Below, in pieces: positions 1 through 54,702 of a DNA stretch of 54,702 nucleotides. Below the pieces are notes generated by a model, which worked only from the letters and a program-made list of their open reading frames with translations, was not told the origin of the DNA and did no database searches. The translations under genes and the position numbers were made by a program. How positions within the stretch are numbered: the stretch's first letter is position 1; each line of letters starts with the position of its first letter. The stretch is taken from positions 1-54,702 of the forward strand of contig CALWID010000018.1 of the NCBI GenBank assembly GCA_944380635.1, in the 5' to 3' direction. Source of the stretch: an uncultured Eubacterium sp. GTDB taxonomy: Bacteria; Bacillota; Clostridia; Oscillospirales; Acutalibacteraceae.

Positions 1-737
1 GTATCTATAAATTTGCCTATCATTGAATGCTCCGAAGTGCCGATAAGATAAAGGTCCTCCCCCTCAATTTTATACATCATTGCGTCCATTTCAGCAAAAC
101 TCATAACGCCGTTTACAACCGCCGAACGAATCATATAAGGCGGAATACAATAAGTGAAACCTTTGTTTATCATAAAATCACGGGCGTAAGAAAGCACTGC
201 CGAATGCAGGCGGGCAATATCCCCCATAAGATAATAAAATCCGTTGCCCGCAACTTTTCCTGCGGCGTCAAGATCTATGCCGTTAAAGCTCTCCATTATC
301 TGAGTGTGATAAGGAATTTCATAATCCGGCACTACCGGCTCGCCGAATTTTTCTATTTCAACATTTTCGCTGTCATCCTTACCTATGGGCACGGACGGGT
401 CTATTATATTCGGGATAACCATCATTATCCCCGTAACTTTTTCGGTAAGTTCGCTCTCTCTTTTGGAAAGTTCCTCAAGTTCGTCCGCCTGCGCCTTTAC
501 TTTTTCGCGCAGAGCCATTCCTTCTTCCTTTTTGCCCTGCGCCATAAGGGCGCCTATTTCCTTTGAAAGTTTATTTCTGTTCGCGCGCAGTTCGTCCGCC
601 TTTTTCTGAACGGTTCTTTTTTCCTCGTCAAGCGCAATTACCTCATCAACAAGCGGTAATTTCTCATCCTGAAATTTCTTTTTTATATTTTCTTTAACAA
701 TATCCGGATTTTCGCGTACAAATCTTATATCAAGCAT
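1..737 (-). CDS. serS: Seryl-tRNA synthetase, C-terminal part cut by window edge
   Basis: Class II aminoacyl-tRNA synthetase that charges tRNA-Ser with serine in the cytoplasm. About 245 N-terminal residues are present; the rest lies beyond position 1. The start MLDIRFVRENPDIV is typical of SerRS. Residues ~25-105 form the charged heptad-rich antiparallel coiled coil that grips the tRNA-Ser long arm. The start of the catalytic core follows, including LIGTSEH near the edge, the TxE serine-binding region. ATG at 737 was chosen because AAAGG lies just upstream on the minus strand; another ATG at 745 is out of frame. It follows parB on the same strand, a common clostridial order. Motif 3 cannot be seen. 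Confidence 0.95.
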   Translation of the reverse strand, partial: MLDIRFVRENPDIVKENIKKKFQDEKLPLVDEVIALDEEKRTVQKKADELRANRNKLSKEIGALMAQGKKEEGMALREKVKAQADELEELSKRESELTEKVTGIMMVIPNIIDPSVPIGKDDSENVEIEKFGEPVVPDYEIPYHTQIMESFNGIDLDAAGKVAGNGFYYLMGDIARLHSAVLSYARDFMINKGFTYCIPPYMIRSAVVNGVMSFAEMDAMMYKIEGEDLYLIGTSEHSMIGKFID

Positions 738-801
738 TTTTCCATAACCTTTCTTTTAAAATTCACGCCGTTTAATAAAAATGTGGCGTTTTAACAGAAA
801 C

Positions 802-821
802 AACGCCCCTTGGCGTTATTC
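802..821 (-). terminator. Possible weak terminator after parB
   Basis: On the minus strand, AACGCC-AAGG-GGCGTT overlaps the parB stop region and is followed by GTTTCTGTT. The stem is short and the T-tract is interrupted, so this is only a possible terminator or pause. The rest of the parB-serS gap (738-801) shows nothing else recognisable. Confidence 0.3.
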
Positions 822-1664
822 GCCGAGTTTATTTGCAAGTTCTTTTAAATCTTCCTGCGAATAGAATTCAATTTCCAAGGTGCCGCTGCCTCGCCCTGTA
901 TACACTTTTACTTTTCTGCCCAAAGTTTCACTTAAAGAAAGTTCCACCTCATCATAAAAACTATCCCTCCTGCGGGTTCTGCGGCGGCGCGGCTCATTTG
1001 TTTCCTTTATTTTGGCAAGACGCTCTACATCGCGCACCGTCATTTTCTTTGAAACAATGTTTTTGGCGGCCTCAAGCATCATAGCCTCATTATCAAAAGC
1101 AAGCAGCGCCCTTGCGTGGCCTGCTGAAATCTCGCCTTTTTGGGTCATTTCCCGCACTTCTTCGGGAAGTTTTAAAAGCCTCAGACTGTTTGCTATGGCA
1201 GGGCGGGATTTTCCGACGCTTGCGGCAACTTCTTCCTGGGTGTAGCCGCATTTATCAATAAGCGCCTGAAGTCCTTCAGCCTCTTCAATAGGGTTTAAAT
1301 CCTCACGCTGTAAATTCTCTATTATAGCGATTTCCATTGTTTCGGTATCAGTAAGTTCCTTAATAACAACGGGAACTTTTGTTAACCCGGCAATACGGCA
1401 GGCGCGCCACCTGCGCTCGCCCGCAACAAGTTGATACCCGCCTGACGGAATCGGCCGCACAAGCAGCGGCTGCAATACGCCGTGCTGTTTAATGCTTTGC
1501 GCAAGTTCCTCAATGGACGCCTCGTCAAAAGTTTTACGCGGCTGGTCTCTGTTCGGGACAATCTCGTTCAAAGGCAGTTCGTTTTCCGTAAGCATTTCAT
1601 CAGTTGAATTTTCAAGCATAAGCGCGCCCAAGCCTTTACCGAGGCCGCTCATTTTTTTTGCCAT
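816..1664 (-). CDS. parB: Chromosome-partitioning protein ParB (Spo0J)
   Basis: CTP-dependent clamp that loads at parS and spreads to organise and segregate the origin, recruiting SMC. Order: N-terminal MSGLGKGLGALM (a ParA-contacting segment typical of ParB), ParB N domain with QPRKTF and the CTPase motif GERRWRA, a helix-turn-helix, and a C-terminal dimerisation region after a basic linker. The recognition region GKSRPAIANSLRLL carries R and S where parS-binding ParBs carry R and T, so parS rather than Noc-site specificity is expected. ATG at 1664 was chosen because AAAAGGAGGGTAATT stands directly before it; an in-frame start at 1688 lies upstream of this ribosome-binding site. 282 aa, normal length. 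Confidence 0.97.
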   Translation of the reverse strand: MAKKMSGLGKGLGALMLENSTDEMLTENELPLNEIVPNRDQPRKTFDEASIEELAQSIKQHGVLQPLLVRPIPSGGYQLVAGERRWRACRIAGLTKVPVVIKELTDTETMEIAIIENLQREDLNPIEEAEGLQALIDKCGYTQEEVAASVGKSRPAIANSLRLLKLPEEVREMTQKGEISAGHARALLAFDNEAMMLEAAKNIVSKKMTVRDVERLAKIKETNEPRRRRTRRRDSFYDEVELSLSETLGRKVKVYTGRGSGTLEIEFYSQEDLKELANKLGE

Positions 1665-1706
1665 AATTACCCTCCTTTTCAAAAGCACAAATTTTCTGTG
1701 AAATTA

Positions 1707-2468
1707 TTATTGCTGTTTAATTATCTCTTCCGCAAGGCGCTTATACGCAAAAGACGCTTTGCAGTATTTTTCATAATATATAACAGGTTTGCCGTAACTC
1801 GGCGCTTCTGCAAGTTTAACACTTCTCGGAATCATTGTTTTATACGCTTTATTAGGAAAATATTTGTTTACTTCCTCTATAACCTGCTGATTAAGTTTTA
1901 AGCGGCTGTCATACATAGTATACACAACGCCCTCAAGTTCAAGATGTTCGTTATAATGCTGTTTTACCGTGCGAACGGTGCTGAGTAGTTGGCTGAGTCC
2001 CTCAAGCGCATAATATTCGCATTGCAGGGGCACAATCAGAGTATCGGACGCAGTAAGCGCGTTTAGGCTGAGTAAGCCAAGACTCGGCGGGCAGTCTATA
2101 ATTATAAAATCAAAATCAACGCTGAGCGGGGAAATTGCTTTTTTAAGGGCGAAAAATCTGTCTTCACTTTCCGCAAGTTCAAGTTCTGCGCCTGCAAGAT
2201 TCATATCAGCCGGCAGTAAAAACAGATTTTTAAAGCCTGTATCAAGCATAATTCCGCGCGCCGGCACTTTATTTATCAAAACATCATAGGTTGAGTACTC
2301 AATATCCGTTTTATCAATGCCGACGCCGCTTGTACTGTTTCCCTGAGGGTCAACATCAACAAGCAGAGTTGTTTTGCCCTTAGCACCGAGAGCGGCGGCG
2401 AGGTTTACACAAGTTGTAGTTTTTCCTACTCCGCCTTTCTGATTAAATATTGCAATAGTTTTTCCCAT
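1707..2468 (-). CDS. parA: Chromosome-partitioning ATPase ParA (Soj)
   Basis: Deviant Walker-A ATPase that binds DNA nonspecifically when ATP-bound, responds to ParB, and in Firmicutes also modulates DnaA. KGGVGKTTTCVNLA near the N-terminus is the deviant Walker A with the signature lysine; DPQGNSTSGVG is the switch I/A' region; FIIIDCPPSLG is Walker B. 253 aa is the usual Soj length with no N-terminal HTH, so it is a chromosomal and not a plasmid type Ia ParA. It lies 42 bp upstream of parB on the same strand, giving a parA-parB operon. A promoter and three parS-like sites lie directly upstream. Confidence 0.97.
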   Translation of the reverse strand: MGKTIAIFNQKGGVGKTTTCVNLAAALGAKGKTTLLVDVDPQGNSTSGVGIDKTDIEYSTYDVLINKVPARGIMLDTGFKNLFLLPADMNLAGAELELAESEDRFFALKKAISPLSVDFDFIIIDCPPSLGLLSLNALTASDTLIVPLQCEYYALEGLSQLLSTVRTVKQHYNEHLELEGVVYTMYDSRLKLNQQVIEEVNKYFPNKAYKTMIPRSVKLAEAPSYGKPVIYYEKYCKASFAYKRLAEEIIKQQ

Positions 2469-2514
2469 ACACAGCGCCTTCCAATGGCGGCGTACCGCCA
2501 GAATTTATAGAAGT

Positions 2515-2543
2515 ATTATACTATAACAAGGCGGCGCAATCAA
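2515..2543 (-). promoter_or_regulatory. parA promoter
   Basis: On the minus strand TTGATT, a 17-bp spacer, then TATAAT. The -10 box ends about 47 bp before the parA start. The first parS-like site (2557-2572) lies 14 bp upstream of the -35 box, so ParB bound there could influence transcription; that effect is inferred. Confidence 0.6.
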
Positions 2544-2556
2544 TATTCAAAACAAA

Positions 2557-2572
2557 AGTTTCACATGAAACA
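2557..2572. promoter_or_regulatory. parS-like site 1
   Basis: AGTTTCACATGAAACA matches the parS consensus TGTTTCACGTGAAACA except for the first base and the ninth position (A for G). It is in the parA-noc gap near its own ParB gene, as expected for origin-proximal parS. Confidence 0.8.
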
Positions 2573-2627
2573 ATGCAATTATTTTTTGAAAATTGTGGCT
2601 GTGTTGTTAGTCGGCACAAGATATAGA

Positions 2628-2643
2628 TGTTTCACATGAAACA
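2628..2643. promoter_or_regulatory. parS-like site 2
   Basis: TGTTTCACATGAAACA differs from the consensus parS palindrome only at the ninth base. It lies 71 bp from site 1, start to start, in the same orientation. Confidence 0.85.
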
Positions 2644-3180
2644 TAACTTCCGGGCATAAAAACAATCACAAATATTTAAAAGGGAATAAAACGATAATTA
2701 AAATATTAAAAAATCAGATGCTTGTGAAAGAACTAATAAAAACTCGTTATGAAATCAATCACGAATTAAATCAATTAATTTCAAAGACTTAAATTATAAT
2801 TAATTTTATTTAAACACGCAACAAGGAATTTAAAATACAAACAATTAGAGAAGCCGCGCCAAATACAGATATAAACTTCGGTGTTTTAATGTTTATATAA
2901 CACACAGTAACAGATGATTCAAAACAAACATAAATAATGTTTAAACAGATTATTCGCCTTAAACGCATACTTTAAACATTTTAAACATAGTTTTTAACAA
3001 ATTTATAATTGAAACATGTTTAAAACTATAATATAGATAAAGTATTAATTTTAAAGATATTTATATGCAGTAAAAAAGTCTGCATATGCCGCTTATAAAA
3101 TCTATATTAAACCCACGCCTCACTAATCAATAATAGTAAAAGAGGATTTTATAATTTATAATATCAACATATTGTGCCGC

Positions 3181-3196
3181 TGTTTCACATGAAACA
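3181..3196. promoter_or_regulatory. parS-like site 3
   Basis: TGTTTCACATGAAACA, identical to site 2, at the noc end of the same gap. Three copies of one asymmetric variant in 640 bp point to a real ParB loading cluster. The DNA between sites 2 and 3 is very AT-rich, contains no plausible gene, and has several TTTAAAC/GTTTAAA-type words. Confidence 0.85.
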
Positions 3197-3241
3197 CAAG
3201 AGTAATAATTTGAGCCGAATCTGCATAAAACATAACATAGC

Positions 3242-3278
3242 AAAAACACAGAATGGCCCGCCGAAATCGGCGAGCCAT
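3242..3278 (-). terminator. Terminator of noc
   Basis: On the minus strand, ATGGCTCGCCG, a 4-nt loop, CGGCGGGCCAT, then TCTGTGTTTTTG. One G-T pair is present in the stem. It lies 46 bp after the noc stop. Confidence 0.65.
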
Positions 3279-3323
3279 CCCGTGTGATGAAAAGAGGAGA
3301 ATATGTTAAAACGGTTTCCCGTT

Positions 3324-4151
3324 TTAAGCGGTATTTGCGTTTGCGGAACTTTTTTTAGGGGTATCTTTCCGCGGATTTTTTGGTATACGGACTAAAAATT
3401 CTATATAATCGTCCGTTTCGGTTTTATTTGATTCGGCGGGGATTCCCGCCTCTTTCATAGTGTTAATTGCTTTATTTACGGTATTTACAAATATACGCAC
3501 ATCTTTAAATATTTTAACAATATTATTTTTATGGGGCTTGACCGCTTTATTTGTAACGGAATTAATATATTCCTCAGTTTGCTGCACATTAAGCCCTTTT
3601 TCTTTTATAAGATTTAAGGCTGTCCACATCTGCTTTTCACTTTCAAGTTTAAGCAAAGCGCGGGCGTGCCGCTCGGTAAGCCCTTCCTTTTCAATGAAAT
3701 AGCGCACATCAGCGGGCAATTTTAAAAGCCTCAGTTTATTTGAAAGAGCGCTTTGGCTTTTGCCAAGGCGTTTTGCGATTTGCTCCTGAGTCATACCAAA
3801 ATGATTCTGCATTTGGTTTATTGCCTGCGCCTCTTCAAAAAAACTTAAATCAGAGCGCTGTATATTTTCTATAATTGAATACACGGCGGCCTCTTCATAA
3901 TCGCAGTCTACAATCAGGCAGGGAACAGTTGCAAGATTGGCAAGTATTGCCGCTCTGAGCCTGCGTTCGCCCGCAATAATCTCATAATAATCACTGTTAT
4001 TAATTCTGCGCGCAAGCAGTGGCTGCAATATTCCGTTTTCCTTAATTGATTCGGCAAGGCTCAACAATTCCTCGCTTTTAAACTGCTTTCGGGGTTGATA
4101 CGGATTTGGAAGCAGTTTTTCCGTTGCAATTCTTTGGACTTCCTCAGGCAT
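3324..4151 (-). CDS. noc: Noc-type ParB paralogue (nucleoid occlusion protein)
   Basis: ParB-family DNA-binding CTPase. In Bacillus, Noc binds its own sites and blocks Z-ring assembly over the nucleoid. Residues ~5-100 form the ParB N domain (NPYQPRKQF, CTPase motif GERRLRA), followed by an HTH with GKSQSALSNKLRLL. The Q and K there replace the R and T/S of ParB, and these substitutions are known to switch specificity from parS to Noc sites. Position between parA and rsmG is that of noc in Bacillus. Unlike Bacillus Noc, the protein starts directly at the ParB domain: no amphipathic membrane-targeting helix precedes it, and an in-frame TAA lies just before the ATG, so no longer start exists. 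AAGGAG lies 12 nt upstream. 275 aa. Confidence 0.85.
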   Translation of the reverse strand: MPEEVQRIATEKLLPNPYQPRKQFKSEELLSLAESIKENGILQPLLARRINNSDYYEIIAGERRLRAAILANLATVPCLIVDCDYEEAAVYSIIENIQRSDLSFFEEAQAINQMQNHFGMTQEQIAKRLGKSQSALSNKLRLLKLPADVRYFIEKEGLTERHARALLKLESEKQMWTALNLIKEKGLNVQQTEEYINSVTNKAVKPHKNNIVKIFKDVRIFVNTVNKAINTMKEAGIPAESNKTETDDYIEFLVRIPKNPRKDTPKKSSANANTA

Positions 4152-4221
4152 TTAGCCACACTCCTTATATCTCCTCGAAAAGAGCACTTACCTCTCTCTG
4201 ATAAACACTATAACACAAAAC

Positions 4222-4260
4222 GCAAAAAAATAAAAGGATTTCTCATCGGGGAAATCCTTT
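4222..4260 (-). terminator. Terminator of the mnmE-mnmG-rsmG operon
   Basis: Minus-strand stem AAAGGATTTC / GAAATCCTTT with an 8-nt loop, followed by TTATTTTTTTG. It lies 23 bp past the rsmG stop, so noc probably has its own promoter. Confidence 0.85.
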
Positions 4261-4283
4261 AAAATTCTGCCGTTTTCTTTATT

Positions 4284-4985
4284 TTAAAGCGGTTTTGAAG
4301 TAATTTTTTTTGTTCTTCTGGGGTATTTTGGCGGAGTTTGCGATAATTTTTTAATAATTACAAGGTTACGCGGGTCTTTATTTGGTAATTCAAGATAAAC
4401 AACCTGCTCAATTTTACCGCCCAAAGTCCGCACGGCGTTTGCTCCGAGTTCTGATTCATCGTCCGCGCCTTTCATAGCAATAAAAGTTCCGCCCGGCTTA
4501 ACAAGCGGCATTGCGTACTCCGCAAGAATGTTGAGCGGCGCAACGGCACGGCTAACGGCAAAATCGAACTCTTCTCTGTACTGTGCGTCATGGGCAATAT
4601 CCTCCGCCCTTGCGTGCAAAGTCTGCCCCATAAGCCCGGAAAGGTTAAGCACATCTTTTATAAAAGCAAGTTTTTTGCCTACTGAATCAAGGAAGGTAAT
4701 ATCAATATCTGGCCTCGCAATAAGCATGGGCAGCCCGGGAAAACCCGCGCCGGAGCCGACATCTATTACTTTTGCGCCGCGCGGGAAATCCGCCGCGGTA
4801 AAAACAGTCAGCGAATCGGCAAAATGCTTAACGGCAATTTCGTCCTCCTCGGTAATAGCGGTCAGGTTAACATGTTCGTTCCAGCGCAAAAGCCTGTTTT
4901 CAAGAATCTCAAAACGCTCTGCCGCCATGGAATCAATATCAATGCCCAAATCTTTTGCGTAACCGATTACCTTTTCTTTATTCAT
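4284..4985 (-). CDS. rsmG: 16S rRNA (guanine-N7) methyltransferase RsmG (GidB)
   Basis: SAM-dependent methyltransferase that modifies G527 (E. coli numbering) of 16S rRNA. VIDVGSGAGFPGLPMLI is the SAM-binding motif I; the N-terminal helices (LLRWNEHVNLTAI) and SRAVAPL are family hallmarks. 233 aa is normal. The ATG overlaps the mnmG stop by 3 bases (ATGA), so the two are translationally coupled. Loss of RsmG gives low-level streptomycin resistance in other bacteria. Confidence 0.97.
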   Translation of the reverse strand: MNKEKVIGYAKDLGIDIDSMAAERFEILENRLLRWNEHVNLTAITEEDEIAVKHFADSLTVFTAADFPRGAKVIDVGSGAGFPGLPMLIARPDIDITFLDSVGKKLAFIKDVLNLSGLMGQTLHARAEDIAHDAQYREEFDFAVSRAVAPLNILAEYAMPLVKPGGTFIAMKGADDESELGANAVRTLGGKIEQVVYLELPNKDPRNLVIIKKLSQTPPKYPRRTKKITSKPL

Positions 4986-6847
4986 AATGCCTCCAGAATT
5001 ATATTGAGCGCGGCAATATCCGCCGGGTTTACACCGCTTATACGGCTTGCCTGCCCAAGATTTTCAGGCCTTATTTTGGAAAGTTTTTCAACCGCCTCAA
5101 GCCTCAGACCTTTAAGTGAAGAATAATCCAGGTCAGCCGGAATTTTTTTGCGCTCAATGCGGCGCATTTCTTTAATCTGCTGTTCCTGGCGGGCGATATA
5201 CCCCTCATACTTAACGGAAATTTCCACCTGCTCAAAAACTTCGGGCGGATAATCGGGTCTGCCGGTATCAATACTTTCCAAATCTTTATATGTAACCTGC
5301 GGCCTCTTTAATAATTCTATCATTTTACAGCCTTTTTTTAAAGGGGTTGTGTTACATTTTTTCAAAATTGACTGAAGTTCGTCTGAAACATGAACAGAAG
5401 TTTCCTCAATTCTCTGAATTTCAGCAGAAATCTGCTCTTTTTTCTTAAGAAACGCCGAGTAGCACTCATCACTGATTAACCCTATCTCGTGCCCGAGAGG
5501 GGTAAGGCGCAAATCAGCATTGTCCTGCCTGAGCACAAGGCGGTACTCGCTGCGGCTGGTCATCATTCTGTAAGGGTCCGTACAGCCTTTTGTAACAAGG
5601 TCGTCTATAAGAGTGCCTATATAAGAGCCGCCGCGGTCAAGCACAACCGGCTCTTTGCCCTGAACTTTTCTTGCGGCGTTTATTCCGGCAACAAGACCCT
5701 GCGCCGCCGCCTCCTCATAGCCGCTTGAGCCGTTAAACTGCCCGGCGCCGAAAAGCCCGGGATAATCGTTAAACTCCAGGCTTGCCTTTAAAGCGGTGGG
5801 GTCAACGCAGTCATATTCAATCGCGTAAGCGGTGCGCATAACCTGCACATGCTCCAGCCCCGGGATAGTATGAATAAATGAAAGCTGCACATCTTCCGGC
5901 AGAGAAGAGGAAAGCCCCTGAAGATACATTTCCTCAGTTTCAAGCCCACACGGCTCAATGAACAGTTGGTGGCGTTCCTTATCTGAAAATCTGACTACTT
6001 TATCCTCAAAACTCGGGCAGTACCGCGGGCCTTTGCCCTCAATCTTGCCGCTGTAAAGAGGGGAGCGGTCAAGGTTTTCAAGAATCACCTTTTTGGTTGC
6101 CTCGTTTGTGTATGTAATATAACAGCACACCTTGTTTTCCGGCGGAGTTTTGGTTTCAAAACTGAAAGGTACGGTTTGAGCGTCGCCCTCCTGCACCTCG
6201 GTTTTAGAAAAATCAACACTTCGCCTGTTTACACGGCTCGGAGTACCCGTTTTAAAACGCCGCAGAGGAATATTCAGTTTATAGAGCGCGGCGGAAAGTT
6301 CGTTTGCGGGAAACATTCCGTCCGGCCCGCTGGAATAAGAAACATCGCCTATATAAACCCTGCCGCCGAGGAAAGTGCCTGTGGCGATTATAACGCACTT
6401 TGCAATATAGACCGCCTCAAGTTTTGTAACAAGGCGCCAGGTCCCGTCCTCATTTTGAGTAATATCAACTATTTCCGCCTGGCGAACATCAAGACCTTCC
6501 TGCAATTCAAGAGTATGTTTCATTCCCTTTGAATATTCGCGCCTGTCTATCTGCGCCCTGAGTGAATGGACTGCGGGGCCTTTGCCCATATTCAGCATAC
6601 GGCTTTGAAGCGTATATTTATCCGCCGCTTTTCCCATTTCTCCGCCGAGAGCGTCAATTTCCCTTACAAGGTGGCCTTTTGAGGTGCCGCCTATTGAGGG
6701 ATTGCATGGCATATTTCCAATCCAGTCCAAATTAATTGTAAAAACAGCGGTCTTACAGCCAAGCCTGGCGGCGGCAAGCCCCGCCTCTATACCGGCGTGC
6801 CCTGCGCCTATGACCGCAACATCATAATTATCGGCAAAATACTCCAT
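4982..6847 (-). CDS. mnmG: tRNA uridine-5-carboxymethylaminomethyl modification enzyme MnmG (GidA)
   Basis: FAD-dependent partner of MnmE that builds the cmnm5 group on wobble U34 of several tRNAs. AVIGAGHAGIEAGLAAARLG near residue 10 is the dinucleotide-binding Rossmann motif. GGTSKGHLVREIDALGG and the FLGGRVYIG segment are MnmG hallmarks, as is the C-terminal helical domain with its conserved GRPDYPPE region. 621 aa is the usual length. It is 3 bp downstream of mnmE, so the enzyme pair is co-transcribed. Confidence 0.98.
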   Translation of the reverse strand: MEYFADNYDVAVIGAGHAGIEAGLAAARLGCKTAVFTINLDWIGNMPCNPSIGGTSKGHLVREIDALGGEMGKAADKYTLQSRMLNMGKGPAVHSLRAQIDRREYSKGMKHTLELQEGLDVRQAEIVDITQNEDGTWRLVTKLEAVYIAKCVIIATGTFLGGRVYIGDVSYSSGPDGMFPANELSAALYKLNIPLRRFKTGTPSRVNRRSVDFSKTEVQEGDAQTVPFSFETKTPPENKVCCYITYTNEATKKVILENLDRSPLYSGKIEGKGPRYCPSFEDKVVRFSDKERHQLFIEPCGLETEEMYLQGLSSSLPEDVQLSFIHTIPGLEHVQVMRTAYAIEYDCVDPTALKASLEFNDYPGLFGAGQFNGSSGYEEAAAQGLVAGINAARKVQGKEPVVLDRGGSYIGTLIDDLVTKGCTDPYRMMTSRSEYRLVLRQDNADLRLTPLGHEIGLISDECYSAFLKKKEQISAEIQRIEETSVHVSDELQSILKKCNTTPLKKGCKMIELLKRPQVTYKDLESIDTGRPDYPPEVFEQVEISVKYEGYIARQEQQIKEMRRIERKKIPADLDYSSLKGLRLEAVEKLSKIRPENLGQASRISGVNPADIAALNIILEAL

Positions 6848-6850
6848 AAT

Positions 6851-8215
6851 TTATTTTCCCACACAAAATTTACTGAATATATTATTAACAACTTCCACGG
6901 TGGCTTTTTTGCCCGTAAGCGTCAAAAGTTCATCCGCGGCGCTGTCTATCATAACATTAACCGCATCAAAAGTCATACCCGCCTGTAAAGCGCAAAGCGC
7001 CTCGTCAACATACCTTAAAGCCGCCTTGCAGCATTCCTTTTGCCTTGCGTTGGCAAGCATGGGCGCGCCGGAATCTATATTTTCCGCGCCGAGAATATCA
7101 TAAACGGCGTCCTTAACGGCGGCAAGGTAATTTTCATCTTTGGCGGAAATGTAAATAGTTTTTTCAAACGCCTTTTCAACTTCTTCAACTGAGGTATCGG
7201 CAGAAAGGTCAACCTTATTTACAACGGCAAGCGCCTTTTTGCCCCGGCATTTTTCAATCAATTTTTTGTCATTCTCATCAAGCGGACGGCTCACATCAAA
7301 CACGGCGATAATCAGCCCCGCCGAATCAATCTTTTCAAGCGTGCGCTCAATGCCAATTTTTTCAACCTCGTCAGCGCCGTCACGCAGTCCGGCAGTATCG
7401 TTAAGATGAAGCACAATATCTCCAAGGCGCACACTGCCCTCAACAATATCCCTTGTTGTGCCCTCAATATCTGTAACTATACTCTTCTCGCGCCCGGAAA
7501 GCAGATTCATAAGCGTGGATTTGCCGGCGTTCGGCTTGCCGACTATTGCGGTATCAATGCCCTGCGTCATAACAAGACCGTTATCATATTCCGAAATAAG
7601 GCTTTGCAGTTCTGATTTTGCAGAGGACAAAGTTTTTTCAAGTTCATCATTGCCGAGTTCGGGAATTTCCTCGTCCGGGTAATCAACCCAAGCGCCCATA
7701 AGAGCGGAAGAATCCAGCAGATTCTGAAGCACTCTGCCTATCCTGCGGCTCAGCGCGCCGTCAATTAAATTCATAGAGGCTTTCACCGCCGCCTCGCCTC
7801 CGGCAGAAATCATATTTGCAACGCCCTCCGCCTGAGCAAGGTCTATCTTGCCGTTTAAAAACGCTCTTTTTGTAAATTCACCCGCCTCGGCAGGCGCTGC
7901 GCCGGCGTCAAAAACCGCCTCAAGCGTTTTTTGAACAATATAAAGACCGCCGTGAACGGAAAGTTCAACAACATCTTCACCCGTGTAACTTTTCGGCGCG
8001 CGGAATACAAGCGCAACCGCCTCGTCTATCGGCTCTGAGCCGCTGATTATCTTTCCGAATTTAGCGCGGTAGCCCTCCACTTCGGTGAGCGGTTTTCCGT
8101 CCGCCGCGCTGAACACTTTTGCGGCTACGGCAATAGCATTGTCGCCGCTTATTCTTATTACGCCTATGCCGCCCACGGCGTTACCCGTTGAAACAGCGGC
8201 TATCGTTTTTGCCAT
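6851..8215 (-). CDS. mnmE: tRNA modification GTPase MnmE (TrmE)
   Basis: GTPase partner of MnmG in wobble-uridine modification. An N-terminal tetrahydrofolate-binding domain starts at MAKTIAAVSTGNAVGGIGVI. The inserted G domain carries G1 GKPNAGKSTLMN, G3 DTAGLR and G4 NKVD. The C-terminal tail ends FCVGK, with the conserved catalytic cysteine. ATG at 8215 is preceded by GGAGATGAGGAT, which decides against the in-frame start nine codons upstream. 454 aa. The one-carbon donor for the reaction is a tetrahydrofolate derivative, which links it functionally to the fol genes at 27-30 kb. Confidence 0.98.
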   Translation of the reverse strand: MAKTIAAVSTGNAVGGIGVIRISGDNAIAVAAKVFSAADGKPLTEVEGYRAKFGKIISGSEPIDEAVALVFRAPKSYTGEDVVELSVHGGLYIVQKTLEAVFDAGAAPAEAGEFTKRAFLNGKIDLAQAEGVANMISAGGEAAVKASMNLIDGALSRRIGRVLQNLLDSSALMGAWVDYPDEEIPELGNDELEKTLSSAKSELQSLISEYDNGLVMTQGIDTAIVGKPNAGKSTLMNLLSGREKSIVTDIEGTTRDIVEGSVRLGDIVLHLNDTAGLRDGADEVEKIGIERTLEKIDSAGLIIAVFDVSRPLDENDKKLIEKCRGKKALAVVNKVDLSADTSVEEVEKAFEKTIYISAKDENYLAAVKDAVYDILGAENIDSGAPMLANARQKECCKAALRYVDEALCALQAGMTFDAVNVMIDSAADELLTLTGKKATVEVVNNIFSKFCVGK

Positions 8216-8303
8216 ATCCTCATCTCCGAATTTATATACCATCGGGCAAATTAAAAATCCCTGTATGTATTATACCTGAATAAACTTTTTAAACCGCATA
8301 TGC

Positions 8304-8329
8304 AAAAAGCGGGGGATATACCCCCGCCT
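8304..8329 (-). terminator. Terminator of the rpmH-rnpA-yidD-yidC-jag operon
   Basis: Minus-strand GCGGGGG, 5-nt loop, CCCCCGC, TTTTT, immediately after jag. It separates this operon from mnmE. Confidence 0.9.
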
Positions 8330-8340
8330 TTAAATTCAAA

Positions 8341-9309
8341 TTATTCGCTGTCTTTATCTACTTCAATTTTGCCGAATTTGGTAAAATCTTTCGGCAGCGG
8401 AGCAGATTTTTTTGCGGCGGGTCTTGAGTTTGAGTAGCCTCTTCTGCTGCCGCCGGCGCGGAATTTAACACCGCCGGTGGGCTGAAGAACTACTTTTCTG
8501 TCCTGCCCCATGCCAACGGACATTGATTCAACGCCCTCTATCTCCTGCACGGTGGTGTGGATAATGCGCCTTTCATAAGGATTCATCGGCTCAAAAGTAT
8601 ATCTTCTGCCGGTTCTTGCAACATAATCCGCATGCCTGCGGGCAAGATTTTTAAGAGTTTCAACTCTCTTTTCACGGTAGTCGCCGACATTGATAACAAC
8701 TCTTATGTATTTACCGCTTGCTTTCTTAACAGCAAGTCCGGTAAGATACTGAAGTGAATCAAGTGTTTCGCCGCGTCTGCCGATTATTATGCCGTAATCA
8801 TCGCACTTAACGGTAAGTTCAAGCACACCGTCCTTAACCTCTCCGGTAACTTCGGCGCCCTCAACATTGAGCCCGTCAATCATAGTTTTAAGATATGTTA
8901 CGGCGGCGTTCATATCAATATCTTTTTCAGTTAAAACAGGTTCGTCTGCGTGTTCATCACGCGCGGGCGCCTGCGGTTTATCCTGCGGCTTTGCCTCAGG
9001 CTTAACTTCTGCTTTTTTAGGAGCCTTCTCCGCCTTTTTTGCCTGCGGCTTAGCGGCGGGTTTTGCCGCTTTCTGCGGCTGCGGTTTTCTGGCTTTTCTG
9101 CCGTCGTCATAAGAAACTTTAACTTCCGCGTCGCTTGAGCCTAAAAGGCCGAAAAATTTCTTTTTCGGAAGGGCAATAACCTCTTCATGGAACTCTGCCG
9201 TGTTTGGCTTTTTAACGCCTGCTTTCGCAAGTTCTGCCATAAGTCCGTCAACGGCGGCTTTAGCGGCGTCTTCCCTGGTTTTGCCTTTGCCTATATACTC
9301 GTATTTCAT
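8341..9309 (-). CDS. jag: RNA-binding protein Jag / KhpB
   Basis: KH/R3H RNA-binding protein encoded next to YidC in Firmicutes and linked to elongation and division control. Residues ~1-65 are the Jag-N domain (KYEYIGKGKTREDA, ending KKKFFGLLGS). A lysine/alanine/proline-rich linker covers ~70-125. A KH domain (IGRRGETLDSLQYLTG) and an R3H domain (RTGRRYTFEPMNPYERRIIH) follow. The C-terminal tail is basic and low complexity. 322 aa. It lies 34 bp after yidC in the same operon. Confidence 0.96.
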   Translation of the reverse strand: MKYEYIGKGKTREDAAKAAVDGLMAELAKAGVKKPNTAEFHEEVIALPKKKFFGLLGSSDAEVKVSYDDGRKARKPQPQKAAKPAAKPQAKKAEKAPKKAEVKPEAKPQDKPQAPARDEHADEPVLTEKDIDMNAAVTYLKTMIDGLNVEGAEVTGEVKDGVLELTVKCDDYGIIIGRRGETLDSLQYLTGLAVKKASGKYIRVVINVGDYREKRVETLKNLARRHADYVARTGRRYTFEPMNPYERRIIHTTVQEIEGVESMSVGMGQDRKVVLQPTGGVKFRAGGSRRGYSNSRPAAKKSAPLPKDFTKFGKIEVDKDSE

Positions 9310-9343
9310 AATTCCTCCGTTAAACGCTTATAAAAAAACGCTT

Positions 9344-10339
9344 TTACGCCTTTGTTTTTTTAATATTTTCTTCCCTGGAGCGGCGGTAAATGGTGTTCTC
9401 TATCATAAGTTTTGCCTGGCTCTTTTTAGGCGGGAAGAATTTTGCTATAAATAACTGCTGTAAAATTGAAACAACATTTGAAATTATCCAGTAAAAACCA
9501 ACCGCTGCCGGTACTCTGAACGCTATTACCAAAGAGAAAATCGGCATCATCAGCAGCATCATAATCATACTCGCGGTCTGCTGAGCGGCGGCGGGATTTG
9601 TTTTTTTCTGAATAAGCATTGAGATTCCCGTTGACGCAAGTGATGTTAAAAACGAAACAATGGGAATTACAACGATAACACCGTCTTTCCAATGGGGAAG
9701 AGCGGTCATATCTATTCCGCCGAGAATCATACCCTGCCTGAAGGAATCAATGGCGGAAACGCGCTCCGGTGTAAACAGTTCAGGCATTTGAGCCACAAGT
9801 TGATCCCTGTACGCAGTCCAGTTTTCAAGAATACCGAGCTGCAGGTAATTTCCCGAATAATTAACGCTTTCAAGAAATTCGGTAAGTTGGTCGGTATAAT
9901 CACCTATGTTGCTCATTCCTATAATATAGGAAAGCGGATAATAGATTATTCCAACGATACCCATAAGAAAAACTAACTGGAAAATCATAGGCAAACAACC
10001 CATCTGCATAGGGTTATGACCCTCGCGGGCATAAAGGTCGTTCATTTCCTGGTTGAGTTTATTTCTGTCTTTCGGGTCAGGATATTTTTTCTGAATTTTC
10101 TGAATTTTAGGCTGAAGTCTTGCCGTTTTGGCGGTTGCTTTCTGCTGGTGCAGGTTTGCGGGCAGCAAAATAAGCCTGGTGAGCACCGTAAAAATGATTA
10201 TTGCTATAAAATATTCGTTGCTGAGCGCGGAAAGCAATAATTCCATACATTTTCCAAACAGCCAGTAAAGCGGTCTGAAAAGGCCCATTCCGTCCGACGA
10301 CATTGCCATTGCAACGGCATTCGCTGTAAAATCAAACAT
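9344..10339 (-). CDS. yidC: Membrane protein insertase YidC (SpoIIIJ/Oxa1 family)
   Basis: Inserts membrane proteins with or without Sec. IFTVLTRLILLPANLHQQKA has the conserved hydrophilic-groove arginine at the end of the first core TM segment. The cytoplasmic hairpin (KYPDPKDRNKLNQEMNDLY) and three further core TM segments follow, the last near AVGFYWIISNVVSILQQ. A ~70-residue extracytoplasmic insert lies between the second and third core helices. There is no lipobox, unlike Bacillus SpoIIIJ. 331 aa. Its start base coincides with the last base of the yidD stop. Confidence 0.96.
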   Translation of the reverse strand: MFDFTANAVAMAMSSDGMGLFRPLYWLFGKCMELLLSALSNEYFIAIIIFTVLTRLILLPANLHQQKATAKTARLQPKIQKIQKKYPDPKDRNKLNQEMNDLYAREGHNPMQMGCLPMIFQLVFLMGIVGIIYYPLSYIIGMSNIGDYTDQLTEFLESVNYSGNYLQLGILENWTAYRDQLVAQMPELFTPERVSAIDSFRQGMILGGIDMTALPHWKDGVIVVIPIVSFLTSLASTGISMLIQKKTNPAAAQQTASMIMMLLMMPIFSLVIAFRVPAAVGFYWIISNVVSILQQLFIAKFFPPKKSQAKLMIENTIYRRSREENIKKTKA

Positions 10340-10590
10340 TATTTTTCCTCATTTTTATTCTTTTTAGGTGGAACGGGGTCATAGCCGCCCTTTGAAAACG
10401 GGTTGCATCTTAATATCCGCCATATTGCAAGAAGAGAGCCTTTAAAAACGCCGTGTATCTCTATTGCCTCCAGCGCGTACTGCGAGCAGGTTGGATAATA
10501 CCTGCACGAGCCGTGCGAAAAGCGGGGGCTGATGGTAGCCTGATATGTTTTAATCAAAAACACCAGCGCCTTTTTTATAAGACTCCTCAT
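10339..10590 (-). CDS. yidD: Membrane protein insertion efficiency factor YidD
   Basis: Small membrane-associated protein thought to help YidC. The family signature is complete: [12 protein letters not shown], then [16 protein letters not shown] with its three cysteines, then [13 protein letters not shown]. 83 aa. It overlaps the rnpA stop by 4 bp. Confidence 0.97.
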
Positions 10591-10919
10591 TTTATAACAC
10601 CCAGTGAAAGCAACTGCTTTTCCATATCATTTTTAACAGCCTGCATTTTAACATTGCATGTGGCGGTGCGGGCAACAAACACAATATCGTAATTACCGGC
10701 AATCCGCCCGGCAAGTTCGGCGTATGCCGCTCTGATAACGCGGCGCGCTCTGTTTCTTTGATAAGCCTTGCCTATTTTTTTACTGCTTGTAATACCAACT
10801 CTTGTTTCCCTGCGTCTGCTTTTCATAACATAGGTAACAAGATTTTTGGATGCACTGCTTTTGCCCCTGTAATACAGGCGGCGGAAATCCTTGTTTTGAT
10901 TTAAGGCTATGATTTTCAC
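10587..10919 (-). CDS. rnpA: Ribonuclease P protein component
   Basis: Protein subunit of RNase P, which matures tRNA 5' ends together with the RNA subunit (not in this window). The RNR motif is present as [16 protein letters not shown], and [11 protein letters not shown] matches the preceding strand. 110 aa, normal. Directly downstream of rpmH, as nearly universal in bacteria. Confidence 0.96.
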
Positions 10920-10966
10920 AATACCATTCCCTTAAAACAGCCTTCCGTTCGGCGCTGATTTAAAAA

Positions 10967-11101
10967 TCAGTAAGAAAGCTGTTTTCTGCCCTTAGCGCGG
11001 CGGCGGGCAAGCACCTTTCTGCCGTTTCTTGTGGACATTCTTTTTCTGAAGCCGTGCTCCATCTTAGCGTGCCTTTTCTTAGGCTGAAATGTTCTTTTCA
11101 T
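10967..11101 (-). CDS. rpmH: Ribosomal protein bL34
   Basis: 44-residue basic large-subunit protein beginning [18 protein letters not shown] and ending [10 protein letters not shown], close to the family consensus. It is first in the rpmH-rnpA-yidD-yidC-jag operon; a GAAAGG ribosome-binding site precedes the start. Confidence 0.97.
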
Positions 11102-11286
11102 TAAATTCACTACCTTTCACAGACTAAACTTGTCTTAATCCTTATATACTCTGCGCGGTATAGCGCAGGCTAATCCGTATTTTGTAATTTTAAACTGCGC
11201 GGCAATCATTATCGGCAGATAAAAAGCCTTGCCGCTTTGGTTTGATTTTTTACCGCTAAAAACAATTTTGCACATTAGCGAACAAT

Positions 11287-11316
11287 ATTATATATTAAAA
11301 ATAACGGCGTTGTCAA
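11287..11316 (-). promoter_or_regulatory. rpmH operon promoter
   Basis: Minus-strand TTGACA, 18-bp spacer, TATAAT, about 185 bp upstream of rpmH. A long leader is implied. In most Firmicutes the dnaA promoter and oriC sit in this position; here the other side is mtnN. Confidence 0.75.
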
Positions 11317-11333
11317 CATAAAAATAATAAATC

Positions 11334-11362
11334 TTGTAATTATTAAAATTATATATTATAAT
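11334..11362 (+). promoter_or_regulatory. mtnN promoter
   Basis: TTGTAA, 17-bp spacer, TATAAT on plus, divergent from the rpmH promoter; the -35 boxes are about 20 bp apart. Confidence 0.6.
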
Positions 11363-11450
11363 AACACTATATTTTGTGGTCTGATATGGCGGCGGCAACA
11401 AGAGCAACTGCCGAACACAAATAAAATTTTATTTATAGGTGGTAAAAACT

Positions 11451-12164
11451 ATGATAGGCATAATCGGAGCAATGGATATAGAGATAGAAGCGGTGCAGAA
11501 TCGTATTGAGGACTGCGTTTCGCAGGAAATTGCCGGCTGTTCTTTTGCCTGCGGGCACATAAACGGAGTTATGGTGTGCGCCGCGCGCTGCAATCCCGGC
11601 AAGGTAAACGCCGCAATCTGCGCTCAGATAATGATAGACCGCTTTAACGCGGATAAAATCATAAATATCGGCGTAGGCTGTTCGCTCTCGCCGGATGTGG
11701 CAATAAAAAACATAGTAATCGCAAGCGATGTATGCCAGTATGATATTGATATGACCGCCATAGGCGAACCGCGCGGATATATAAACGGACTCAATATGAT
11801 TAAGATTGAAACGGACAAAGAAATTTCAGACCGACTTGCAAGGATAGCCATAAATTCCGGCGAAAAAATACACCGCGGAACAATCGCAAGCGGCGATACT
11901 TTTATTGCGGATAAAGAGTTAAAAAATAAAATTGTTTGTGAATTCGGCGCAATATGCGGCGAAATGGAAGGCGGCGCAACAGCGCAGACCGCCGCGGCAA
12001 ACGGCGTTCCTTTTGCAGTATTAAGGTCTGTCAGCGACGGGGGAGATGACGACGCGGCAATGGACTACCCTACATTTAAAAAAACAGCCGCGGAAAAATC
12101 CACGGCTATCATTCTGAAATATATAGAGGGCGAAAAAACTCAGCTTGAGTTTACTCAGCAATAA
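11451..12164 (+). CDS. mtnN: 5'-methylthioadenosine/S-adenosylhomocysteine nucleosidase
   Basis: Cleaves adenine from MTA and SAH, clearing inhibitory by-products of SAM-using reactions. MIGIIGAMDIEIEAV carries the N-terminal catalytic Glu region; GEMEGG is the ribose/methylthio-binding motif; SVSDGGDDDA holds the catalytic Asp of the SD motif. 237 aa matches the family. ATG at 11451 was chosen because AGGTGG lies 8 nt before it; a GTG at 11439 overlaps that ribosome-binding site. The 3' end overlaps the convergent XRE gene by 14 bp. Confidence 0.9.
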   Translation: MIGIIGAMDIEIEAVQNRIEDCVSQEIAGCSFACGHINGVMVCAARCNPGKVNAAICAQIMIDRFNADKIINIGVGCSLSPDVAIKNIVIASDVCQYDIDMTAIGEPRGYINGLNMIKIETDKEISDRLARIAINSGEKIHRGTIASGDTFIADKELKNKIVCEFGAICGEMEGGATAQTAAANGVPFAVLRSVSDGGDDDAAMDYPTFKKTAAEKSTAIILKYIEGEKTQLEFTQQ

Positions 12165-12792
12165 AACTGCTCATTATATATTCTTCCGCTTCCTCAATAA
12201 GTTTGTGCAGCACATTTCCGTCCATAGAATCTATGCCCGTGCGTGATTTATCCTCAATAAAGGCAAATCTTGAATCAAGCACGGCTATTGCCGCGCTGGC
12301 AAGTTCGTGCCCTAAATTATAATCAAGCCTGAACATATCGCTCGGCAGCGCGCCCGCCTTTGCAAGCGTAAGCGCCCCGCGGTAAATGCAGAGCATATAA
12401 TAATCGTGAAGATATTTCACAAAAGAATTATCCGTTGAAGACGCCGCCGCCATATCAATCAGTATTTTTGTGGATTGAGTAAGCGCCGCCAGTTCGGAAT
12501 CATCGCCGTCCTCGCCCGCAATATGGGAAAGGTAATCTTCATCAAGGCCGTATCTGCTTTTTGAAACGCCAAGCAGATAATCGGTTGTAACTCCGTAATA
12601 CTCGCTGCACTTAATAACAAAATCAAGCCCGCATTCACGAATGCCTTTTTCGTAGTGGCTTAAAAGCGCCTGGCTGATACCCAGGTCCGCCGCCGCTTTC
12701 TTTTGGCTTGAACCGCGCTCTTTTCTTAGTTGGGAAAGTATTGCGGCAAATTTAGATTTTTTGCCTGAAAAAGTATTTTTGCTGTCCGCCAT
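12151..12792 (-). CDS. XRE-family transcriptional regulator
   Basis: DNA-binding regulator. Residues ~14-75 form an HTH_3 domain (FAAILSQLRKERGSSQKKAAADLGISQALLSHYEKG, then YYGVTTDYLLG). The remaining ~135 residues are helical and not recognised, perhaps a dimerisation or ligand domain. 213 aa. It is divergent from the histidine phosphatase gene, with an inverted repeat in the shared gap that could be its operator. Target genes are unknown. Confidence 0.85.
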   Translation of the reverse strand: MADSKNTFSGKKSKFAAILSQLRKERGSSQKKAAADLGISQALLSHYEKGIRECGLDFVIKCSEYYGVTTDYLLGVSKSRYGLDEDYLSHIAGEDGDDSELAALTQSTKILIDMAAASSTDNSFVKYLHDYYMLCIYRGALTLAKAGALPSDMFRLDYNLGHELASAAIAVLDSRFAFIEDKSRTGIDSMDGNVLHKLIEEAEEYIMSSFIAE

Positions 12793-12901
12793 AAATTTAC
12801 CCTGATTTCTTTATTTAACAATTTTCGCGCGTAAATGTAAATTAAAATCAATTTTTACCCCGTGCGTTATACTGAAAGTAATTATACCGCTTGTAATTGT
12901 G

Positions 12902-12916
12902 TTTGTAAAGTACAAA
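12902..12916. promoter_or_regulatory. Inverted repeat, possible XRE operator
   Basis: TTTGTA-AAG-TACAAA is a perfect 6-bp inverted repeat between the divergent XRE and phosphatase genes. TTGTAA and TGTAAAC half-site-like words recur on both sides (about 12890-12945). Small XRE regulators often bind such sites; the link here is inferred. Confidence 0.4.
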
Positions 12917-12999
12917 ATTAATCTGTAAACAATTTGTAATAATTCGTGCTTTTACTGCAAAATATTCTTACAAAAAACAATATTAAGAGGTGTTAAAAA

Positions 13000-13629
13000 A
13001 TGAAAACTTTTACAATATATCTCTTCCGCCACGGAATAACAAAAGGCAATCTAAACGCACAGTATATTGGGCGTACAGATTATCCGTTAACTATGGATAG
13101 TATATCCGAACTCAGAAACATAAAAGCAAAATACCATTATCCCACCGTGCAGGCGGTGTTTACATCGCCGCTTAAAAGGTGCACCGAATCGGCTGACATA
13201 ATGTTTCCAAAAAATAACCCAATTGTAATAAATGACTTTGTTGAGTACAGTTTCGGCGAGTTTGAGGAGTGCACGGCAAAGGACCTTGAAAATAATGAGG
13301 ATTTCTTAAAATGGATAAGGGGCGATATGCACGCCCGCCCGCCGTACGGCGAAAGCAACGCGGAATTTACGCACAGAGTTTGCGATGCTTTTGAAAAAGT
13401 TGTGGACGGGCTTATAAAAACTCAAACCGAAAATTCGGCAATAGTAGGTCATGCCGGAGTGCTTATGACTATTCTTGCGTGTTACGGTCTGCCTCAGGCG
13501 CCGATGGCACACTGGCAGATGGACCCCGGCTACGGTTTTAAACTGCGGGTAACGCCGTCCCTCTGGATGCGCGCAAATAAAATAGAGGTTGCCGACACCG
13601 CTCCCGTTGCCACCCGCGAGAGTGATTAA
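13000..13629 (+). CDS. Histidine phosphatase family protein
   Basis: Phosphoglycerate-mutase-like fold. LFRHGITKGN near residue 8 is the RHG motif with the phospho-accepting His. SPLKRCTESA supplies the second Arg, EYSFGEFEE the acidic residue, and VGHAGVLMTIL the second catalytic His. 209 aa. Substrate cannot be told from sequence; relatives include alpha-ribazole phosphatase (CobC) and broad-specificity phosphatases. RBS AAGAGGTG before the ATG. Confidence 0.85.
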   Translation: MKTFTIYLFRHGITKGNLNAQYIGRTDYPLTMDSISELRNIKAKYHYPTVQAVFTSPLKRCTESADIMFPKNNPIVINDFVEYSFGEFEECTAKDLENNEDFLKWIRGDMHARPPYGESNAEFTHRVCDAFEKVVDGLIKTQTENSAIVGHAGVLMTILACYGLPQAPMAHWQMDPGYGFKLRVTPSLWMRANKIEVADTAPVATRESD

Positions 13630-13660
13630 TTTTCACATTTTAAAATTTTAATATACAAAC

Positions 13661-13699
13661 AAAAAAGGCGGTTCAAAACGAGCCGCCTTTAATTTTTAT
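13661..13699. terminator. Bidirectional terminator
   Basis: AAAGGCGG...CCGCCTTT hairpin with A-run on the left and T-rich DNA on the right. It serves both the phosphatase gene (plus) and the convergent MgtC-like gene (minus). Confidence 0.85.
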
Positions 13700-13719
13700 T
13701 TTACTTATATTAATATGTA

Positions 13720-14442
13720 TTAATTAATGTGTTTCCAGCCGGTGGAAATTATATCCTCGTGCTTGCCGACATGGGTTATGATATGCTCAACAAGTTCATT
13801 GTTTTTGCGTTTTGTTGAAATCTCCGCGCGTACTTTTACATTGCCGCCGTCAACATCGCTCATCTCAAGATTTCTGAGCAAAACATCGTCCAGTTCACGG
13901 AAATATTCGATTATATTTTTCTTAATTTCGTCCGCATTTTCCTCTGAGCAGACTATGGAAATACGGTAAAAAGTTTCCTGCTTATCGGATTTTTCCTTAT
14001 TATACTCCTGCTTTTTGGATATAAATTCCGCAACCGGGTGAATAAGCAGATGAGCAAGCACCATAGTGCCGGCAACGATTGCGGCAAACCACCATTTATC
14101 AAGGCAGCAGAGAATTCCGACCGAGGCGGAAGACCATATAGAAGCGGCGGTATTTATACCTTTTACTTTAGTGCCGTCGCTGATGATAACGCCGGCGCCC
14201 AGAAAACCTATGCCGGAAACTATCTGCGCCGCGATACGGGTAACATCGGTATTGCCGTCATTAGCAAGATAAGAAAACGCCGTAAAAGCATATGAGCCGA
14301 CGCATACTATTACATTTGTAACAATGCCGGTACGGTGCTTTGTAAGTTGCCGCTCGGCACCGATAAGTATTCCGAGCCCCACCGCAATAAGAAGTCTTAT
14401 TGTAAATCCCAAAGCCGTGGTAATTGCAGGCATTTTAATCAC
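13720..14442 (-). CDS. MgtC/SapB family membrane protein
   Basis: Inner-membrane protein of the MgtC family, linked to Mg2+ limitation and membrane-potential control. The first helix contains LLIAVGLGILIGAERQLTKH, the family hallmark; VSGIGFLGAGVI and GINTAASIWSSASVGI follow. About five TM segments are followed by a cytoplasmic ACT-like C-terminal domain (~residues 150-240). GTG at 14442 was chosen because GAAAGG lies 5 nt before it; ATG at 14433 is the alternative, and ATGs further upstream lack a spaced ribosome-binding site. No M-box magnesium riboswitch is visible upstream. Confidence 0.85.
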   Translation of the reverse strand: MIKMPAITTALGFTIRLLIAVGLGILIGAERQLTKHRTGIVTNVIVCVGSYAFTAFSYLANDGNTDVTRIAAQIVSGIGFLGAGVIISDGTKVKGINTAASIWSSASVGILCCLDKWWFAAIVAGTMVLAHLLIHPVAEFISKKQEYNKEKSDKQETFYRISIVCSEENADEIKKNIIEYFRELDDVLLRNLEMSDVDGGNVKVRAEISTKRKNNELVEHIITHVGKHEDIISTGWKHIN

Positions 14443-14608
14443 TAAAGCCTTTCTGGCTACAAATAGTAAATTTATTGACATCCTAACTGTAGCCGGATAA
14501 GGCGTCAACAAGATTACAACCGTCTCAAATTACGCCGCAAGGCAGATTCTGAGAACAATACAATCCGAATTAGTGTAAATTTTCACGCTAATCTAATTTT
14601 TAGTAAAA

Positions 14609-16375
14609 TCAATAAAGCGGAAGATCGTCAAAATCAGGTCTGTTTCCCGCAAGGTTTATATTTGTTTTTCCGTAAATACTCTGCTGTACCAACTGCGCTG
14701 TAAGCGGCATATCAACTTTCCAGCACCATACGCCGTAAAATGTGCCGCCGCGGCAGGTAGTTATTACCTCTCCGTTTTCATCAGTTGAATTTTCGGGCAC
14801 GGTCTGCGTATTTGTTGTGTAGTTCATCCAGCCGTGGCGAATAGCGTAACTGCCTATATCAAGCACTTCGGATTTAGCAAATCCCATTTTTACATACGGC
14901 AAAAGGCTGTTTACAACTTCAATTGATTTAACTGTTGATGAGCCGCTCATCTTTTCAAATATTTTAAGAAGAACGGTTTTTTGGCGGTCTGCCCTGGCAT
15001 TATCGGAATCTATCTTGCGTATTCTGCAATATGCAAGCGCCTGTTCGCCGTCCAGTTCAACCAAACCGGGCGCGGCGTCAATAGTAACATTGCCGTATCT
15101 TGACTGATGATTATTAATCTCGTCAATTTCCTCTTCCGTCATTTCAACGGTTATGCCGCCCAAAGTATCAATAATGCTGCTGAAACTGTCAAAATTAACT
15201 ATAACATAATTATCAATATTTATCTTAAAGTTATTTTCAACGGCTCTGATATAGCAGTCAACACCGCCGTAGTACATAGATTCGTTTATCTTGCCGAATC
15301 TGCCGCTGTCCTCATCGCCCTCCGTTACCTCGTAGTAGCAATAAGAATCACGCAGAATTGAAGTAAGCGTTATCTGCTGAGTGTCAATATTAACGCTGGC
15401 GATAATTGCAGAATCGGCTCTTGTTTCCTCATCGGTAATATTTTCATCTCTTGTATCTTCGCCGATAAGAAGCACATTCAGCACATGGGTTGAGTACGCC
15501 GGAGAACCGTTATAATACCACTGCTTAAGCATATCACGGTAAGAAGAGGCGTATTCGTCCTCATAAATCGGGGTAAAATCTTCCTCTAAAACGCTCATTC
15601 CCGTCCATTCGTCAATGGCTTCTGTTTTTTCAGGGGTATCTGTAGCGTCATTAAGTCTGCCGTTAAGATAAAAATACAATCCGCCGATTGCCGCGCCGCC
15701 CGCTATGATAAGAACAAGCAGAATAATAATTATAGTTTTTAAAATTTTTGCAGTGCGGGATGGCTTTTTCTTTGCCTTTTTACCGCTTTTTGCGTTATCT
15801 TGCGGTATTGAGGCATAGTTCATTATATTTACATTCCCGTTTTCGTCTACATCATAATGCATTTTAGGCGCATTTTCTGCCGGATTTTGAAACTCTGTAT
15901 TTTCAGATTTCATTTCCGCTTTATTGCGCTCTTTTTCATCTGCGCCATTTTCTTTTACAGGCGCGGCGATTTTTGCGCTGCTTTTATCAGAATCCGCGCC
16001 TGCGGGAGCGGAAATATTTTTTGCGTTTTCCCTTTCAGGGGAATTATTCTCTTTTTGTTTATTTATATTATCACTTTGCTGCGAATTTTCATCTTTTTTT
16101 GTTTTTGCAGAAACTTCTGCCTTTTCGCTTTTGCTTTCTTGCTTATCTAAATGCTCTGTTTGTGTATTTCGAGCGGAAGTCGTTTCTTTTACATTTTCAG
16201 GCGCATTTGCAGGCGCTGAGCCGCTTTTTATATTTTCCGCCTGCGGCTTTGCGGCGCTGTTTTCGCCCTGTTTTTTTGCCGGTGCACCCTGCGCTTTTAT
16301 GCGTGCTTCGTTTTCTTCTCTTCTCTTTCTGACTTCTTTTAAAATTTCATCTACATCAAAAGAAGAATCGCTCAC
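14609..16375 (-). CDS. LytR-CpsA-Psr (LCP) family glycopolymer ligase
   Basis: Membrane-bound enzyme that transfers teichoic acid or capsule polymers from undecaprenyl phosphate to peptidoglycan. The N-terminal ~195 residues are a low-complexity Lys/Glu/Ala/Asn tail, presumably cytoplasmic and unusually long. One TM segment follows (~IIIILLVLIIAGGAAIGGLY), then the extracellular LCP core. LLIGEDTRDENI, RADSAIIASV, SILRDSYCYY and LAYCRIRKIDSDNARADRQ keep the conserved Asp/Arg residues that bind the lipid pyrophosphate. 588 aa. It stands alone downstream of gyrA on the same strand. RBS AAAGGGG. Confidence 0.9.
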   Translation of the reverse strand: MSDSSFDVDEILKEVRKRREENEARIKAQGAPAKKQGENSAAKPQAENIKSGSAPANAPENVKETTSARNTQTEHLDKQESKSEKAEVSAKTKKDENSQQSDNINKQKENNSPERENAKNISAPAGADSDKSSAKIAAPVKENGADEKERNKAEMKSENTEFQNPAENAPKMHYDVDENGNVNIMNYASIPQDNAKSGKKAKKKPSRTAKILKTIIIILLVLIIAGGAAIGGLYFYLNGRLNDATDTPEKTEAIDEWTGMSVLEEDFTPIYEDEYASSYRDMLKQWYYNGSPAYSTHVLNVLLIGEDTRDENITDEETRADSAIIASVNIDTQQITLTSILRDSYCYYEVTEGDEDSGRFGKINESMYYGGVDCYIRAVENNFKINIDNYVIVNFDSFSSIIDTLGGITVEMTEEEIDEINNHQSRYGNVTIDAAPGLVELDGEQALAYCRIRKIDSDNARADRQKTVLLKIFEKMSGSSTVKSIEVVNSLLPYVKMGFAKSEVLDIGSYAIRHGWMNYTTNTQTVPENSTDENGEVITTCRGGTFYGVWCWKVDMPLTAQLVQQSIYGKTNINLAGNRPDFDDLPLY

Positions 16376-16652
16376 TGGCTTTCACCCCTTTGACACGCCG
16401 CGGCGCGCCCCTGTTTGATATAATACAGAAAACATTATATAACATTTAGTTTCCGATTTCAACAAAAAATGATTTTTTTACACATTGTTAATATAATATG
16501 TAATTTTTTATTTTTATTATGCCGCCGTTTGCAAATAAAATCAGAAGTTTGGTTTTGCACACTTTTCTTAATAAACGGCAATTTAAATTTATTTTCCGCA
16601 CAGGGCGCAATTATGCGCTTAAAGGAAAAAATTTTGCACTTTACATAACGAA

Positions 16653-16678
16653 AAAAGAGCAGGTTTTCCTGCTCTTTT
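16653..16678 (-). terminator. gyrA terminator
   Basis: Minus-strand AAAAGAGCAGG, 4-nt loop, CCTGCTCTTTTTT. The rest of the gap from 16376 to 16652 is AT-rich, with no convincing gene. Confidence 0.9.
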
Positions 16679-16702
16679 AAACGCACATATTAAATCAGCA
16701 CA

Positions 16703-19228
16703 TTATTCCTTCTCTGCGGCGGTTGATTCATCAGCGTTTTCATCTGCCGAAAGTTCATCGCCGGAATCATTATAATCGTTTGAATCTTCCTCAAATCTGT
16801 CCACAACAGAGATGGTGGCAACCTTTTCGCCCTCGTTTACGCGCATAACCTTAACGCCTTTGCTCGGGCGCTGGAAAGTTGAAATCTGGTCTGCGTGCGT
16901 GCGGATAACTATACCGTCGCTTGAAATCATAATAACATCGTCATCCTCTTTAACAGGGGCAATCATAGCAACTTTGCCGTACTGCGCTGTGCGGTAATTG
17001 ATAAGTCCTTTGCCGCCGCGGCTCTGAACACGGTAATCGTCAAACGAACTCCTCCTGCCGAATCCAGTTTCGGAAACGGTAAGCAGAGTATATCCGTCAA
17101 GCGACGCCGCAAAGCCTACAACATAATCGTCATCCTCAAGAGTGATTGCGCGCACGCCCCTTGCGGTTCTGCCTATCAGGCGGGCGTCTGTTTCGTTAAA
17201 GCAAATGCTCATACCGTTGTGTGTTGCAACAACAAGTTTTCTGTTGCCGTCCGTAATCTCTACATAAGCAAGTTCGTCGCCCTCGTCAAGATTTACGGCT
17301 ATAATTCCGCTTTGGCGGATATGGCAGTATTCGTCTATATCCGTGCGCTTGATAACGCCTTTCTTTGTAACCATACAAAGATAACGGCGGCTTTCATCCT
17401 GCGGAATTTTTACCATTGCGGAAACGGTTTCGCCCTTTTCAAGCGGAAGCAGGTTTACAACATTCATACCTTTGCCCGTTCTTGATGATGCGGGTATCTC
17501 ATATGCCTTTTTGCGGAAAACCTTGCCGGTGTTTGTAAACAGGAAAACAACATCGTGAGAGGAGCAACTAAACATTGTTTTTGCAACATCCTCTTCGCGG
17601 CGGCTCATTCCCATTATGCCTCTGCCGCCTCTGTTTTGCGCCTTGTAGGTATCAACCGTCATTCTCTTCATATAACCCATATTTGTAAGGGTTAAAATAC
17701 AATCTTCAACGGGGATAAGGTCCTCATCGTCAACAGAGCCGATAACGGCGCTTATTTCTGTTCTTCTTTCATCGCCGAATTTATCAACTATTTCTTTTGA
17801 TTCTTCCTTAATTATATCAAATACTCTTTCCTCGTGCTCAAGAATATCTTTGTAATCGGCAATCTTTTTATCAAGTTCTTCTAATTCGTTTACAATCTTT
17901 TCAATCTCAAGCCCTGCAAGTTGACCGAGTTGGAAATTTACTATTGCGGTTGCCTGAGGGTCGTCAAATTCAAACTTTTCCATAATGGCAAGTTTTGCCT
18001 CTGATTTTCCGCCCTTGCACGCTCTTATGGTTGCAATAATATCGTCAACAATATCAATCGCTTTTTTAAGGCCCTCTAAGATATGTGCCCTTGCTTCAGC
18101 CTTTTTAAGGTCATATTTTACACGCCTTGTAATAACTTCTTCCCTAAACTTAACATAGTTTTGAAGCATTTGTTTAAGGGTAAGAATTTTCGGCACTCCG
18201 TCCACAAGCGCAAGCATAATAACGCCGAAAGTGCCCTGCATTTGGGTCTGTTTATAAAGATTATTAAGCACAACCTGCGGATTTGCGTCTCTTTTAAGAG
18301 AAATTTCTATATGCATGCCTTTTCTGTTTGTAAAATCCTTTATATCGGAAATACCTTCAAGGCGCTTGTCCTTAACAAGTTCTGCTATTTTTGCAATAAG
18401 TTCCGCTTTTTTAACCTGATACGGAAGTTCTGTTACTATAATTTTATAATGGTCGCTTTTATCTTCCACTATTTCGGCGCGGGCACGGATATAAATTTTG
18501 CCCCTGCCGGTTGAATAAGCCTCTTTTATGCCTTTTGTGCCCATAATTATTCCCGCGGTAGGAAAATCGGGGCCTTTTATAAACTGCATAAGGTCCAGCG
18601 AATCGCAGTCCGGATGGTCTATAAGATATTCAACGCCCTCAACAACTTCTTTCATATTATGGGGCGGAATATTTGTTGCCATACCAACCGCAATACCTGA
18701 TGAGCCGTTTACAAGCAGATTGGGAAATCTTGTTGGCAAAACGGTGGGCTCTTTTAAGCGGTCGTCATAGTTCGGCTCAAAATCAACGGTATCTTTATCT
18801 ATATCCTGAAGCATGCGCATGCTTATTTTGCTCATACGGGATTCAGTATATCTGTAAGCCGCCGCCGGGTCGCCGTCTACCGTACCGAAGTTTCCGTGCC
18901 CGTCAACAAGCACATATCTCATTGAGAAATTCTGGGCAAGCCTTACCATAGCGTCATAAACAGACGCGTCGCCGTGAGGATGATAACGCCCAAGAACGGC
19001 GCCGACCGTATCGGCGCACTTACGGTATGGTTTTTCAGGGTACAGGTTATTCTCAAACATTGTGTAAAGAATACGCCTGTGAACAGGTTTTAAACCGTCC
19101 CTTACATCGGGCAGAGCCCTTTGTACAATTACGCTCATTGAATAATCAAGAAACGCTTTCCGCACTTCTTTGTTTATTTCAATATCTATAATTTTTTGGT
19201 TGTCATAACGCACTATATCGTCTGCCAT
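16703..19228 (-). CDS. gyrA: DNA gyrase subunit A
   Basis: Breakage-reunion subunit of gyrase, which introduces negative supercoils with Gyr[20 protein letters not shown] opens the winged-helix domain; [11 protein letters not shown] contains the catalytic Tyr at about residue 127. The C-terminal beta-pinwheel has the GyrA box QNRGGRG. An acidic tail ends the 841-residue protein. Ala88 occupies the position of E. coli Ser83 in the quinolone region ([10 protein letters not shown]), with Asp92 at the Asp87 position. ATG at 19228 follows TTTTTGGAGGTTAAA. It lies 176 bp after gyrB. Confidence 0.98.
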
Positions 19229-19404
19229 TTTAACCTCCAAAAACAACTTCTTTTGCTTTAATGATTTTTATAATCACAATCCGTTTTTTTTAATAAAATA
19301 TCCTGCCTTTGCCGCGTTTTCTTATTTTTTAAGCCGGCGGCAAAACGCTTTTAAATTGATATTATTTACAAAGTTTTTATATTGTAATAAATTAATTTCT
19401 GTTT

Positions 19405-21372
19405 TTATACATCCAAATTTTGGACATATTTTGCGTTTTTCTCTATGAAATCACGGCGCGGCTCAACATTATCGCCCATTAAAATACTGAATGTTTCGTC
19501 CGCCTGCTGAGCGTCCTCAACCGTTACTCTCAGCATGGTTCTGAATTCAGGGTCCATAGTGGTTTCCCAAAGTTGCTCGGGGTCCATCTCACCAAGACCT
19601 TTATAACGCTGAACATCGCACTGGCCGCCCATTTCCTGAATAAGGCTGTCTCTTTCCTCATCGCTGAAAGCATATGCGTTCTTTTTGCCCTTTGTAACCT
19701 TAAAAAGAGGCGGCTGAGCAAGATAAACATACCCGCCCTCAACAAGAGGTTTCATATATCTGAAGAAAAATGTTAAAAGCAAAGTTCTGATATGAGCGCC
19801 GTCAACATCGGCATCCGCCATAATAACTATTTTGTGATAGCGCAGTTTTGATATATCAAAATCTTCGCCTATTCCTGTTCCGAGCGCTGTAACAATAGGC
19901 ATAAGTTTTTCGTTGCCGTAAACTTTATCAAGCCTTGCCTTTTCAACATTCAGCATTTTTCCCCAAAGGGGAAGTATAGCCTGGTGAACACGGTCGCGCC
20001 CCTCTTTTGCGGAACCGCCTGCGGAATCGCCCTCTACTATGTAGATTTCGCAAAGTTCAGGCACATTAGAAGAGCAGTCCGCAAGTTTTCCCTTTAGTTT
20101 TGTATTTTCAATTCCTGATTTATTTCTTGCGTTTTCCCTTGCCTTTCTTGCGGCTTCCCTTGCGCGGGACGCGTCCAGCGCTTTATTGAGTATTGCTTTC
20201 GCAGTTTGCGGGTTTTCCTCAAAATAGGTCATCAGTTTTTCATATACCATAGAGGAAACAAGCCCGGTAATATCCGTATTGCCGAGTTTACCTTTTGTCT
20301 GCCCCTCAAACTGAGCCTCCGTCAGTTTAACACTTACTATCGCGGTAAGGCCCTCGCGCACATCGTCGCCCGAAAGTTTTTTATCATTATCTTTAAGAAT
20401 ATTGTATTTTTTACCGTAATCGTTAAAAACACGGGTTAAAGCGGTTTTAAATCCTGTTTCGTGAGTACCGCCGTCAATAGTGTTTATATTATTTGCAAAA
20501 GAAAGCAGTATTTCATTATAGGAATCGGTATAACAGAGCGCAACTTCGGCACTTCTGTCCTCCTTAGTAGTGGAAATATGAATAACTTCTTCCTGAATAG
20601 GATTAAGACCCCTTGTTTTGTTTATATATTCAACAAAAGATTTTATACCGCCCTCATAATGGTAAACTTCTTTTCTCTGCTCTTCAGGGTCATCGCTTCT
20701 AAGGTCTGAAAGAGTTATGGACAGCCCTGCGTTAAGAAATGCCTGCTCGCGAAGTCTTCTTGAAAGCACATCAAAATCATAAACAAGAGTTTCGGTAAAT
20801 ATTTCGCCGTCCGGCTTAAATTTAATATAAGTTCCGTGGCCGTCTGAATCACCGATTATATGCAAATCATTTACCGGATTGCCTCTTTCAAAGCGCTGTG
20901 AATAAATATGCCCGTTTTGGGTAACTTCAACTTCAAGCCATTCAGAAAGAGCGTTTACAACTGACGAACCAACGCCATGCAGACCGCCGGAAACTTTGTA
21001 GCCGCTGCCGCCGAATTTACCGCCCGCGTGAAGAACGGTTAAAACAACCGTAACAGCGGGAAGCCCTGTTTTTTCATTAATACCGGTAGGAATACCGCGC
21101 CCGTTATCGCGAACGCCTATAACATTATCCGGCAGTATCTCACATTCAATATGAGTGCAGACCCCGGCAAGAGCCTCGTCTATTGAGTTATCAACAATTT
21201 CGTACACAAGGTGGTGAAGTCCGCGAGGACCCGTGGAGCCGATATACATACCCGGTCTTTTGCGCACCGCCTCAAGGCCTTCCAAAACCTGAATATCTTT
21301 TGCAGAATATTCCTCGGTTACGGAAGTATCCATATCCTCTTCCTCAAGAACAATTTTGTTTTCTTCACTCAT
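19405..21372 (-). CDS. gyrB: DNA gyrase subunit B
   Basis: ATPase subunit of gyrase. GHKL fold: [24 protein letters not shown] and [19 protein letters not shown]. The TOPRIM domain has [15 protein letters not shown] and DADVDGAHI, the acidic Mg2+ site. Near the C-terminus, QRYKGLGEM and a tail ending [10 protein letters not shown] are typical of short Gram-positive GyrB. ATG at 21372 follows GGTTGGGAGAAATAAG. It starts 2 bp after the remB stop. Confidence 0.98.
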
Positions 21373-21374
21373 TC

Positions 21375-21617
21375 TTATTTCTCCCAACCTGCCCGCTTTA
21401 AAAGCGTGCTTGTATTAAGCGGGCTTATATAAATTTTATCTTTTGCAACTATAAAACTTTTTGGCAAATCATAACTTGTTAAAACAACTTTGTTTTCTTT
21501 TTGTGCCTTTGCAAGAAAATCACGGGTAGGTTTATTTACAGTGGTTTTATCCATATCAAAAATTCCCGTTATGTCTTCTGTTTTAAGCACAAAATCCTCG
21601 CCTATATTTATATACAT
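21375..21617 (-). CDS. remB: DUF370 (RemA/RemB-like) regulator
   Basis: 80-residue protein of the extracellular-matrix regulator family, starting [20 protein letters not shown]. In Bacillus subtilis, remB (yaaB) occupies the same place between recF and gyrB; its paralogue RemA is a DNA-binding activator of matrix genes. Function here is inferred from family and position. It is part of the dnaN-S4-recF-remB-gyrB run, 4 bp after recF. Confidence 0.85.
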
Positions 21618-21621
21618 ATCA

Positions 21622-22713
21622 TCACTCCGCCACGGTGCCGTTTTCTATTTTTATGGTTTTGCCTTTTTTAAGGCGCAAAACGCTTTCGGCGTCGCAGCAG
21701 GTTATAAACACCTGCCAGTCTTTAAGATGATTTAATATATAATCCTGCCTTTTTTCGTCAAGTTCGCTCATAACATCATCAAGAAGAGCGGCGGGTTTTA
21801 TTCCCGTTTTTTCATAAAGCAGGCTCGCCTCGGCAAGTTTAAGCGCAAGCACTGAACTTCTTTGCTGCCCCTGACTGCCGTATATTCTTGCGGATTTGCC
21901 GTTTATAAGTATTTCAATATCATCCCTGTGGGGCCCTGTTTTAGTTATTTTATTTAAAATATCGTTATTTTGATTTTCATTAAGCATTTTCAGCAGTTTT
22001 TTTTCTATTTCTGCCTGCTCAAGACCGGCATAATCAAAATCGCCGTCAAGTTTTAATGTTATTTCTTCTTTTCCGCCGGATATACCGCTGAAAATATCTT
22101 TTACAAACGGCGTGATTGCCTCAATATATTTCTGCCTTTGATAAATTATTTTTGCTCCCTCTTTTGCAAGGGCGGCGTCCCACACATAAAGCATACTTCT
22201 TAGGTCTGCGCTTACGGAAATATCTTTAATTACTATATTTCTTTGCTGCAATGCCCTGCCGTATGCTTTAAGAACGGCGGCATAATTGCTTTTTATCTGG
22301 CACAAAGCGTCGTCCGCAAATTTTCTTCTTTCCGCCGGCCCTCCTTTTACAAGCATTAGATGAGCGGGCGAAAATACCACGGCTTTTATTTCTTCACCAA
22401 GAGCAGAAACACTTTTTTTTGAAATTCCGTTTAATTTTGCTCTTTTTTTGCCGTCTGTTTCAATTTCAGCAGTCTGTTTTCTGCCGCCACCCTCAAAATT
22501 AATCTTTAGCCTTGCCTTTTTACAGCCAAAAGAAATCATTTCACTGTCCCTCGCGCCGCGAAAAGAACGCGCACCGGTAAAAAGGTAAATTGCCTCAATT
22601 AAATTTGTTTTTCCCTGGGCGTTTTTGCCGTAAATAATATTTACATCTTCAAAATCAACGGCAATATTTTTGAAATTTCTAAAATTTTCTGCCTCTAATC
22701 TGTTAATCTTCAT
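21622..22713 (-). CDS. recF: DNA replication and repair protein RecF
   Basis: ABC-type ATPase that loads RecA at gaps as part of RecFOR. The Walker A is [36 protein letters not shown] is the signature motif, and [17 protein letters not shown] is Walker B plus the D-loop. 363 aa is standard. It overlaps the S4 gene upstream by 11 bp. Confidence 0.97.
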
Positions 22714-22954
22714 TAATTATCTCATAATCTATTTTTAAAAAAGATACAATATCTCCGTTTTTAATCTTTTTTCCTCTTGCAGTGCAGATTTCGCCATTTA
22801 CCTTAACACAGCCTTCCTGCACCATCTGTTTTGCAGCAGCGCCTGTTTCCGCCGCTCCTGCAAATTTTAAAAAACTGTCAAGTTTTATAAACGGAGTTGA
22901 TATTGCTATTTTTTCTTTTTGCCTTTCGGCTATCTTTGCTTTTATTTTTTTCAT
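22703..22954 (-). CDS. S4-domain RNA-binding protein (YaaA-like)
   Basis: Small putative RNA-binding protein between dnaN and recF, the position of yaaA in Bacillus. [27 protein letters not shown], then [19 protein letters not shown], is an S4 fold. ATG at 22954 gives 83 aa. A longer open frame to 23023 exists, but its extra residues are translated from the adjacent repeat, so I do not trust it. There is no strong ribosome-binding site before 22954 (only AAAGAAA), so the exact start is uncertain. Confidence 0.8.
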
Positions 22955-22994
22955 AACAGTATAAAATTTCTTTAATTTTTTATTTTTTTGTGGA

Positions 22995-23331
22995 AACAAC
23001 CCCTCCGTCAACTTCGTTGACACCTCCCCTTACACAGGGGAGGCAATAAAGTGGGAACAATTTTCATTGAAACTGCCCTCTTACACAGGGGAGGCGGTAA
23101 AATGGGGAGCAACTTGCGTTGACACCTCCCCTTACACAGGGGAGGCGGTAAAGTGAGAAACAATTTTCATTGAAACTGCCCTCTTACACAGGGGAGAAAG
23201 TAAAGTGAGGAGCAACTTGCGTTGAAACTGCCCCCTTACACAGGGGAGACACTAAAGTAACAGAAGCACCGTTTCGGCTCCCTTGTGTAAAGGGAGCTGG
23301 CAAAGCCGCAGGCTTTGACTGAGGGATTGTT
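22995..23331 (-). repeat. Composite palindromic repeat element, copy 1 (expanded)
   Basis: Begins AACAACCCCTCCGTCAAC and ends GACTGAGGGATTGTT, imperfect inverted ends of type AACAAYCCCTCMGTCAA. Inside are five ~51-bp tandem units, each with a hairpin CCTCCCC-TTACAC-AGGGGAGG or a degenerate form. TTACACAGGGG recurs at 23030, 23081, 23132, 23183 and 23236. Units alternate between a GACACCTCCCC type and a GAAACTGCCCTC type, giving a 102-bp higher-order period. A second hairpin, GGCTCCCTT...AAGGGAGC, closes the element. No target duplication is obvious and there is no ORF inside. It lies within the dnaN-S4-recF transcript. Confidence 0.9.
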
Positions 23332-23344
23332 ATACAATATTTAA

Positions 23345-24460
23345 TTAATTTTCCGTGCTTTTAAGCCTCATCGGCAAAACAAGGAAAAGAAAATGCTCAT
23401 CATTAACAGGCAAAACCTTAACGGGGCTTACAGGCCCGCCGAGTTCAATTTTAACCTGGTCTGTATCCGCGGCAGAAAGAGCGTCAAGCAGATATTTTGA
23501 ATTAAAGCCTATTTCAACTCTTGCGCCGCTGATATTTGCGTGAGTATAATCAACAACTCTGCCGAGAGATGAAACTGTTGAAATACGCATTTCATCATTA
23601 TCAAACAGGCACCTAATCGGGTTTTTAGCGTTGTTTTCAATAACGGGAATTGTTCTTTCAATGCACTCAATAGCGTCATTTGTATTAATAAGAACAGTAG
23701 TGTTTGATGTTTTCGGAACAGCGGCGTCATAATCAAGAAAATCGCCCTCAAGAAGTCTGCTTATAATGCTGTAATTTTCAACTTCAAAAATTATATGGCG
23801 TTTTCCTACGCTTATCTGAATATCCTTGTCATTATCAGAACCGATTATTTTTATAAGTTCCCTGATTGTTTTTTTAGGCACTATAAAACTAATGTCTTCG
23901 CCGTCATATTTAATAGTTTCTGTTCTGATTGCAAGCCTGTATCCGTCAACACCAACAAGGCGCAACTGATTAAGACTCATTTCAAATTTAAGCCCTGTGT
24001 GCACCTGTTTTGAATTTTCATTCTCAGCAACGGCAAATAAAGTCTGCATTACCATCTGCTGAAGTATATGCTGATTAATAAACAGCGGCACTCCGCCAGA
24101 TACGCTCGGCAGTTCGGGATATTCCTGCGCGTCAATACCCATAATATTATACTGAGCGGCTCCCGCTATAATTGAAACAGATGTGCCGTTTGTTTCAAAA
24201 GTAATTGTTTCGCTTGTGGCTTTTCTTATAATATCGCAAAGTACTTTTGCATTTATTACAATCGCGCCCGGCTCGCTTACGGTTGCCTGCATAATTGTGT
24301 TTATGCCGAATTCAAAATCATAGCCCGTAAGGCTCAGGGTATCGCTGCCGCATTCCATAAGTATTCCCTCTATTGTGGGAATGGTTACTTTGGTGCTAAC
24401 CGCCCTAATAACATTATTGCATGCGTCATTCAAATTTTTAGTGTTGCAGGAAAATTTCAT
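23345..24460 (-). CDS. dnaN: DNA polymerase III sliding clamp (beta subunit)
   Basis: Ring-shaped processivity factor that tethers polymerases, including Pol IV (dinB here), to DNA. 371 aa with three similar clamp domains. It begins MKFSCNTKNLNDACNNVIRA and ends VNDEHFLFLVLPMRL, the C-terminal segment of the peptide-binding pocket. It is separated from dnaA by 422 bp. RBS AAGGTGA. Confidence 0.97.
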   Translation of the reverse strand: MKFSCNTKNLNDACNNVIRAVSTKVTIPTIEGILMECGSDTLSLTGYDFEFGINTIMQATVSEPGAIVINAKVLCDIIRKATSETITFETNGTSVSIIAGAAQYNIMGIDAQEYPELPSVSGGVPLFINQHILQQMVMQTLFAVAENENSKQVHTGLKFEMSLNQLRLVGVDGYRLAIRTETIKYDGEDISFIVPKKTIRELIKIIGSDNDKDIQISVGKRHIIFEVENYSIISRLLEGDFLDYDAAVPKTSNTTVLINTNDAIECIERTIPVIENNAKNPIRCLFDNDEMRISTVSSLGRVVDYTHANISGARVEIGFNSKYLLDALSAADTDQVKIELGGPVSPVKVLPVNDEHFLFLVLPMRLKSTEN

Positions 24461-24882
24461 ATTTTCACCTTAGCCTTTCAGACTACAAAAAATATTTTTT
24501 TATTTTTAACACCTTATTGTAGCCGATAAGGTGCCGTCTGTTTTACCGCCTTTTTGTTTTGCCGTATCTGATTTTAAAGGTGGATATTTAAAACAGTGAA
24601 ATTTTTTGCACTGTTTGCTGTATTATCCAAAAAAACAAAAGAAATTCTTATTATGATTAAGAAAATTATAGTAGTATTATTAGTAGTGTCAAAAATGTTT
24701 AAAATTGCCGTGATTTAAGTTTTAAAGCCAAAAAACAGGAAATTTTTTCTGTTGATTATTTATTGAAAAAATGTTGTGTTTGTTGAAGATTTTTATTTTC
24801 AACAGCCGTGTTTAAAATTTTTATGTTAAAAAACAAAAAGTTGTTGAAAAAATTTTTTGAATTTTGACTTAAAAGCGGTTAT
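24461..24882. other. dnaA-dnaN gap, candidate oriC with variant DnaA boxes
   Basis: AT-rich gap in the classical oriC2 position. TTTTCAACA occurs at 24796-24804 (plus) and at 24842-24850 (as TGTTGAAAA). One-mismatch relatives are TGTTGATTA at 24750, TATTGAAAA at 24761 and TGTTGAAGA at 24781. The only sequence close to the classical TTATCCACA is TTATCCAAA at 24623-24631. Runs of A and T around 24730-24860 could unwind. A further TGTTGAAAA lies upstream of dnaA at 26296-26304. Origin function is inferred. Confidence 0.55.
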
Positions 24883-26259
24883 TTAATCATTTGTTTTAAC
24901 ATTATTTATAATATCGTTTATTTTTCTTTCAAGTTTGGAATCCTCTTCCATCTTTTTTGAAATTTCTTTCAGGCTGTATATAACGGTTGAGTAATTTTTG
25001 CCGAATTCCTCGCCTATCTGTTCAAGGGTAAGGGTGGTAACCTCCCTCATTATATACATACACATTTTTCTGGCAAGAGAAATATTTGCCTTTTGTTTTG
25101 ACGATTTTATTTCATCAACCGGTATTCCCTGCATTCTTGAAACTTCCTCAATGATTTTTTCAATCGTTACGGGAATAGGGGGAATATCGTCGTCAATAAC
25201 ATCTTTTATAACTTTCTGCGCGATTGCAATAGTTGGCTCTTTATTTGTAATTTCATTAAGCGCGGAAAGTTTTTTTACCGTGCCCTCAAGTTGGCGGATA
25301 TTTGTTTTAATTTTATTTGCTATGTATTCAACAACTTCGTTTGAAATATTTAAATTAAGCATCATTGCCTTGTTTTTAATTATAAGGCAGCGTGTTTCAT
25401 ATTCCGGGCTTTGAATATCCGCAAGTATTCCGCTTACAAATCTTGAAACAAGCCTTTCGGTAAGGCTCTGAATTTCTTTAGGAGGGCGGTCTGAAGTCAG
25501 CACAATCTGTTTGCCGTTTTCAATAAGGGAATTAAAGGTGTGGAAAAATTCCTCTTCCGTCTGCACCTTGCCGGCTATAAACTGAATATCGTCTATCAGC
25601 AGCACATCTATGTTGCGAAATTTCATATGAAATTCATCAGTTGCTTTTCTGTCCAGCGCGTTAAGAAATTCATTAAGAAAATCTTCCGAGCGCATATAAA
25701 CGATTTTCATATCGGGAAAATTTTTTCTTATTTCATAGCAAATTGCGTTTAATATATGCGTTTTGCCAAGACCTGATTTTCCGTATATAAAAAGTGGATT
25801 ATAGTTGCCGTAAGAATGGTCGTGCCTAATATGCCCGCCCGGGTCTTTTGCAACTGCCATTGCCGCCCTGTATGCAAATTTGTTTGACGGCCCCTCAACA
25901 AAAGTTTCAAATGTAAACTGCTCCTGCTTGTCCTCAGGCAGGGGATAAATATTTTTGTTTTCATTTTTTTGTTTTGCTTCAGGCTCAACCGCCGGCTTTT
26001 TATCAAGCACAAGTTCTATCTCAACAGGAAATCCCATAATTTCTTCAAAAGCCTTTTTAAGTTTATCAATATACTGGCTTTTGATTATATTTATTTGTAT
26101 ATCGTTTGGGCAGTGGAGAAAAACGGTGTTATCTTTAAAATCCGTAAATTCAAGATAGCCGTTTTTTTCACCGCTGAGCCAGGCGGAAAATCCCGTTTGT
26201 GATACATACGGGCGCACCGCCTCAAGCACTTCTATCCATATATCTTTATATGTATTCAT
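24883..26259 (-). CDS. dnaA: Replication initiator DnaA
   Basis: AAA+ initiator that opens oriC. Residues ~1-85 are domain I, and ~86-115 a charged linker. The AAA+ core has Walker A GKSGLGKT at 160-167 (the usual form is GGVGLGKT), a ~9-residue insertion just before it, Walker B LLIDDIQF, and LTSDRPP. Domain IV (~365-458) has LARKMCMYIMREVTTLTL as expected, but the DNA-reading signature, normally GGRDHTTV, reads GKNYSTV (420-426). The Asp and His that contact box bases are Asn and Tyr, and the usual SLP is TLE. 458 aa; RBS TGAGGAG. Confidence 0.97.
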   Translation of the reverse strand: MNTYKDIWIEVLEAVRPYVSQTGFSAWLSGEKNGYLEFTDFKDNTVFLHCPNDIQINIIKSQYIDKLKKAFEEIMGFPVEIELVLDKKPAVEPEAKQKNENKNIYPLPEDKQEQFTFETFVEGPSNKFAYRAAMAVAKDPGGHIRHDHSYGNYNPLFIYGKSGLGKTHILNAICYEIRKNFPDMKIVYMRSEDFLNEFLNALDRKATDEFHMKFRNIDVLLIDDIQFIAGKVQTEEEFFHTFNSLIENGKQIVLTSDRPPKEIQSLTERLVSRFVSGILADIQSPEYETRCLIIKNKAMMLNLNISNEVVEYIANKIKTNIRQLEGTVKKLSALNEITNKEPTIAIAQKVIKDVIDDDIPPIPVTIEKIIEEVSRMQGIPVDEIKSSKQKANISLARKMCMYIMREVTTLTLEQIGEEFGKNYSTVIYSLKEISKKMEEDSKLERKINDIINNVKTND

Positions 26260-26295
26260 ATCTGCTCCTCAGTTTTTAATAAATATTTAAAATAA

Positions 26296-26304
26296 TGTTG
26301 AAAA
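26296..26304 (-). promoter_or_regulatory. Variant DnaA box in the dnaA leader
   Basis: TTTTCAACA on the minus strand, 15 bp past the dnaA -10 box. It is the same word found twice in the dnaA-dnaN gap. It is a plausible autoregulation site if this word is the DnaA box here. Confidence 0.4.
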
Positions 26305-26318
26305 CCGCAATATAGAAT

Positions 26319-26347
26319 ATTATAACACTTTATTTAATAATATACAA
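26319..26347 (-). promoter_or_regulatory. dnaA promoter
   Basis: Minus-strand TTGTAT, 17-bp spacer, TATAAT, about 60 bp upstream of the dnaA start. The gap to 26550 is AT-rich, has no gene, and is a second candidate location for origin unwinding. Confidence 0.55.
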
Positions 26348-26550
26348 TACTTAAAATTTATAATATATTTTAGATATATAATATTTAAATCTTTAAGTGA
26401 AAAACATTTATTTTTTAGTGTAATACCTGATAGGCGGTGTTTAAAATATTGTTTTAACCAGCCGTTTTAAAGCGTTGTTTTTAATAATTTATTACTTGTT
26501 TTATAAATACCGTTAATGTATAATAATTCTTAAAGGAAAGGAGGGCAAAA

Positions 26551-27468
26551 ATGAGGATTTTTAAAAACCGCGGGGATATATATATATCAACTTCCCGCAA
26601 GAAATCCGATATGGAGCAAAAAATACTGCTTGCAGTTTTGGCGTTTATAATCGTTTTTACCGCCGTTTTCCTTATAATTTTCGGTGTAAAATATAATTTT
26701 TCGTTTAAAGCGTTTATCACACCGGATGATCTTAAAGAGGAAGATAATGTTGAAGTTCAGCAGTTGCCGCAGGTTCAGGGCAAAACAAATTATCTGCTGC
26801 TGTTAAGCAATGAAAATACTGATGAACTTTATTTGTGCGCGCTTTTTCAAACGGATATGGACACCGTATCTTACAAAGCCTCGGCATTTTCACCAAATAC
26901 TGTTGAAAACGGCAATTCTTTTTCTGATACTTATAAAAATCTCGGCGCCGCCGGCGTTTCAAACAGCGTTTCCCGTTTGTTTGGCATAGATATTGATTAT
27001 TATATAGATTTTGATTATACGGATTATGAGGATTTTTATGATTATCTCGGCAGCGTTAATTACACTGTTTTAAATGATGTAAGATATAAAGACACTTCCC
27101 GATACGGCTATAATATCAGAATAAGCGCCGGAAACCAGTCTTTAGACGGAAACAGCGCCGTAAAACTTATGCGCTATTATATTTCTCAGGAAAATAATTA
27201 TACTGCGGTAAACGATATTATACTTTCCGCTGTTTCTCAGCATATAAATTCAGAAAATTATGAAAACAGGGAAAGAATTTTCAGCCGTTTTATTGAATAT
27301 ACAAACACAAATATAACCGTCCGTGATTTTACTGCCCAGCAGGATAATTTAACGGTGCTTTCAAGCGATACCACGGGGGTTAATGTATATAATGTTGCCG
27401 TTAAATATGATAATAATAATATTACTTCGGATTCTGTAAGCGATGTTTTAGGATATTTTTCAAAATAG
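26551..27468 (+). CDS. Degenerate LCP-like membrane protein
   Basis: A cytoplasmic N-terminus, one TM helix (~[21 protein letters not shown]) and an extracytoplasmic domain. [30 protein letters not shown] and [17 protein letters not shown] match the LCP core pattern (idyy...vDalGGv; G-LdG-qAL-yvR). The catalytic parts are lost: [13 protein letters not shown] replaces the Asp/Arg loop, ASAFSPNTV replaces the PRD segment, and the paired arginines after the LdG motif are absent. It is probably a non-catalytic relative. 305 aa, RBS AAAGGAGGGC, with the fol operon starting 17 bp later. Confidence 0.6.
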
Positions 27469-27485
27469 AAAAGGATTATAAAAAT

Positions 27486-28043
27486 ATGGATAAAAAAAAG
27501 ATTGAAAACGCGGTGAGGGATATTTTGGAGGCGGTAGGCGAAGACCCAAACAGACCGGGCCTGATTGAAACTCCGCGCCGTGTTGCTAATATGTATGAGG
27601 AAATGTTCAGCGGCCTTACGGAAGACCCCGCTCAGCATCTTAAATTTTTTGATGAAAAATCAAATGATGAAATGGTAATTGTGCGCGATATTCCGTTTGC
27701 CTCAATGTGTGAACATCATCTTCTGCCGTTTGTGGGAAAAGCCCATATTGCGTATATACCAAGTGAAAACAGAATAATAGGGCTTTCAAAAATTGCAAGA
27801 ATTGTTGATAATTTTGCCAAAAGGCCGCAGGTGCAGGAACGCCTGACTCACGATATAGCCGATTTTCTCTATAAAAAAATGAACGCAAAGGGAGTTGCCG
27901 TAATTATGGAGGCAGAACATATGTGTATGTCCATAAGAGGGGCAAAAGCCTCCGGCAGTATCACGCAGACTTCCGCTTTAAGGGGCGTTATAAGGTCTGA
28001 CGCGCGCACAAGGGCGGAGGCGCTTGCCCTGCTTGACAAGTAA
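27486..28043 (+). CDS. folE: GTP cyclohydrolase I
   Basis: First step of tetrahydrofolate (and pteridine) synthesis: GTP to 7,8-dihydroneopterin triphosphate. [19 protein letters not shown] is the N-terminal signature. The zinc ligands are in [20 protein letters not shown] and in the later Cys of [32 protein letters not shown] is the conserved central motif. 185 aa. It is the first fol gene in an operon with folP, ybjQ-like, folB and folK. Confidence 0.97.
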
Positions 28044-28044
28044 T

Positions 28045-28842
28045 ATGATTTGGAAATGTAAAGATAAAAATATTGACTGCTCCGGTAAAACGCTGATTAT
28101 GGCAATAATCAATATTACGCCTGATTCTTTTTCGGACGGCGGCAAAAATTTTAACCCGGAAAACGCGGTAAAAAGCGCTGTTACGGCTCAGGAAAACGGC
28201 GCGGATATAATAGATTTCGGCGCGCAGTCCACCCGACCGGGATATATTAAAATAAGCGAAAATGAGGAATGGCAAAGGCTTGAACCTGTTCTTAAACAGA
28301 TAAAAGGAAAAATAAATATTCCCGTTTCGGTTGATACTTTTTATCCTTTTGTTGCAAAAAACGCGGCGGCGCTCGGCGCAGATATAATAAACGATGTTTC
28401 GGGCGTTGTAAGTTCTGAAATGGCAGGTGTAATCAAAGAAACCGGCTGTGGCTGGGTGATTACTTTTTCACATTCCGGGGCGGAAAAAGAGGCAAAATTA
28501 TTTTTTGAAAAAAGCGCGCAGAAAGCGGCTGATTTCGGCATAAAAAAAGAAAATATTTGCTTTGACGCAGGCATAGGTTTTTCAAAAACAAGGGAAGAGG
28601 ATTTCCACCTTATAGCAAATATTAATAAATACCGCCTGCCGGAATATCCGTTTCTGCTTGGCGTAAGCCGTAAAAGAGTTATAGGAGAGGGCAGTTGCCA
28701 GCCGGACCCTGAAAAGCGTGTTTTCGGCAATATAGCGGCGGATACGGCGGCAATTTTGGGCGGAGCAAATATTATCAGGCTTCACGATGTGGCTTTGGAA
28801 AAACAGGGCATTTTAATGGCGGACGCCTTAAAGCGTTTCTGA
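28045..28842 (+). CDS. folP: Dihydropteroate synthase
   Basis: Joins dihydropterin pyrophosphate to p-aminobenzoate, the sulfonamide target. MAIINITPDSFSDGG is the family signature. DIIDFGAQSTRPG, PVSVDTFYP, INDVSG, DAGIGFSKTREED, LGVSRKRVIG and RLHDVA line the TIM-barrel pocket. ATG at 28045, 1 bp after the folE stop, gives the usual length (265 aa). A TTG at 28024 inside folE has a GGAGG only 3 nt upstream and is less likely. Confidence 0.96.
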   Translation: MIWKCKDKNIDCSGKTLIMAIINITPDSFSDGGKNFNPENAVKSAVTAQENGADIIDFGAQSTRPGYIKISENEEWQRLEPVLKQIKGKINIPVSVDTFYPFVAKNAAALGADIINDVSGVVSSEMAGVIKETGCGWVITFSHSGAEKEAKLFFEKSAQKAADFGIKKENICFDAGIGFSKTREEDFHLIANINKYRLPEYPFLLGVSRKRVIGEGSCQPDPEKRVFGNIAADTAAILGGANIIRLHDVALEKQGILMADALKRF

Positions 28843-28860
28843 ATTTATTTTTTGAAGTAA

Positions 28861-29156
28861 CGCAAGGTGCTCTCAACTCACCGCCCCACTGAATAATGGG
28901 ACAGTTTCAACGCAAGGCGCTCCTCACTTTTCCGCCTCCCCTGTGTAAGTGGCAGTGGAATGAAAGTTACTCCTCACTTTACTGCCTCCCCTGTGTAAGG
29001 GGAGGTGTCAACGCAAGTTGCTCCCCACTTTTCCGCCTCCCCTGTGTAAGGGGAGGTGTCAACGAAGTTGACGGAGGGGTTGTTGCGAGCCGCCGAAACA
29101 CATAAAAACAAAAAAATACATTAACAATCCCTCCGGTTTTCTTTACACAAGGGAGC
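28861..29156 (+). repeat. Composite palindromic repeat element, copy 2
   Basis: Same family as 22995-23331 but in the opposite orientation. A degenerate unit is followed by three ~51-bp units; CTGTGTAA recurs at 28941, 28991 and 29042. It closes with GACGGAGGGGTTGTT at 29084. A separate partial element starting AACAATCCCTCCGG (29123) and containing TTTACACAAGGGAGC follows. It sits inside the fol operon between folP and the YbjQ gene. A 69-codon open frame across it only reads the repeat. Confidence 0.85.
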
Positions 29157-29197
29157 TAAAGAGGTATTAAAAATATTTATTTTAAAGGAGAATACTT

Positions 29198-29524
29198 ATG
29201 ATTAGTGTTACAACACCAACTCTTGAAAACGGAAAAATCGTTGAATACAAGGGAATTGTAGTAGGCGAGGTTGTTGCCGGCGTAAACTTTTTAAAGGACT
29301 TCGGCGCGTCTATCAGAAACATAGTAGGCGGCAGAAGCGAGGGCTATGAAAATGAACTTATCAAGGCAAGAGATGAGGCTATCCGCGAAATGGAACTTCG
29401 CGCTCAGCAGCTCGGCGCAAATGCGGTTGTCGGCGTTGATATTGATTATGAAACATTCGGCAACGCGGGTATGCTTATGTGTTCAGCCTCCGGCACGGCG
29501 GTAGTTGTGCAGAATAAAGACTGA
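29198..29524 (+). CDS. YbjQ/UPF0145 family protein
   Basis: 108-residue protein of the YbjQ (DUF74) family, small pentameric proteins of unknown role sometimes called heavy-metal binding. Hallmarks are [52 protein letters not shown] and SGTAVVV. AAAGGAG precedes the ATG. It overlaps folB by one base (TGATG), so it is co-translated in the folate operon. Why is unknown. Confidence 0.88.
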
Positions 29525-29886
29525 TGGATAAGATAATTATAAAAGGTCTGCGCCTTTTTGCTTATCACGGCGTTAATCCGGAAGAAAAGGAGCAGGGGCA
29601 GGAATTTATTTTTGATATTGCTTTAAGCGTTAATATGAACAGGGCGTGCAGCAGTGATGATGTTGAAGACACTGTTTCTTATGCAAAAGTGGTTAAAACG
29701 GTGCGCCGTGTTTTTACAGCCCAAAAGTATAATCTTATAGAAAAATGCGCCGATGTTGTGGCAAAAGCCGTTTTGGATGAATACCCGGCGGTGTTTTCGG
29801 TAGAACTTACTCTTAAAAAGCCGCAGGCGCCCGTCAGCGCGGATTTTGATTATATGGCGGTAAATGTTGTAAGAAACAGGGATTAG
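29524..29886 (+). CDS. folB: Dihydroneopterin aldolase
   Basis: Converts dihydroneopterin to hydroxymethyl-dihydropterin and glycolaldehyde. It begins [31 protein letters not shown], with the typical catalytic His/Glu region. VSYAKVVKTVRRV and LIEKCADVVAKAVL contain the binding-site Tyr and Glu; VELTLKKPQAPV contains the catalytic Lys. 120 aa, standard. folK follows 4 bp later. Confidence 0.95.
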   Translation: MDKIIIKGLRLFAYHGVNPEEKEQGQEFIFDIALSVNMNRACSSDDVEDTVSYAKVVKTVRRVFTAQKYNLIEKCADVVAKAVLDEYPAVFSVELTLKKPQAPVSADFDYMAVNVVRNRD

Positions 29887-29890
29887 GCTT

Positions 29891-30376
29891 ATGAAATATG
29901 TTCTCGGGCTTGGTACAAATATCGGCAACAGGCTTGAAAATTTAAAAAACGCCGTTTCAGCGCTTGAACTTGCGCCTAAAACAGCGGTTGTTAAAAAGTC
30001 GGCGGTTTATGAAACTTCACCGGTGGGTTACGCCCGCCAGCAGAATTTTTATAACTGCGTTGTATTGTGTGAAAGCGAATTTGACCCGCACGAAATGCTT
30101 GGCTTGTGCCTCGGCGCGGAATGCGGGCTGGGCAGGGTGCGTAATTTTAAAAACGGCCCTCGGGTAATTGATATTGATTTGCTTTTTGCAGAGGATAAAA
30201 TTATAAGAACTCCGAATCTGACTGTTCCGCACCCGCGCGTCAGGGAACGGCTTTTTGTGCTGCTGCCGCTGCTTGATATTTTTGAAGACGGCGTTGCGTT
30301 TGGGTTTGATTTTGCCCCGGCAATCGCGGGTATAAAAGACCAGCAGATTACAAAAACAAAATTTACCCTCGATTGA
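29891..30376 (+). CDS. folK: Hydroxymethyl-dihydropterin pyrophosphokinase
   Basis: Activates 6-hydroxymethyl-dihydropterin with ATP, supplying FolP. YVLGLGTNIGNRLENLKNAV at the start, YETSPVG, QQNFYNCVV, GRVRNFKNGPRVIDIDLL (the ATP/Mg2+ Asp motif) and VPHPRVRERLFVLLPL are all present. 161 aa. Last gene of the operon, followed by a terminator. Confidence 0.96.
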   Translation: MKYVLGLGTNIGNRLENLKNAVSALELAPKTAVVKKSAVYETSPVGYARQQNFYNCVVLCESEFDPHEMLGLCLGAECGLGRVRNFKNGPRVIDIDLLFAEDKIIRTPNLTVPHPRVRERLFVLLPLLDIFEDGVAFGFDFAPAIAGIKDQQITKTKFTLD

Positions 30377-30405
30377 TATTACATAATTAAAACCTATAAA
30401 GAGCG

Positions 30406-30434
30406 GCGGGCTGATATTTTATCAGCCCGCTTTT
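30406..30434 (+). terminator. fol operon terminator
   Basis: GCGGGCTGATA, 3-nt loop, TATCAGCCCGC, TTTT, 30 bp past folK. The 11-bp stem is perfect. Confidence 0.92.
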
Positions 30435-30541
30435 AATTATCTGAATGAAGCGGCATAAAATAAAAATGTGTTTTGCACTTTTTTATTTTACTAATTCAGA
30501 TAATTCAAAAAATATTTACGGCAAATTAAGGCGTAAGATTT

Positions 30542-30718
30542 TTACATCATACCCGAAACGGTGTCAACAAAATTTGAAACGGAATTTACTGCTTTTTGCA
30601 TGGTTTTCTTTGCTTTTTTGCTGTTTGAACCCATACTTGCCGTTGCGCCCGCAATTACTGAGCCGACTGCCATTGCAACGCCTATGCCTTTCATAATGTT
30701 TTGCGTTTTCTTTTTCAT
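30542..30718 (-). CDS. Small YtxH-like protein, 58 aa
   Basis: MKKKTQNIMKGIGVAMAVGS, then a short Gly/Ala helix, SNSKKAKKTMQKAVNSV, and a short hydrophobic end (GMM). The layout of a glycine-rich membrane-inserting segment followed by an amphipathic Lys-rich helix resembles small YtxH-type proteins of Clostridia. A strong GAGGAG lies 8 nt before the ATG. Function unknown; similarity is by pattern only. It ends about 110 bp from the fol terminator, and the gap holds nothing else. Confidence 0.6.
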   Translation of the reverse strand: MKKKTQNIMKGIGVAMAVGSVIAGATASMGSNSKKAKKTMQKAVNSVSNFVDTVSGMM

Positions 30719-30859
30719 TTCTGTTATCTCCTCACAAAAAATTTTGCGCTTTCGCGCAGTAATATTATTTGCAAAAGAGTTTTCAGTATTGTTTTAAAAT
30801 AATGTTATTCAATGATTTTTTTAGAAATCGGTTTTATAATTTGGAAATTTTTGTTTTTT

Positions 30860-30888
30860 ATAAAAAACCGCTCTGTAACGCGGTTTTT
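30860..30888 (-). terminator. Second terminator downstream of fba
   Basis: AAAACCGC, 8-nt loop, GCGGTTTTT. Strong T-runs on both sides make it usable in either direction. It lies past the fba terminator and before the small-protein gene. Confidence 0.7.
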
Positions 30889-30902
30889 ACGGCGCGCAGA
30901 AT

Positions 30903-30937
30903 AAAAAATGCCCCGCATAAAGCGGGGCGTATTTTTA
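30903..30937 (-). terminator. fba terminator
   Basis: Minus-strand GCCCCGC, 5-nt loop, GCGGGGC, ATTTTTTA, starting just after the fba stop. Confidence 0.92.
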
Positions 30938-30949
30938 ATGCAATTAAAA

Positions 30950-31885
30950 TTAAGCCTTGTTGTCTGAGCCGAAAACAACTTTGATTTTGTGCTCAACAAC
31001 TTCCTGAATAAGGTCTCTTGCAGGGGCAAGATACTTACGGGGGTCAAATACGGTTGGATTCTCTGAAAGATATTTTCTGAGAGCGGCGGTCATTGCTATT
31101 CTTATATCTGAATCAACATTAATTTTGCAAACCGCCATTGAGGAAGCCTTGCGAAGCATATCCTCCGGAATACCGATAGCGTCCGGCATCTCGCCGCCGT
31201 ATTCGTTAATCATTTTAATATGATCCTGATTAACTGATGACGCGCCGTGAAGAACAATCGGGAATCCCGGCATTCTTTCGCCGATTTCCTGAAGAATATC
31301 AAATTTCAGTTCCGGTTTCTGACCGGGTTTGAATTTATATGCGCCGTGAGAAGTGCCGATTGCGATTGCAAGTGAATCAACGCCGGTTTTCTCAACAAAT
31401 TCGCAAGCCTCGTCCGGGCTGGTATAAAAAGCGTCGTCAGCCTCAACCTGAACTTCATCTTCAACGCCGGCAAGTGTGCCGAGTTCGCCCTCAACAACAA
31501 CGCCGTGAGCGTGAGCATATTCAACAACTTTTTTTGTAACTGCAATATTTTCCTCAAAAGGAAGTGAAGAACCGTCAATCATAACGGAAGTAAAACCGCC
31601 GTCAATGCAGTCTTTGCAGGTTTCAAAATCCGGGCCGTGGTCAAGGTGAAGGGCAATCGGAAGGCCGGTTTCCTCAGCAGCCGCTTTAACCATAGCAACA
31701 AGATAACCGTGGCTTGCGTATTTACGCGCGCTTGCTGAGCATTGAAGAATAACAGGCGCGTTAAGATTTTTAGCCGCGCGAGTAATGCCCTGCACGATTT
31801 CCATATTGTTTACATTGAAAGCGCCTATTGCGTAGCCGCCCTCATATGCTTTTTTAAACATTTCTTTTGTTGTAACTAATGGCAT
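30950..31885 (-). CDS. fba: Class II fructose-1,6-bisphosphate aldolase
   Basis: Zn2+-dependent aldolase that splits fructose-1,6-bisphosphate in glycolysis. GYAIGAFNVNNMEIVQGI opens the barrel. ALHLDHGPDFETCKD supplies the zinc His and catalytic Asp; GELG, SLAIAIGTSHGAYKF and IVLHGASSV supply further zinc and phosphate ligands; INVDSDIRIA ends the site. 311 aa, the Gram-positive FbaA type. A tagatose-bisphosphate role cannot be excluded by sequence alone. RBS GGAGATAA. Confidence 0.95.
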   Translation of the reverse strand: MPLVTTKEMFKKAYEGGYAIGAFNVNNMEIVQGITRAAKNLNAPVILQCSASARKYASHGYLVAMVKAAAEETGLPIALHLDHGPDFETCKDCIDGGFTSVMIDGSSLPFEENIAVTKKVVEYAHAHGVVVEGELGTLAGVEDEVQVEADDAFYTSPDEACEFVEKTGVDSLAIAIGTSHGAYKFKPGQKPELKFDILQEIGERMPGFPIVLHGASSVNQDHIKMINEYGGEMPDAIGIPEDMLRKASSMAVCKINVDSDIRIAMTAALRKYLSENPTVFDPRKYLAPARDLIQEVVEHKIKVVFGSDNKA

Positions 31886-31938
31886 ATTTATTATCTCCTG
31901 TTATTTATTTGAATTTCACCTGAAATTCATACAGTCAT

Positions 31939-31967
31939 ATTATACTGCAATGTTAAAAAAATAGCAA
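31939..31967 (-). promoter_or_regulatory. fba promoter
   Basis: Minus-strand TTGCTA, 17-bp spacer, TATAAT, about 55 bp upstream of the fba ATG. Confidence 0.65.
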
Positions 31968-32067
31968 TTATTAATGTAAATATTTTTTTATACGGCTGTA
32001 AAAAGAGAATAAATCTATTTGTAATTTTTTGTATATTTTTCCGAAAGCTATTTTTATGCGCGTTATA

Positions 32068-32256
32068 AACAATCCCTCAGTCAAAGCTAACGCTTTGCCA
32101 GCTCCCTTTACACAAGGGAGCCGAGGTTATAAACCACGGCGACCTTAGTTTTAATTGGCTCATTAAGTAAGGGGGTAGTTTCAACACAAGCCGTTCCTAC
32201 TTCACCGCCTCCCCTGTGTAAGGGGAGGTGTCAACGGAGTTGACGGAGGGGTTGTT
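32068..32256 (+). repeat. Composite palindromic repeat element, copy 3 (compact)
   Basis: The simplest complete copy, 189 bp. Left end AACAATCCCTCAGTCAAAG, a CTTTGCCAGCTCCC...GGGAGC hairpin, ~85 bp of spacer, then CCTCCCC...GGGGAGG, GTCAACGGAGTTGAC, and right end GGAGGGGTTGTT. It shows that the left-end and right-end halves belong to one element. It lies between the fba promoter and the ribU stop, outside any gene. Confidence 0.85.
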
Positions 32257-32281
32257 GCAAACCTGAAAGTCGGCTTTTTAG

Positions 32282-32878
32282 TTACATTCTTTTTATGAGT
32301 TTTTCAAGTGGTTTATAAATTATTGCTGAAAATACTACGGAAAACAAGCCTTTTACGATTGTGAAAGGTACATTGAAAACAACAAGCGCCTCGGCGATTG
32401 AATCAGTTGATGGGCGTATTGCCTGATACATTTGCAAAATTGCCTCTTTCGGCAGACCCATAACCGAATAATACAGCGGATAGATAAGAAAGTTATTTAC
32501 AGGGAAAGAAAATACGCCCATAACTACAGCGCCTGCGATACCGCCGATTATAACGCCCTTGAAAGACGGCAGTTTTTTATAAATATACCCTGCCGTGAGT
32601 ACAAAAGAGGAACTTAGCAGGAAGTTTGAAAGTTCGCCTATTCCCGCGCTTGAGCCTGTAAAAATGTGGATAACATTGCGGATAAGCGTTATTAAAACGC
32701 CCGCCCACGGGCCGCACACAAAAGCGCCTATAAATCCCGGCAAATCCGAAAAATCAAGTTTTATAAAACTTGGTATAAACGGCAGCGGAATCTCAAAAAG
32801 TTGAAGGATTACACCCAGCGCCGCAAGCATGGCGCAAATTGCGATTTTTCTTGTAACGGTTTTTGTTGATTGCTTCAT
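32282..32878 (-). CDS. ribU: Riboflavin ECF transporter substrate-binding component RibU
   Basis: Integral membrane S-component that takes up riboflavin or FMN together with the shared EcfA/A'/T module (not in this window). Six predicted TM segments. KIAICAMLAALGVILQLFEIP and IKLDFSDLPGFIGAFVCGPWAG are the RibU-type motifs. ATG at 32878 follows GGAAAGGAGAATTC; an open frame continues upstream but only into the leader. 198 aa. The FMN riboswitch and terminator in its leader support the substrate call. Confidence 0.93.
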   Translation of the reverse strand: MKQSTKTVTRKIAICAMLAALGVILQLFEIPLPFIPSFIKLDFSDLPGFIGAFVCGPWAGVLITLIRNVIHIFTGSSAGIGELSNFLLSSSFVLTAGYIYKKLPSFKGVIIGGIAGAVVMGVFSFPVNNFLIYPLYYSVMGLPKEAILQMYQAIRPSTDSIAEALVVFNVPFTIVKGLFSVVFSAIIYKPLEKLIKRM

Positions 32879-32921
32879 AATGAATTCTCCTTTCCGGCGT
32901 TTAAGCCTAAGGGCAAAAGAG

Positions 32922-32950
32922 AAACCCCGATATATAAAGATATATCGGGG
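32922..32950 (-). terminator. Riboswitch-controlled terminator in the ribU leader
   Basis: Minus-strand CCCCGATATAT, short loop, ATATATCGGGG, then TTTCTCTTTT, between the FMN aptamer and ribU. This position fits transcription attenuation when FMN is bound. Confidence 0.85.
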
Positions 32951-33010
32951 CGCAAATGTTTTGTGCAATAAATATATAATATGTATATATTATATAAAAA
33001 TATAAAACAT

Positions 33011-33116
33011 TTTCTCTCATCCGGACTTTAACCGTCGGTATCGGAATTGCACCGATTCGGCCGCTTTCGCGGTTCGCAGACTTTACTGCCGGTGGGGAAT
33101 TTCACCCCGCCCTGAA
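33011..33116 (-). ncRNA. FMN riboswitch (RFN element)
   Basis: On the minus strand the conserved blocks appear in order: AGGGCGGGGTGAAATTCCCC, ACCGGCAGTAAAGTCTGCGA, GGTGCAATTCCGATACCGAC, and GGTTAAAGTCCGGATGAGAG. These match the RFN aptamer closely. It controls ribU. A promoter (33133-33161) stands just upstream. Confidence 0.96.
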
Positions 33117-33132
33117 AATATTTTGTATTTGT

Positions 33133-33161
33133 ATTATATGCCGCTTATGTAATTTTGTCAA
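33133..33161 (-). promoter_or_regulatory. ribU promoter
   Basis: Minus-strand TTGACA, 17-bp spacer, TATAAT, directly before the FMN aptamer. Confidence 0.8.
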
Positions 33162-33178
33162 TATCAAATTACTTAAAT

Positions 33179-34843
33179 TTAATTTTCGTTTTTTGGCTCC
33201 TGCGTATCGTTAAAATCAGTCGGCTCCTGCGAATCGGAAGGCTCAGTGAAATTTTCGGTCGGCTCCTGCGGTTCGGCAAAATCCGGCTCCGTCGGCTCCT
33301 GCGGCGGAGTTATGGTGATTTCCGGCGCCTCGGGCTGAGTTGTTTGGGCTGCCTGAGTTCCCTGAGCCGTTTTATTTTCAGCCTGCGGCTGAGCGCTGTT
33401 TTCACCGGGCGTATTCTGCGCCTGAGCGTTGTTAACGGTTCTGTAAATTTCGTCCGCCGCGCCTGCCGGCTGTTCCGCGCGCTGAGCGGGCATAACCGGG
33501 GTGAAATAAACATTTCTTACAACATTGCCGTACGGCTGGGCGTAATTGCCCGGCTGATACGGCGGATTTTGATAATACGGCGCGCCGCCCTGCGGCTGAT
33601 AATAACCGCTCTGCGGCTGATTATATTGCTGATACTGCGTGTCCTGCTGATACTGAGCATTTTGCTGATATTGCGTGTCCTGTTGATACTGAGCATTTTG
33701 CTGATACTGCGTACCCTGCTGATACTGCGTACCCTGCTGATACTGCGTGCCCTGTTGATACTGCGTACCTTGTTGATACTGCGTACCTTGCTGATACTGA
33801 GAGTAATTGTTACCGTATGTGCTGTTGTACTGAGCGCCTGCGTTCATTGCTTTTTCCATTCTTTGAGCGTCGGAAAGGAAATCATCTTCCGTTATTTTAT
33901 GCATTGCCAGCGCTCTCATTTTAAAGTTTTCGTAATAGAGCGCTTTTGTGGTGCAAATATACGGCCACACATAAATAATCGGGAAAATGAAGATGCAAAG
34001 CAGTATCCACGGAATAAAACTCAAATCAAGCGCAAAAAGTTCCGTGCGGTTGCCCTTAACAATTTTTTTGCTCAGTTTAATTGCCTGCCACGGGGAAAGT
34101 TCCGGGTATTCGCTCATTAATTCAAAAGAAAAATACGAACTGTAAAAGAATATTACCCCGGGGAAAATTAAGAGAATCATAAGCAGCGCAGTTATAATCC
34201 CTCTCAAAAACCAAACGCCGACTTTTTTTAGATATGTAACTTTAAAAGCGTTGTTGAAAACGGATTTTAAACCCGTGTCAATATCAAAGTCCCTGCCGGT
34301 TACATATTCAACATAAAAATATGAAAGCGCAACCGTAAGCGGGGAAATAAATATCATTATGATAAATCCTGCAAAAGAAACGGCGGAAACCAATGAACTC
34401 ATTCCCATACCGCCGTTAACCGGCTCCTGCGCGCCGGCGGAGAGGGTTATCTGCCCGTTATTGTCAAAACTGCCGCCGTAAAAATCCGTGCCGAAGTTGT
34501 TGAAATTATCCTCAAAATTCTGAGAGCCGCTTTCCGAGCCGAAATTATTAAAATTATCTTCGTATTCGCTGCTGCCCGAATTATCAAAATTATTAAATTC
34601 ATCGGCGCGGGAATTACTGCCGTCGCCGAAATTATCGTTAAAATAATCCTCATATCCGCCGAAATCGCCGTAATCGTTATAATTTTTTGAGTCAAACACA
34701 TTTTCATAACTCGAAACATTATATATAACGCTGCCTACATTTGTAATAAGCACAACTATTACGGTTATGGCGAAAAGTTTAAATACTCTGTTTTTGATTA
34801 ATCCTTTAGCCTGCTGTTTTATAAGGCTTCTGTCCAGCCACAT
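33179..34843 (-). CDS. DUF975 family membrane protein with glutamine-rich repeat tail
   Basis: Residues ~20-40 form a first TM helix. An Asn/Asp/Phe/Tyr/Gly-rich extracytoplasmic stretch (~45-150) follows, including repeated EDNFNNFG. Four or five TM helices cover ~150-310, with GVIFFYSSYFSFELMSEYPE and CTTKALYYENFK being DUF975 hallmarks. The cytoplasmic tail contains about ten hexapeptide repeats of type YQQGTQ/YQQNAQ (~345-405), then a Pro/Glu/Thr-rich end. Function unknown. ATG at 34843 with GAGTGA upstream; a TTG four codons earlier is possible. Confidence 0.75.
   Translation of the reverse strand: MWLDRSLIKQQAKGLIKNRVFKLFAITVIVVLITNVGSVIYNVSSYENVFDSKNYNDYGDFGGYEDYFNDNFGDGSNSRADEFNNFDNSGSSEYEDNFNNFGSESGSQNFEDNFNNFGTDFYGGSFDNNGQITLSAGAQEPVNGGMGMSSLVSAVSFAGFIIMIFISPLTVALSYFYVEYVTGRDFDIDTGLKSVFNNAFKVTYLKKVGVWFLRGIITALLMILLIFPGVIFFYSSYFSFELMSEYPELSPWQAIKLSKKIVKGNRTELFALDLSFIPWILLCIFIFPIIYVWPYICTTKALYYENFKMRALAMHKITEDDFLSDAQRMEKAMNAGAQYNSTYGNNYSQYQQGTQYQQGTQYQQGTQYQQGTQYQQGTQYQQNAQYQQDTQYQQNAQYQQDTQYQQYNQPQSGYYQPQGGAPYYQNPPYQPGNYAQPYGNVVRNVYFTPVMPAQRAEQPAGAADEIYRTVNNAQAQNTPGENSAQPQAENKTAQGTQAAQTTQPEAPEITITPPQEPTEPDFAEPQEPTENFTEPSDSQEPTDFNDTQEPKNEN
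33626..33800 (-). repeat. 18-bp tandem repeat within the DUF975 gene
   Basis: About ten copies of an 18-bp unit (plus-strand form CTGATACTGCGTACCCTG with variants) encode the YQQGTQ-type hexapeptides. The period is a multiple of three, so slippage changes length without frameshift. Confidence 0.9.
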
Positions 34844-34870
34844 AATATCACTCAACTTTCAAGTTTAAGG

Positions 34871-36253
34871 TCAGAATTCTATCTTTTCCTCAATGAATTT
34901 TTGGAGTTCGTCAATCGGTATTCTCACCTGCTGCATAGTATCTCTGTCGCGCACGGTAACGCAGCCGTCGTCAACTGAATCAAAATCATAAGTAACGCAA
35001 AACGGCGTGCCGATTTCGTCCTGCCTGCGGTAACGCTTGCCGATAGAGCCTGCGTCGTCATAATCAACGCTGAATTTTTTGGAGAGTTTTTCAAATACGG
35101 CGCCTGCCTGCTCTGAGAGTTTTTTGGAAAGCGGAAGTACGGCGCATTTAAACGGCGCAAGCGCGGGATGAAAACGCAAAACAACTCTTTTATCGTTCTT
35201 TGCCTCGTCTATAACTTCCTCATCATAAGCCTCGGTAAGCACGGCAAGGAAAAGCCTTTCAACGCCGAGGGAAGGCTCAATAACATAAGGCACATATTTT
35301 TCGTTTGATTCCTGGTCAAAATATTCCAGATTCTTGCCGCTTGTTTTAATGTGCTGGGTAAGGTCATAATCAGTTCTGTCCGCAATGCCCCAAAGTTCGC
35401 CCCAGCCGAACGGGAAGAGATATTCAAAGTCCGTTGTGGCTTTTGAGTAAAAAGAAAGTTCCTCTTTTTCATGGTCCCTGAGGCGCAGATTTTCCTTGCT
35501 TATGTTAAGCGAATACAGGAAATCGCGGCAGAATGAACGCCAATAGTCAAACCACTCCAGGTCTGTTCCCGGCTTGCAGAAAAATTCAAGTTCCATCTGC
35601 TCAAATTCCCTTACTCGGAAAATGAATTTGCCGGGCGTTATCTCGTTTCTGAAAGATTTGCCAACCTGCGCAACGCCGAAAGGCACTTTCTTTCTTGTTG
35701 TTCTTTGAATGTTTGCAAAGTTAACAAATATACCCTGCGCAGTTTCCGGGCGCAGATAAATTTCGTCTTTGGTATCTTCTGTTACGCCCTGAAATGTTTT
35801 AAACATAAGGTTAAACTGCCTAATATCCGTAAAGTTGTGGGCGCCGCAGTTGGGGCAGGGAATATTGTGCTCTTTTATATAGTTGCTCATTTCCTCGTTG
35901 CTCCAGCCCGCAACATTAGTGCCGTCAAAATTCTCAATAAGGTCGTCCGCCCTGTGGCGGGTTTTGCACTCGCAGCAGTCCATAAGCGGGTCTGAAAATC
36001 CGCCCAAATGGCCGCTTGCCACCCATGTTTGCGGATTCATAAGAATAGCGCTGTCAAGCCCCACATTATATTTGTTTTCCTGAATAAATTTTTTGCGCCA
36101 CGCATTTTTAATGTTGTTTTTAAGTTCAACGCCAAGCGGCCCGAAATCCCAAGTGTTGGCAAGTCCGCCGTAAATTTCAGAGCCGGGGTATACAAAGCCT
36201 CTGCCTTTGCAGAGCGCAACAAGCGCGTCAAGCGATTTTTCAGTGTTTTTCAT
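34871..36253 (-). CDS. glyS: Glycyl-tRNA synthetase (single-chain alpha2 type)
   Basis: Class II synthetase that charges tRNA-Gly. [26 protein letters not shown] is the family start. [23 protein letters not shown] (motif region), [24 protein letters not shown] (motif 2) and [14 protein letters not shown] (motif 3) follow, with a C-terminal anticodon-binding domain. Zinc-type cysteines are CCECKTRH and CPNCGAHN. 460 aa. This is the eukaryote-like form used by many Firmicutes instead of alpha2beta2 GlyQ/GlyS. No T-box is visible upstream. Confidence 0.97.
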
Positions 36254-36368
36254 TATTTGTTCTCCTTAGTAATTATAGTAATACATTATTATAATATCAT
36301 ACAAAATCCGAATATACAATAAATTTTTTAAGCAAATCGGGCGGTTTTACGCGCCTTTTTGCTTAAAG

Positions 36369-36435
36369 CCTTACAAAAAAGAAAACCGAAAATATGCCGA
36401 AAGCAAACCGTTTCAGGCGGTTTCGGATTTATCTT
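36369..36435 (+). repeat. Direct repeat left of dinB
   Basis: Starts CCTTACAAAAAAG and contains GAAAGCAAACCG, then GCGGTTTCGGATTTATCTT. It closely matches 37762-37821 on the other side of dinB in the same orientation. The AAACCG...CGGTTT part can form a hairpin. Confidence 0.7.
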
Positions 36436-36532
36436 GCCTGCCTGTGCAAAAGAAAATATTAAAATACAATTTTGCGTATTTGCCAAATCGGCGCCCGTGG
36501 GATATAATTGAATAAAAAAGGGGGGCTCGGCA

Positions 36533-37747
36533 GTGCAAAAGCGTATAATTTTTCATATTGATGTAAACAGCGCTTTTTTATCCTGGACTTCTGTGTGGCG
36601 GATAAAAAACGGCAAAAGCGATTTGCGCCTTGTGCCCGCCGTAATAAGCGGCGACCCGAATAAACGCACAAGCGTTGTGCTTGCGAAATCCGTGCCTGCA
36701 AAAAAATACTCAATAAAAACGGGCGAACCCGTATCAATGGCGCTCAGAAAATGCCCGGGGCTTGTTACCGCCGAGCCGGATTTTAAACTTTATTCAAAAT
36801 ACTCGGCGGATTTTATGAATATCTGCCGTGATTATACCCCCAGCCTTGAAAAATTTTCAATAGATGAATGTTTCCTTGATATGAGCGGCACGGAAAATAT
36901 TTATCCCGATATAATCGCCGCCGCGTATGAGATTAAAGACAGAATTAAAAACGAACTCGGCTTTACCGTAAATGTGGGAATAGGCTCAAACAAACTGCTT
37001 GCAAAAACGGCAAGCGATTTTGAAAAGCCGGATAAGGTGCATACTCTTTTTTCTGAGGAAATCGAAAGCAAAATGTGGTGCCTGCCCGTTTCTGATTTAT
37101 TGTTTCTCGGCAAGGCAACTGCTCAAAAACTTAAAAATATAAGCATTAATACTATCGGCGAACTTGCCGCCGCAGATGTAAAAACTTTAAAGGCGCTTGT
37201 AGGCGCCAAAGCGGGCGAGCAACTGCATAATTACGCTAACGGAATTGATGATTCGCCTGTTGACGATTCGCCGCGGGAAGTAAAAAGTTACGGCCATTCA
37301 ATTACCGTTGAGGAGAATGTAACGGATATAAGAACCGCAAACAGCCTTTTGCTTTCGCTTACGGACGCCGCCGCTTCACGAATGAGGGCGGGCGGCTGCA
37401 AGGCGTATAATATTTCTGTTAATATCAGGGACAGCGCTTTTAAAAACCGCTCTCACCAGCGCGCTCTCAGTTCGCCGACTGATGTAACGCAGGATATTTA
37501 TAAGGTGGTTAAGGCGCTCTTTTCCGAATTGTGGCACGGCGAGCCGCTCAGACTTTTGGGCGTTACTCTTTCTGACCTTACTAAAGACGGCGGCGAGCAG
37601 ATAAGCCTTTTCGGCACGGATAAATCCGCTTCAAGCGAAAAACTTAAAAAAGTTGACGCCGCCGTTGATTCAATAAGAAATAAATTCGGCGATTCAAAAA
37701 TATTGCTTGGCGGCGCACTCGGCGCAAAACGCCCTAAAAAGAAGTAA
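36533..37747 (+). CDS. dinB: DNA polymerase IV (Y-family)
   Basis: Translesion polymerase without proofreading. FHIDVNSAFLSW carries the first catalytic Asp; FSIDECFLDMSG carries SIDE with the second Asp/Glu pair. VGIGSNKLLAKTASDFEKP and the HhH region (FLGKATAQKLKNISINTIGEL) follow, then the little-finger domain. GEQISLFG near the C-terminus is a clamp-binding peptide (QxxLF) that would bind DnaN. GTG start at 36533 after AAAGGGGGG. 404 aa. No LexA box was recognised. It is flanked by two direct repeats. Confidence 0.95.
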   Translation: MQKRIIFHIDVNSAFLSWTSVWRIKNGKSDLRLVPAVISGDPNKRTSVVLAKSVPAKKYSIKTGEPVSMALRKCPGLVTAEPDFKLYSKYSADFMNICRDYTPSLEKFSIDECFLDMSGTENIYPDIIAAAYEIKDRIKNELGFTVNVGIGSNKLLAKTASDFEKPDKVHTLFSEEIESKMWCLPVSDLLFLGKATAQKLKNISINTIGELAAADVKTLKALVGAKAGEQLHNYANGIDDSPVDDSPREVKSYGHSITVEENVTDIRTANSLLLSLTDAAASRMRAGGCKAYNISVNIRDSAFKNRSHQRALSSPTDVTQDIYKVVKALFSELWHGEPLRLLGVTLSDLTKDGGEQISLFGTDKSASSEKLKKVDAAVDSIRNKFGDSKILLGGALGAKRPKKK

Positions 37748-37761
37748 TCCGCCGATTTGCG

Positions 37762-37821
37762 CCTTACAAAAAATGAAATACACAGAAAGCAAACCTCTTT
37801 AGCCGGTTTCGGATTTATCTT
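37762..37821 (+). repeat. Direct repeat right of dinB
   Basis: CCTTACAAAAAATG, then GAAAGCAAACC...GGTTTCGGATTTATCTT, matching 36369-36435. Only the middle (CTCTTTAGCC versus GTTTCAGGC) and a small length difference distinguish the copies. Confidence 0.7.
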
Positions 37822-37878
37822 ACTTAAGAAGTGAAATAACACAAAACATTATAATAATGTATTATAATTATAATAATA

Positions 37879-37910
37879 AAACGGGAGCCTGAAACCGGGC
37901 TCCCGTTTTT
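37879..37910. terminator. Terminator between dinB and the surface protein gene
   Basis: ACGGGAGCC, 7-nt loop, GGGCTCCCGTTTTT on plus; on minus it ends CCCGTTTTATTATT. It is usable by both convergent genes. Confidence 0.85.
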
Positions 37911-37930
37911 GCATGTTATTTCAATATAGT

Positions 37931-38974
37931 TTATTTGTTTTTCTTAATAACAGCCGCCGCGCCGATTATTAAAGCAAATGCCGCCGCGCCGAGAGCGGCT
38001 TCGGGCTGCGCGCCCGTTTCGGGAGATGTTTTGCCCGAATCTTTATTTTGCTCCGCGGCCGCCGGCTGCTGAGTTTCGGTTGCTGTTTCGGTACTGTCAG
38101 CCGGGCTTTCCTGAGGTGCGCCATCTTCGGCAAGCGGCAGATAAAAACTAAGCGCAAAAACAGCGTCCGCAGTGGCGTAGTATTCGTCATAATCGGCTTT
38201 AAATCCGCCTGTTTCGGAGTCATAATAATTTTTTATAAGAATGTTGTATATTTCGTCCGCTTTATCAGCGTTTCCCGCGGCTGAGTATGCGGCAAGCGCA
38301 AGCGCCGTTGAGTCCGCATTAGCGCCGTAGTTGGAATATCCCTGCTCCGTTGCGAAGGTTTCAAGAATTTCAAAAGCGTCCTGCGTGTATTCCTCGTATT
38401 CTCCGGCAGTTTCCATTGCCAAAATAAACATTGCAAGGTCGTCGGGCGAAGTGCCGTATCCGCTCCAAAAATCAGTGCCCTCACCGGGGGTGTAATACTG
38501 CGCAAGCGCCGCGGAAAGTGCCGCCGTTTTATCGTCAAGCCCGTTGTTTTCGGCAGCCTCAATAGCGTAAAAATAATTGTACGGTGTTGAAACTGCGGAA
38601 ATTTCTGCGTTTATCAGCGCCTCAATCAAATTTGTGCCGCCTGCGTTTTCAGGGTCAATACCCGCCTGCTGAGCAATGCTGACCGCCATACCTATAACGC
38701 CCGGGTCGGTAAGCGTTCCCGCCTGGGCCGCCGCCGATACGGATTTAAAATAGCCGTCCGTAAAATTGCTTATATCCGCGCCGCTGCGGGCAAGAATATA
38801 CAGATTTTTGGTTGCGGAAACATCATAACCGTTTTGGCTGTAATAATTGTCAAACGCAAATGAAACCGCCGTGTTTGTTTTTTCTTTCACATCACTTTTT
38901 GTTGCGCCGAATGCCGTTACGGATGTGCAAATAACAAGCATTACACATAAAAGCGCCGCCGTAATTTTTTTCAT
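37931..38974 (-). CDS. Secreted alpha/alpha-toroid surface protein (transcobalamin alpha-domain-like)
   Basis: Signal peptide MKKITAALLCVMLVICTSVTA, cleaved near AFGA. Then ~220 residues of helix-pair repeats with ADSTALALAAYSAAGNADKA and ATADAVFALSFYLPL, the pattern of terpenoid-cyclase/transcobalamin-like alpha-alpha toroids. A Glu/Ala/Thr-rich spacer, SPETGAQ, a hydrophobic stretch (LGAAAFALIIGAAAV) and KKNK end the 347 residues. This tail resembles a cell-wall sorting signal, although SPETG is not a standard LPXTG. A cobalamin riboswitch in its leader suggests extracellular corrinoid capture. The gene encoding a DUF4430 protein is divergent. The enzyme-like fold alone would also fit a prenyltransferase, but no catalytic motif is seen. 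Confidence 0.7.
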   Translation of the reverse strand: MKKITAALLCVMLVICTSVTAFGATKSDVKEKTNTAVSFAFDNYYSQNGYDVSATKNLYILARSGADISNFTDGYFKSVSAAAQAGTLTDPGVIGMAVSIAQQAGIDPENAGGTNLIEALINAEISAVSTPYNYFYAIEAAENNGLDDKTAALSAALAQYYTPGEGTDFWSGYGTSPDDLAMFILAMETAGEYEEYTQDAFEILETFATEQGYSNYGANADSTALALAAYSAAGNADKADEIYNILIKNYYDSETGGFKADYDEYYATADAVFALSFYLPLAEDGAPQESPADSTETATETQQPAAAEQNKDSGKTSPETGAQPEAALGAAAFALIIGAAAVIKKNK

Positions 38975-39009
38975 AATGATAACCTCACCGTTATATAATT
39001 TTGCGCCTC

Positions 39010-39175
39010 AAACGGATATCCCGGCTTGCACATAAACCTACTTTCCGCCTTCCCCTTTGGCAGGAAGTATTCCTGCGCAAAGAGTGGCTTTTGGATTTCG
39101 TATTGTTTACGGTAGAGTGAGCTGCCACGGATTTTCACCGCGTTCCCCGTGGAAAAGACGGCTCTTTTCCTCGGC
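39010..39175 (-). ncRNA. Cobalamin riboswitch
   Basis: On the minus strand: GAGGAAAAGAGCCGTC, GGGGAACGCGGTGAAAATCC, GTGGCAGCTCACTCTACCGT, AAGCCACTC, CAAAGGGGAAGGCGG, AAGTAGG and GCAAGCCGG. These follow the order of the B12 aptamer core (GGTGAAAATCC / GCAGC...CTACCGTAA / GCCACT / GGGAAGGC / AAGT.AGG). No terminator lies before the gene, but CCGTT at its 3' end can pair with AACGG beside the ribosome-binding site (AACGGTGAGG), which suggests translational control. Confidence 0.88.
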
Positions 39176-39183
39176 GCAAGAAA

Positions 39184-39212
39184 ATTATAACCTTAAATTA
39201 CCGTGTTGTCAA
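39184..39212 (-). promoter_or_regulatory. Promoter of the cobalamin-riboswitch transcript
   Basis: Minus-strand TTGACA, 17-bp spacer, TATAAT, a perfect consensus promoter just upstream of the aptamer. Confidence 0.88.
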
Positions 39213-39234
39213 TTACGGTTAATTCTGTTAAAAT
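39206..39234 (+). promoter_or_regulatory. Divergent promoter of the DUF4430 gene
   Basis: Plus-strand TTGTCA, 17-bp spacer, TAAAAT. Its -35 box overlaps that of the minus-strand promoter. The -10 ends 6 bp before the ATG, so transcription would start at or next to the start codon. Confidence 0.45.
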
Positions 39235-39240
39235 GTAGGC

Positions 39241-39978
39241 ATGAAAAAGAAACAACTTATTATTATTTCGGCTGCCGTGCTGTGCGTTCTTGTTGCAGTG
39301 TTTGTTGTTTGCGCAGTGAAAGGCTCCTCCGCAAGTGATAAAAATAATGAAGAATTAACCGCTGTGTCTGATGTGTCTGAAACTTCCTCGGAGCAGACGG
39401 CCCAAAGCGGCGGCGCTGCCTTTTCCGCATCCCAACCCTCCGAAACTGACGAACCGCAGGCAAACGGCTCTACTGAAGAGAAAAGCACCGCCGAGCCGGG
39501 TGAAAAAAATACAAAAACAGATACCGCGCGGGAAACTTCGGCGCAAACTGCGGCGTCTGCCGAGCGTAATACAAGCGCGCAGCAAAATAAAACAATAACG
39601 GTATCCGTTGCCGTAAACTGTAAAAACGCTGTTCGCTACTGCGGGGAAATTGTTTCTAAGGGCAAGGAATATCCGCTTGATATTACTCTGCCTTCCGGCG
39701 GATATATTATCACGCAAAAGAATATTACCCTTAAAGAGGGGCAAACCGTTTTTGACGCACTTGAAGCGGCGTGCAGCCAAAACGGCGTTTCGCTTAAATA
39801 CCAAAGCAAAAGTTATATAACGGGTATCGGCGGGCTTAATGAAAAGGACTGCGGTGGCGCAAGCGGCTGGATGTACCGCGTAAACGGCGTAAGCCCTAAA
39901 AAAGGCGCGTCAAAATATACCCTTAAAAACGGCGACAGCGTTGAATGGTATTATGTTACAAATTCAAAAGATAATTAA
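39241..39978 (+). CDS. DUF4430 (transcobalamin C-terminal-like) secreted protein
   Basis: Starts with Lys residues and a hydrophobic signal/anchor (LIIISAAVLCVLVAVFVVCAV). A low-complexity Ser/Thr/Glu/Ala linker covers ~25-118. The C-terminal ~115 residues are a DUF4430 domain: TITVSVAVNCKNAV, YIITQKNITLKEGQTVFDAL, GGASGWMYRVNGVSPKKGAS and YTLKNGDSVEWYYV. DUF4430 corresponds to the small beta domain of intrinsic factor/transcobalamin. Together with the divergent toroid gene, it forms a two-gene version of that architecture. 245 aa. There is no good ribosome-binding site (GTAGGC only). Confidence 0.82.
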   Translation: MKKKQLIIISAAVLCVLVAVFVVCAVKGSSASDKNNEELTAVSDVSETSSEQTAQSGGAAFSASQPSETDEPQANGSTEEKSTAEPGEKNTKTDTARETSAQTAASAERNTSAQQNKTITVSVAVNCKNAVRYCGEIVSKGKEYPLDITLPSGGYIITQKNITLKEGQTVFDALEAACSQNGVSLKYQSKSYITGIGGLNEKDCGGASGWMYRVNGVSPKKGASKYTLKNGDSVEWYYVTNSKDN

Positions 39979-39994
39979 AACAGTCGGCTTATGT

Positions 39995-40035
39995 ATGCAC
40001 CCCCAAAGCAAAACGCTTTCGGGTGCATATTTTTT
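39995..40035 (+). terminator. Terminator of the DUF4430 gene
   Basis: ATGCACCC ... GGGTGCAT, with an inner AAAGC/GCTTT pairing, followed by ATTTTTTG. 16 bp after the stop. Confidence 0.85.
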
Positions 40036-40127
40036 GTTCCCTACCCCCCTCGGCTTTACCAGGGAAAAGTAATGGAAATTTTCATAAGTAAAGCGGATTT
40101 TAATCTGAATTTTGCTGAATCTTCATA

Positions 40128-40166
40128 GAAAAACACTCCGTTGCGGCGCAAAATGCCGCAACGGAG
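40128..40166 (-). terminator. Orphan strong hairpin, terminator-like on minus
   Basis: Perfect 12-bp stem CTCCGTTGCGGC / GCCGCAACGGAG with a 7-nt loop. On the minus strand it is followed by TGTTTTTC. No minus-strand gene lies upstream of it. The rest of the 39979-40404 gap is AT-rich, without a recognisable gene. Confidence 0.55.
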
Positions 40167-40404
40167 CGCTTATATAGCCTGAAAATAAATTTCGCAGAAC
40201 ATTCGCATAAACGAAAATGTATTTAAAATTATAAATTATACAATAAAAAGTATACTGCAATTTAACATATATTTCAATATTTTTTTAAATTTATAATTTT
40301 ATAAGTGGGATTTTCATTATAAAATTAAACTGGTTTTTGATGATTTTAGTCAAATTCCGGCATCAACAATCAGGCGTTAATTTTTATACAACAAGGAGAT
40401 GGTG

Positions 40405-41475
40405 ATGGATATGCCAAAACGCGGCAAATACATTTACAAACAAAATGCCGGCGGGAGAGAAACAAGATATTTGAAAAAAGTTATCTGCACAAAGAAAAGA
40501 AAACGCCGTTGCGTCTATACAAATAATTACAAAGGAGTTAAAGAAAAGCGGCAGAGTAAATTATTGACGCCGAATAAAGAGAATTTAACGGTTGGCGATT
40601 TTTCCGCACAATGGCTTTACGGTATTAAAAACTGCGTAAAGCCGAACACATATCAGAAATATGAAAGTATTTGCAAAAATCATATTATTGATTATATGGG
40701 TTCTTTAAAATTTAAGCAGGTTACAAAAAATACAACTATTAATTTTACTAATAATTTAAAAGAAAAAAGTCTTTCGGCAAAAAGCATAAACGATATTTTG
40801 ATTGTGCTACATTTGATTTTAAAAAACGCGCATGAGGAATATCAGATTCCGATTCCGAACATTCGATATATAAGGGAGGAAGAAAAAAGCCCGCGTGTAC
40901 TTTCTGCGTATGAGCAACAGCAATTAACAAATTATTTAAAAAATAATGTTGATATATATAAATTTGGAATACTGTTATCTTTATATACGGGTATACGGAT
41001 TGGCGAACTTTGCGCACTTAAATGGGAGGACATAACGGATGATTATATTAAAATTGATAAAACTATGGCAAGGATAAAATCCGAAAACGGCAAAACAGAA
41101 GTAAAAATAGGTGCGCCTAAAAGCAAAAATTCCAAACGGCTGATACCCACCCCGCAGAGCTTATTGCTGTTGATAAACCGATTTAAAGGCGAAGGGTATG
41201 TATTATCAACGGAAAAATCGGATTATACGGAGCCGCGTTTAATGCAAATTAAATTTAAAAAGATTATTTCAGAATGTGGATTGGAAAAAACTAATTTTCA
41301 TGCTTTAAGGCATACATTTGCAACGCGCTGTGTGGAGGCAGAAGTTGATATTAAGTCTTTATCTGAAATACTGGGTCATTCCGATGTTAAAATAACGCTT
41401 AATAAATATGTTCACTCTTCTTTTGAACTCAAACAGAAAAGCATGAAAAAATTTGAATTGTCCTTAATATCTTAA
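40405..41475 (+). CDS. Tyrosine recombinase (integrase)
   Basis: Site-specific recombinase of the phage/ICE integrase family. A basic N-terminal arm-binding region is followed by a SAM-like core-binding domain (~55-150: LTVGDFSAQWLYG) and a catalytic domain. Catalytic residues are visible: YTGIRIGELCALKW (Arg), HALRHTFATR (His-x-x-Arg), LGHSDVKITLNKYVH (His and nucleophile Tyr). ATG at 40405 (MDMPKRG) lies 6 nt after AAGGAG; ATG at 40399 abuts it. It marks the left side of the accessory region. 356 aa, apparently intact. Confidence 0.92.
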   Translation: MDMPKRGKYIYKQNAGGRETRYLKKVICTKKRKRRCVYTNNYKGVKEKRQSKLLTPNKENLTVGDFSAQWLYGIKNCVKPNTYQKYESICKNHIIDYMGSLKFKQVTKNTTINFTNNLKEKSLSAKSINDILIVLHLILKNAHEEYQIPIPNIRYIREEEKSPRVLSAYEQQQLTNYLKNNVDIYKFGILLSLYTGIRIGELCALKWEDITDDYIKIDKTMARIKSENGKTEVKIGAPKSKNSKRLIPTPQSLLLLINRFKGEGYVLSTEKSDYTEPRLMQIKFKKIISECGLEKTNFHALRHTFATRCVEAEVDIKSLSEILGHSDVKITLNKYVHSSFELKQKSMKKFELSLIS

Positions 41476-41592
41476 AATTAATTTAAAGCAAAATATTAAT
41501 TGTTAAATAACGGTTAAACGACGGATGTTCTGATTGTTGCTGCAAATTTTTTCGTTTATGCGAATGATAAACGAAAAATTAAGGAGGTTGCC

Positions 41593-42135
41593 ATGGCGTT
41601 AATTAAGTGTTCTGAATGTGGAAAGGAAATTTCAGATAAGGCGACATACTGCCCCAACTGCGGCGCGCCTGTTGTAGTGCATAGATGGAGATGTCCGGAT
41701 TGCGGCAATATGATTAGTGAAGAGCCGTGTTTCTATTGTAATAATAATCAATCAGTTGTAAAAACAAATATGGATACTACAACTGAAATTAATTCACAAC
41801 CTGTTGCACAAAGTCAGAAAAATAGTAACGGTTTGAAAACCATTTTAGGTATTCTTATCTCAATTTCTCTTGTCTTTGCGCCTTTTTATAGTGATTGGTT
41901 TGGCGATTTTTTTGGTCCTACATACTATGTTGCAAAACTTCCGTCATATAATGCAGCCGGTGTACAAGTAGATGGATATATGCATAAAAGCAAATCTTGT
42001 TGCCAAAAAATTGCAAAAACTTTCAACGCTGAAGTTGTTAGCGTAAAACCCAATCAAAGTGCAGGAGAAAATAGCTATGGTCAAACTGTTAAATATGAGG
42101 ATTGTTTTTACTACTGTCCATTGTGCTGCGATTGA
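41593..42135 (+). CDS. Zinc-ribbon membrane protein A
   Basis: Two N-terminal zinc ribbons (CSECGKEISDKATYCPNC and CPDCGNMISEEPCFYC, residues ~6-55), a polar linker, one TM segment (~LKTILGILISISLVFAPFY) and an ~80-residue outer domain with cysteines in SKSCCQ and a C-terminal YCPLCCD. Function unknown. A strong AAGGAGGTTGCC precedes the ATG. The first ~46 residues are almost identical to those of the next gene. Confidence 0.75.
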   Translation: MALIKCSECGKEISDKATYCPNCGAPVVVHRWRCPDCGNMISEEPCFYCNNNQSVVKTNMDTTTEINSQPVAQSQKNSNGLKTILGILISISLVFAPFYSDWFGDFFGPTYYVAKLPSYNAAGVQVDGYMHKSKSCCQKIAKTFNAEVVSVKPNQSAGENSYGQTVKYEDCFYYCPLCCD

Positions 42136-42397
42136 TAATTTAATCAAAAAATGTAACTATTACTATACATAACATTTTGAATATTTAGAAATAACTTTTA
42201 TGTCATATAGTTTTATTGAACAAACATACCCGTCTTGTGAAAAGGCATTATATGGTATTTTAATAGCATTGCTACATATGAGACATTAAATAATGTATTA
42301 ATAATTTGCACAATTCGTTGAAGATAATTTTCTAGAGCATGGATTAGAAATATTATAAAAAACACTATAGTAATATAAATATAGGAGAATATTAATT

Positions 42398-43879
42398 ATG
42401 GCTTTAATTAAATGCTATGAATGTGGAAAGGAAATTTCAGATAAGGCGACATACTGCCCCAACTGCGGCGCACCTGTTGTAGTGCATAGATGGAGATGTC
42501 CGGATTGCGGCAATATGATTAGTGAAGAGCCGTGCCAATATTGCCGCGATATGGAAAAATCAGCAAACACAAACGAAGAAATCCAAAAAATCAATAATCC
42601 GGGTAATCAGAAAGTTCCTAAAAAAAGCCATAAAAAGCGGTGGATTATATTAGTTATAATTGCCGTAATAATAATCTGCATTGCAGCACTTTTTTTAAAA
42701 TTGTTTATGCCGGAAAAACAGTTAGATGAATCGGATCAGGAAACAGTTTCTGTTGATATGGGCTTAGTAGGCAATAAAATTTCGGTGGACGGAACAGCGG
42801 CTTATGTTGCAGGAAACAATAAAATATTAGTTCCTTATGATTTTTACGGCGATTATAATGAGTGTCAAAACGAAGTGTATTACAAAAGTCTTGTCGGATG
42901 TGAAAATCCGCGATTGCCTTCAGATGAAACAGATGCTTTGCCGGAAGAAGTCGCAAGAGAAATCATATCTTTTTACGGAGAAGCAGGAGGATTCTGGACT
43001 TCTTTGGATGCTGCGCATGCAAATATTGAGATTTACGGTTATGAACCCGAATCAATGCACTATGCCGGAATTATGGATAATTATTTTTCTGTTGACGAAG
43101 ATAATGTGGCCACAACCGTGTATGGATATTGCTTAAGCGCTACCGAAGATTCAACAATTATGGGATTGCTTGTATTATACGATGTTACCAACGAATTTGA
43201 ATTTACAGATATAGAGGATACTGCCGACCCTGAATACAGTACAGACCCAACATTTTATGATGATGTTTTGGTCAGCGCGGATGAAACCGGTGAATCATAT
43301 GATGCGGCGGATAATTATTCTTCTGAATATGAAGAAGAGTATAACAATACGCTTTCTCTGCCGACAGGTAAATATACGCTTTCATATGTTTTCAATCCTT
43401 TTTCCGGTTGGGTGAATGTAACAGATTCAGACGGTAATTATAATGACAACTGGAAAAACGAAGAACTGAATAAATTAACGGATTATTGGAAAGAGAACGG
43501 TGAAGACCCTTTAACTCAAAGCAACATACAGGATATTGAAAACGAATTTAATGAAATTTTACCGAATATGTATATTGATGTATCCGAAAAGTGGATGGAG
43601 TGGTATAACATTTACGGCGATTATAATTTGTGCAAAGCAGTTATTTATGACGATACTGTGTATGAAACATCCGGTTCGGGTTACGGGCACTGGACAGAGT
43701 TTGAAGAAAAAGATATTTCTATGGGAAATTATCAGACGGTAAGCGCAGATGTGTATGAAATTATTGATGATGAAACGGCTTACGACACTTCTTGGGGATA
43801 TTCTTTCTCTTACTATCCGGATATTAACGGAATAGGGATTTATTTGGATAAATGCGAAATGATGTTTACTCTGCAATAG
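42398..43879 (+). CDS. Zinc-ribbon membrane protein B
   Basis: Same two N-terminal zinc ribbons as the preceding gene (CYECGKEISDKATYCPNC, CPDCGNMISEEPCQYC), then a Lys-rich stretch, one TM segment (~WIILVIIAVIIICIAALFL) and a ~390-residue acidic extracytoplasmic region rich in Asp, Glu and Tyr. No catalytic motif recognised. 493 aa. RBS AGGAGAA. It probably arose by joining a shared ribbon-TM module to a different outer domain. Confidence 0.75.
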   Translation: MALIKCYECGKEISDKATYCPNCGAPVVVHRWRCPDCGNMISEEPCQYCRDMEKSANTNEEIQKINNPGNQKVPKKSHKKRWIILVIIAVIIICIAALFLKLFMPEKQLDESDQETVSVDMGLVGNKISVDGTAAYVAGNNKILVPYDFYGDYNECQNEVYYKSLVGCENPRLPSDETDALPEEVAREIISFYGEAGGFWTSLDAAHANIEIYGYEPESMHYAGIMDNYFSVDEDNVATTVYGYCLSATEDSTIMGLLVLYDVTNEFEFTDIEDTADPEYSTDPTFYDDVLVSADETGESYDAADNYSSEYEEEYNNTLSLPTGKYTLSYVFNPFSGWVNVTDSDGNYNDNWKNEELNKLTDYWKENGEDPLTQSNIQDIENEFNEILPNMYIDVSEKWMEWYNIYGDYNLCKAVIYDDTVYETSGSGYGHWTEFEEKDISMGNYQTVSADVYEIIDDETAYDTSWGYSFSYYPDINGIGIYLDKCEMMFTLQ

Positions 43880-44305
43880 AAAAGCAAATGAAATTTAAAA
43901 CCGCTTGCCTTGAGTTAAAAAATTTTTTCACGAGTAATACAATTAAATACCCTTACTTATACAAAAATCAAATAGACAAGCCGATTCCGTATCAAAAAGA
44001 ATGAAGAGTATTGCATACCACTAACAAAATAAATATAATGTAATTATGGCAGTTATACTGGATGTTTGACGGAAATATCCACTGCCTTTGTAAATTTTAC
44101 TCCGCATAGCGGCAAATAAACAGTCCGCAAAAACCTCCTCGCCTATTGCCGTCTTGATACTCTCGCAATGGTAAAGGTTTTGGAAAAATTATATGATATG
44201 TGTTAGAATTGTTTAGTGAATAAAACACAAGCATAAAAGAATACTTGCTAAAAAATCAAAGAGATTTATTTGGACTTATAATGACATTTTGAAAGATTTT
44301 GATTT

Positions 44306-45016
44306 ATGATTTATGTAATTTCTGACCTACACGGTTATCCGCTTGAAAAATTGAAGAAACTGCTTGAAAAGGCTGATTTTGGCAAGAATGATTTTCTCTA
44401 CATACTCGGCGATGTGGTGGACCGAAACGGCGACGGCGGTGTGGAGATTTTAACTTGGTTATTATCTCAGCCTAATGTTCAACTTATTCTCGGCAATCAC
44501 GAGGCTATGCTCCTTGCCTGCGAATTTCTGTTTGATGAAATCACAGAAGAGAGTATTTCGTCATTTGACAGCGAAAAAATGGAAATCCTCACAAACTATC
44601 AGTTAAACGGCGGCGATGTAACGCTGAAAGCGCTGTCTAAGCTCAACAAAGAGTCGCCCGAAACCGTTGCCGATATTCTTGATTATCTGCATGACGCTCC
44701 GCTTTATGAGGCTGTTACGGCAGGAAACAAGGATTATTTTCTTGTTCACAGCGGTATTGATGATTTTAAAAAGGGCAAAAAAATCAGCGAATACCCGGCT
44801 GATGCATTTATTTGGGCGTGGCCTGAACTTGAAGATGAATATTTTGACGATATAACAACAGTTTTCGGTCACACGCCTACTATGAATTATGGAGAAAAAT
44901 ACCGCAATAAAGTCATCAAAACAAGAACTTGGATTGCTATAGATATGGGTGCAGGAGACGGAGTAACCGAGCCTGTACTTCTCCGTCTTGATGATATGGC
45001 AGAGTTTAGAAACTGA
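44306..45016 (+). CDS. Metallophosphoesterase (PPP-type protein phosphatase-like)
   Basis: Calcineurin-like fold with a binuclear metal site. ISDLHG (DxH), ILGDVVDRNGDGG (GDxxDRG-like, with N in place of G), LILGNHEAML (GNHE), LVHSGID and VFGHTPT with the later metal His residues. 236 aa, like bacterial serine/threonine phosphatases PrpA/PrpE and ApaH-related enzymes. Substrate not predictable. No clear ribosome-binding site; the upstream gap 43880-44305 shows nothing I can identify. Confidence 0.85.
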   Translation: MIYVISDLHGYPLEKLKKLLEKADFGKNDFLYILGDVVDRNGDGGVEILTWLLSQPNVQLILGNHEAMLLACEFLFDEITEESISSFDSEKMEILTNYQLNGGDVTLKALSKLNKESPETVADILDYLHDAPLYEAVTAGNKDYFLVHSGIDDFKKGKKISEYPADAFIWAWPELEDEYFDDITTVFGHTPTMNYGEKYRNKVIKTRTWIAIDMGAGDGVTEPVLLRLDDMAEFRN

Positions 45017-45027
45017 ATGCAAAATTA

Positions 45028-45057
45028 ACGCCACGGCAAAAATGCCGTGGCGTTTTT
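45028..45057 (+). terminator. Terminator of the phosphoesterase gene
   Basis: AACGCCACGGC, 6-nt loop, GCCGTGGCGTTTTT, 11 bp after the stop. Confidence 0.93.
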
Positions 45058-45122
45058 ATGTGTCATAAAGTTCCCATTGTATTTTGTATAATGACACTAC
45101 AAAATAGAAAAGGAGAATTATT

Positions 45123-46400
45123 ATGAGCACATTTGAGAAGGTAATCGGTTATGATTCAATTAAAAACGAACTTATGCAAATCTGTGATATGGTGCACAAT
45201 AAGGAGCGTTATGAGGCTCTTGGTGCAAGAATGCCCAACGGTGTTTTACTTCACGGTGCTCCTGGTATAGGCAAAACTCTAATGGCAAAATGCTTTATTG
45301 AGGAATGTAAAATTAATACATATACTTTAAGGAGCAACAAGGGTACAGACAAATTTGTTGATGAGATAACAGAGGTGTTTGAAAAAGCAAAGAAAAATTC
45401 TCCGTCAATAATTTTTCTTGATGATATGGACAAGTTTGCGAATGACGATGAAGCCCATAGAGACGCAAAGGAATATGTTGCCGTTCAGGCGGGAATTGAC
45501 AGTGTTAAAGAATGTGATGTGTTTGTAATTGCAACTACAAACGATATTTGCAAGCTGCCGCCGTCTTTAACTCGTTCAGGAAGATTTGACAGAGTTATTT
45601 ATATGCGCCCTCCCACAAAAACTGATGCAATAGAAATCATCAGGCATTATTTAGAAAATAAAAAACTATCTAATAGTGTTAACTTTGACGATTTATGCAA
45701 AATGATGTCATATCACTCTTGCGCTGATCTTGAAACAATAATTAACGAGGCGGCAATTCGTGCGGGGTTCAGACAAAAAAACAGCATAGAAATGGAGGAC
45801 TTAATCGCAGCAGTGCTGCGGCTGCAATATAATTCTCCCGATGATTTAATGCAAAAAGAAAAAGACGAAATCCGCAAGGTGGCGTTTCACGAAGCGGGAC
45901 ATCTTGTAGTAAGTGAGGTTATTATGCCGGGATGTATCGGACTTGCTTCTATTCGTACAAGAGGCAGAAGCAATACAGGCGGATTTATTCACAAATGTAA
46001 AGAATTAGAAAGAAGACCTCATAATATTATGGTGGCACTGGGGGGAAAGGTTGCCACGGAACTATATTATTCAGAAGCGTGTGCAAGCGGATGCTATTCC
46101 GATTTAGATAGAGCAGTAACGCTTATTCGTGATGGATTAACAGAAAGCGGCACAAACGGAGTTTCCTTTTTAGAATTCGGTGAATCTTTTTATAATTTGT
46201 CTGACAGAACTTTTGATAACAGAGAGGCGGTAGTTCATGCAGAACTTGAGCGATACATATTCCAAACGAGAAATATTCTGCTGCAAAACAAAGAATTCCT
46301 TGAAAAAGTTGCCGATGCTCTTGTAGAAAAAGAAACACTGCTCTTTTCCGATATTAAAGCAATTCGGGAGAGTGTTACTATAACAAAATGTGTAGAATAA
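45123..46400 (+). CDS. Soluble FtsH-like AAA+ zinc metalloprotease
   Basis: AAA+ unfoldase fused to an M41 peptidase, as in FtsH, but without N-terminal TM helices or a periplasmic domain. Walker A GAPGIGKT at 45-52, Walker B SIIFLDDMD, sensor ATTND, Arg fingers in TRSGRFDR. The zinc site HEAGH is at 256-260, and the third-ligand region is CYSDLDRA. 425 aa, versus ~600-650 for FtsH. The core is compact and the protease segment short. AAAGGAG precedes the ATG. Substrates unknown; its island location suggests an accessory rather than housekeeping role. Confidence 0.85.
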   Translation: MSTFEKVIGYDSIKNELMQICDMVHNKERYEALGARMPNGVLLHGAPGIGKTLMAKCFIEECKINTYTLRSNKGTDKFVDEITEVFEKAKKNSPSIIFLDDMDKFANDDEAHRDAKEYVAVQAGIDSVKECDVFVIATTNDICKLPPSLTRSGRFDRVIYMRPPTKTDAIEIIRHYLENKKLSNSVNFDDLCKMMSYHSCADLETIINEAAIRAGFRQKNSIEMEDLIAAVLRLQYNSPDDLMQKEKDEIRKVAFHEAGHLVVSEVIMPGCIGLASIRTRGRSNTGGFIHKCKELERRPHNIMVALGGKVATELYYSEACASGCYSDLDRAVTLIRDGLTESGTNGVSFLEFGESFYNLSDRTFDNREAVVHAELERYIFQTRNILLQNKEFLEKVADALVEKETLLFSDIKAIRESVTITKCVE

Positions 46401-46510
46401 TGTAAGATTTTGCTTAAAGAACACATTCCGAACTTAATTTTCTAATCCTTTATTAATAAAAGACGACTGGTTTCTCAATAATGAGATACCAATCGGCTTT
46501 TATTTTTCTG

Positions 46511-46858
46511 TTACGCCTCCATTGCAAATCCTGCTGTGCTCATATAGTTGTCGATTTTTTGTATATTCTCCGTTTGGAAGTTTTCAAACACATCGGAATA
46601 AGTATCAAGAGTAATACTTATATCCGTATGCCCCAGCAGGTCTTGAAGAACTTTTACAGGCATTCCGCCCTCAATACAACGAGTAGCGTATGTATGACGC
46701 AGACTGTGAAGTGTAAGCTTGCCTTTTACAGTTTCGTCCTTAATATTATACTTTTTCAAAACTCTGTGAAATTCCATATTAACCTGATTCGCTGACATCA
46801 ACTGACCTTTTCGAGTCAACCCGGTCATAAACACTCCGATGCGTTTTAGTTTATACAA
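46511..46858 (-). pseudogene. Truncated tyrosine recombinase (C-terminal fragment)
   Basis: Contains [10 protein letters not shown] and [17 protein letters not shown], the second half of an integrase catalytic domain with His-x-x-Arg, His and Tyr. The N-terminal arm, core-binding domain and first catalytic Arg are missing. Upstream DNA (46859 on) carries no continuation in any frame. It is a relic of an integrated element, distinct in sequence from the intact integrase at 40.4 kb. Confidence 0.85.
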
Positions 46859-47711
46859 ACTAAATTTTTGTATTTTTTGTGGTATATAATAAAGGTTTTA
46901 TTAAACTGGACTTAAAAACTCCTTTGTGGTATAAGTGTGTACTGCAAAGGAATTGATTTTTATCAATACTGCATGTGTTATGGTATGGAAATATAAAGTC
47001 TTGTGAGGACAACCATATGAAAGCAATAAAAATATTGCTGATTTTCAGCGTAAACACTCTCCTTTAGGAGTGTCCCAAGCATAGCGCATGGGGCGCATTT
47101 TTTCGGTTCTTTTCCCGAAAAGTGGTTGCCTAAAGGCAAAACTAATTTAGAAAGGATTGAAAGAAACTAATTTGAACGATAAATTTACACTTAATGCGAC
47201 ATCATTACCAAAAGGGTTAAAAATTTAGGCGTGGTAATTCAGGAGGTTTACATATGGATAATGAAAATAAAAATGATGAGTTTGAATATCTCTAATAATA
47301 AGATTATCGCGGGCAGGGGAACCCCTTTTGCTATGCTTTGATATGTACTGATAATTATATAACATCATAGCACATACCTCCAATAATTTATCCCAGCCCG
47401 ACCATTTAGTGCGCTTACTAAATCATTTCATTATAATAGAAAAAGCCTGTTGTCAAGAGATTGTATCTTTGTGAGAGTTTGTATTAATACATAGACAAAC
47501 CTTTGAAGCCCCGGCGCAGGCGGACAACTGGTTTGAAATACTTCAATAAAATTCAATTAATAAGCGAGCAGTATGTATTCTGTTTATCTAAATTATAAAA
47601 CTTCTAATATTTGGCCTATTTCTGTTGCTGTTGTATTCTATTCCGATAATGACCCATATTTATTGATTTTAAAAGGTCATTTTCAAGTTTATACTTCAAA
47701 TTTCTCACAGA
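46859..47711. other. Gap with probable mobile-element remnants
   Basis: A hairpin ACACTCCT..AGGAGTGT lies at about 47050-47071. A good ribosome-binding site (AGGAGG) stands before ATG 47254, but the frame stops after 13 codons. On minus, GGAGG before a short ORF of 47 codons ends in the same area. These look like beginnings of genes cut by deletion. Nothing here can be named. An AT-rich stretch with no gene fills 47460-47711. Confidence 0.35.
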
Positions 47712-47942
47712 TTATATACCTGTATTATCATACAAAATGTCAAATATAGTTTCCCATTTGTATGCTGACGGTAACGGCTCGCCCCTCTTATCAAAACAAG
47801 CTACCTGATAATAATCTGTTATTTCATCATATAAATCTGCTAATTCATCAATAGAGTAATCTTTTTCATTATCTAAGTATATATTTATACTTTCAAGCAG
47901 GCTTAATTGCTCTTCATTATATAAATTCCTGATATTTTTCAT
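47712..47942 (-). CDS. Small acidic hypothetical protein
   Basis: 76 residues, starting MKNIRNLYNEEQLSLLESIN. It is mostly predicted helix, acidic (many Asp/Glu), with DELADLYDEITDYYQVACFD in the middle. AAGGAG lies 6 nt before the ATG, supporting expression. It is encoded 56 bp downstream of mcrC on the same strand, so it may belong to the McrBC operon. No family recognised; an anti-restriction or regulatory role would be speculation. Confidence 0.55.
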   Translation of the reverse strand: MKNIRNLYNEEQLSLLESINIYLDNEKDYSIDELADLYDEITDYYQVACFDKRGEPLPSAYKWETIFDILYDNTGI

Positions 47943-47998
47943 TATTTCTCCTTATTTTGTCTTTTGTTTTCAAGTATAAAAATTCATCAATAATAACA

Positions 47999-49357
47999 TT
48001 AAAAGCCGTTATATCTTTTTTCCATTTCTTTAACAATAGATTCCAGTTTTCCCAAAAAATCTGCATTTACAATATTTTTAGGATTATTATCCTTATTTAT
48101 ATAAGGTCCGTCAACTAAAAAACGGCAGGTTGAATCGTTTTCAAATAATAAAGAATCGGTTTTCACATCTTTGTTCTCAGATTCAACTGGATACAGCAGC
48201 CCTGAAACCAAAACATGACCACGGCTTTGCATGTAAGATATATATGTGTGAATCTGAAAAAAGTCTTCTCTGTCAACATCAATGCCCCTGTAATTCATTG
48301 TTTTATATTTTGCATCAAAAACGCAAAAATTACCGTCTTTTTCTAAAACAATATCAGGAATAATTTTCCTTTTGTAGAACATTTTATCGTAAACAGTAAA
48401 TGTTGAATTTATTAACTTCCAACCGCTTAAACTAAGCCTTTTCTCTATGATACTTCTTAAATAACATTCCCAAACTTCTGCCATATCAATCAAAAATCCG
48501 GAAACATTTAAGCTGCTGGTTTTGATTTGAGTTCCTGTTTTTAATTTTATTATCTGCCAGGAAAAATCCACAAGATCTTTATAGGCTTGATAAATCGGAT
48601 GGTAAGAGATAGACTGGTAGTCTTTTTCGGTCACATTTGTTTTATCAAAACTATGAGCGATATTTTCTATATTTCGAATAGCATCTGTTGAATTTCTTGG
48701 TAAAATTTTAGAAAAGTCATCAAATGCATAGTCATTCTTTAATATTTTATATGCCTTGTTAATTATAGCAATAATAGTTTTGTCATAAGTCTGTTCAAAA
48801 CTTTTTGAAATTATAGTTTTGTTTTTGTTATAAGAAAAAACAGACGGTCTTACTAAAAGTTGACCTTTTACTTCATAACCTCGACTAATCTTTGATTCCT
48901 TTTTTCTTGGTAATCCGTGCCTTATAGCTGATGAAAGTTTTTGCTGCCAAATATAGCAAATCAAAATTTTTATATAAAATGATGATGAACCGCCGAACTC
49001 TGAACATCCTTGGGTGAATTTCAAATTGAAAATTTCCGCAAACATATCCATCAATATTTCTCTTCCAAATCTTGGAGAGATGGAAAGATAATATTTTGAT
49101 TTACCGTTTTGCCACTCGACATCACCAATATAACGGCCGGCTTTCCACTCCCTGCTATAATAGTCAAAATATACAACCGGTTCTGATTCTTTTTCTTTAT
49201 TGCTTTTATCAAAGGTAAAACAACTGACACTCTCGGATGAATTCATAATATTCATTAAAAATTCATCGTTAGGATCCGTCAATATTTCTTCTTTTTCATT
49301 AGATATTTTTGAACAGTCGGATGCCGTATATTTAATACTGCTTTTATTCTTGCCCAT
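47999..49357 (-). CDS. mcrC: McrC-like restriction nuclease subunit
   Basis: Nuclease partner of McrB in a type IV (modified-cytosine) restriction system. An N-terminal beta-rich region with YYLSISPRFG is typical of McrC. The C-terminal PD-(D/E)XK site is visible as IPDIVLEKDGNFCVFDAKYK, with Asp, Asp and Lys in place. 452 aa from ATG 49357. A TTG at 49381 is an alternative start; either way the gene overlaps mcrB, so translation is coupled. Confidence 0.82.
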   Translation of the reverse strand: MGKNKSSIKYTASDCSKISNEKEEILTDPNDEFLMNIMNSSESVSCFTFDKSNKEKESEPVVYFDYYSREWKAGRYIGDVEWQNGKSKYYLSISPRFGREILMDMFAEIFNLKFTQGCSEFGGSSSFYIKILICYIWQQKLSSAIRHGLPRKKESKISRGYEVKGQLLVRPSVFSYNKNKTIISKSFEQTYDKTIIAIINKAYKILKNDYAFDDFSKILPRNSTDAIRNIENIAHSFDKTNVTEKDYQSISYHPIYQAYKDLVDFSWQIIKLKTGTQIKTSSLNVSGFLIDMAEVWECYLRSIIEKRLSLSGWKLINSTFTVYDKMFYKRKIIPDIVLEKDGNFCVFDAKYKTMNYRGIDVDREDFFQIHTYISYMQSRGHVLVSGLLYPVESENKDVKTDSLLFENDSTCRFLVDGPYINKDNNPKNIVNADFLGKLESIVKEMEKRYNGF

Positions 49358-51089
49358 TATATATTTTTTCCAATTCCCCAATTATTTCTTTTTTTCTTTG
49401 TGTATCAATATTGTCAAGATAAGCCTCAAGCATTGGGAGAATAGATATTTTCCAAAGAACCTGTAATGCTCCGTTTGGCATAGCTGGTTTCTTATTTGAA
49501 CGCTTGTATAAATTTTTATCGCTAAATTGTGGACTCAAATCATTTATTTCTGCAAAGAAAACATGTCCGATTTCATATTGCTCGCCCAATTCCTGTGTGT
49601 TTTTAATTTTATCATTAAGTTTTACAACTCTAGAGATAAATTCTTCTTTATCTTCTTCCTTTTTAATAATTTCATCGGATACCATATTCCTTAAAGTATC
49701 AGCATCAAAGTTATGTTTAAACCAAAGGAATCGTCTTCTCAAAGCAAAATCAAGACGCTCTAAAGAAAAATCAATTTCGTTCATTGTTCCTATAATATAC
49801 AGGTTTTTAGGAACACAAAGACACAACGGATTGCCGTCGTTATCTTTGTATGGCAAATCAATTTTTTCGCCCCTGTTTTCAATTCCCGAAAATGCTTCGC
49901 CAAATAATCTTGCCAAATCAACACGGTTAATTTCATCCAAAATAAGGATATACGGATTTTCAATGTCTTTTCCAGCTTTTTCACAAAGTTCAAAGAAATC
50001 GCCTTTAACAGTTTTTATGTTACCGTTTAATATTGTCTGTCCTACAATAAACTGCTCATAACTATAATTAGAATGTAGTTGCAACCTGTGTACATATTCG
50101 TCCAAAGCTGCACCATCTTTAAGATATTCCTGAATCTTCAAACTGCCATTTTTAATTTTAGAAAGTGCAACAAATGATTTTGCTAAATGCATTGCTGCAT
50201 ATGTCTTACTTGTTCCCGGAGGGCCGTAAAGGATAATATTTTTCTTGAATTGCAGTGCCTGAAACTCATCATAATCACCGCTTTGAGAACTAAAATCCCA
50301 TAATAAACGCAATCTCTTTGTTTCATAATAATCAAAATTTTTGTCAATAACCTTTTCAGATAATTTATCCCTAATTTCAAGTAATTTGTCATCAAGTATG
50401 TTATTTTTATCAACATCTATAAATTCCGAAAAACATTCTGCTATTCTTTTCTTGTGATCATACGAAACTATTCTTTCGTATTTTTCAGGATTTGATAAAT
50501 ACAATAATATTTCCGTCATGGGACGCTTTCCAGAGTCTTTTTCTACAACACTATAATTTTTATAATCATCATAACATTCTTCCTCTTCCTTATATTTATA
50601 ACAACGGCAGATGTCTTCAATTTTTTTACATATAAAATTATAATCTGGCTTTTTTTCACACTCTTCACAAATATCAATTAATGCTGAAAATAACAGTAAA
50701 ACAAAACATATTTCATCGTATTTACTTGTTAGATGCCTTTGTCCGCCATTTGCAAAACCTTGTTTCAATCTTGGGACGGATTCAACTTCAGTAAAAATCA
50801 AATCGCAGTTTTTAGTTTCATTAACTGAAAAACCCCATAACCATATAGCGTGTGAAAATACAATCTTTGCTCCCTGTGATGCATTTTCAAACTGTTTTTT
50901 CGCCTTTACATCAAACTTTTCGTTACTTTCTTTGGGATTATTAATAAAACATTCTATACATTCTTCTACATTTTGTTTAGTAAAGACTTCTTCATCTGAA
51001 TCTTCCAAATAATTTTTTTTATCAATTATAAAATTATTTATAAAGCTCTCATACATCTCATAGATTTTTTCATCGCATTGTCTGTACAT
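49344..51089 (-). CDS. mcrB: McrB-like AAA+ GTPase restriction subunit
   Basis: NTP-driven translocase of McrBC. Residues ~1-280 are a non-conserved N-terminal region, presumably the DNA-modification reader, with no recognised domain. The AAA+ core has Walker A ILYGPPGTSKT (286-296), Walker B ILILDEINRVDLARLFGEAF, and IGTMNEIDFSLERLDFALRRRF. The last of these corresponds to the McrB MNTAD signature and sensor/arginine region, with E-I replacing T-A. 581 aa. Directly overlaps mcrC. Confidence 0.85.
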   Translation of the reverse strand: MYRQCDEKIYEMYESFINNFIIDKKNYLEDSDEEVFTKQNVEECIECFINNPKESNEKFDVKAKKQFENASQGAKIVFSHAIWLWGFSVNETKNCDLIFTEVESVPRLKQGFANGGQRHLTSKYDEICFVLLLFSALIDICEECEKKPDYNFICKKIEDICRCYKYKEEEECYDDYKNYSVVEKDSGKRPMTEILLYLSNPEKYERIVSYDHKKRIAECFSEFIDVDKNNILDDKLLEIRDKLSEKVIDKNFDYYETKRLRLLWDFSSQSGDYDEFQALQFKKNIILYGPPGTSKTYAAMHLAKSFVALSKIKNGSLKIQEYLKDGAALDEYVHRLQLHSNYSYEQFIVGQTILNGNIKTVKGDFFELCEKAGKDIENPYILILDEINRVDLARLFGEAFSGIENRGEKIDLPYKDNDGNPLCLCVPKNLYIIGTMNEIDFSLERLDFALRRRFLWFKHNFDADTLRNMVSDEIIKKEEDKEEFISRVVKLNDKIKNTQELGEQYEIGHVFFAEINDLSPQFSDKNLYKRSNKKPAMPNGALQVLWKISILPMLEAYLDNIDTQRKKEIIGELEKIYNGQE

Positions 51090-51938
51090 AATTTATCCTC
51101 CGTAATTAAAACATCAAATCAGTTACAGCCATTTTATTTTATAAGCCTTTCTCAAAATTCTAAATATAGTTGTAATCTTTTTTGTATCTTAAGATCACAA
51201 CAAAATTATATAATTTAATTATATATTACAGTAAAATAAATATCAATTGTATTAATTAATTTACTTTATATACCAACCTGTATATTTTATAAATCTATCA
51301 TTAGTTACAGCAACAAACAGGTAAAATAATCTTCAGCATTTATAAAAATATAGATTAAATCAACTTTTCATTTCAATTACCATGATCAGGAGATTAACTA
51401 TTTTTTTCTATTGTACTTATTATGTCAGTAAATTATTCTTAAGTCCTGTACAATTTATTCATACTGCAGCGGAAACAGCAGGCACAGGCTTGCTGTAATT
51501 CAAACACGTGACTGACAATTCGCATGATTTTGTTTGTTTCCATTAGACGTATACACAGGCGAAAGGCGTGGATAAATAAAATTGTATGCGTGACGGATTG
51601 CCTCCATTCCTCTATTTTTCTAATATCTTCTTTACCTTTTTAATTAAGATAAAATTAAACTTGAATTTTGGCCTGCTTAATTTTCTAAATGTATATTAAT
51701 CTGAACGCGTGTTGTTTAAAAATATCATTATTGTTTAATTATATACGATTTATATATAAATTACTTGTTTGTCCGCGATTTTGACTCGATTTTATAAGAT
51801 TACATATTAAAAATCTATTTTTACTTAATTTAATGCTTTGAGTTTTGTTAAATATATTAACTCTTTAATATAATTTTAAATTAAAATTATATTGTTTAAA
51901 TAAATCTAATATGGTAAAATTTTGAGTAAGGTGATTTT
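51090..51938. other. AT-rich gap between mcrB and tcmP
   Basis: The divergent region of mcrB and tcmP. Very AT-rich except for a small GC-richer patch at about 51480-51600, which holds a 35-codon minus-strand frame without known similarity. It must contain promoters for both directions; none is clear enough to call. Low GC suggests recent transfer. Confidence 0.4.
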
Positions 51939-53048
51939 ATGAAAAATAATTTTGATAAAGCGAAACCTCATTCAATAAAAAAATTCGAAATGATAAAAAA
52001 TTATACTGATGCTTGGGCAAGAAAAATTTTAGGATATGAAAAATCCACAGGCATTGTTTTTATTGATTGCATGTCAAATTGTGGATTCTATTATGATGAA
52101 AAAAAGTCGAAAATTATTGAAGGCACGGCTATTAAAGTTGCAAAAACTCTTGACAAACTATCAGAAAATTATCCTAATAAATCAATAGATGTTTATTTTA
52201 ACGATTTTGAAAAGTGGAAAATAGATTATCTTAAATCAGAAATTCAAACAAATAATCTTACACACATTAATTTTCATTATTCTGTTGAAGACAGCAGTTC
52301 TTTTTTAAAATCTATGCACCCTCATAAATTCTTAAATAAAAATATACTTCTAATTTATGATCCGTTTAAGGCAACCATTGACTGGAAGGCATTAAAGCCA
52401 TTTTTAAATGCTTGGTGTGATGTTATAATCAATCATATGGTACACGACACAACAAGAGGTGCAAAAACAGCCACAAAGGAAGATGTAATTAAACGATATG
52501 AAAAAACATACCAAATGTCTATTGACAGTATAAAAAAGCTTAGCGATAATCGTGACGCTTTAGATGAAAGAATACGAAATATAATTAAGAAAATTGTATC
52601 ACAAAATCAAAGAGAGCATTTCATTGCTTCTTTTCCATTCTATAACAGGAACAACGGATTGGTTTATAATTTATTATTATGTACTGGTAATATTGAGGGA
52701 ATGAAATTATACAAGAAAGTTGCATGGAAAAATTTTGGGAACAGATCATCAGATAAAAAAACACACGGCCTTGAAACACAACTACAATTTTCTATTGAAG
52801 ATGGATCAATTACAACAAATACAGATGAGCATTGCTATAATATTACTGATATCGCAAAATACATATATAAAAAGTATTCAAAAAAAGGGAAAATTTCACT
52901 GGAACAATTATATCACGATCTTGACAGGCATCCAATATTTCCTACAGACGGCTATAAAAGTGAAATAAAAAAAGAATTAAAAAGTTTATATAATGTAAGT
53001 TTTATAAAAGAAAATGGAAAACAAATTCTTGTGTTTAGGAGAGATTAA
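51939..53048 (+). CDS. tcmP: Three-Cys-motif partner protein TcmP
   Basis: TcmP family protein always found with a three-Cys-motif (Gp37/Gp68, DUF5131) protein; role unknown. The N-terminal half has a methyltransferase-like Rossmann pattern: IVFIDCMSNCGFYYD (39-53; usual form FIDxFAGPG), EGTA, VYFNDFEKWKIDYL (acidic residue at the end of a strand) and ILLIYDPFKATIDW. The C-terminus resembles a winged helix. The motif-I Gly-rich loop is altered (CMSNCG), so SAM binding is uncertain. 369 aa; weak RBS (AAGGTGA). Next gene starts 1 bp after its stop. Confidence 0.8.
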   Translation: MKNNFDKAKPHSIKKFEMIKNYTDAWARKILGYEKSTGIVFIDCMSNCGFYYDEKKSKIIEGTAIKVAKTLDKLSENYPNKSIDVYFNDFEKWKIDYLKSEIQTNNLTHINFHYSVEDSSSFLKSMHPHKFLNKNILLIYDPFKATIDWKALKPFLNAWCDVIINHMVHDTTRGAKTATKEDVIKRYEKTYQMSIDSIKKLSDNRDALDERIRNIIKKIVSQNQREHFIASFPFYNRNNGLVYNLLLCTGNIEGMKLYKKVAWKNFGNRSSDKKTHGLETQLQFSIEDGSITTNTDEHCYNITDIAKYIYKKYSKKGKISLEQLYHDLDRHPIFPTDGYKSEIKKELKSLYNVSFIKENGKQILVFRRD

Positions 53049-53049
53049 A

Positions 53050-53757
53050 ATGTCAACAAGTAAAATTGAGTGGACCGAGATAACTTGGAATCCTATAACT
53101 GGGTGCACCAAAACATCTGACGGGTGCTTGAATTGTTACGCGGATAGATTTGCTAAAAGATTAAAAGCAATGGGGAATAAAAGATATAAAAATGGTTTTG
53201 AGGTAACCATTCATGAAGATCTGATTGAAGAACCTAAAAAGTGGAAGACTCCAAAAAAAGTATTCGTTAATTCTATGTCAGATATATTTCATGAAAAGGT
53301 ACCAGATGATATAATATTGTCTATTTTTAAAACAATGAATGAATGTCCTCAGCATCAATTTCAGATTTTAACAAAAAGGCCCGAAAGGCTTAAATCCTTA
53401 AATAAAAAAATTAAATGGACCAAAAATATATGGCTGGGTGTAACTATTGAAAATGATAAATATTTGTATAGAGGCGATATTCTTAAAAATACAAGCGCCT
53501 ATATTAAATTTATCTCAGCTGAGCCATTAATTGGAAGTTTGAAAGACATTAACTTAGATGGCATTGATTGGTTGATTGTTGGAGGAGAATCTGGACCACA
53601 TTGCAGACCCATTGAAAAAAAATGGGTAGAAGAACTTCTTGAACTAGCTCAGAAAAGTAATGTAGCTTTTTTCTTTAAACAATGGGGAGGCGTTAACAAA
53701 AAGAAAAACGGGAAGGCTCTAAATGGTAAAATAATACAAGAATACCCAATTAAATGA
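53050..53757 (+). CDS. Three-Cys-motif protein (phage Gp37/Gp68, DUF5131 family)
   Basis: TEITWNPITGCTKTSDGC, then LNCYADRFAKRL, puts cysteines at 19, 26 and 29 (CX6CX2C), the three-Cys motif thought to hold an iron-sulfur cluster in a radical-SAM-like barrel. KKVFVNSMSDIFHE, QFQILTKRPERL, IWLGVTIEN, KFISAEPLIG, WLIVGGESGPHCRP and FFFKQWGG are all family hallmarks and near complete. 235 aa from ATG 53050 (GGAGAG upstream). It is translationally coupled to tcmP. Activity unknown; relatives occur in phages and mobile elements. Confidence 0.88.
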   Translation: MSTSKIEWTEITWNPITGCTKTSDGCLNCYADRFAKRLKAMGNKRYKNGFEVTIHEDLIEEPKKWKTPKKVFVNSMSDIFHEKVPDDIILSIFKTMNECPQHQFQILTKRPERLKSLNKKIKWTKNIWLGVTIENDKYLYRGDILKNTSAYIKFISAEPLIGSLKDINLDGIDWLIVGGESGPHCRPIEKKWVEELLELAQKSNVAFFFKQWGGVNKKKNGKALNGKIIQEYPIK

Positions 53758-53912
53758 ACAATAATGTTTAACAATAAATTTATATAAGTTTTATTATTTA
53801 TCAAAAGAACAAACTATATGACATAATAAATTAATATAATAAATTTATAGTAGTAATCAAATGCAAAATGCTAACACAATACATGAATAATCCTTTTACT
53901 GTCTTTGTAAAT

Positions 53913-54264
53913 TTAAAATTTCATAACTTCGTCCTTGCTGATGTAACCTTTTAGGAAATCAGCAAGGAATTTTTTCTTTTTCTCAATAAAATCAATATAT
54001 TGGGGCTTGGTATATCGGTTCAGTTTTGTCCAATTATTTATCTTCTCTAGATAAAGCAGGCCCCGATTGATTACATCTTTATTAATGCTTCTTTTGTATT
54101 CAAAAATCACGGATAGTTATTTTATCAATTTCTAAATTATCCATCCGCCCATTGGTAATTCTGCATTCCGATTTAATAAATGTTACTCCGAAAAAAGTAT
54201 TCATATTCTCTACGATTAATTTTTGCAATTTTTTCAAGTGTAACTTATTTAGATGGGAATTCCT
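53913..54264 (-). pseudogene. Frameshifted PD-(D/E)XK nuclease relic
   Basis: Reading from 54264 down, one frame encodes LKKLQKLIVENMNTFFGV, then FIKSECRITNGRMDNLEID, ending in a stop near 54100. A second frame continues with VIFEYKRSINKDVINRGLLY and LEKINNW to 53913. Joined, they match the order of the NucS-like/DUF5655-associated nuclease core: helix-FG, SE..., RiDxLgiD, then the catalytic IEYKR and NVINQGLxYL. A frameshift splits the gene between ITIR and VIFEYK. The start is also lost, since stops precede 54264. After LEKINNW the C-terminus does not resemble the family. Confidence 0.65.
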
Positions 54265-54668
54265 TTATTTTTTTTATATCAAAAGTTTAATATCAGCTAT
54301 TTTATATTATCATATGATTTACAAAAAAATTACCATTAATAATTTAATTATCATATCACATTTGAGCGATTAATAAAATTTTATACTATAAACAATTTAA
54401 TGTTTTAGTAATATTATTATTTTAATAAATTAGGGTTTAGTTTATAATCTGTTAAATTCATTTTAAAATATAAAGAATTACCTTATTAAAGCAATTTTTA
54501 ATAATTAACTATTAACTCATATTTAAAATTAGTTTTATTAAAATCAATTTAAACACATGTTGCAATTTTCAATGTTTGCATTTGAAGGCTCAGAATTTTT
54601 AAAATATTGAAACAATAAATAAATTATGTTACCATAAATATATAATTAAATTATATGGAGATTACTTT

Positions 54669-54702
54669 ATGTTAGATGGAAAATTCATATTATTTGAAAT
54701 AA
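54669..54702 (+). CDS. Start of an unknown gene cut by window edge
   Basis: ATG after TATATGGAGATTACTTT, a good ribosome-binding site at suitable spacing. Only MLDGKFILFEI can be read. Product unknown. The stretch 54265-54668 is AT-rich, with nothing else recognised. Confidence 0.4.
   Translation, partial: MLDGKFILFEI

Follow-up and report, generated by a model that had tools for sequence, protein, structure and literature searches.

What is the work of a TcmP gene and of the DUF5131 gene that directly follows it, next to a McrBC-like locus in a bacterial genome? The window, which means the whole stretch of DNA analysed here, is an entire contig of 54,702 bases from a genome of 2.0 Mb in 47 contigs, and its TcmP is the single one genome-wide. 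On balance, we lean towards reading the pair as a mobile, restriction-associated cassette that modifies nucleobases. In such a cassette TcmP would be a SAM-dependent methyltransferase acting on adenine or a comparable base in the manner of RlmJ, the DUF5131 protein would use its three cysteines to hold an Fe-S cluster and would perform radical chemistry on the same target, and the pair would act as an accessory modifier for restriction loci or for other anti-phage loci. A modifier that works in two steps is suggested because a methyltransferase of the RlmJ type appears to be combined with a radical enzyme of the spore photoproduct lyase (SPL) type. Radical SAM enzymes of the SPL clan perform radical chemistry on nucleobases, and SPL reverses a thymine adduct.

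Table 1. Features at and around the TcmP-DUF5131 pair, with window positions and the evidence for each.
Feature	Position	Strand	Evidence
TcmP, class I methyltransferase-type, RlmJ-like, CMxNxG subfamily, 369 aa	51939..53048	+	TIGR04474, PDC-M30A, hhalign, column audit
DUF5131 (Gp37/Gp68) three-Cys protein, divergent radical-SAM-like, 235 aa	53050..53757	+	PF07505, TIGR04471, PDC-M30B
AAGGTGA, likely ribosome-binding site of TcmP	51928..51934	+	direct sequence reading
AGGAGAG within the TcmP 3' end, likely ribosome-binding site of DUF5131	53037..53043	+	direct sequence reading
McrB-like AAA subunit, divergent from the pair	49344..51089	-	PF07728, 51.5 bits; NF008457, 117.1 bits (below cut-off of 637)
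McrC-like subunit	47999..49381	-	PF10117, 90.4 bits (cut-off 23.9)
Divergent mcrB-tcmP intergenic region, very AT-rich	51090..51938	.	direct sequence reading, G+C steps, Rfam scan

The reading frames of TcmP and DUF5131 are both open and intact. A gap of 1 nt separates the TcmP stop codon (53046-53048) from the DUF5131 ATG at 53050, and 6 bases lie between the end of AGGAGAG and this ATG. An alternative longer DUF5131 frame from 53014 is likewise open; it was dropped because the likely ribosome-binding site just before 53050 and the homologues favour the later start. Coupling is a trait of the family, since the spacing between TcmP and DUF5131 falls between -20 and +30 in 52 of the 65 measured pairs, with -1 and +1 the commonest values, a count in which a locus with TcmP in pieces may appear twice. 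G+C is 24-29% across 51-54 kb, compared to 30-49% in the remaining 1-kb steps of the window. In a scan of ten proteins from 40 kb onwards, the recombinases are a tyrosine integrase of 358 aa (40399-41475) and a fragment of 115 aa (46511-46858). A known RNA gene in the mcrB-tcmP intergenic region was rejected, as Rfam gave zero families at threshold in 46000-54702. The initial annotation had described a coupled and AT-rich pair with a 1-bp gap, divergent from McrBC and lying in the same region as recombinases; all of this is borne out, with both McrB and McrC on the minus strand and with one integrase and one fragment as the recombinases.

The pair has an entry in a catalogue of defence systems. 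In PADLOC-DB, PDC-M30A matches TcmP weakly (36 bits; E 1.1e-9 and 1.3e-9), while DUF5131 is matched by PDC-M30B with E 2e-110 and slightly better by PDC-M41B (4.8e-113). As judged from these two protein-model matches and from adjacency in the same direction, the window pair is an intact copy of the PADLOC candidate PDC-M30 in a less common partner combination. It differs from the catalogued system in the weak match of its TcmP, which belongs to a subfamily with the motif CMxNxG whose members here mostly pair with proteins of the CX3CX3C type. The available text of PMC12988326, which refers to a preprint from 2024 by Payne and colleagues, describes PDC entries as mostly unvalidated 'guilt by embedding' candidates. 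In the accessible parts of other sources, PDC-M30 is predicted in 32 of 100 strains of P. aeruginosa, 68.8% of those being resistant, which is a correlation only (PMC10855318), and is included in a PA14 listing (PMC11878078). Likewise, the partial text at hand for S. meliloti lists TcmP SMa2243 and Hna SMa2245 side by side in a table of expression (PMC12445080), a neighbourhood that is read off the locus tags, and lists TcmP in prophages (PMC12429752). The pair had initially been put forward as an uncharacterised defence candidate; the neighbours described below support the guess of defence, whereas the candidate itself is already on record as PDC-M30A/B and listed in papers. No published activity of TcmP or DUF5131 was found in the literature on either family, on radical SAM phage defence, or on the rSAM mobile pair, and the descriptions of PDC-M30, as far as their available portions go, list it as a defence candidate with no statement of its chemistry. 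The same literature was not found to describe the relation to RlmJ, the exchange of partners, or the presence of type III and GmrSD genes near the pair in the window's clade. An RlmJ-like TcmP, an exchangeable radical SAM partner, and restriction neighbours together turn 'function unknown' into specific tests, namely of two catalytic residues in TcmP, of three cysteines in DUF5131, and of a new base in DNA or RNA. Such a base, if discovered, would represent a restriction-linked nucleic-acid modification made by radical chemistry.

TcmP matches TIGR04474 with 82.8 bits, above the curated cut-off of 53. A TcmP profile built from 56 sequences (the window and 55 of 80 loci) has RlmJ, the 23S rRNA m6A2030 methyltransferase, as its top match in a search of the PDB (E 0.001). 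The comparison of this profile by hhalign with an RlmJ profile (E. coli RlmJ from NC_000913 and six relatives) gives E 1.3e-10 and a probability of 97% over 110 columns, the input alignments being shallow (Neff 2-3 where shown). PF04378, the Pfam family of RlmJ, has no match to TcmP at E 0.1, and the single sequences of the window TcmP and DUF5131 gave no match or chance-level matches in the PDB.

The aligned region runs from a homologous motif X to motif IV and brings the functional residues of RlmJ into register with TcmP. According to the available text of PMC3814359, RlmJ activity requires Lys18 and Asp164, and SAM is contacted by Ser100 and Asp164 at its amino-acid end and by Glu118 at its ribose. 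Lys18 aligns with K15 of TcmP, where K is found in 53 of 56 rows and a gap in the other 3, and Asp164 aligns with D141, which is D in every one of the 56. The column of S100 corresponds to T63 (S or T in 52/56) and that of E118 to D89 (D or E in 56/56), whereas the column of P142 holds P in 49 rows and Q in 7. The window TcmP retains K15, D43, G49, T63, D89, and D141-P142. On these grounds TcmP had been called methyltransferase-like with good reason, and we read it as a probable working SAM-dependent methyltransferase of the RlmJ type.

The differences from RlmJ are also clear. In motif IV, the DPPY of RlmJ is absent and is replaced by DPFK in the window and mostly by DP[FYW]G in the relatives; TcmP may therefore not be an N6-adenine methyltransferase, and the replacement is counted against the cassette reading. 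For the same reason TcmP is not filed as RlmJ, though it may work like RlmJ. Moreover, the helical insert of RlmJ falls in an alignment gap, and TcmP has a C-terminal region beyond the matched domain. It is possible, if somewhat unlikely, that the pair is an RNA-modifying unit which acts on tRNA or rRNA, as RlmJ does, in an abortive response or in resistance to an attack on translation by phage or nuclease, a reading that overlaps with that of a nucleobase cassette. The nearest characterised relative of TcmP that was found is indeed an rRNA enzyme. However, the catalytic site of RlmJ is similar to those of DNA m6A methyltransferases, as stated in the available text of PMC3814359, and the recurrent neighbours of the pair are DNA restriction genes.

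The motif-I loop of the window TcmP, D43-CMSNCG-49, had been noted as a change from the usual FAGPG. The loop is real, and the pattern CMxNxG is present in 19 TcmP sequences including that of the window, all of them contained in a 20-row clade with support of 100. A damaged motif I was therefore rejected, and the loop is a conserved signature of a subfamily.

DUF5131 matches PF07505 with 310.9 bits, above the gathering cut-off of 28.9. It also matches TIGR04471, the radical SAM mobile pair protein A (rSAM_mob_pairA), with 79 bits, which is below the cut-off of 355; the same model is matched by 50 of 50 DUF5131 proteins at E 0.001. Cys19, Cys26, and Cys29, which form the motif CX6CX2C, and Tyr30 are invariant in all 50 aligned sequences (the window and 49 of 80 loci), and so the three-cysteine motif of the initial annotation holds across the family. 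The canonical cluster motif of radical SAM enzymes is CX3CX2C. It is absent from the window DUF5131, which has CX6CX2C instead, and the same protein has no match to Radical_SAM PF04055. The DUF5131 profile compares weakly with SPL in hhalign (E 0.003, probability 10%), for which reason DUF5131 as a plain member of SPL was rejected. The missing PF04055 match, the spacing of the cysteines, and the weak SPL comparison are all counted against the cassette reading. PDB searches with the DUF5131 profile and with a CX3CX3C profile gave no match or chance-level matches.

The link to radical SAM enzymes comes through the other partners of TcmP. A second family, type B, lies 3' of some TcmP genes and carries GCxHGCxxPCYA (CX3CX3C); Radical_SAM is matched by 8/8 aligned members at E 0.01, and DUF5131 is weakly matched too. 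Between the DUF5131 and type B profiles, E is 1.3e-6 with a probability of 91% over 208 columns, and the cysteines are in register except for their spacing. A third kind of partner, with CX3CX2C, faces TcmP in L004 (the same place as L180), L007, and L019; it scores above the cut-off of the SPL model PF20903 in 2 of 3 cases, and both of the 2 tested against TIGR04070, a further SPL model, match with scores under its cut-off. Through these Radical_SAM and SPL matches of the exchangeable partners, DUF5131 is tied to radical SAM enzymes and is a divergent relative of those in the spore-photoproduct-lyase group. The early suggestion of a radical-type partner thereby gains support as a radical-SAM-like assignment, through the profile matches and the exchangeable partners. 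The window protein is set apart from the TIGR04471/SPL clan by its score, by its cysteine spacing, and by having TcmP as its partner.

The SPL-like partners bear on another reading, in which the pair is a self-protection or repair module that reverses base damage or removes an adduct left by phage weapons or by neighbouring defence systems. TcmP would then be a base-flipping sensor or methyl donor, and the adduct would be reversed in an SPL-like manner. The PF20903 and TIGR04070 matches of the third partners speak for such a module, and relatives of the pair adjoin restriction systems of various kinds, which is how a general guard would be placed. On the other hand, DUF5131 itself is weakly SPL-like, and TcmP has kept methyltransferase catalytic columns that a mere sensor would not need; we regard the repair module as unlikely.

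The two proteins are paired more often than chance would allow. In 69 of 80 loci TcmP is no more than 500 nt from DUF5131, and in the other 11 it is absent within this distance, figures that apply to close relatives because the loci are the best 80 of at least 587. The pairing is thus conserved, as had been claimed. At one locus (L060 and L197, which are the same place) TcmP and DUF5131 are fused in a single frame. In L062, a DUF5131 that is 71% identical to that of the window adjoins a TcmP of a different kind, in pieces.

Despite this cohesion, partners are often exchanged. The TcmP tree was made with a quick method and carries SH-aLRT support only; 202 rows were reduced to 170 without identical ones and to 169 when one more was dropped for length. 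The partner labels on the tree are A (DUF5131, 121 rows), B (CX3CX3C, 38), and none (10), and the SPL-like third partner is not a label. Label A requires at least 12 changes, with at least 9 forced by branches of support 95 or more and a shuffled mean of 42. For label B the corresponding values are at least 10, at least 8, and 35. At least 8 switches between DUF5131 and CX3CX3C partners are required by the tree. The 20-row CMxNxG clade is composed of 11 rows with label B, 3 with A, and 6 with none, and inside it the window, L061, and L220 (the same place as L347) form a subclade with support of 100 that is paired throughout with DUF5131. Five of the 6 'none' rows are the first of a tandem TcmP pair with the radical partner two genes away; in several members of the clade, the CMxNxG TcmP is separated from type B by a second TcmP that has the usual FAGTG. 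Three kinds of partner are found beside TcmP: DUF5131, the CX3CX3C family, and the SPL-like CX3CX2C proteins. The two proteins travel together yet are often swapped, and therefore resemble parts with one job.

The families are scattered over genomes and mobile elements. TIGR04474 is found in 33 and PF07505 in 76 of 398 genomes sampled across the phylum, and the window's own kind of TcmP occurs in 4 of 291 genomes of the class, including that of the window. Among 80 viral-contig loci with DUF5131, 40 have TcmP within 600 nt and 40 have none at this distance, although some of these contigs may be misclassed as viral. In the TcmP profile, no stretch proved sufficiently conserved to trace the family itself in viral contigs. 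In Gordonia phage Jablanski, TcmP (gene 43, which matches TIGR04474) and DUF5131 face each other between the integrase and immunity repressor genes, and in the three plasmids read the pair is near integrase or transposase genes. A longer DUF5131 gene with no annotated TcmP near it is present in phages phi3LM21 and PhiCh1. These two phages, the 40 viral loci without TcmP, and the 11 genome loci without it are counted against the cassette reading. The occurrence of pairs in phages such as Jablanski, in half of the viral-contig loci, and beside transposase and integrase genes on plasmids is what would be expected if the pair were anti-restriction cargo, which modifies the DNA of its carrier element or prophage so that this escapes restriction in a new host, and if the nearness of restriction genes came from shared island hot spots. 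This is quite unlikely in our view, as type III-like Mod and Res often adjoin the pair in the window's clade, in the same orientation, and Mod would already mark self-DNA.

The restriction association of the proposed cassette is seen in a comparison of gene neighbourhoods. The neighbour set comprises 151 proteins from 20 genomes, namely up to 4 genes (at least 120 aa) in either direction from TcmP, the loci having been chosen from 33 TcmP genomes mostly for long contigs; the control set holds eight genes from each of 20 stretches in 17 of the same 20 genomes (160 proteins). With a cut-off of E 1e-15, the two halves of the PADLOC library gave 61 and 227 matched models for the neighbours and 5 and 52 for the controls, numbers that stand for families and not genes because many models are redundant, and in which pieces of a broken gene (Mod in G144) can count repeatedly. 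Among the matches listed for the neighbours, which are the 25 commonest families of the 61 and of the 227 with the matching protein not identified for each, there are Mokosh MkoA and MkoC (2 proteins each), mad2 (4), type I methyltransferase (up to 4), type I specificity (3), type III methyltransferase (3), and RmrA, PsyrA, RTasNERD-Hel (one match each), and others. The 5 control models are of RtcR-CARF, mad3, and E1-E2, and the 25 listed of the 52 are all Cas, with one protein each. Defence genes are more frequent near TcmP than in the control stretches.

Searches for single families covered 30 of the 33 TcmP genomes (G080, G307, and G328 were left out). Strong N6_Mtase loci, with E of 1e-40 or below, number 24, and 3 of them lie within 10 kb of TcmP (G078, G171, and G315), each with Methylase_S matches beside it, against 0.2 expected (P ~0.001) by an arithmetic that uses rounded genome lengths and ignores short contigs. 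As a control, GntR gave 318 matches with 2.3 expected near TcmP for all; none is near among the matches listed, which is a weak result because these are only part of the 318. TcmP relatives are near restriction genes more often than expected. The pointers to a target diverge at this point: the neighbours lead to DNA restriction, and the closest characterised relative of TcmP leads to RNA.

McrBC is one of these neighbours and not a fixed one. McrC occurs in 4 of the 30 genomes, with a partial match in G009 and stops in G161, and is within 10 kb of TcmP in 2 of them (the window and G009), against 0.03 expected when the window that prompted the search is included; without it the values are 1 and 0.02 (P 0.02). 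The McrB and McrC of the window, used as BLAST queries, had no match around the nearest relatives L061 and L347, a search that could miss distant homologues, and McrBC as an obligatory partner was rejected. The McrBC association of the initial annotation therefore does not hold as a constant feature. For GmrSD, another type IV system, a GmrSD_N gene is directly 3' of type B in L310 and L313, ~5 kb on in L317, and ~3 kb from TcmP in G009, and the family is matched anywhere in 6 of 15 records searched. The pair has no nuclease or translocase family match of its own, and thus it is a neighbour of type IV restriction, in the window with McrBC divergent from it and in L310 and L313 with GmrSD_N next to it, but not a member.

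In the window's own clade, type III-like neighbours are common. Of the 20 clade loci, 9 carry type III-like Mod and/or Res genes adjacent to the pair and in the same orientation (G144, G481, G571, L303-L306, L311, and L312); in L306 Mod is alone as the contig ends there, and in G144 Mod is in pieces. We take these genes to be Mod and Res from their DPPYNTG and DEAD-type motifs; the PADLOC model MTase_III, matched by three neighbour proteins that the scan does not identify, fits the name Mod. In G481 the genes run CMxNxG TcmP, second TcmP, type B, Mod, Res, and in G571 they run Mod, Res, TcmP, DUF5131. A search with these Mod and Res sequences found 0 in the 20 control stretches, Mod 2 and Res 0 in the 80 DUF5131 genome loci, and Mod 2 and Res 1 in the 80 viral loci, and it favours close relatives because its queries come from the window's clade. 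Other members of the clade have type I genes (G315) or McrBC (the window). In G199 and L061, no restriction genes were recognised by reading, and the genes there were read as housekeeping or cell-surface genes, so these 2 of the 20 clade loci are counted against the cassette reading.

A very unlikely extension is that TcmP, with any of its three radical SAM partners, installs a hypermodified base that is read by the adjoining nucleases, so that one modifying head would be re-used with many cutting bodies (type III Res, GmrSD, McrBC, and type I) and, in the boldest form, invading nucleic acid would be marked to license McrBC or GmrSD to destroy it. In the clade of the window, L221, L315, and L022 are cut too close to judge their neighbours, and L317 and L318 carry genes that we take, by reading, to be DUF1156-like.

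The AAA/peptidase M41 protein scores 217 bits against the FtsH model, below the cut-off of 600, and is also matched by models of the anti-phage protein IetA, with a best value of 4.7e-25. A metallophosphoesterase gene adjoins its gene in the window. The inverted repeat around the TcmP-DUF5131 pair sits close to the contig end and could represent the boundary of an element. Nevertheless, it is probably a product of chance, because the surrounding DNA is so AT-rich.

Coordinates of features in the window and in locus L343
Feature	Size	Location	Strand	Remark
AAA + peptidase M41 protein	425 aa	window 45123-46400	+	FtsH-like; IetA model matches
Tyrosine recombinase C-terminal fragment	115 aa	window 46511-46858	-	beside McrBC
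Perfect inverted repeat, AT-only	20 nt	window 51208-51227 and 54637-54656		flanks TcmP-DUF5131 pair
RRXRR/IscB-like part + type B (CX3CX3C) radical SAM part in one open frame	609 aa	L343 439-2265	+	

In the relatives L349 (8517-10644) and L303-L306, two different kinds of TcmP gene lie in tandem on the same strand, accompanied by a radical SAM gene of type B. In L096 (9929-12375), DUF5131 directly precedes a putative Cas9 gene, so read from its N-terminal sequence, and TcmP was not found at that locus. The phages phi3LM21 (L177) and PhiCh1 (L178), which have different hosts, each carry an ASCH-annotated gene (spelled ACSH in phi3LM21) a few genes from the DUF5131 gene.
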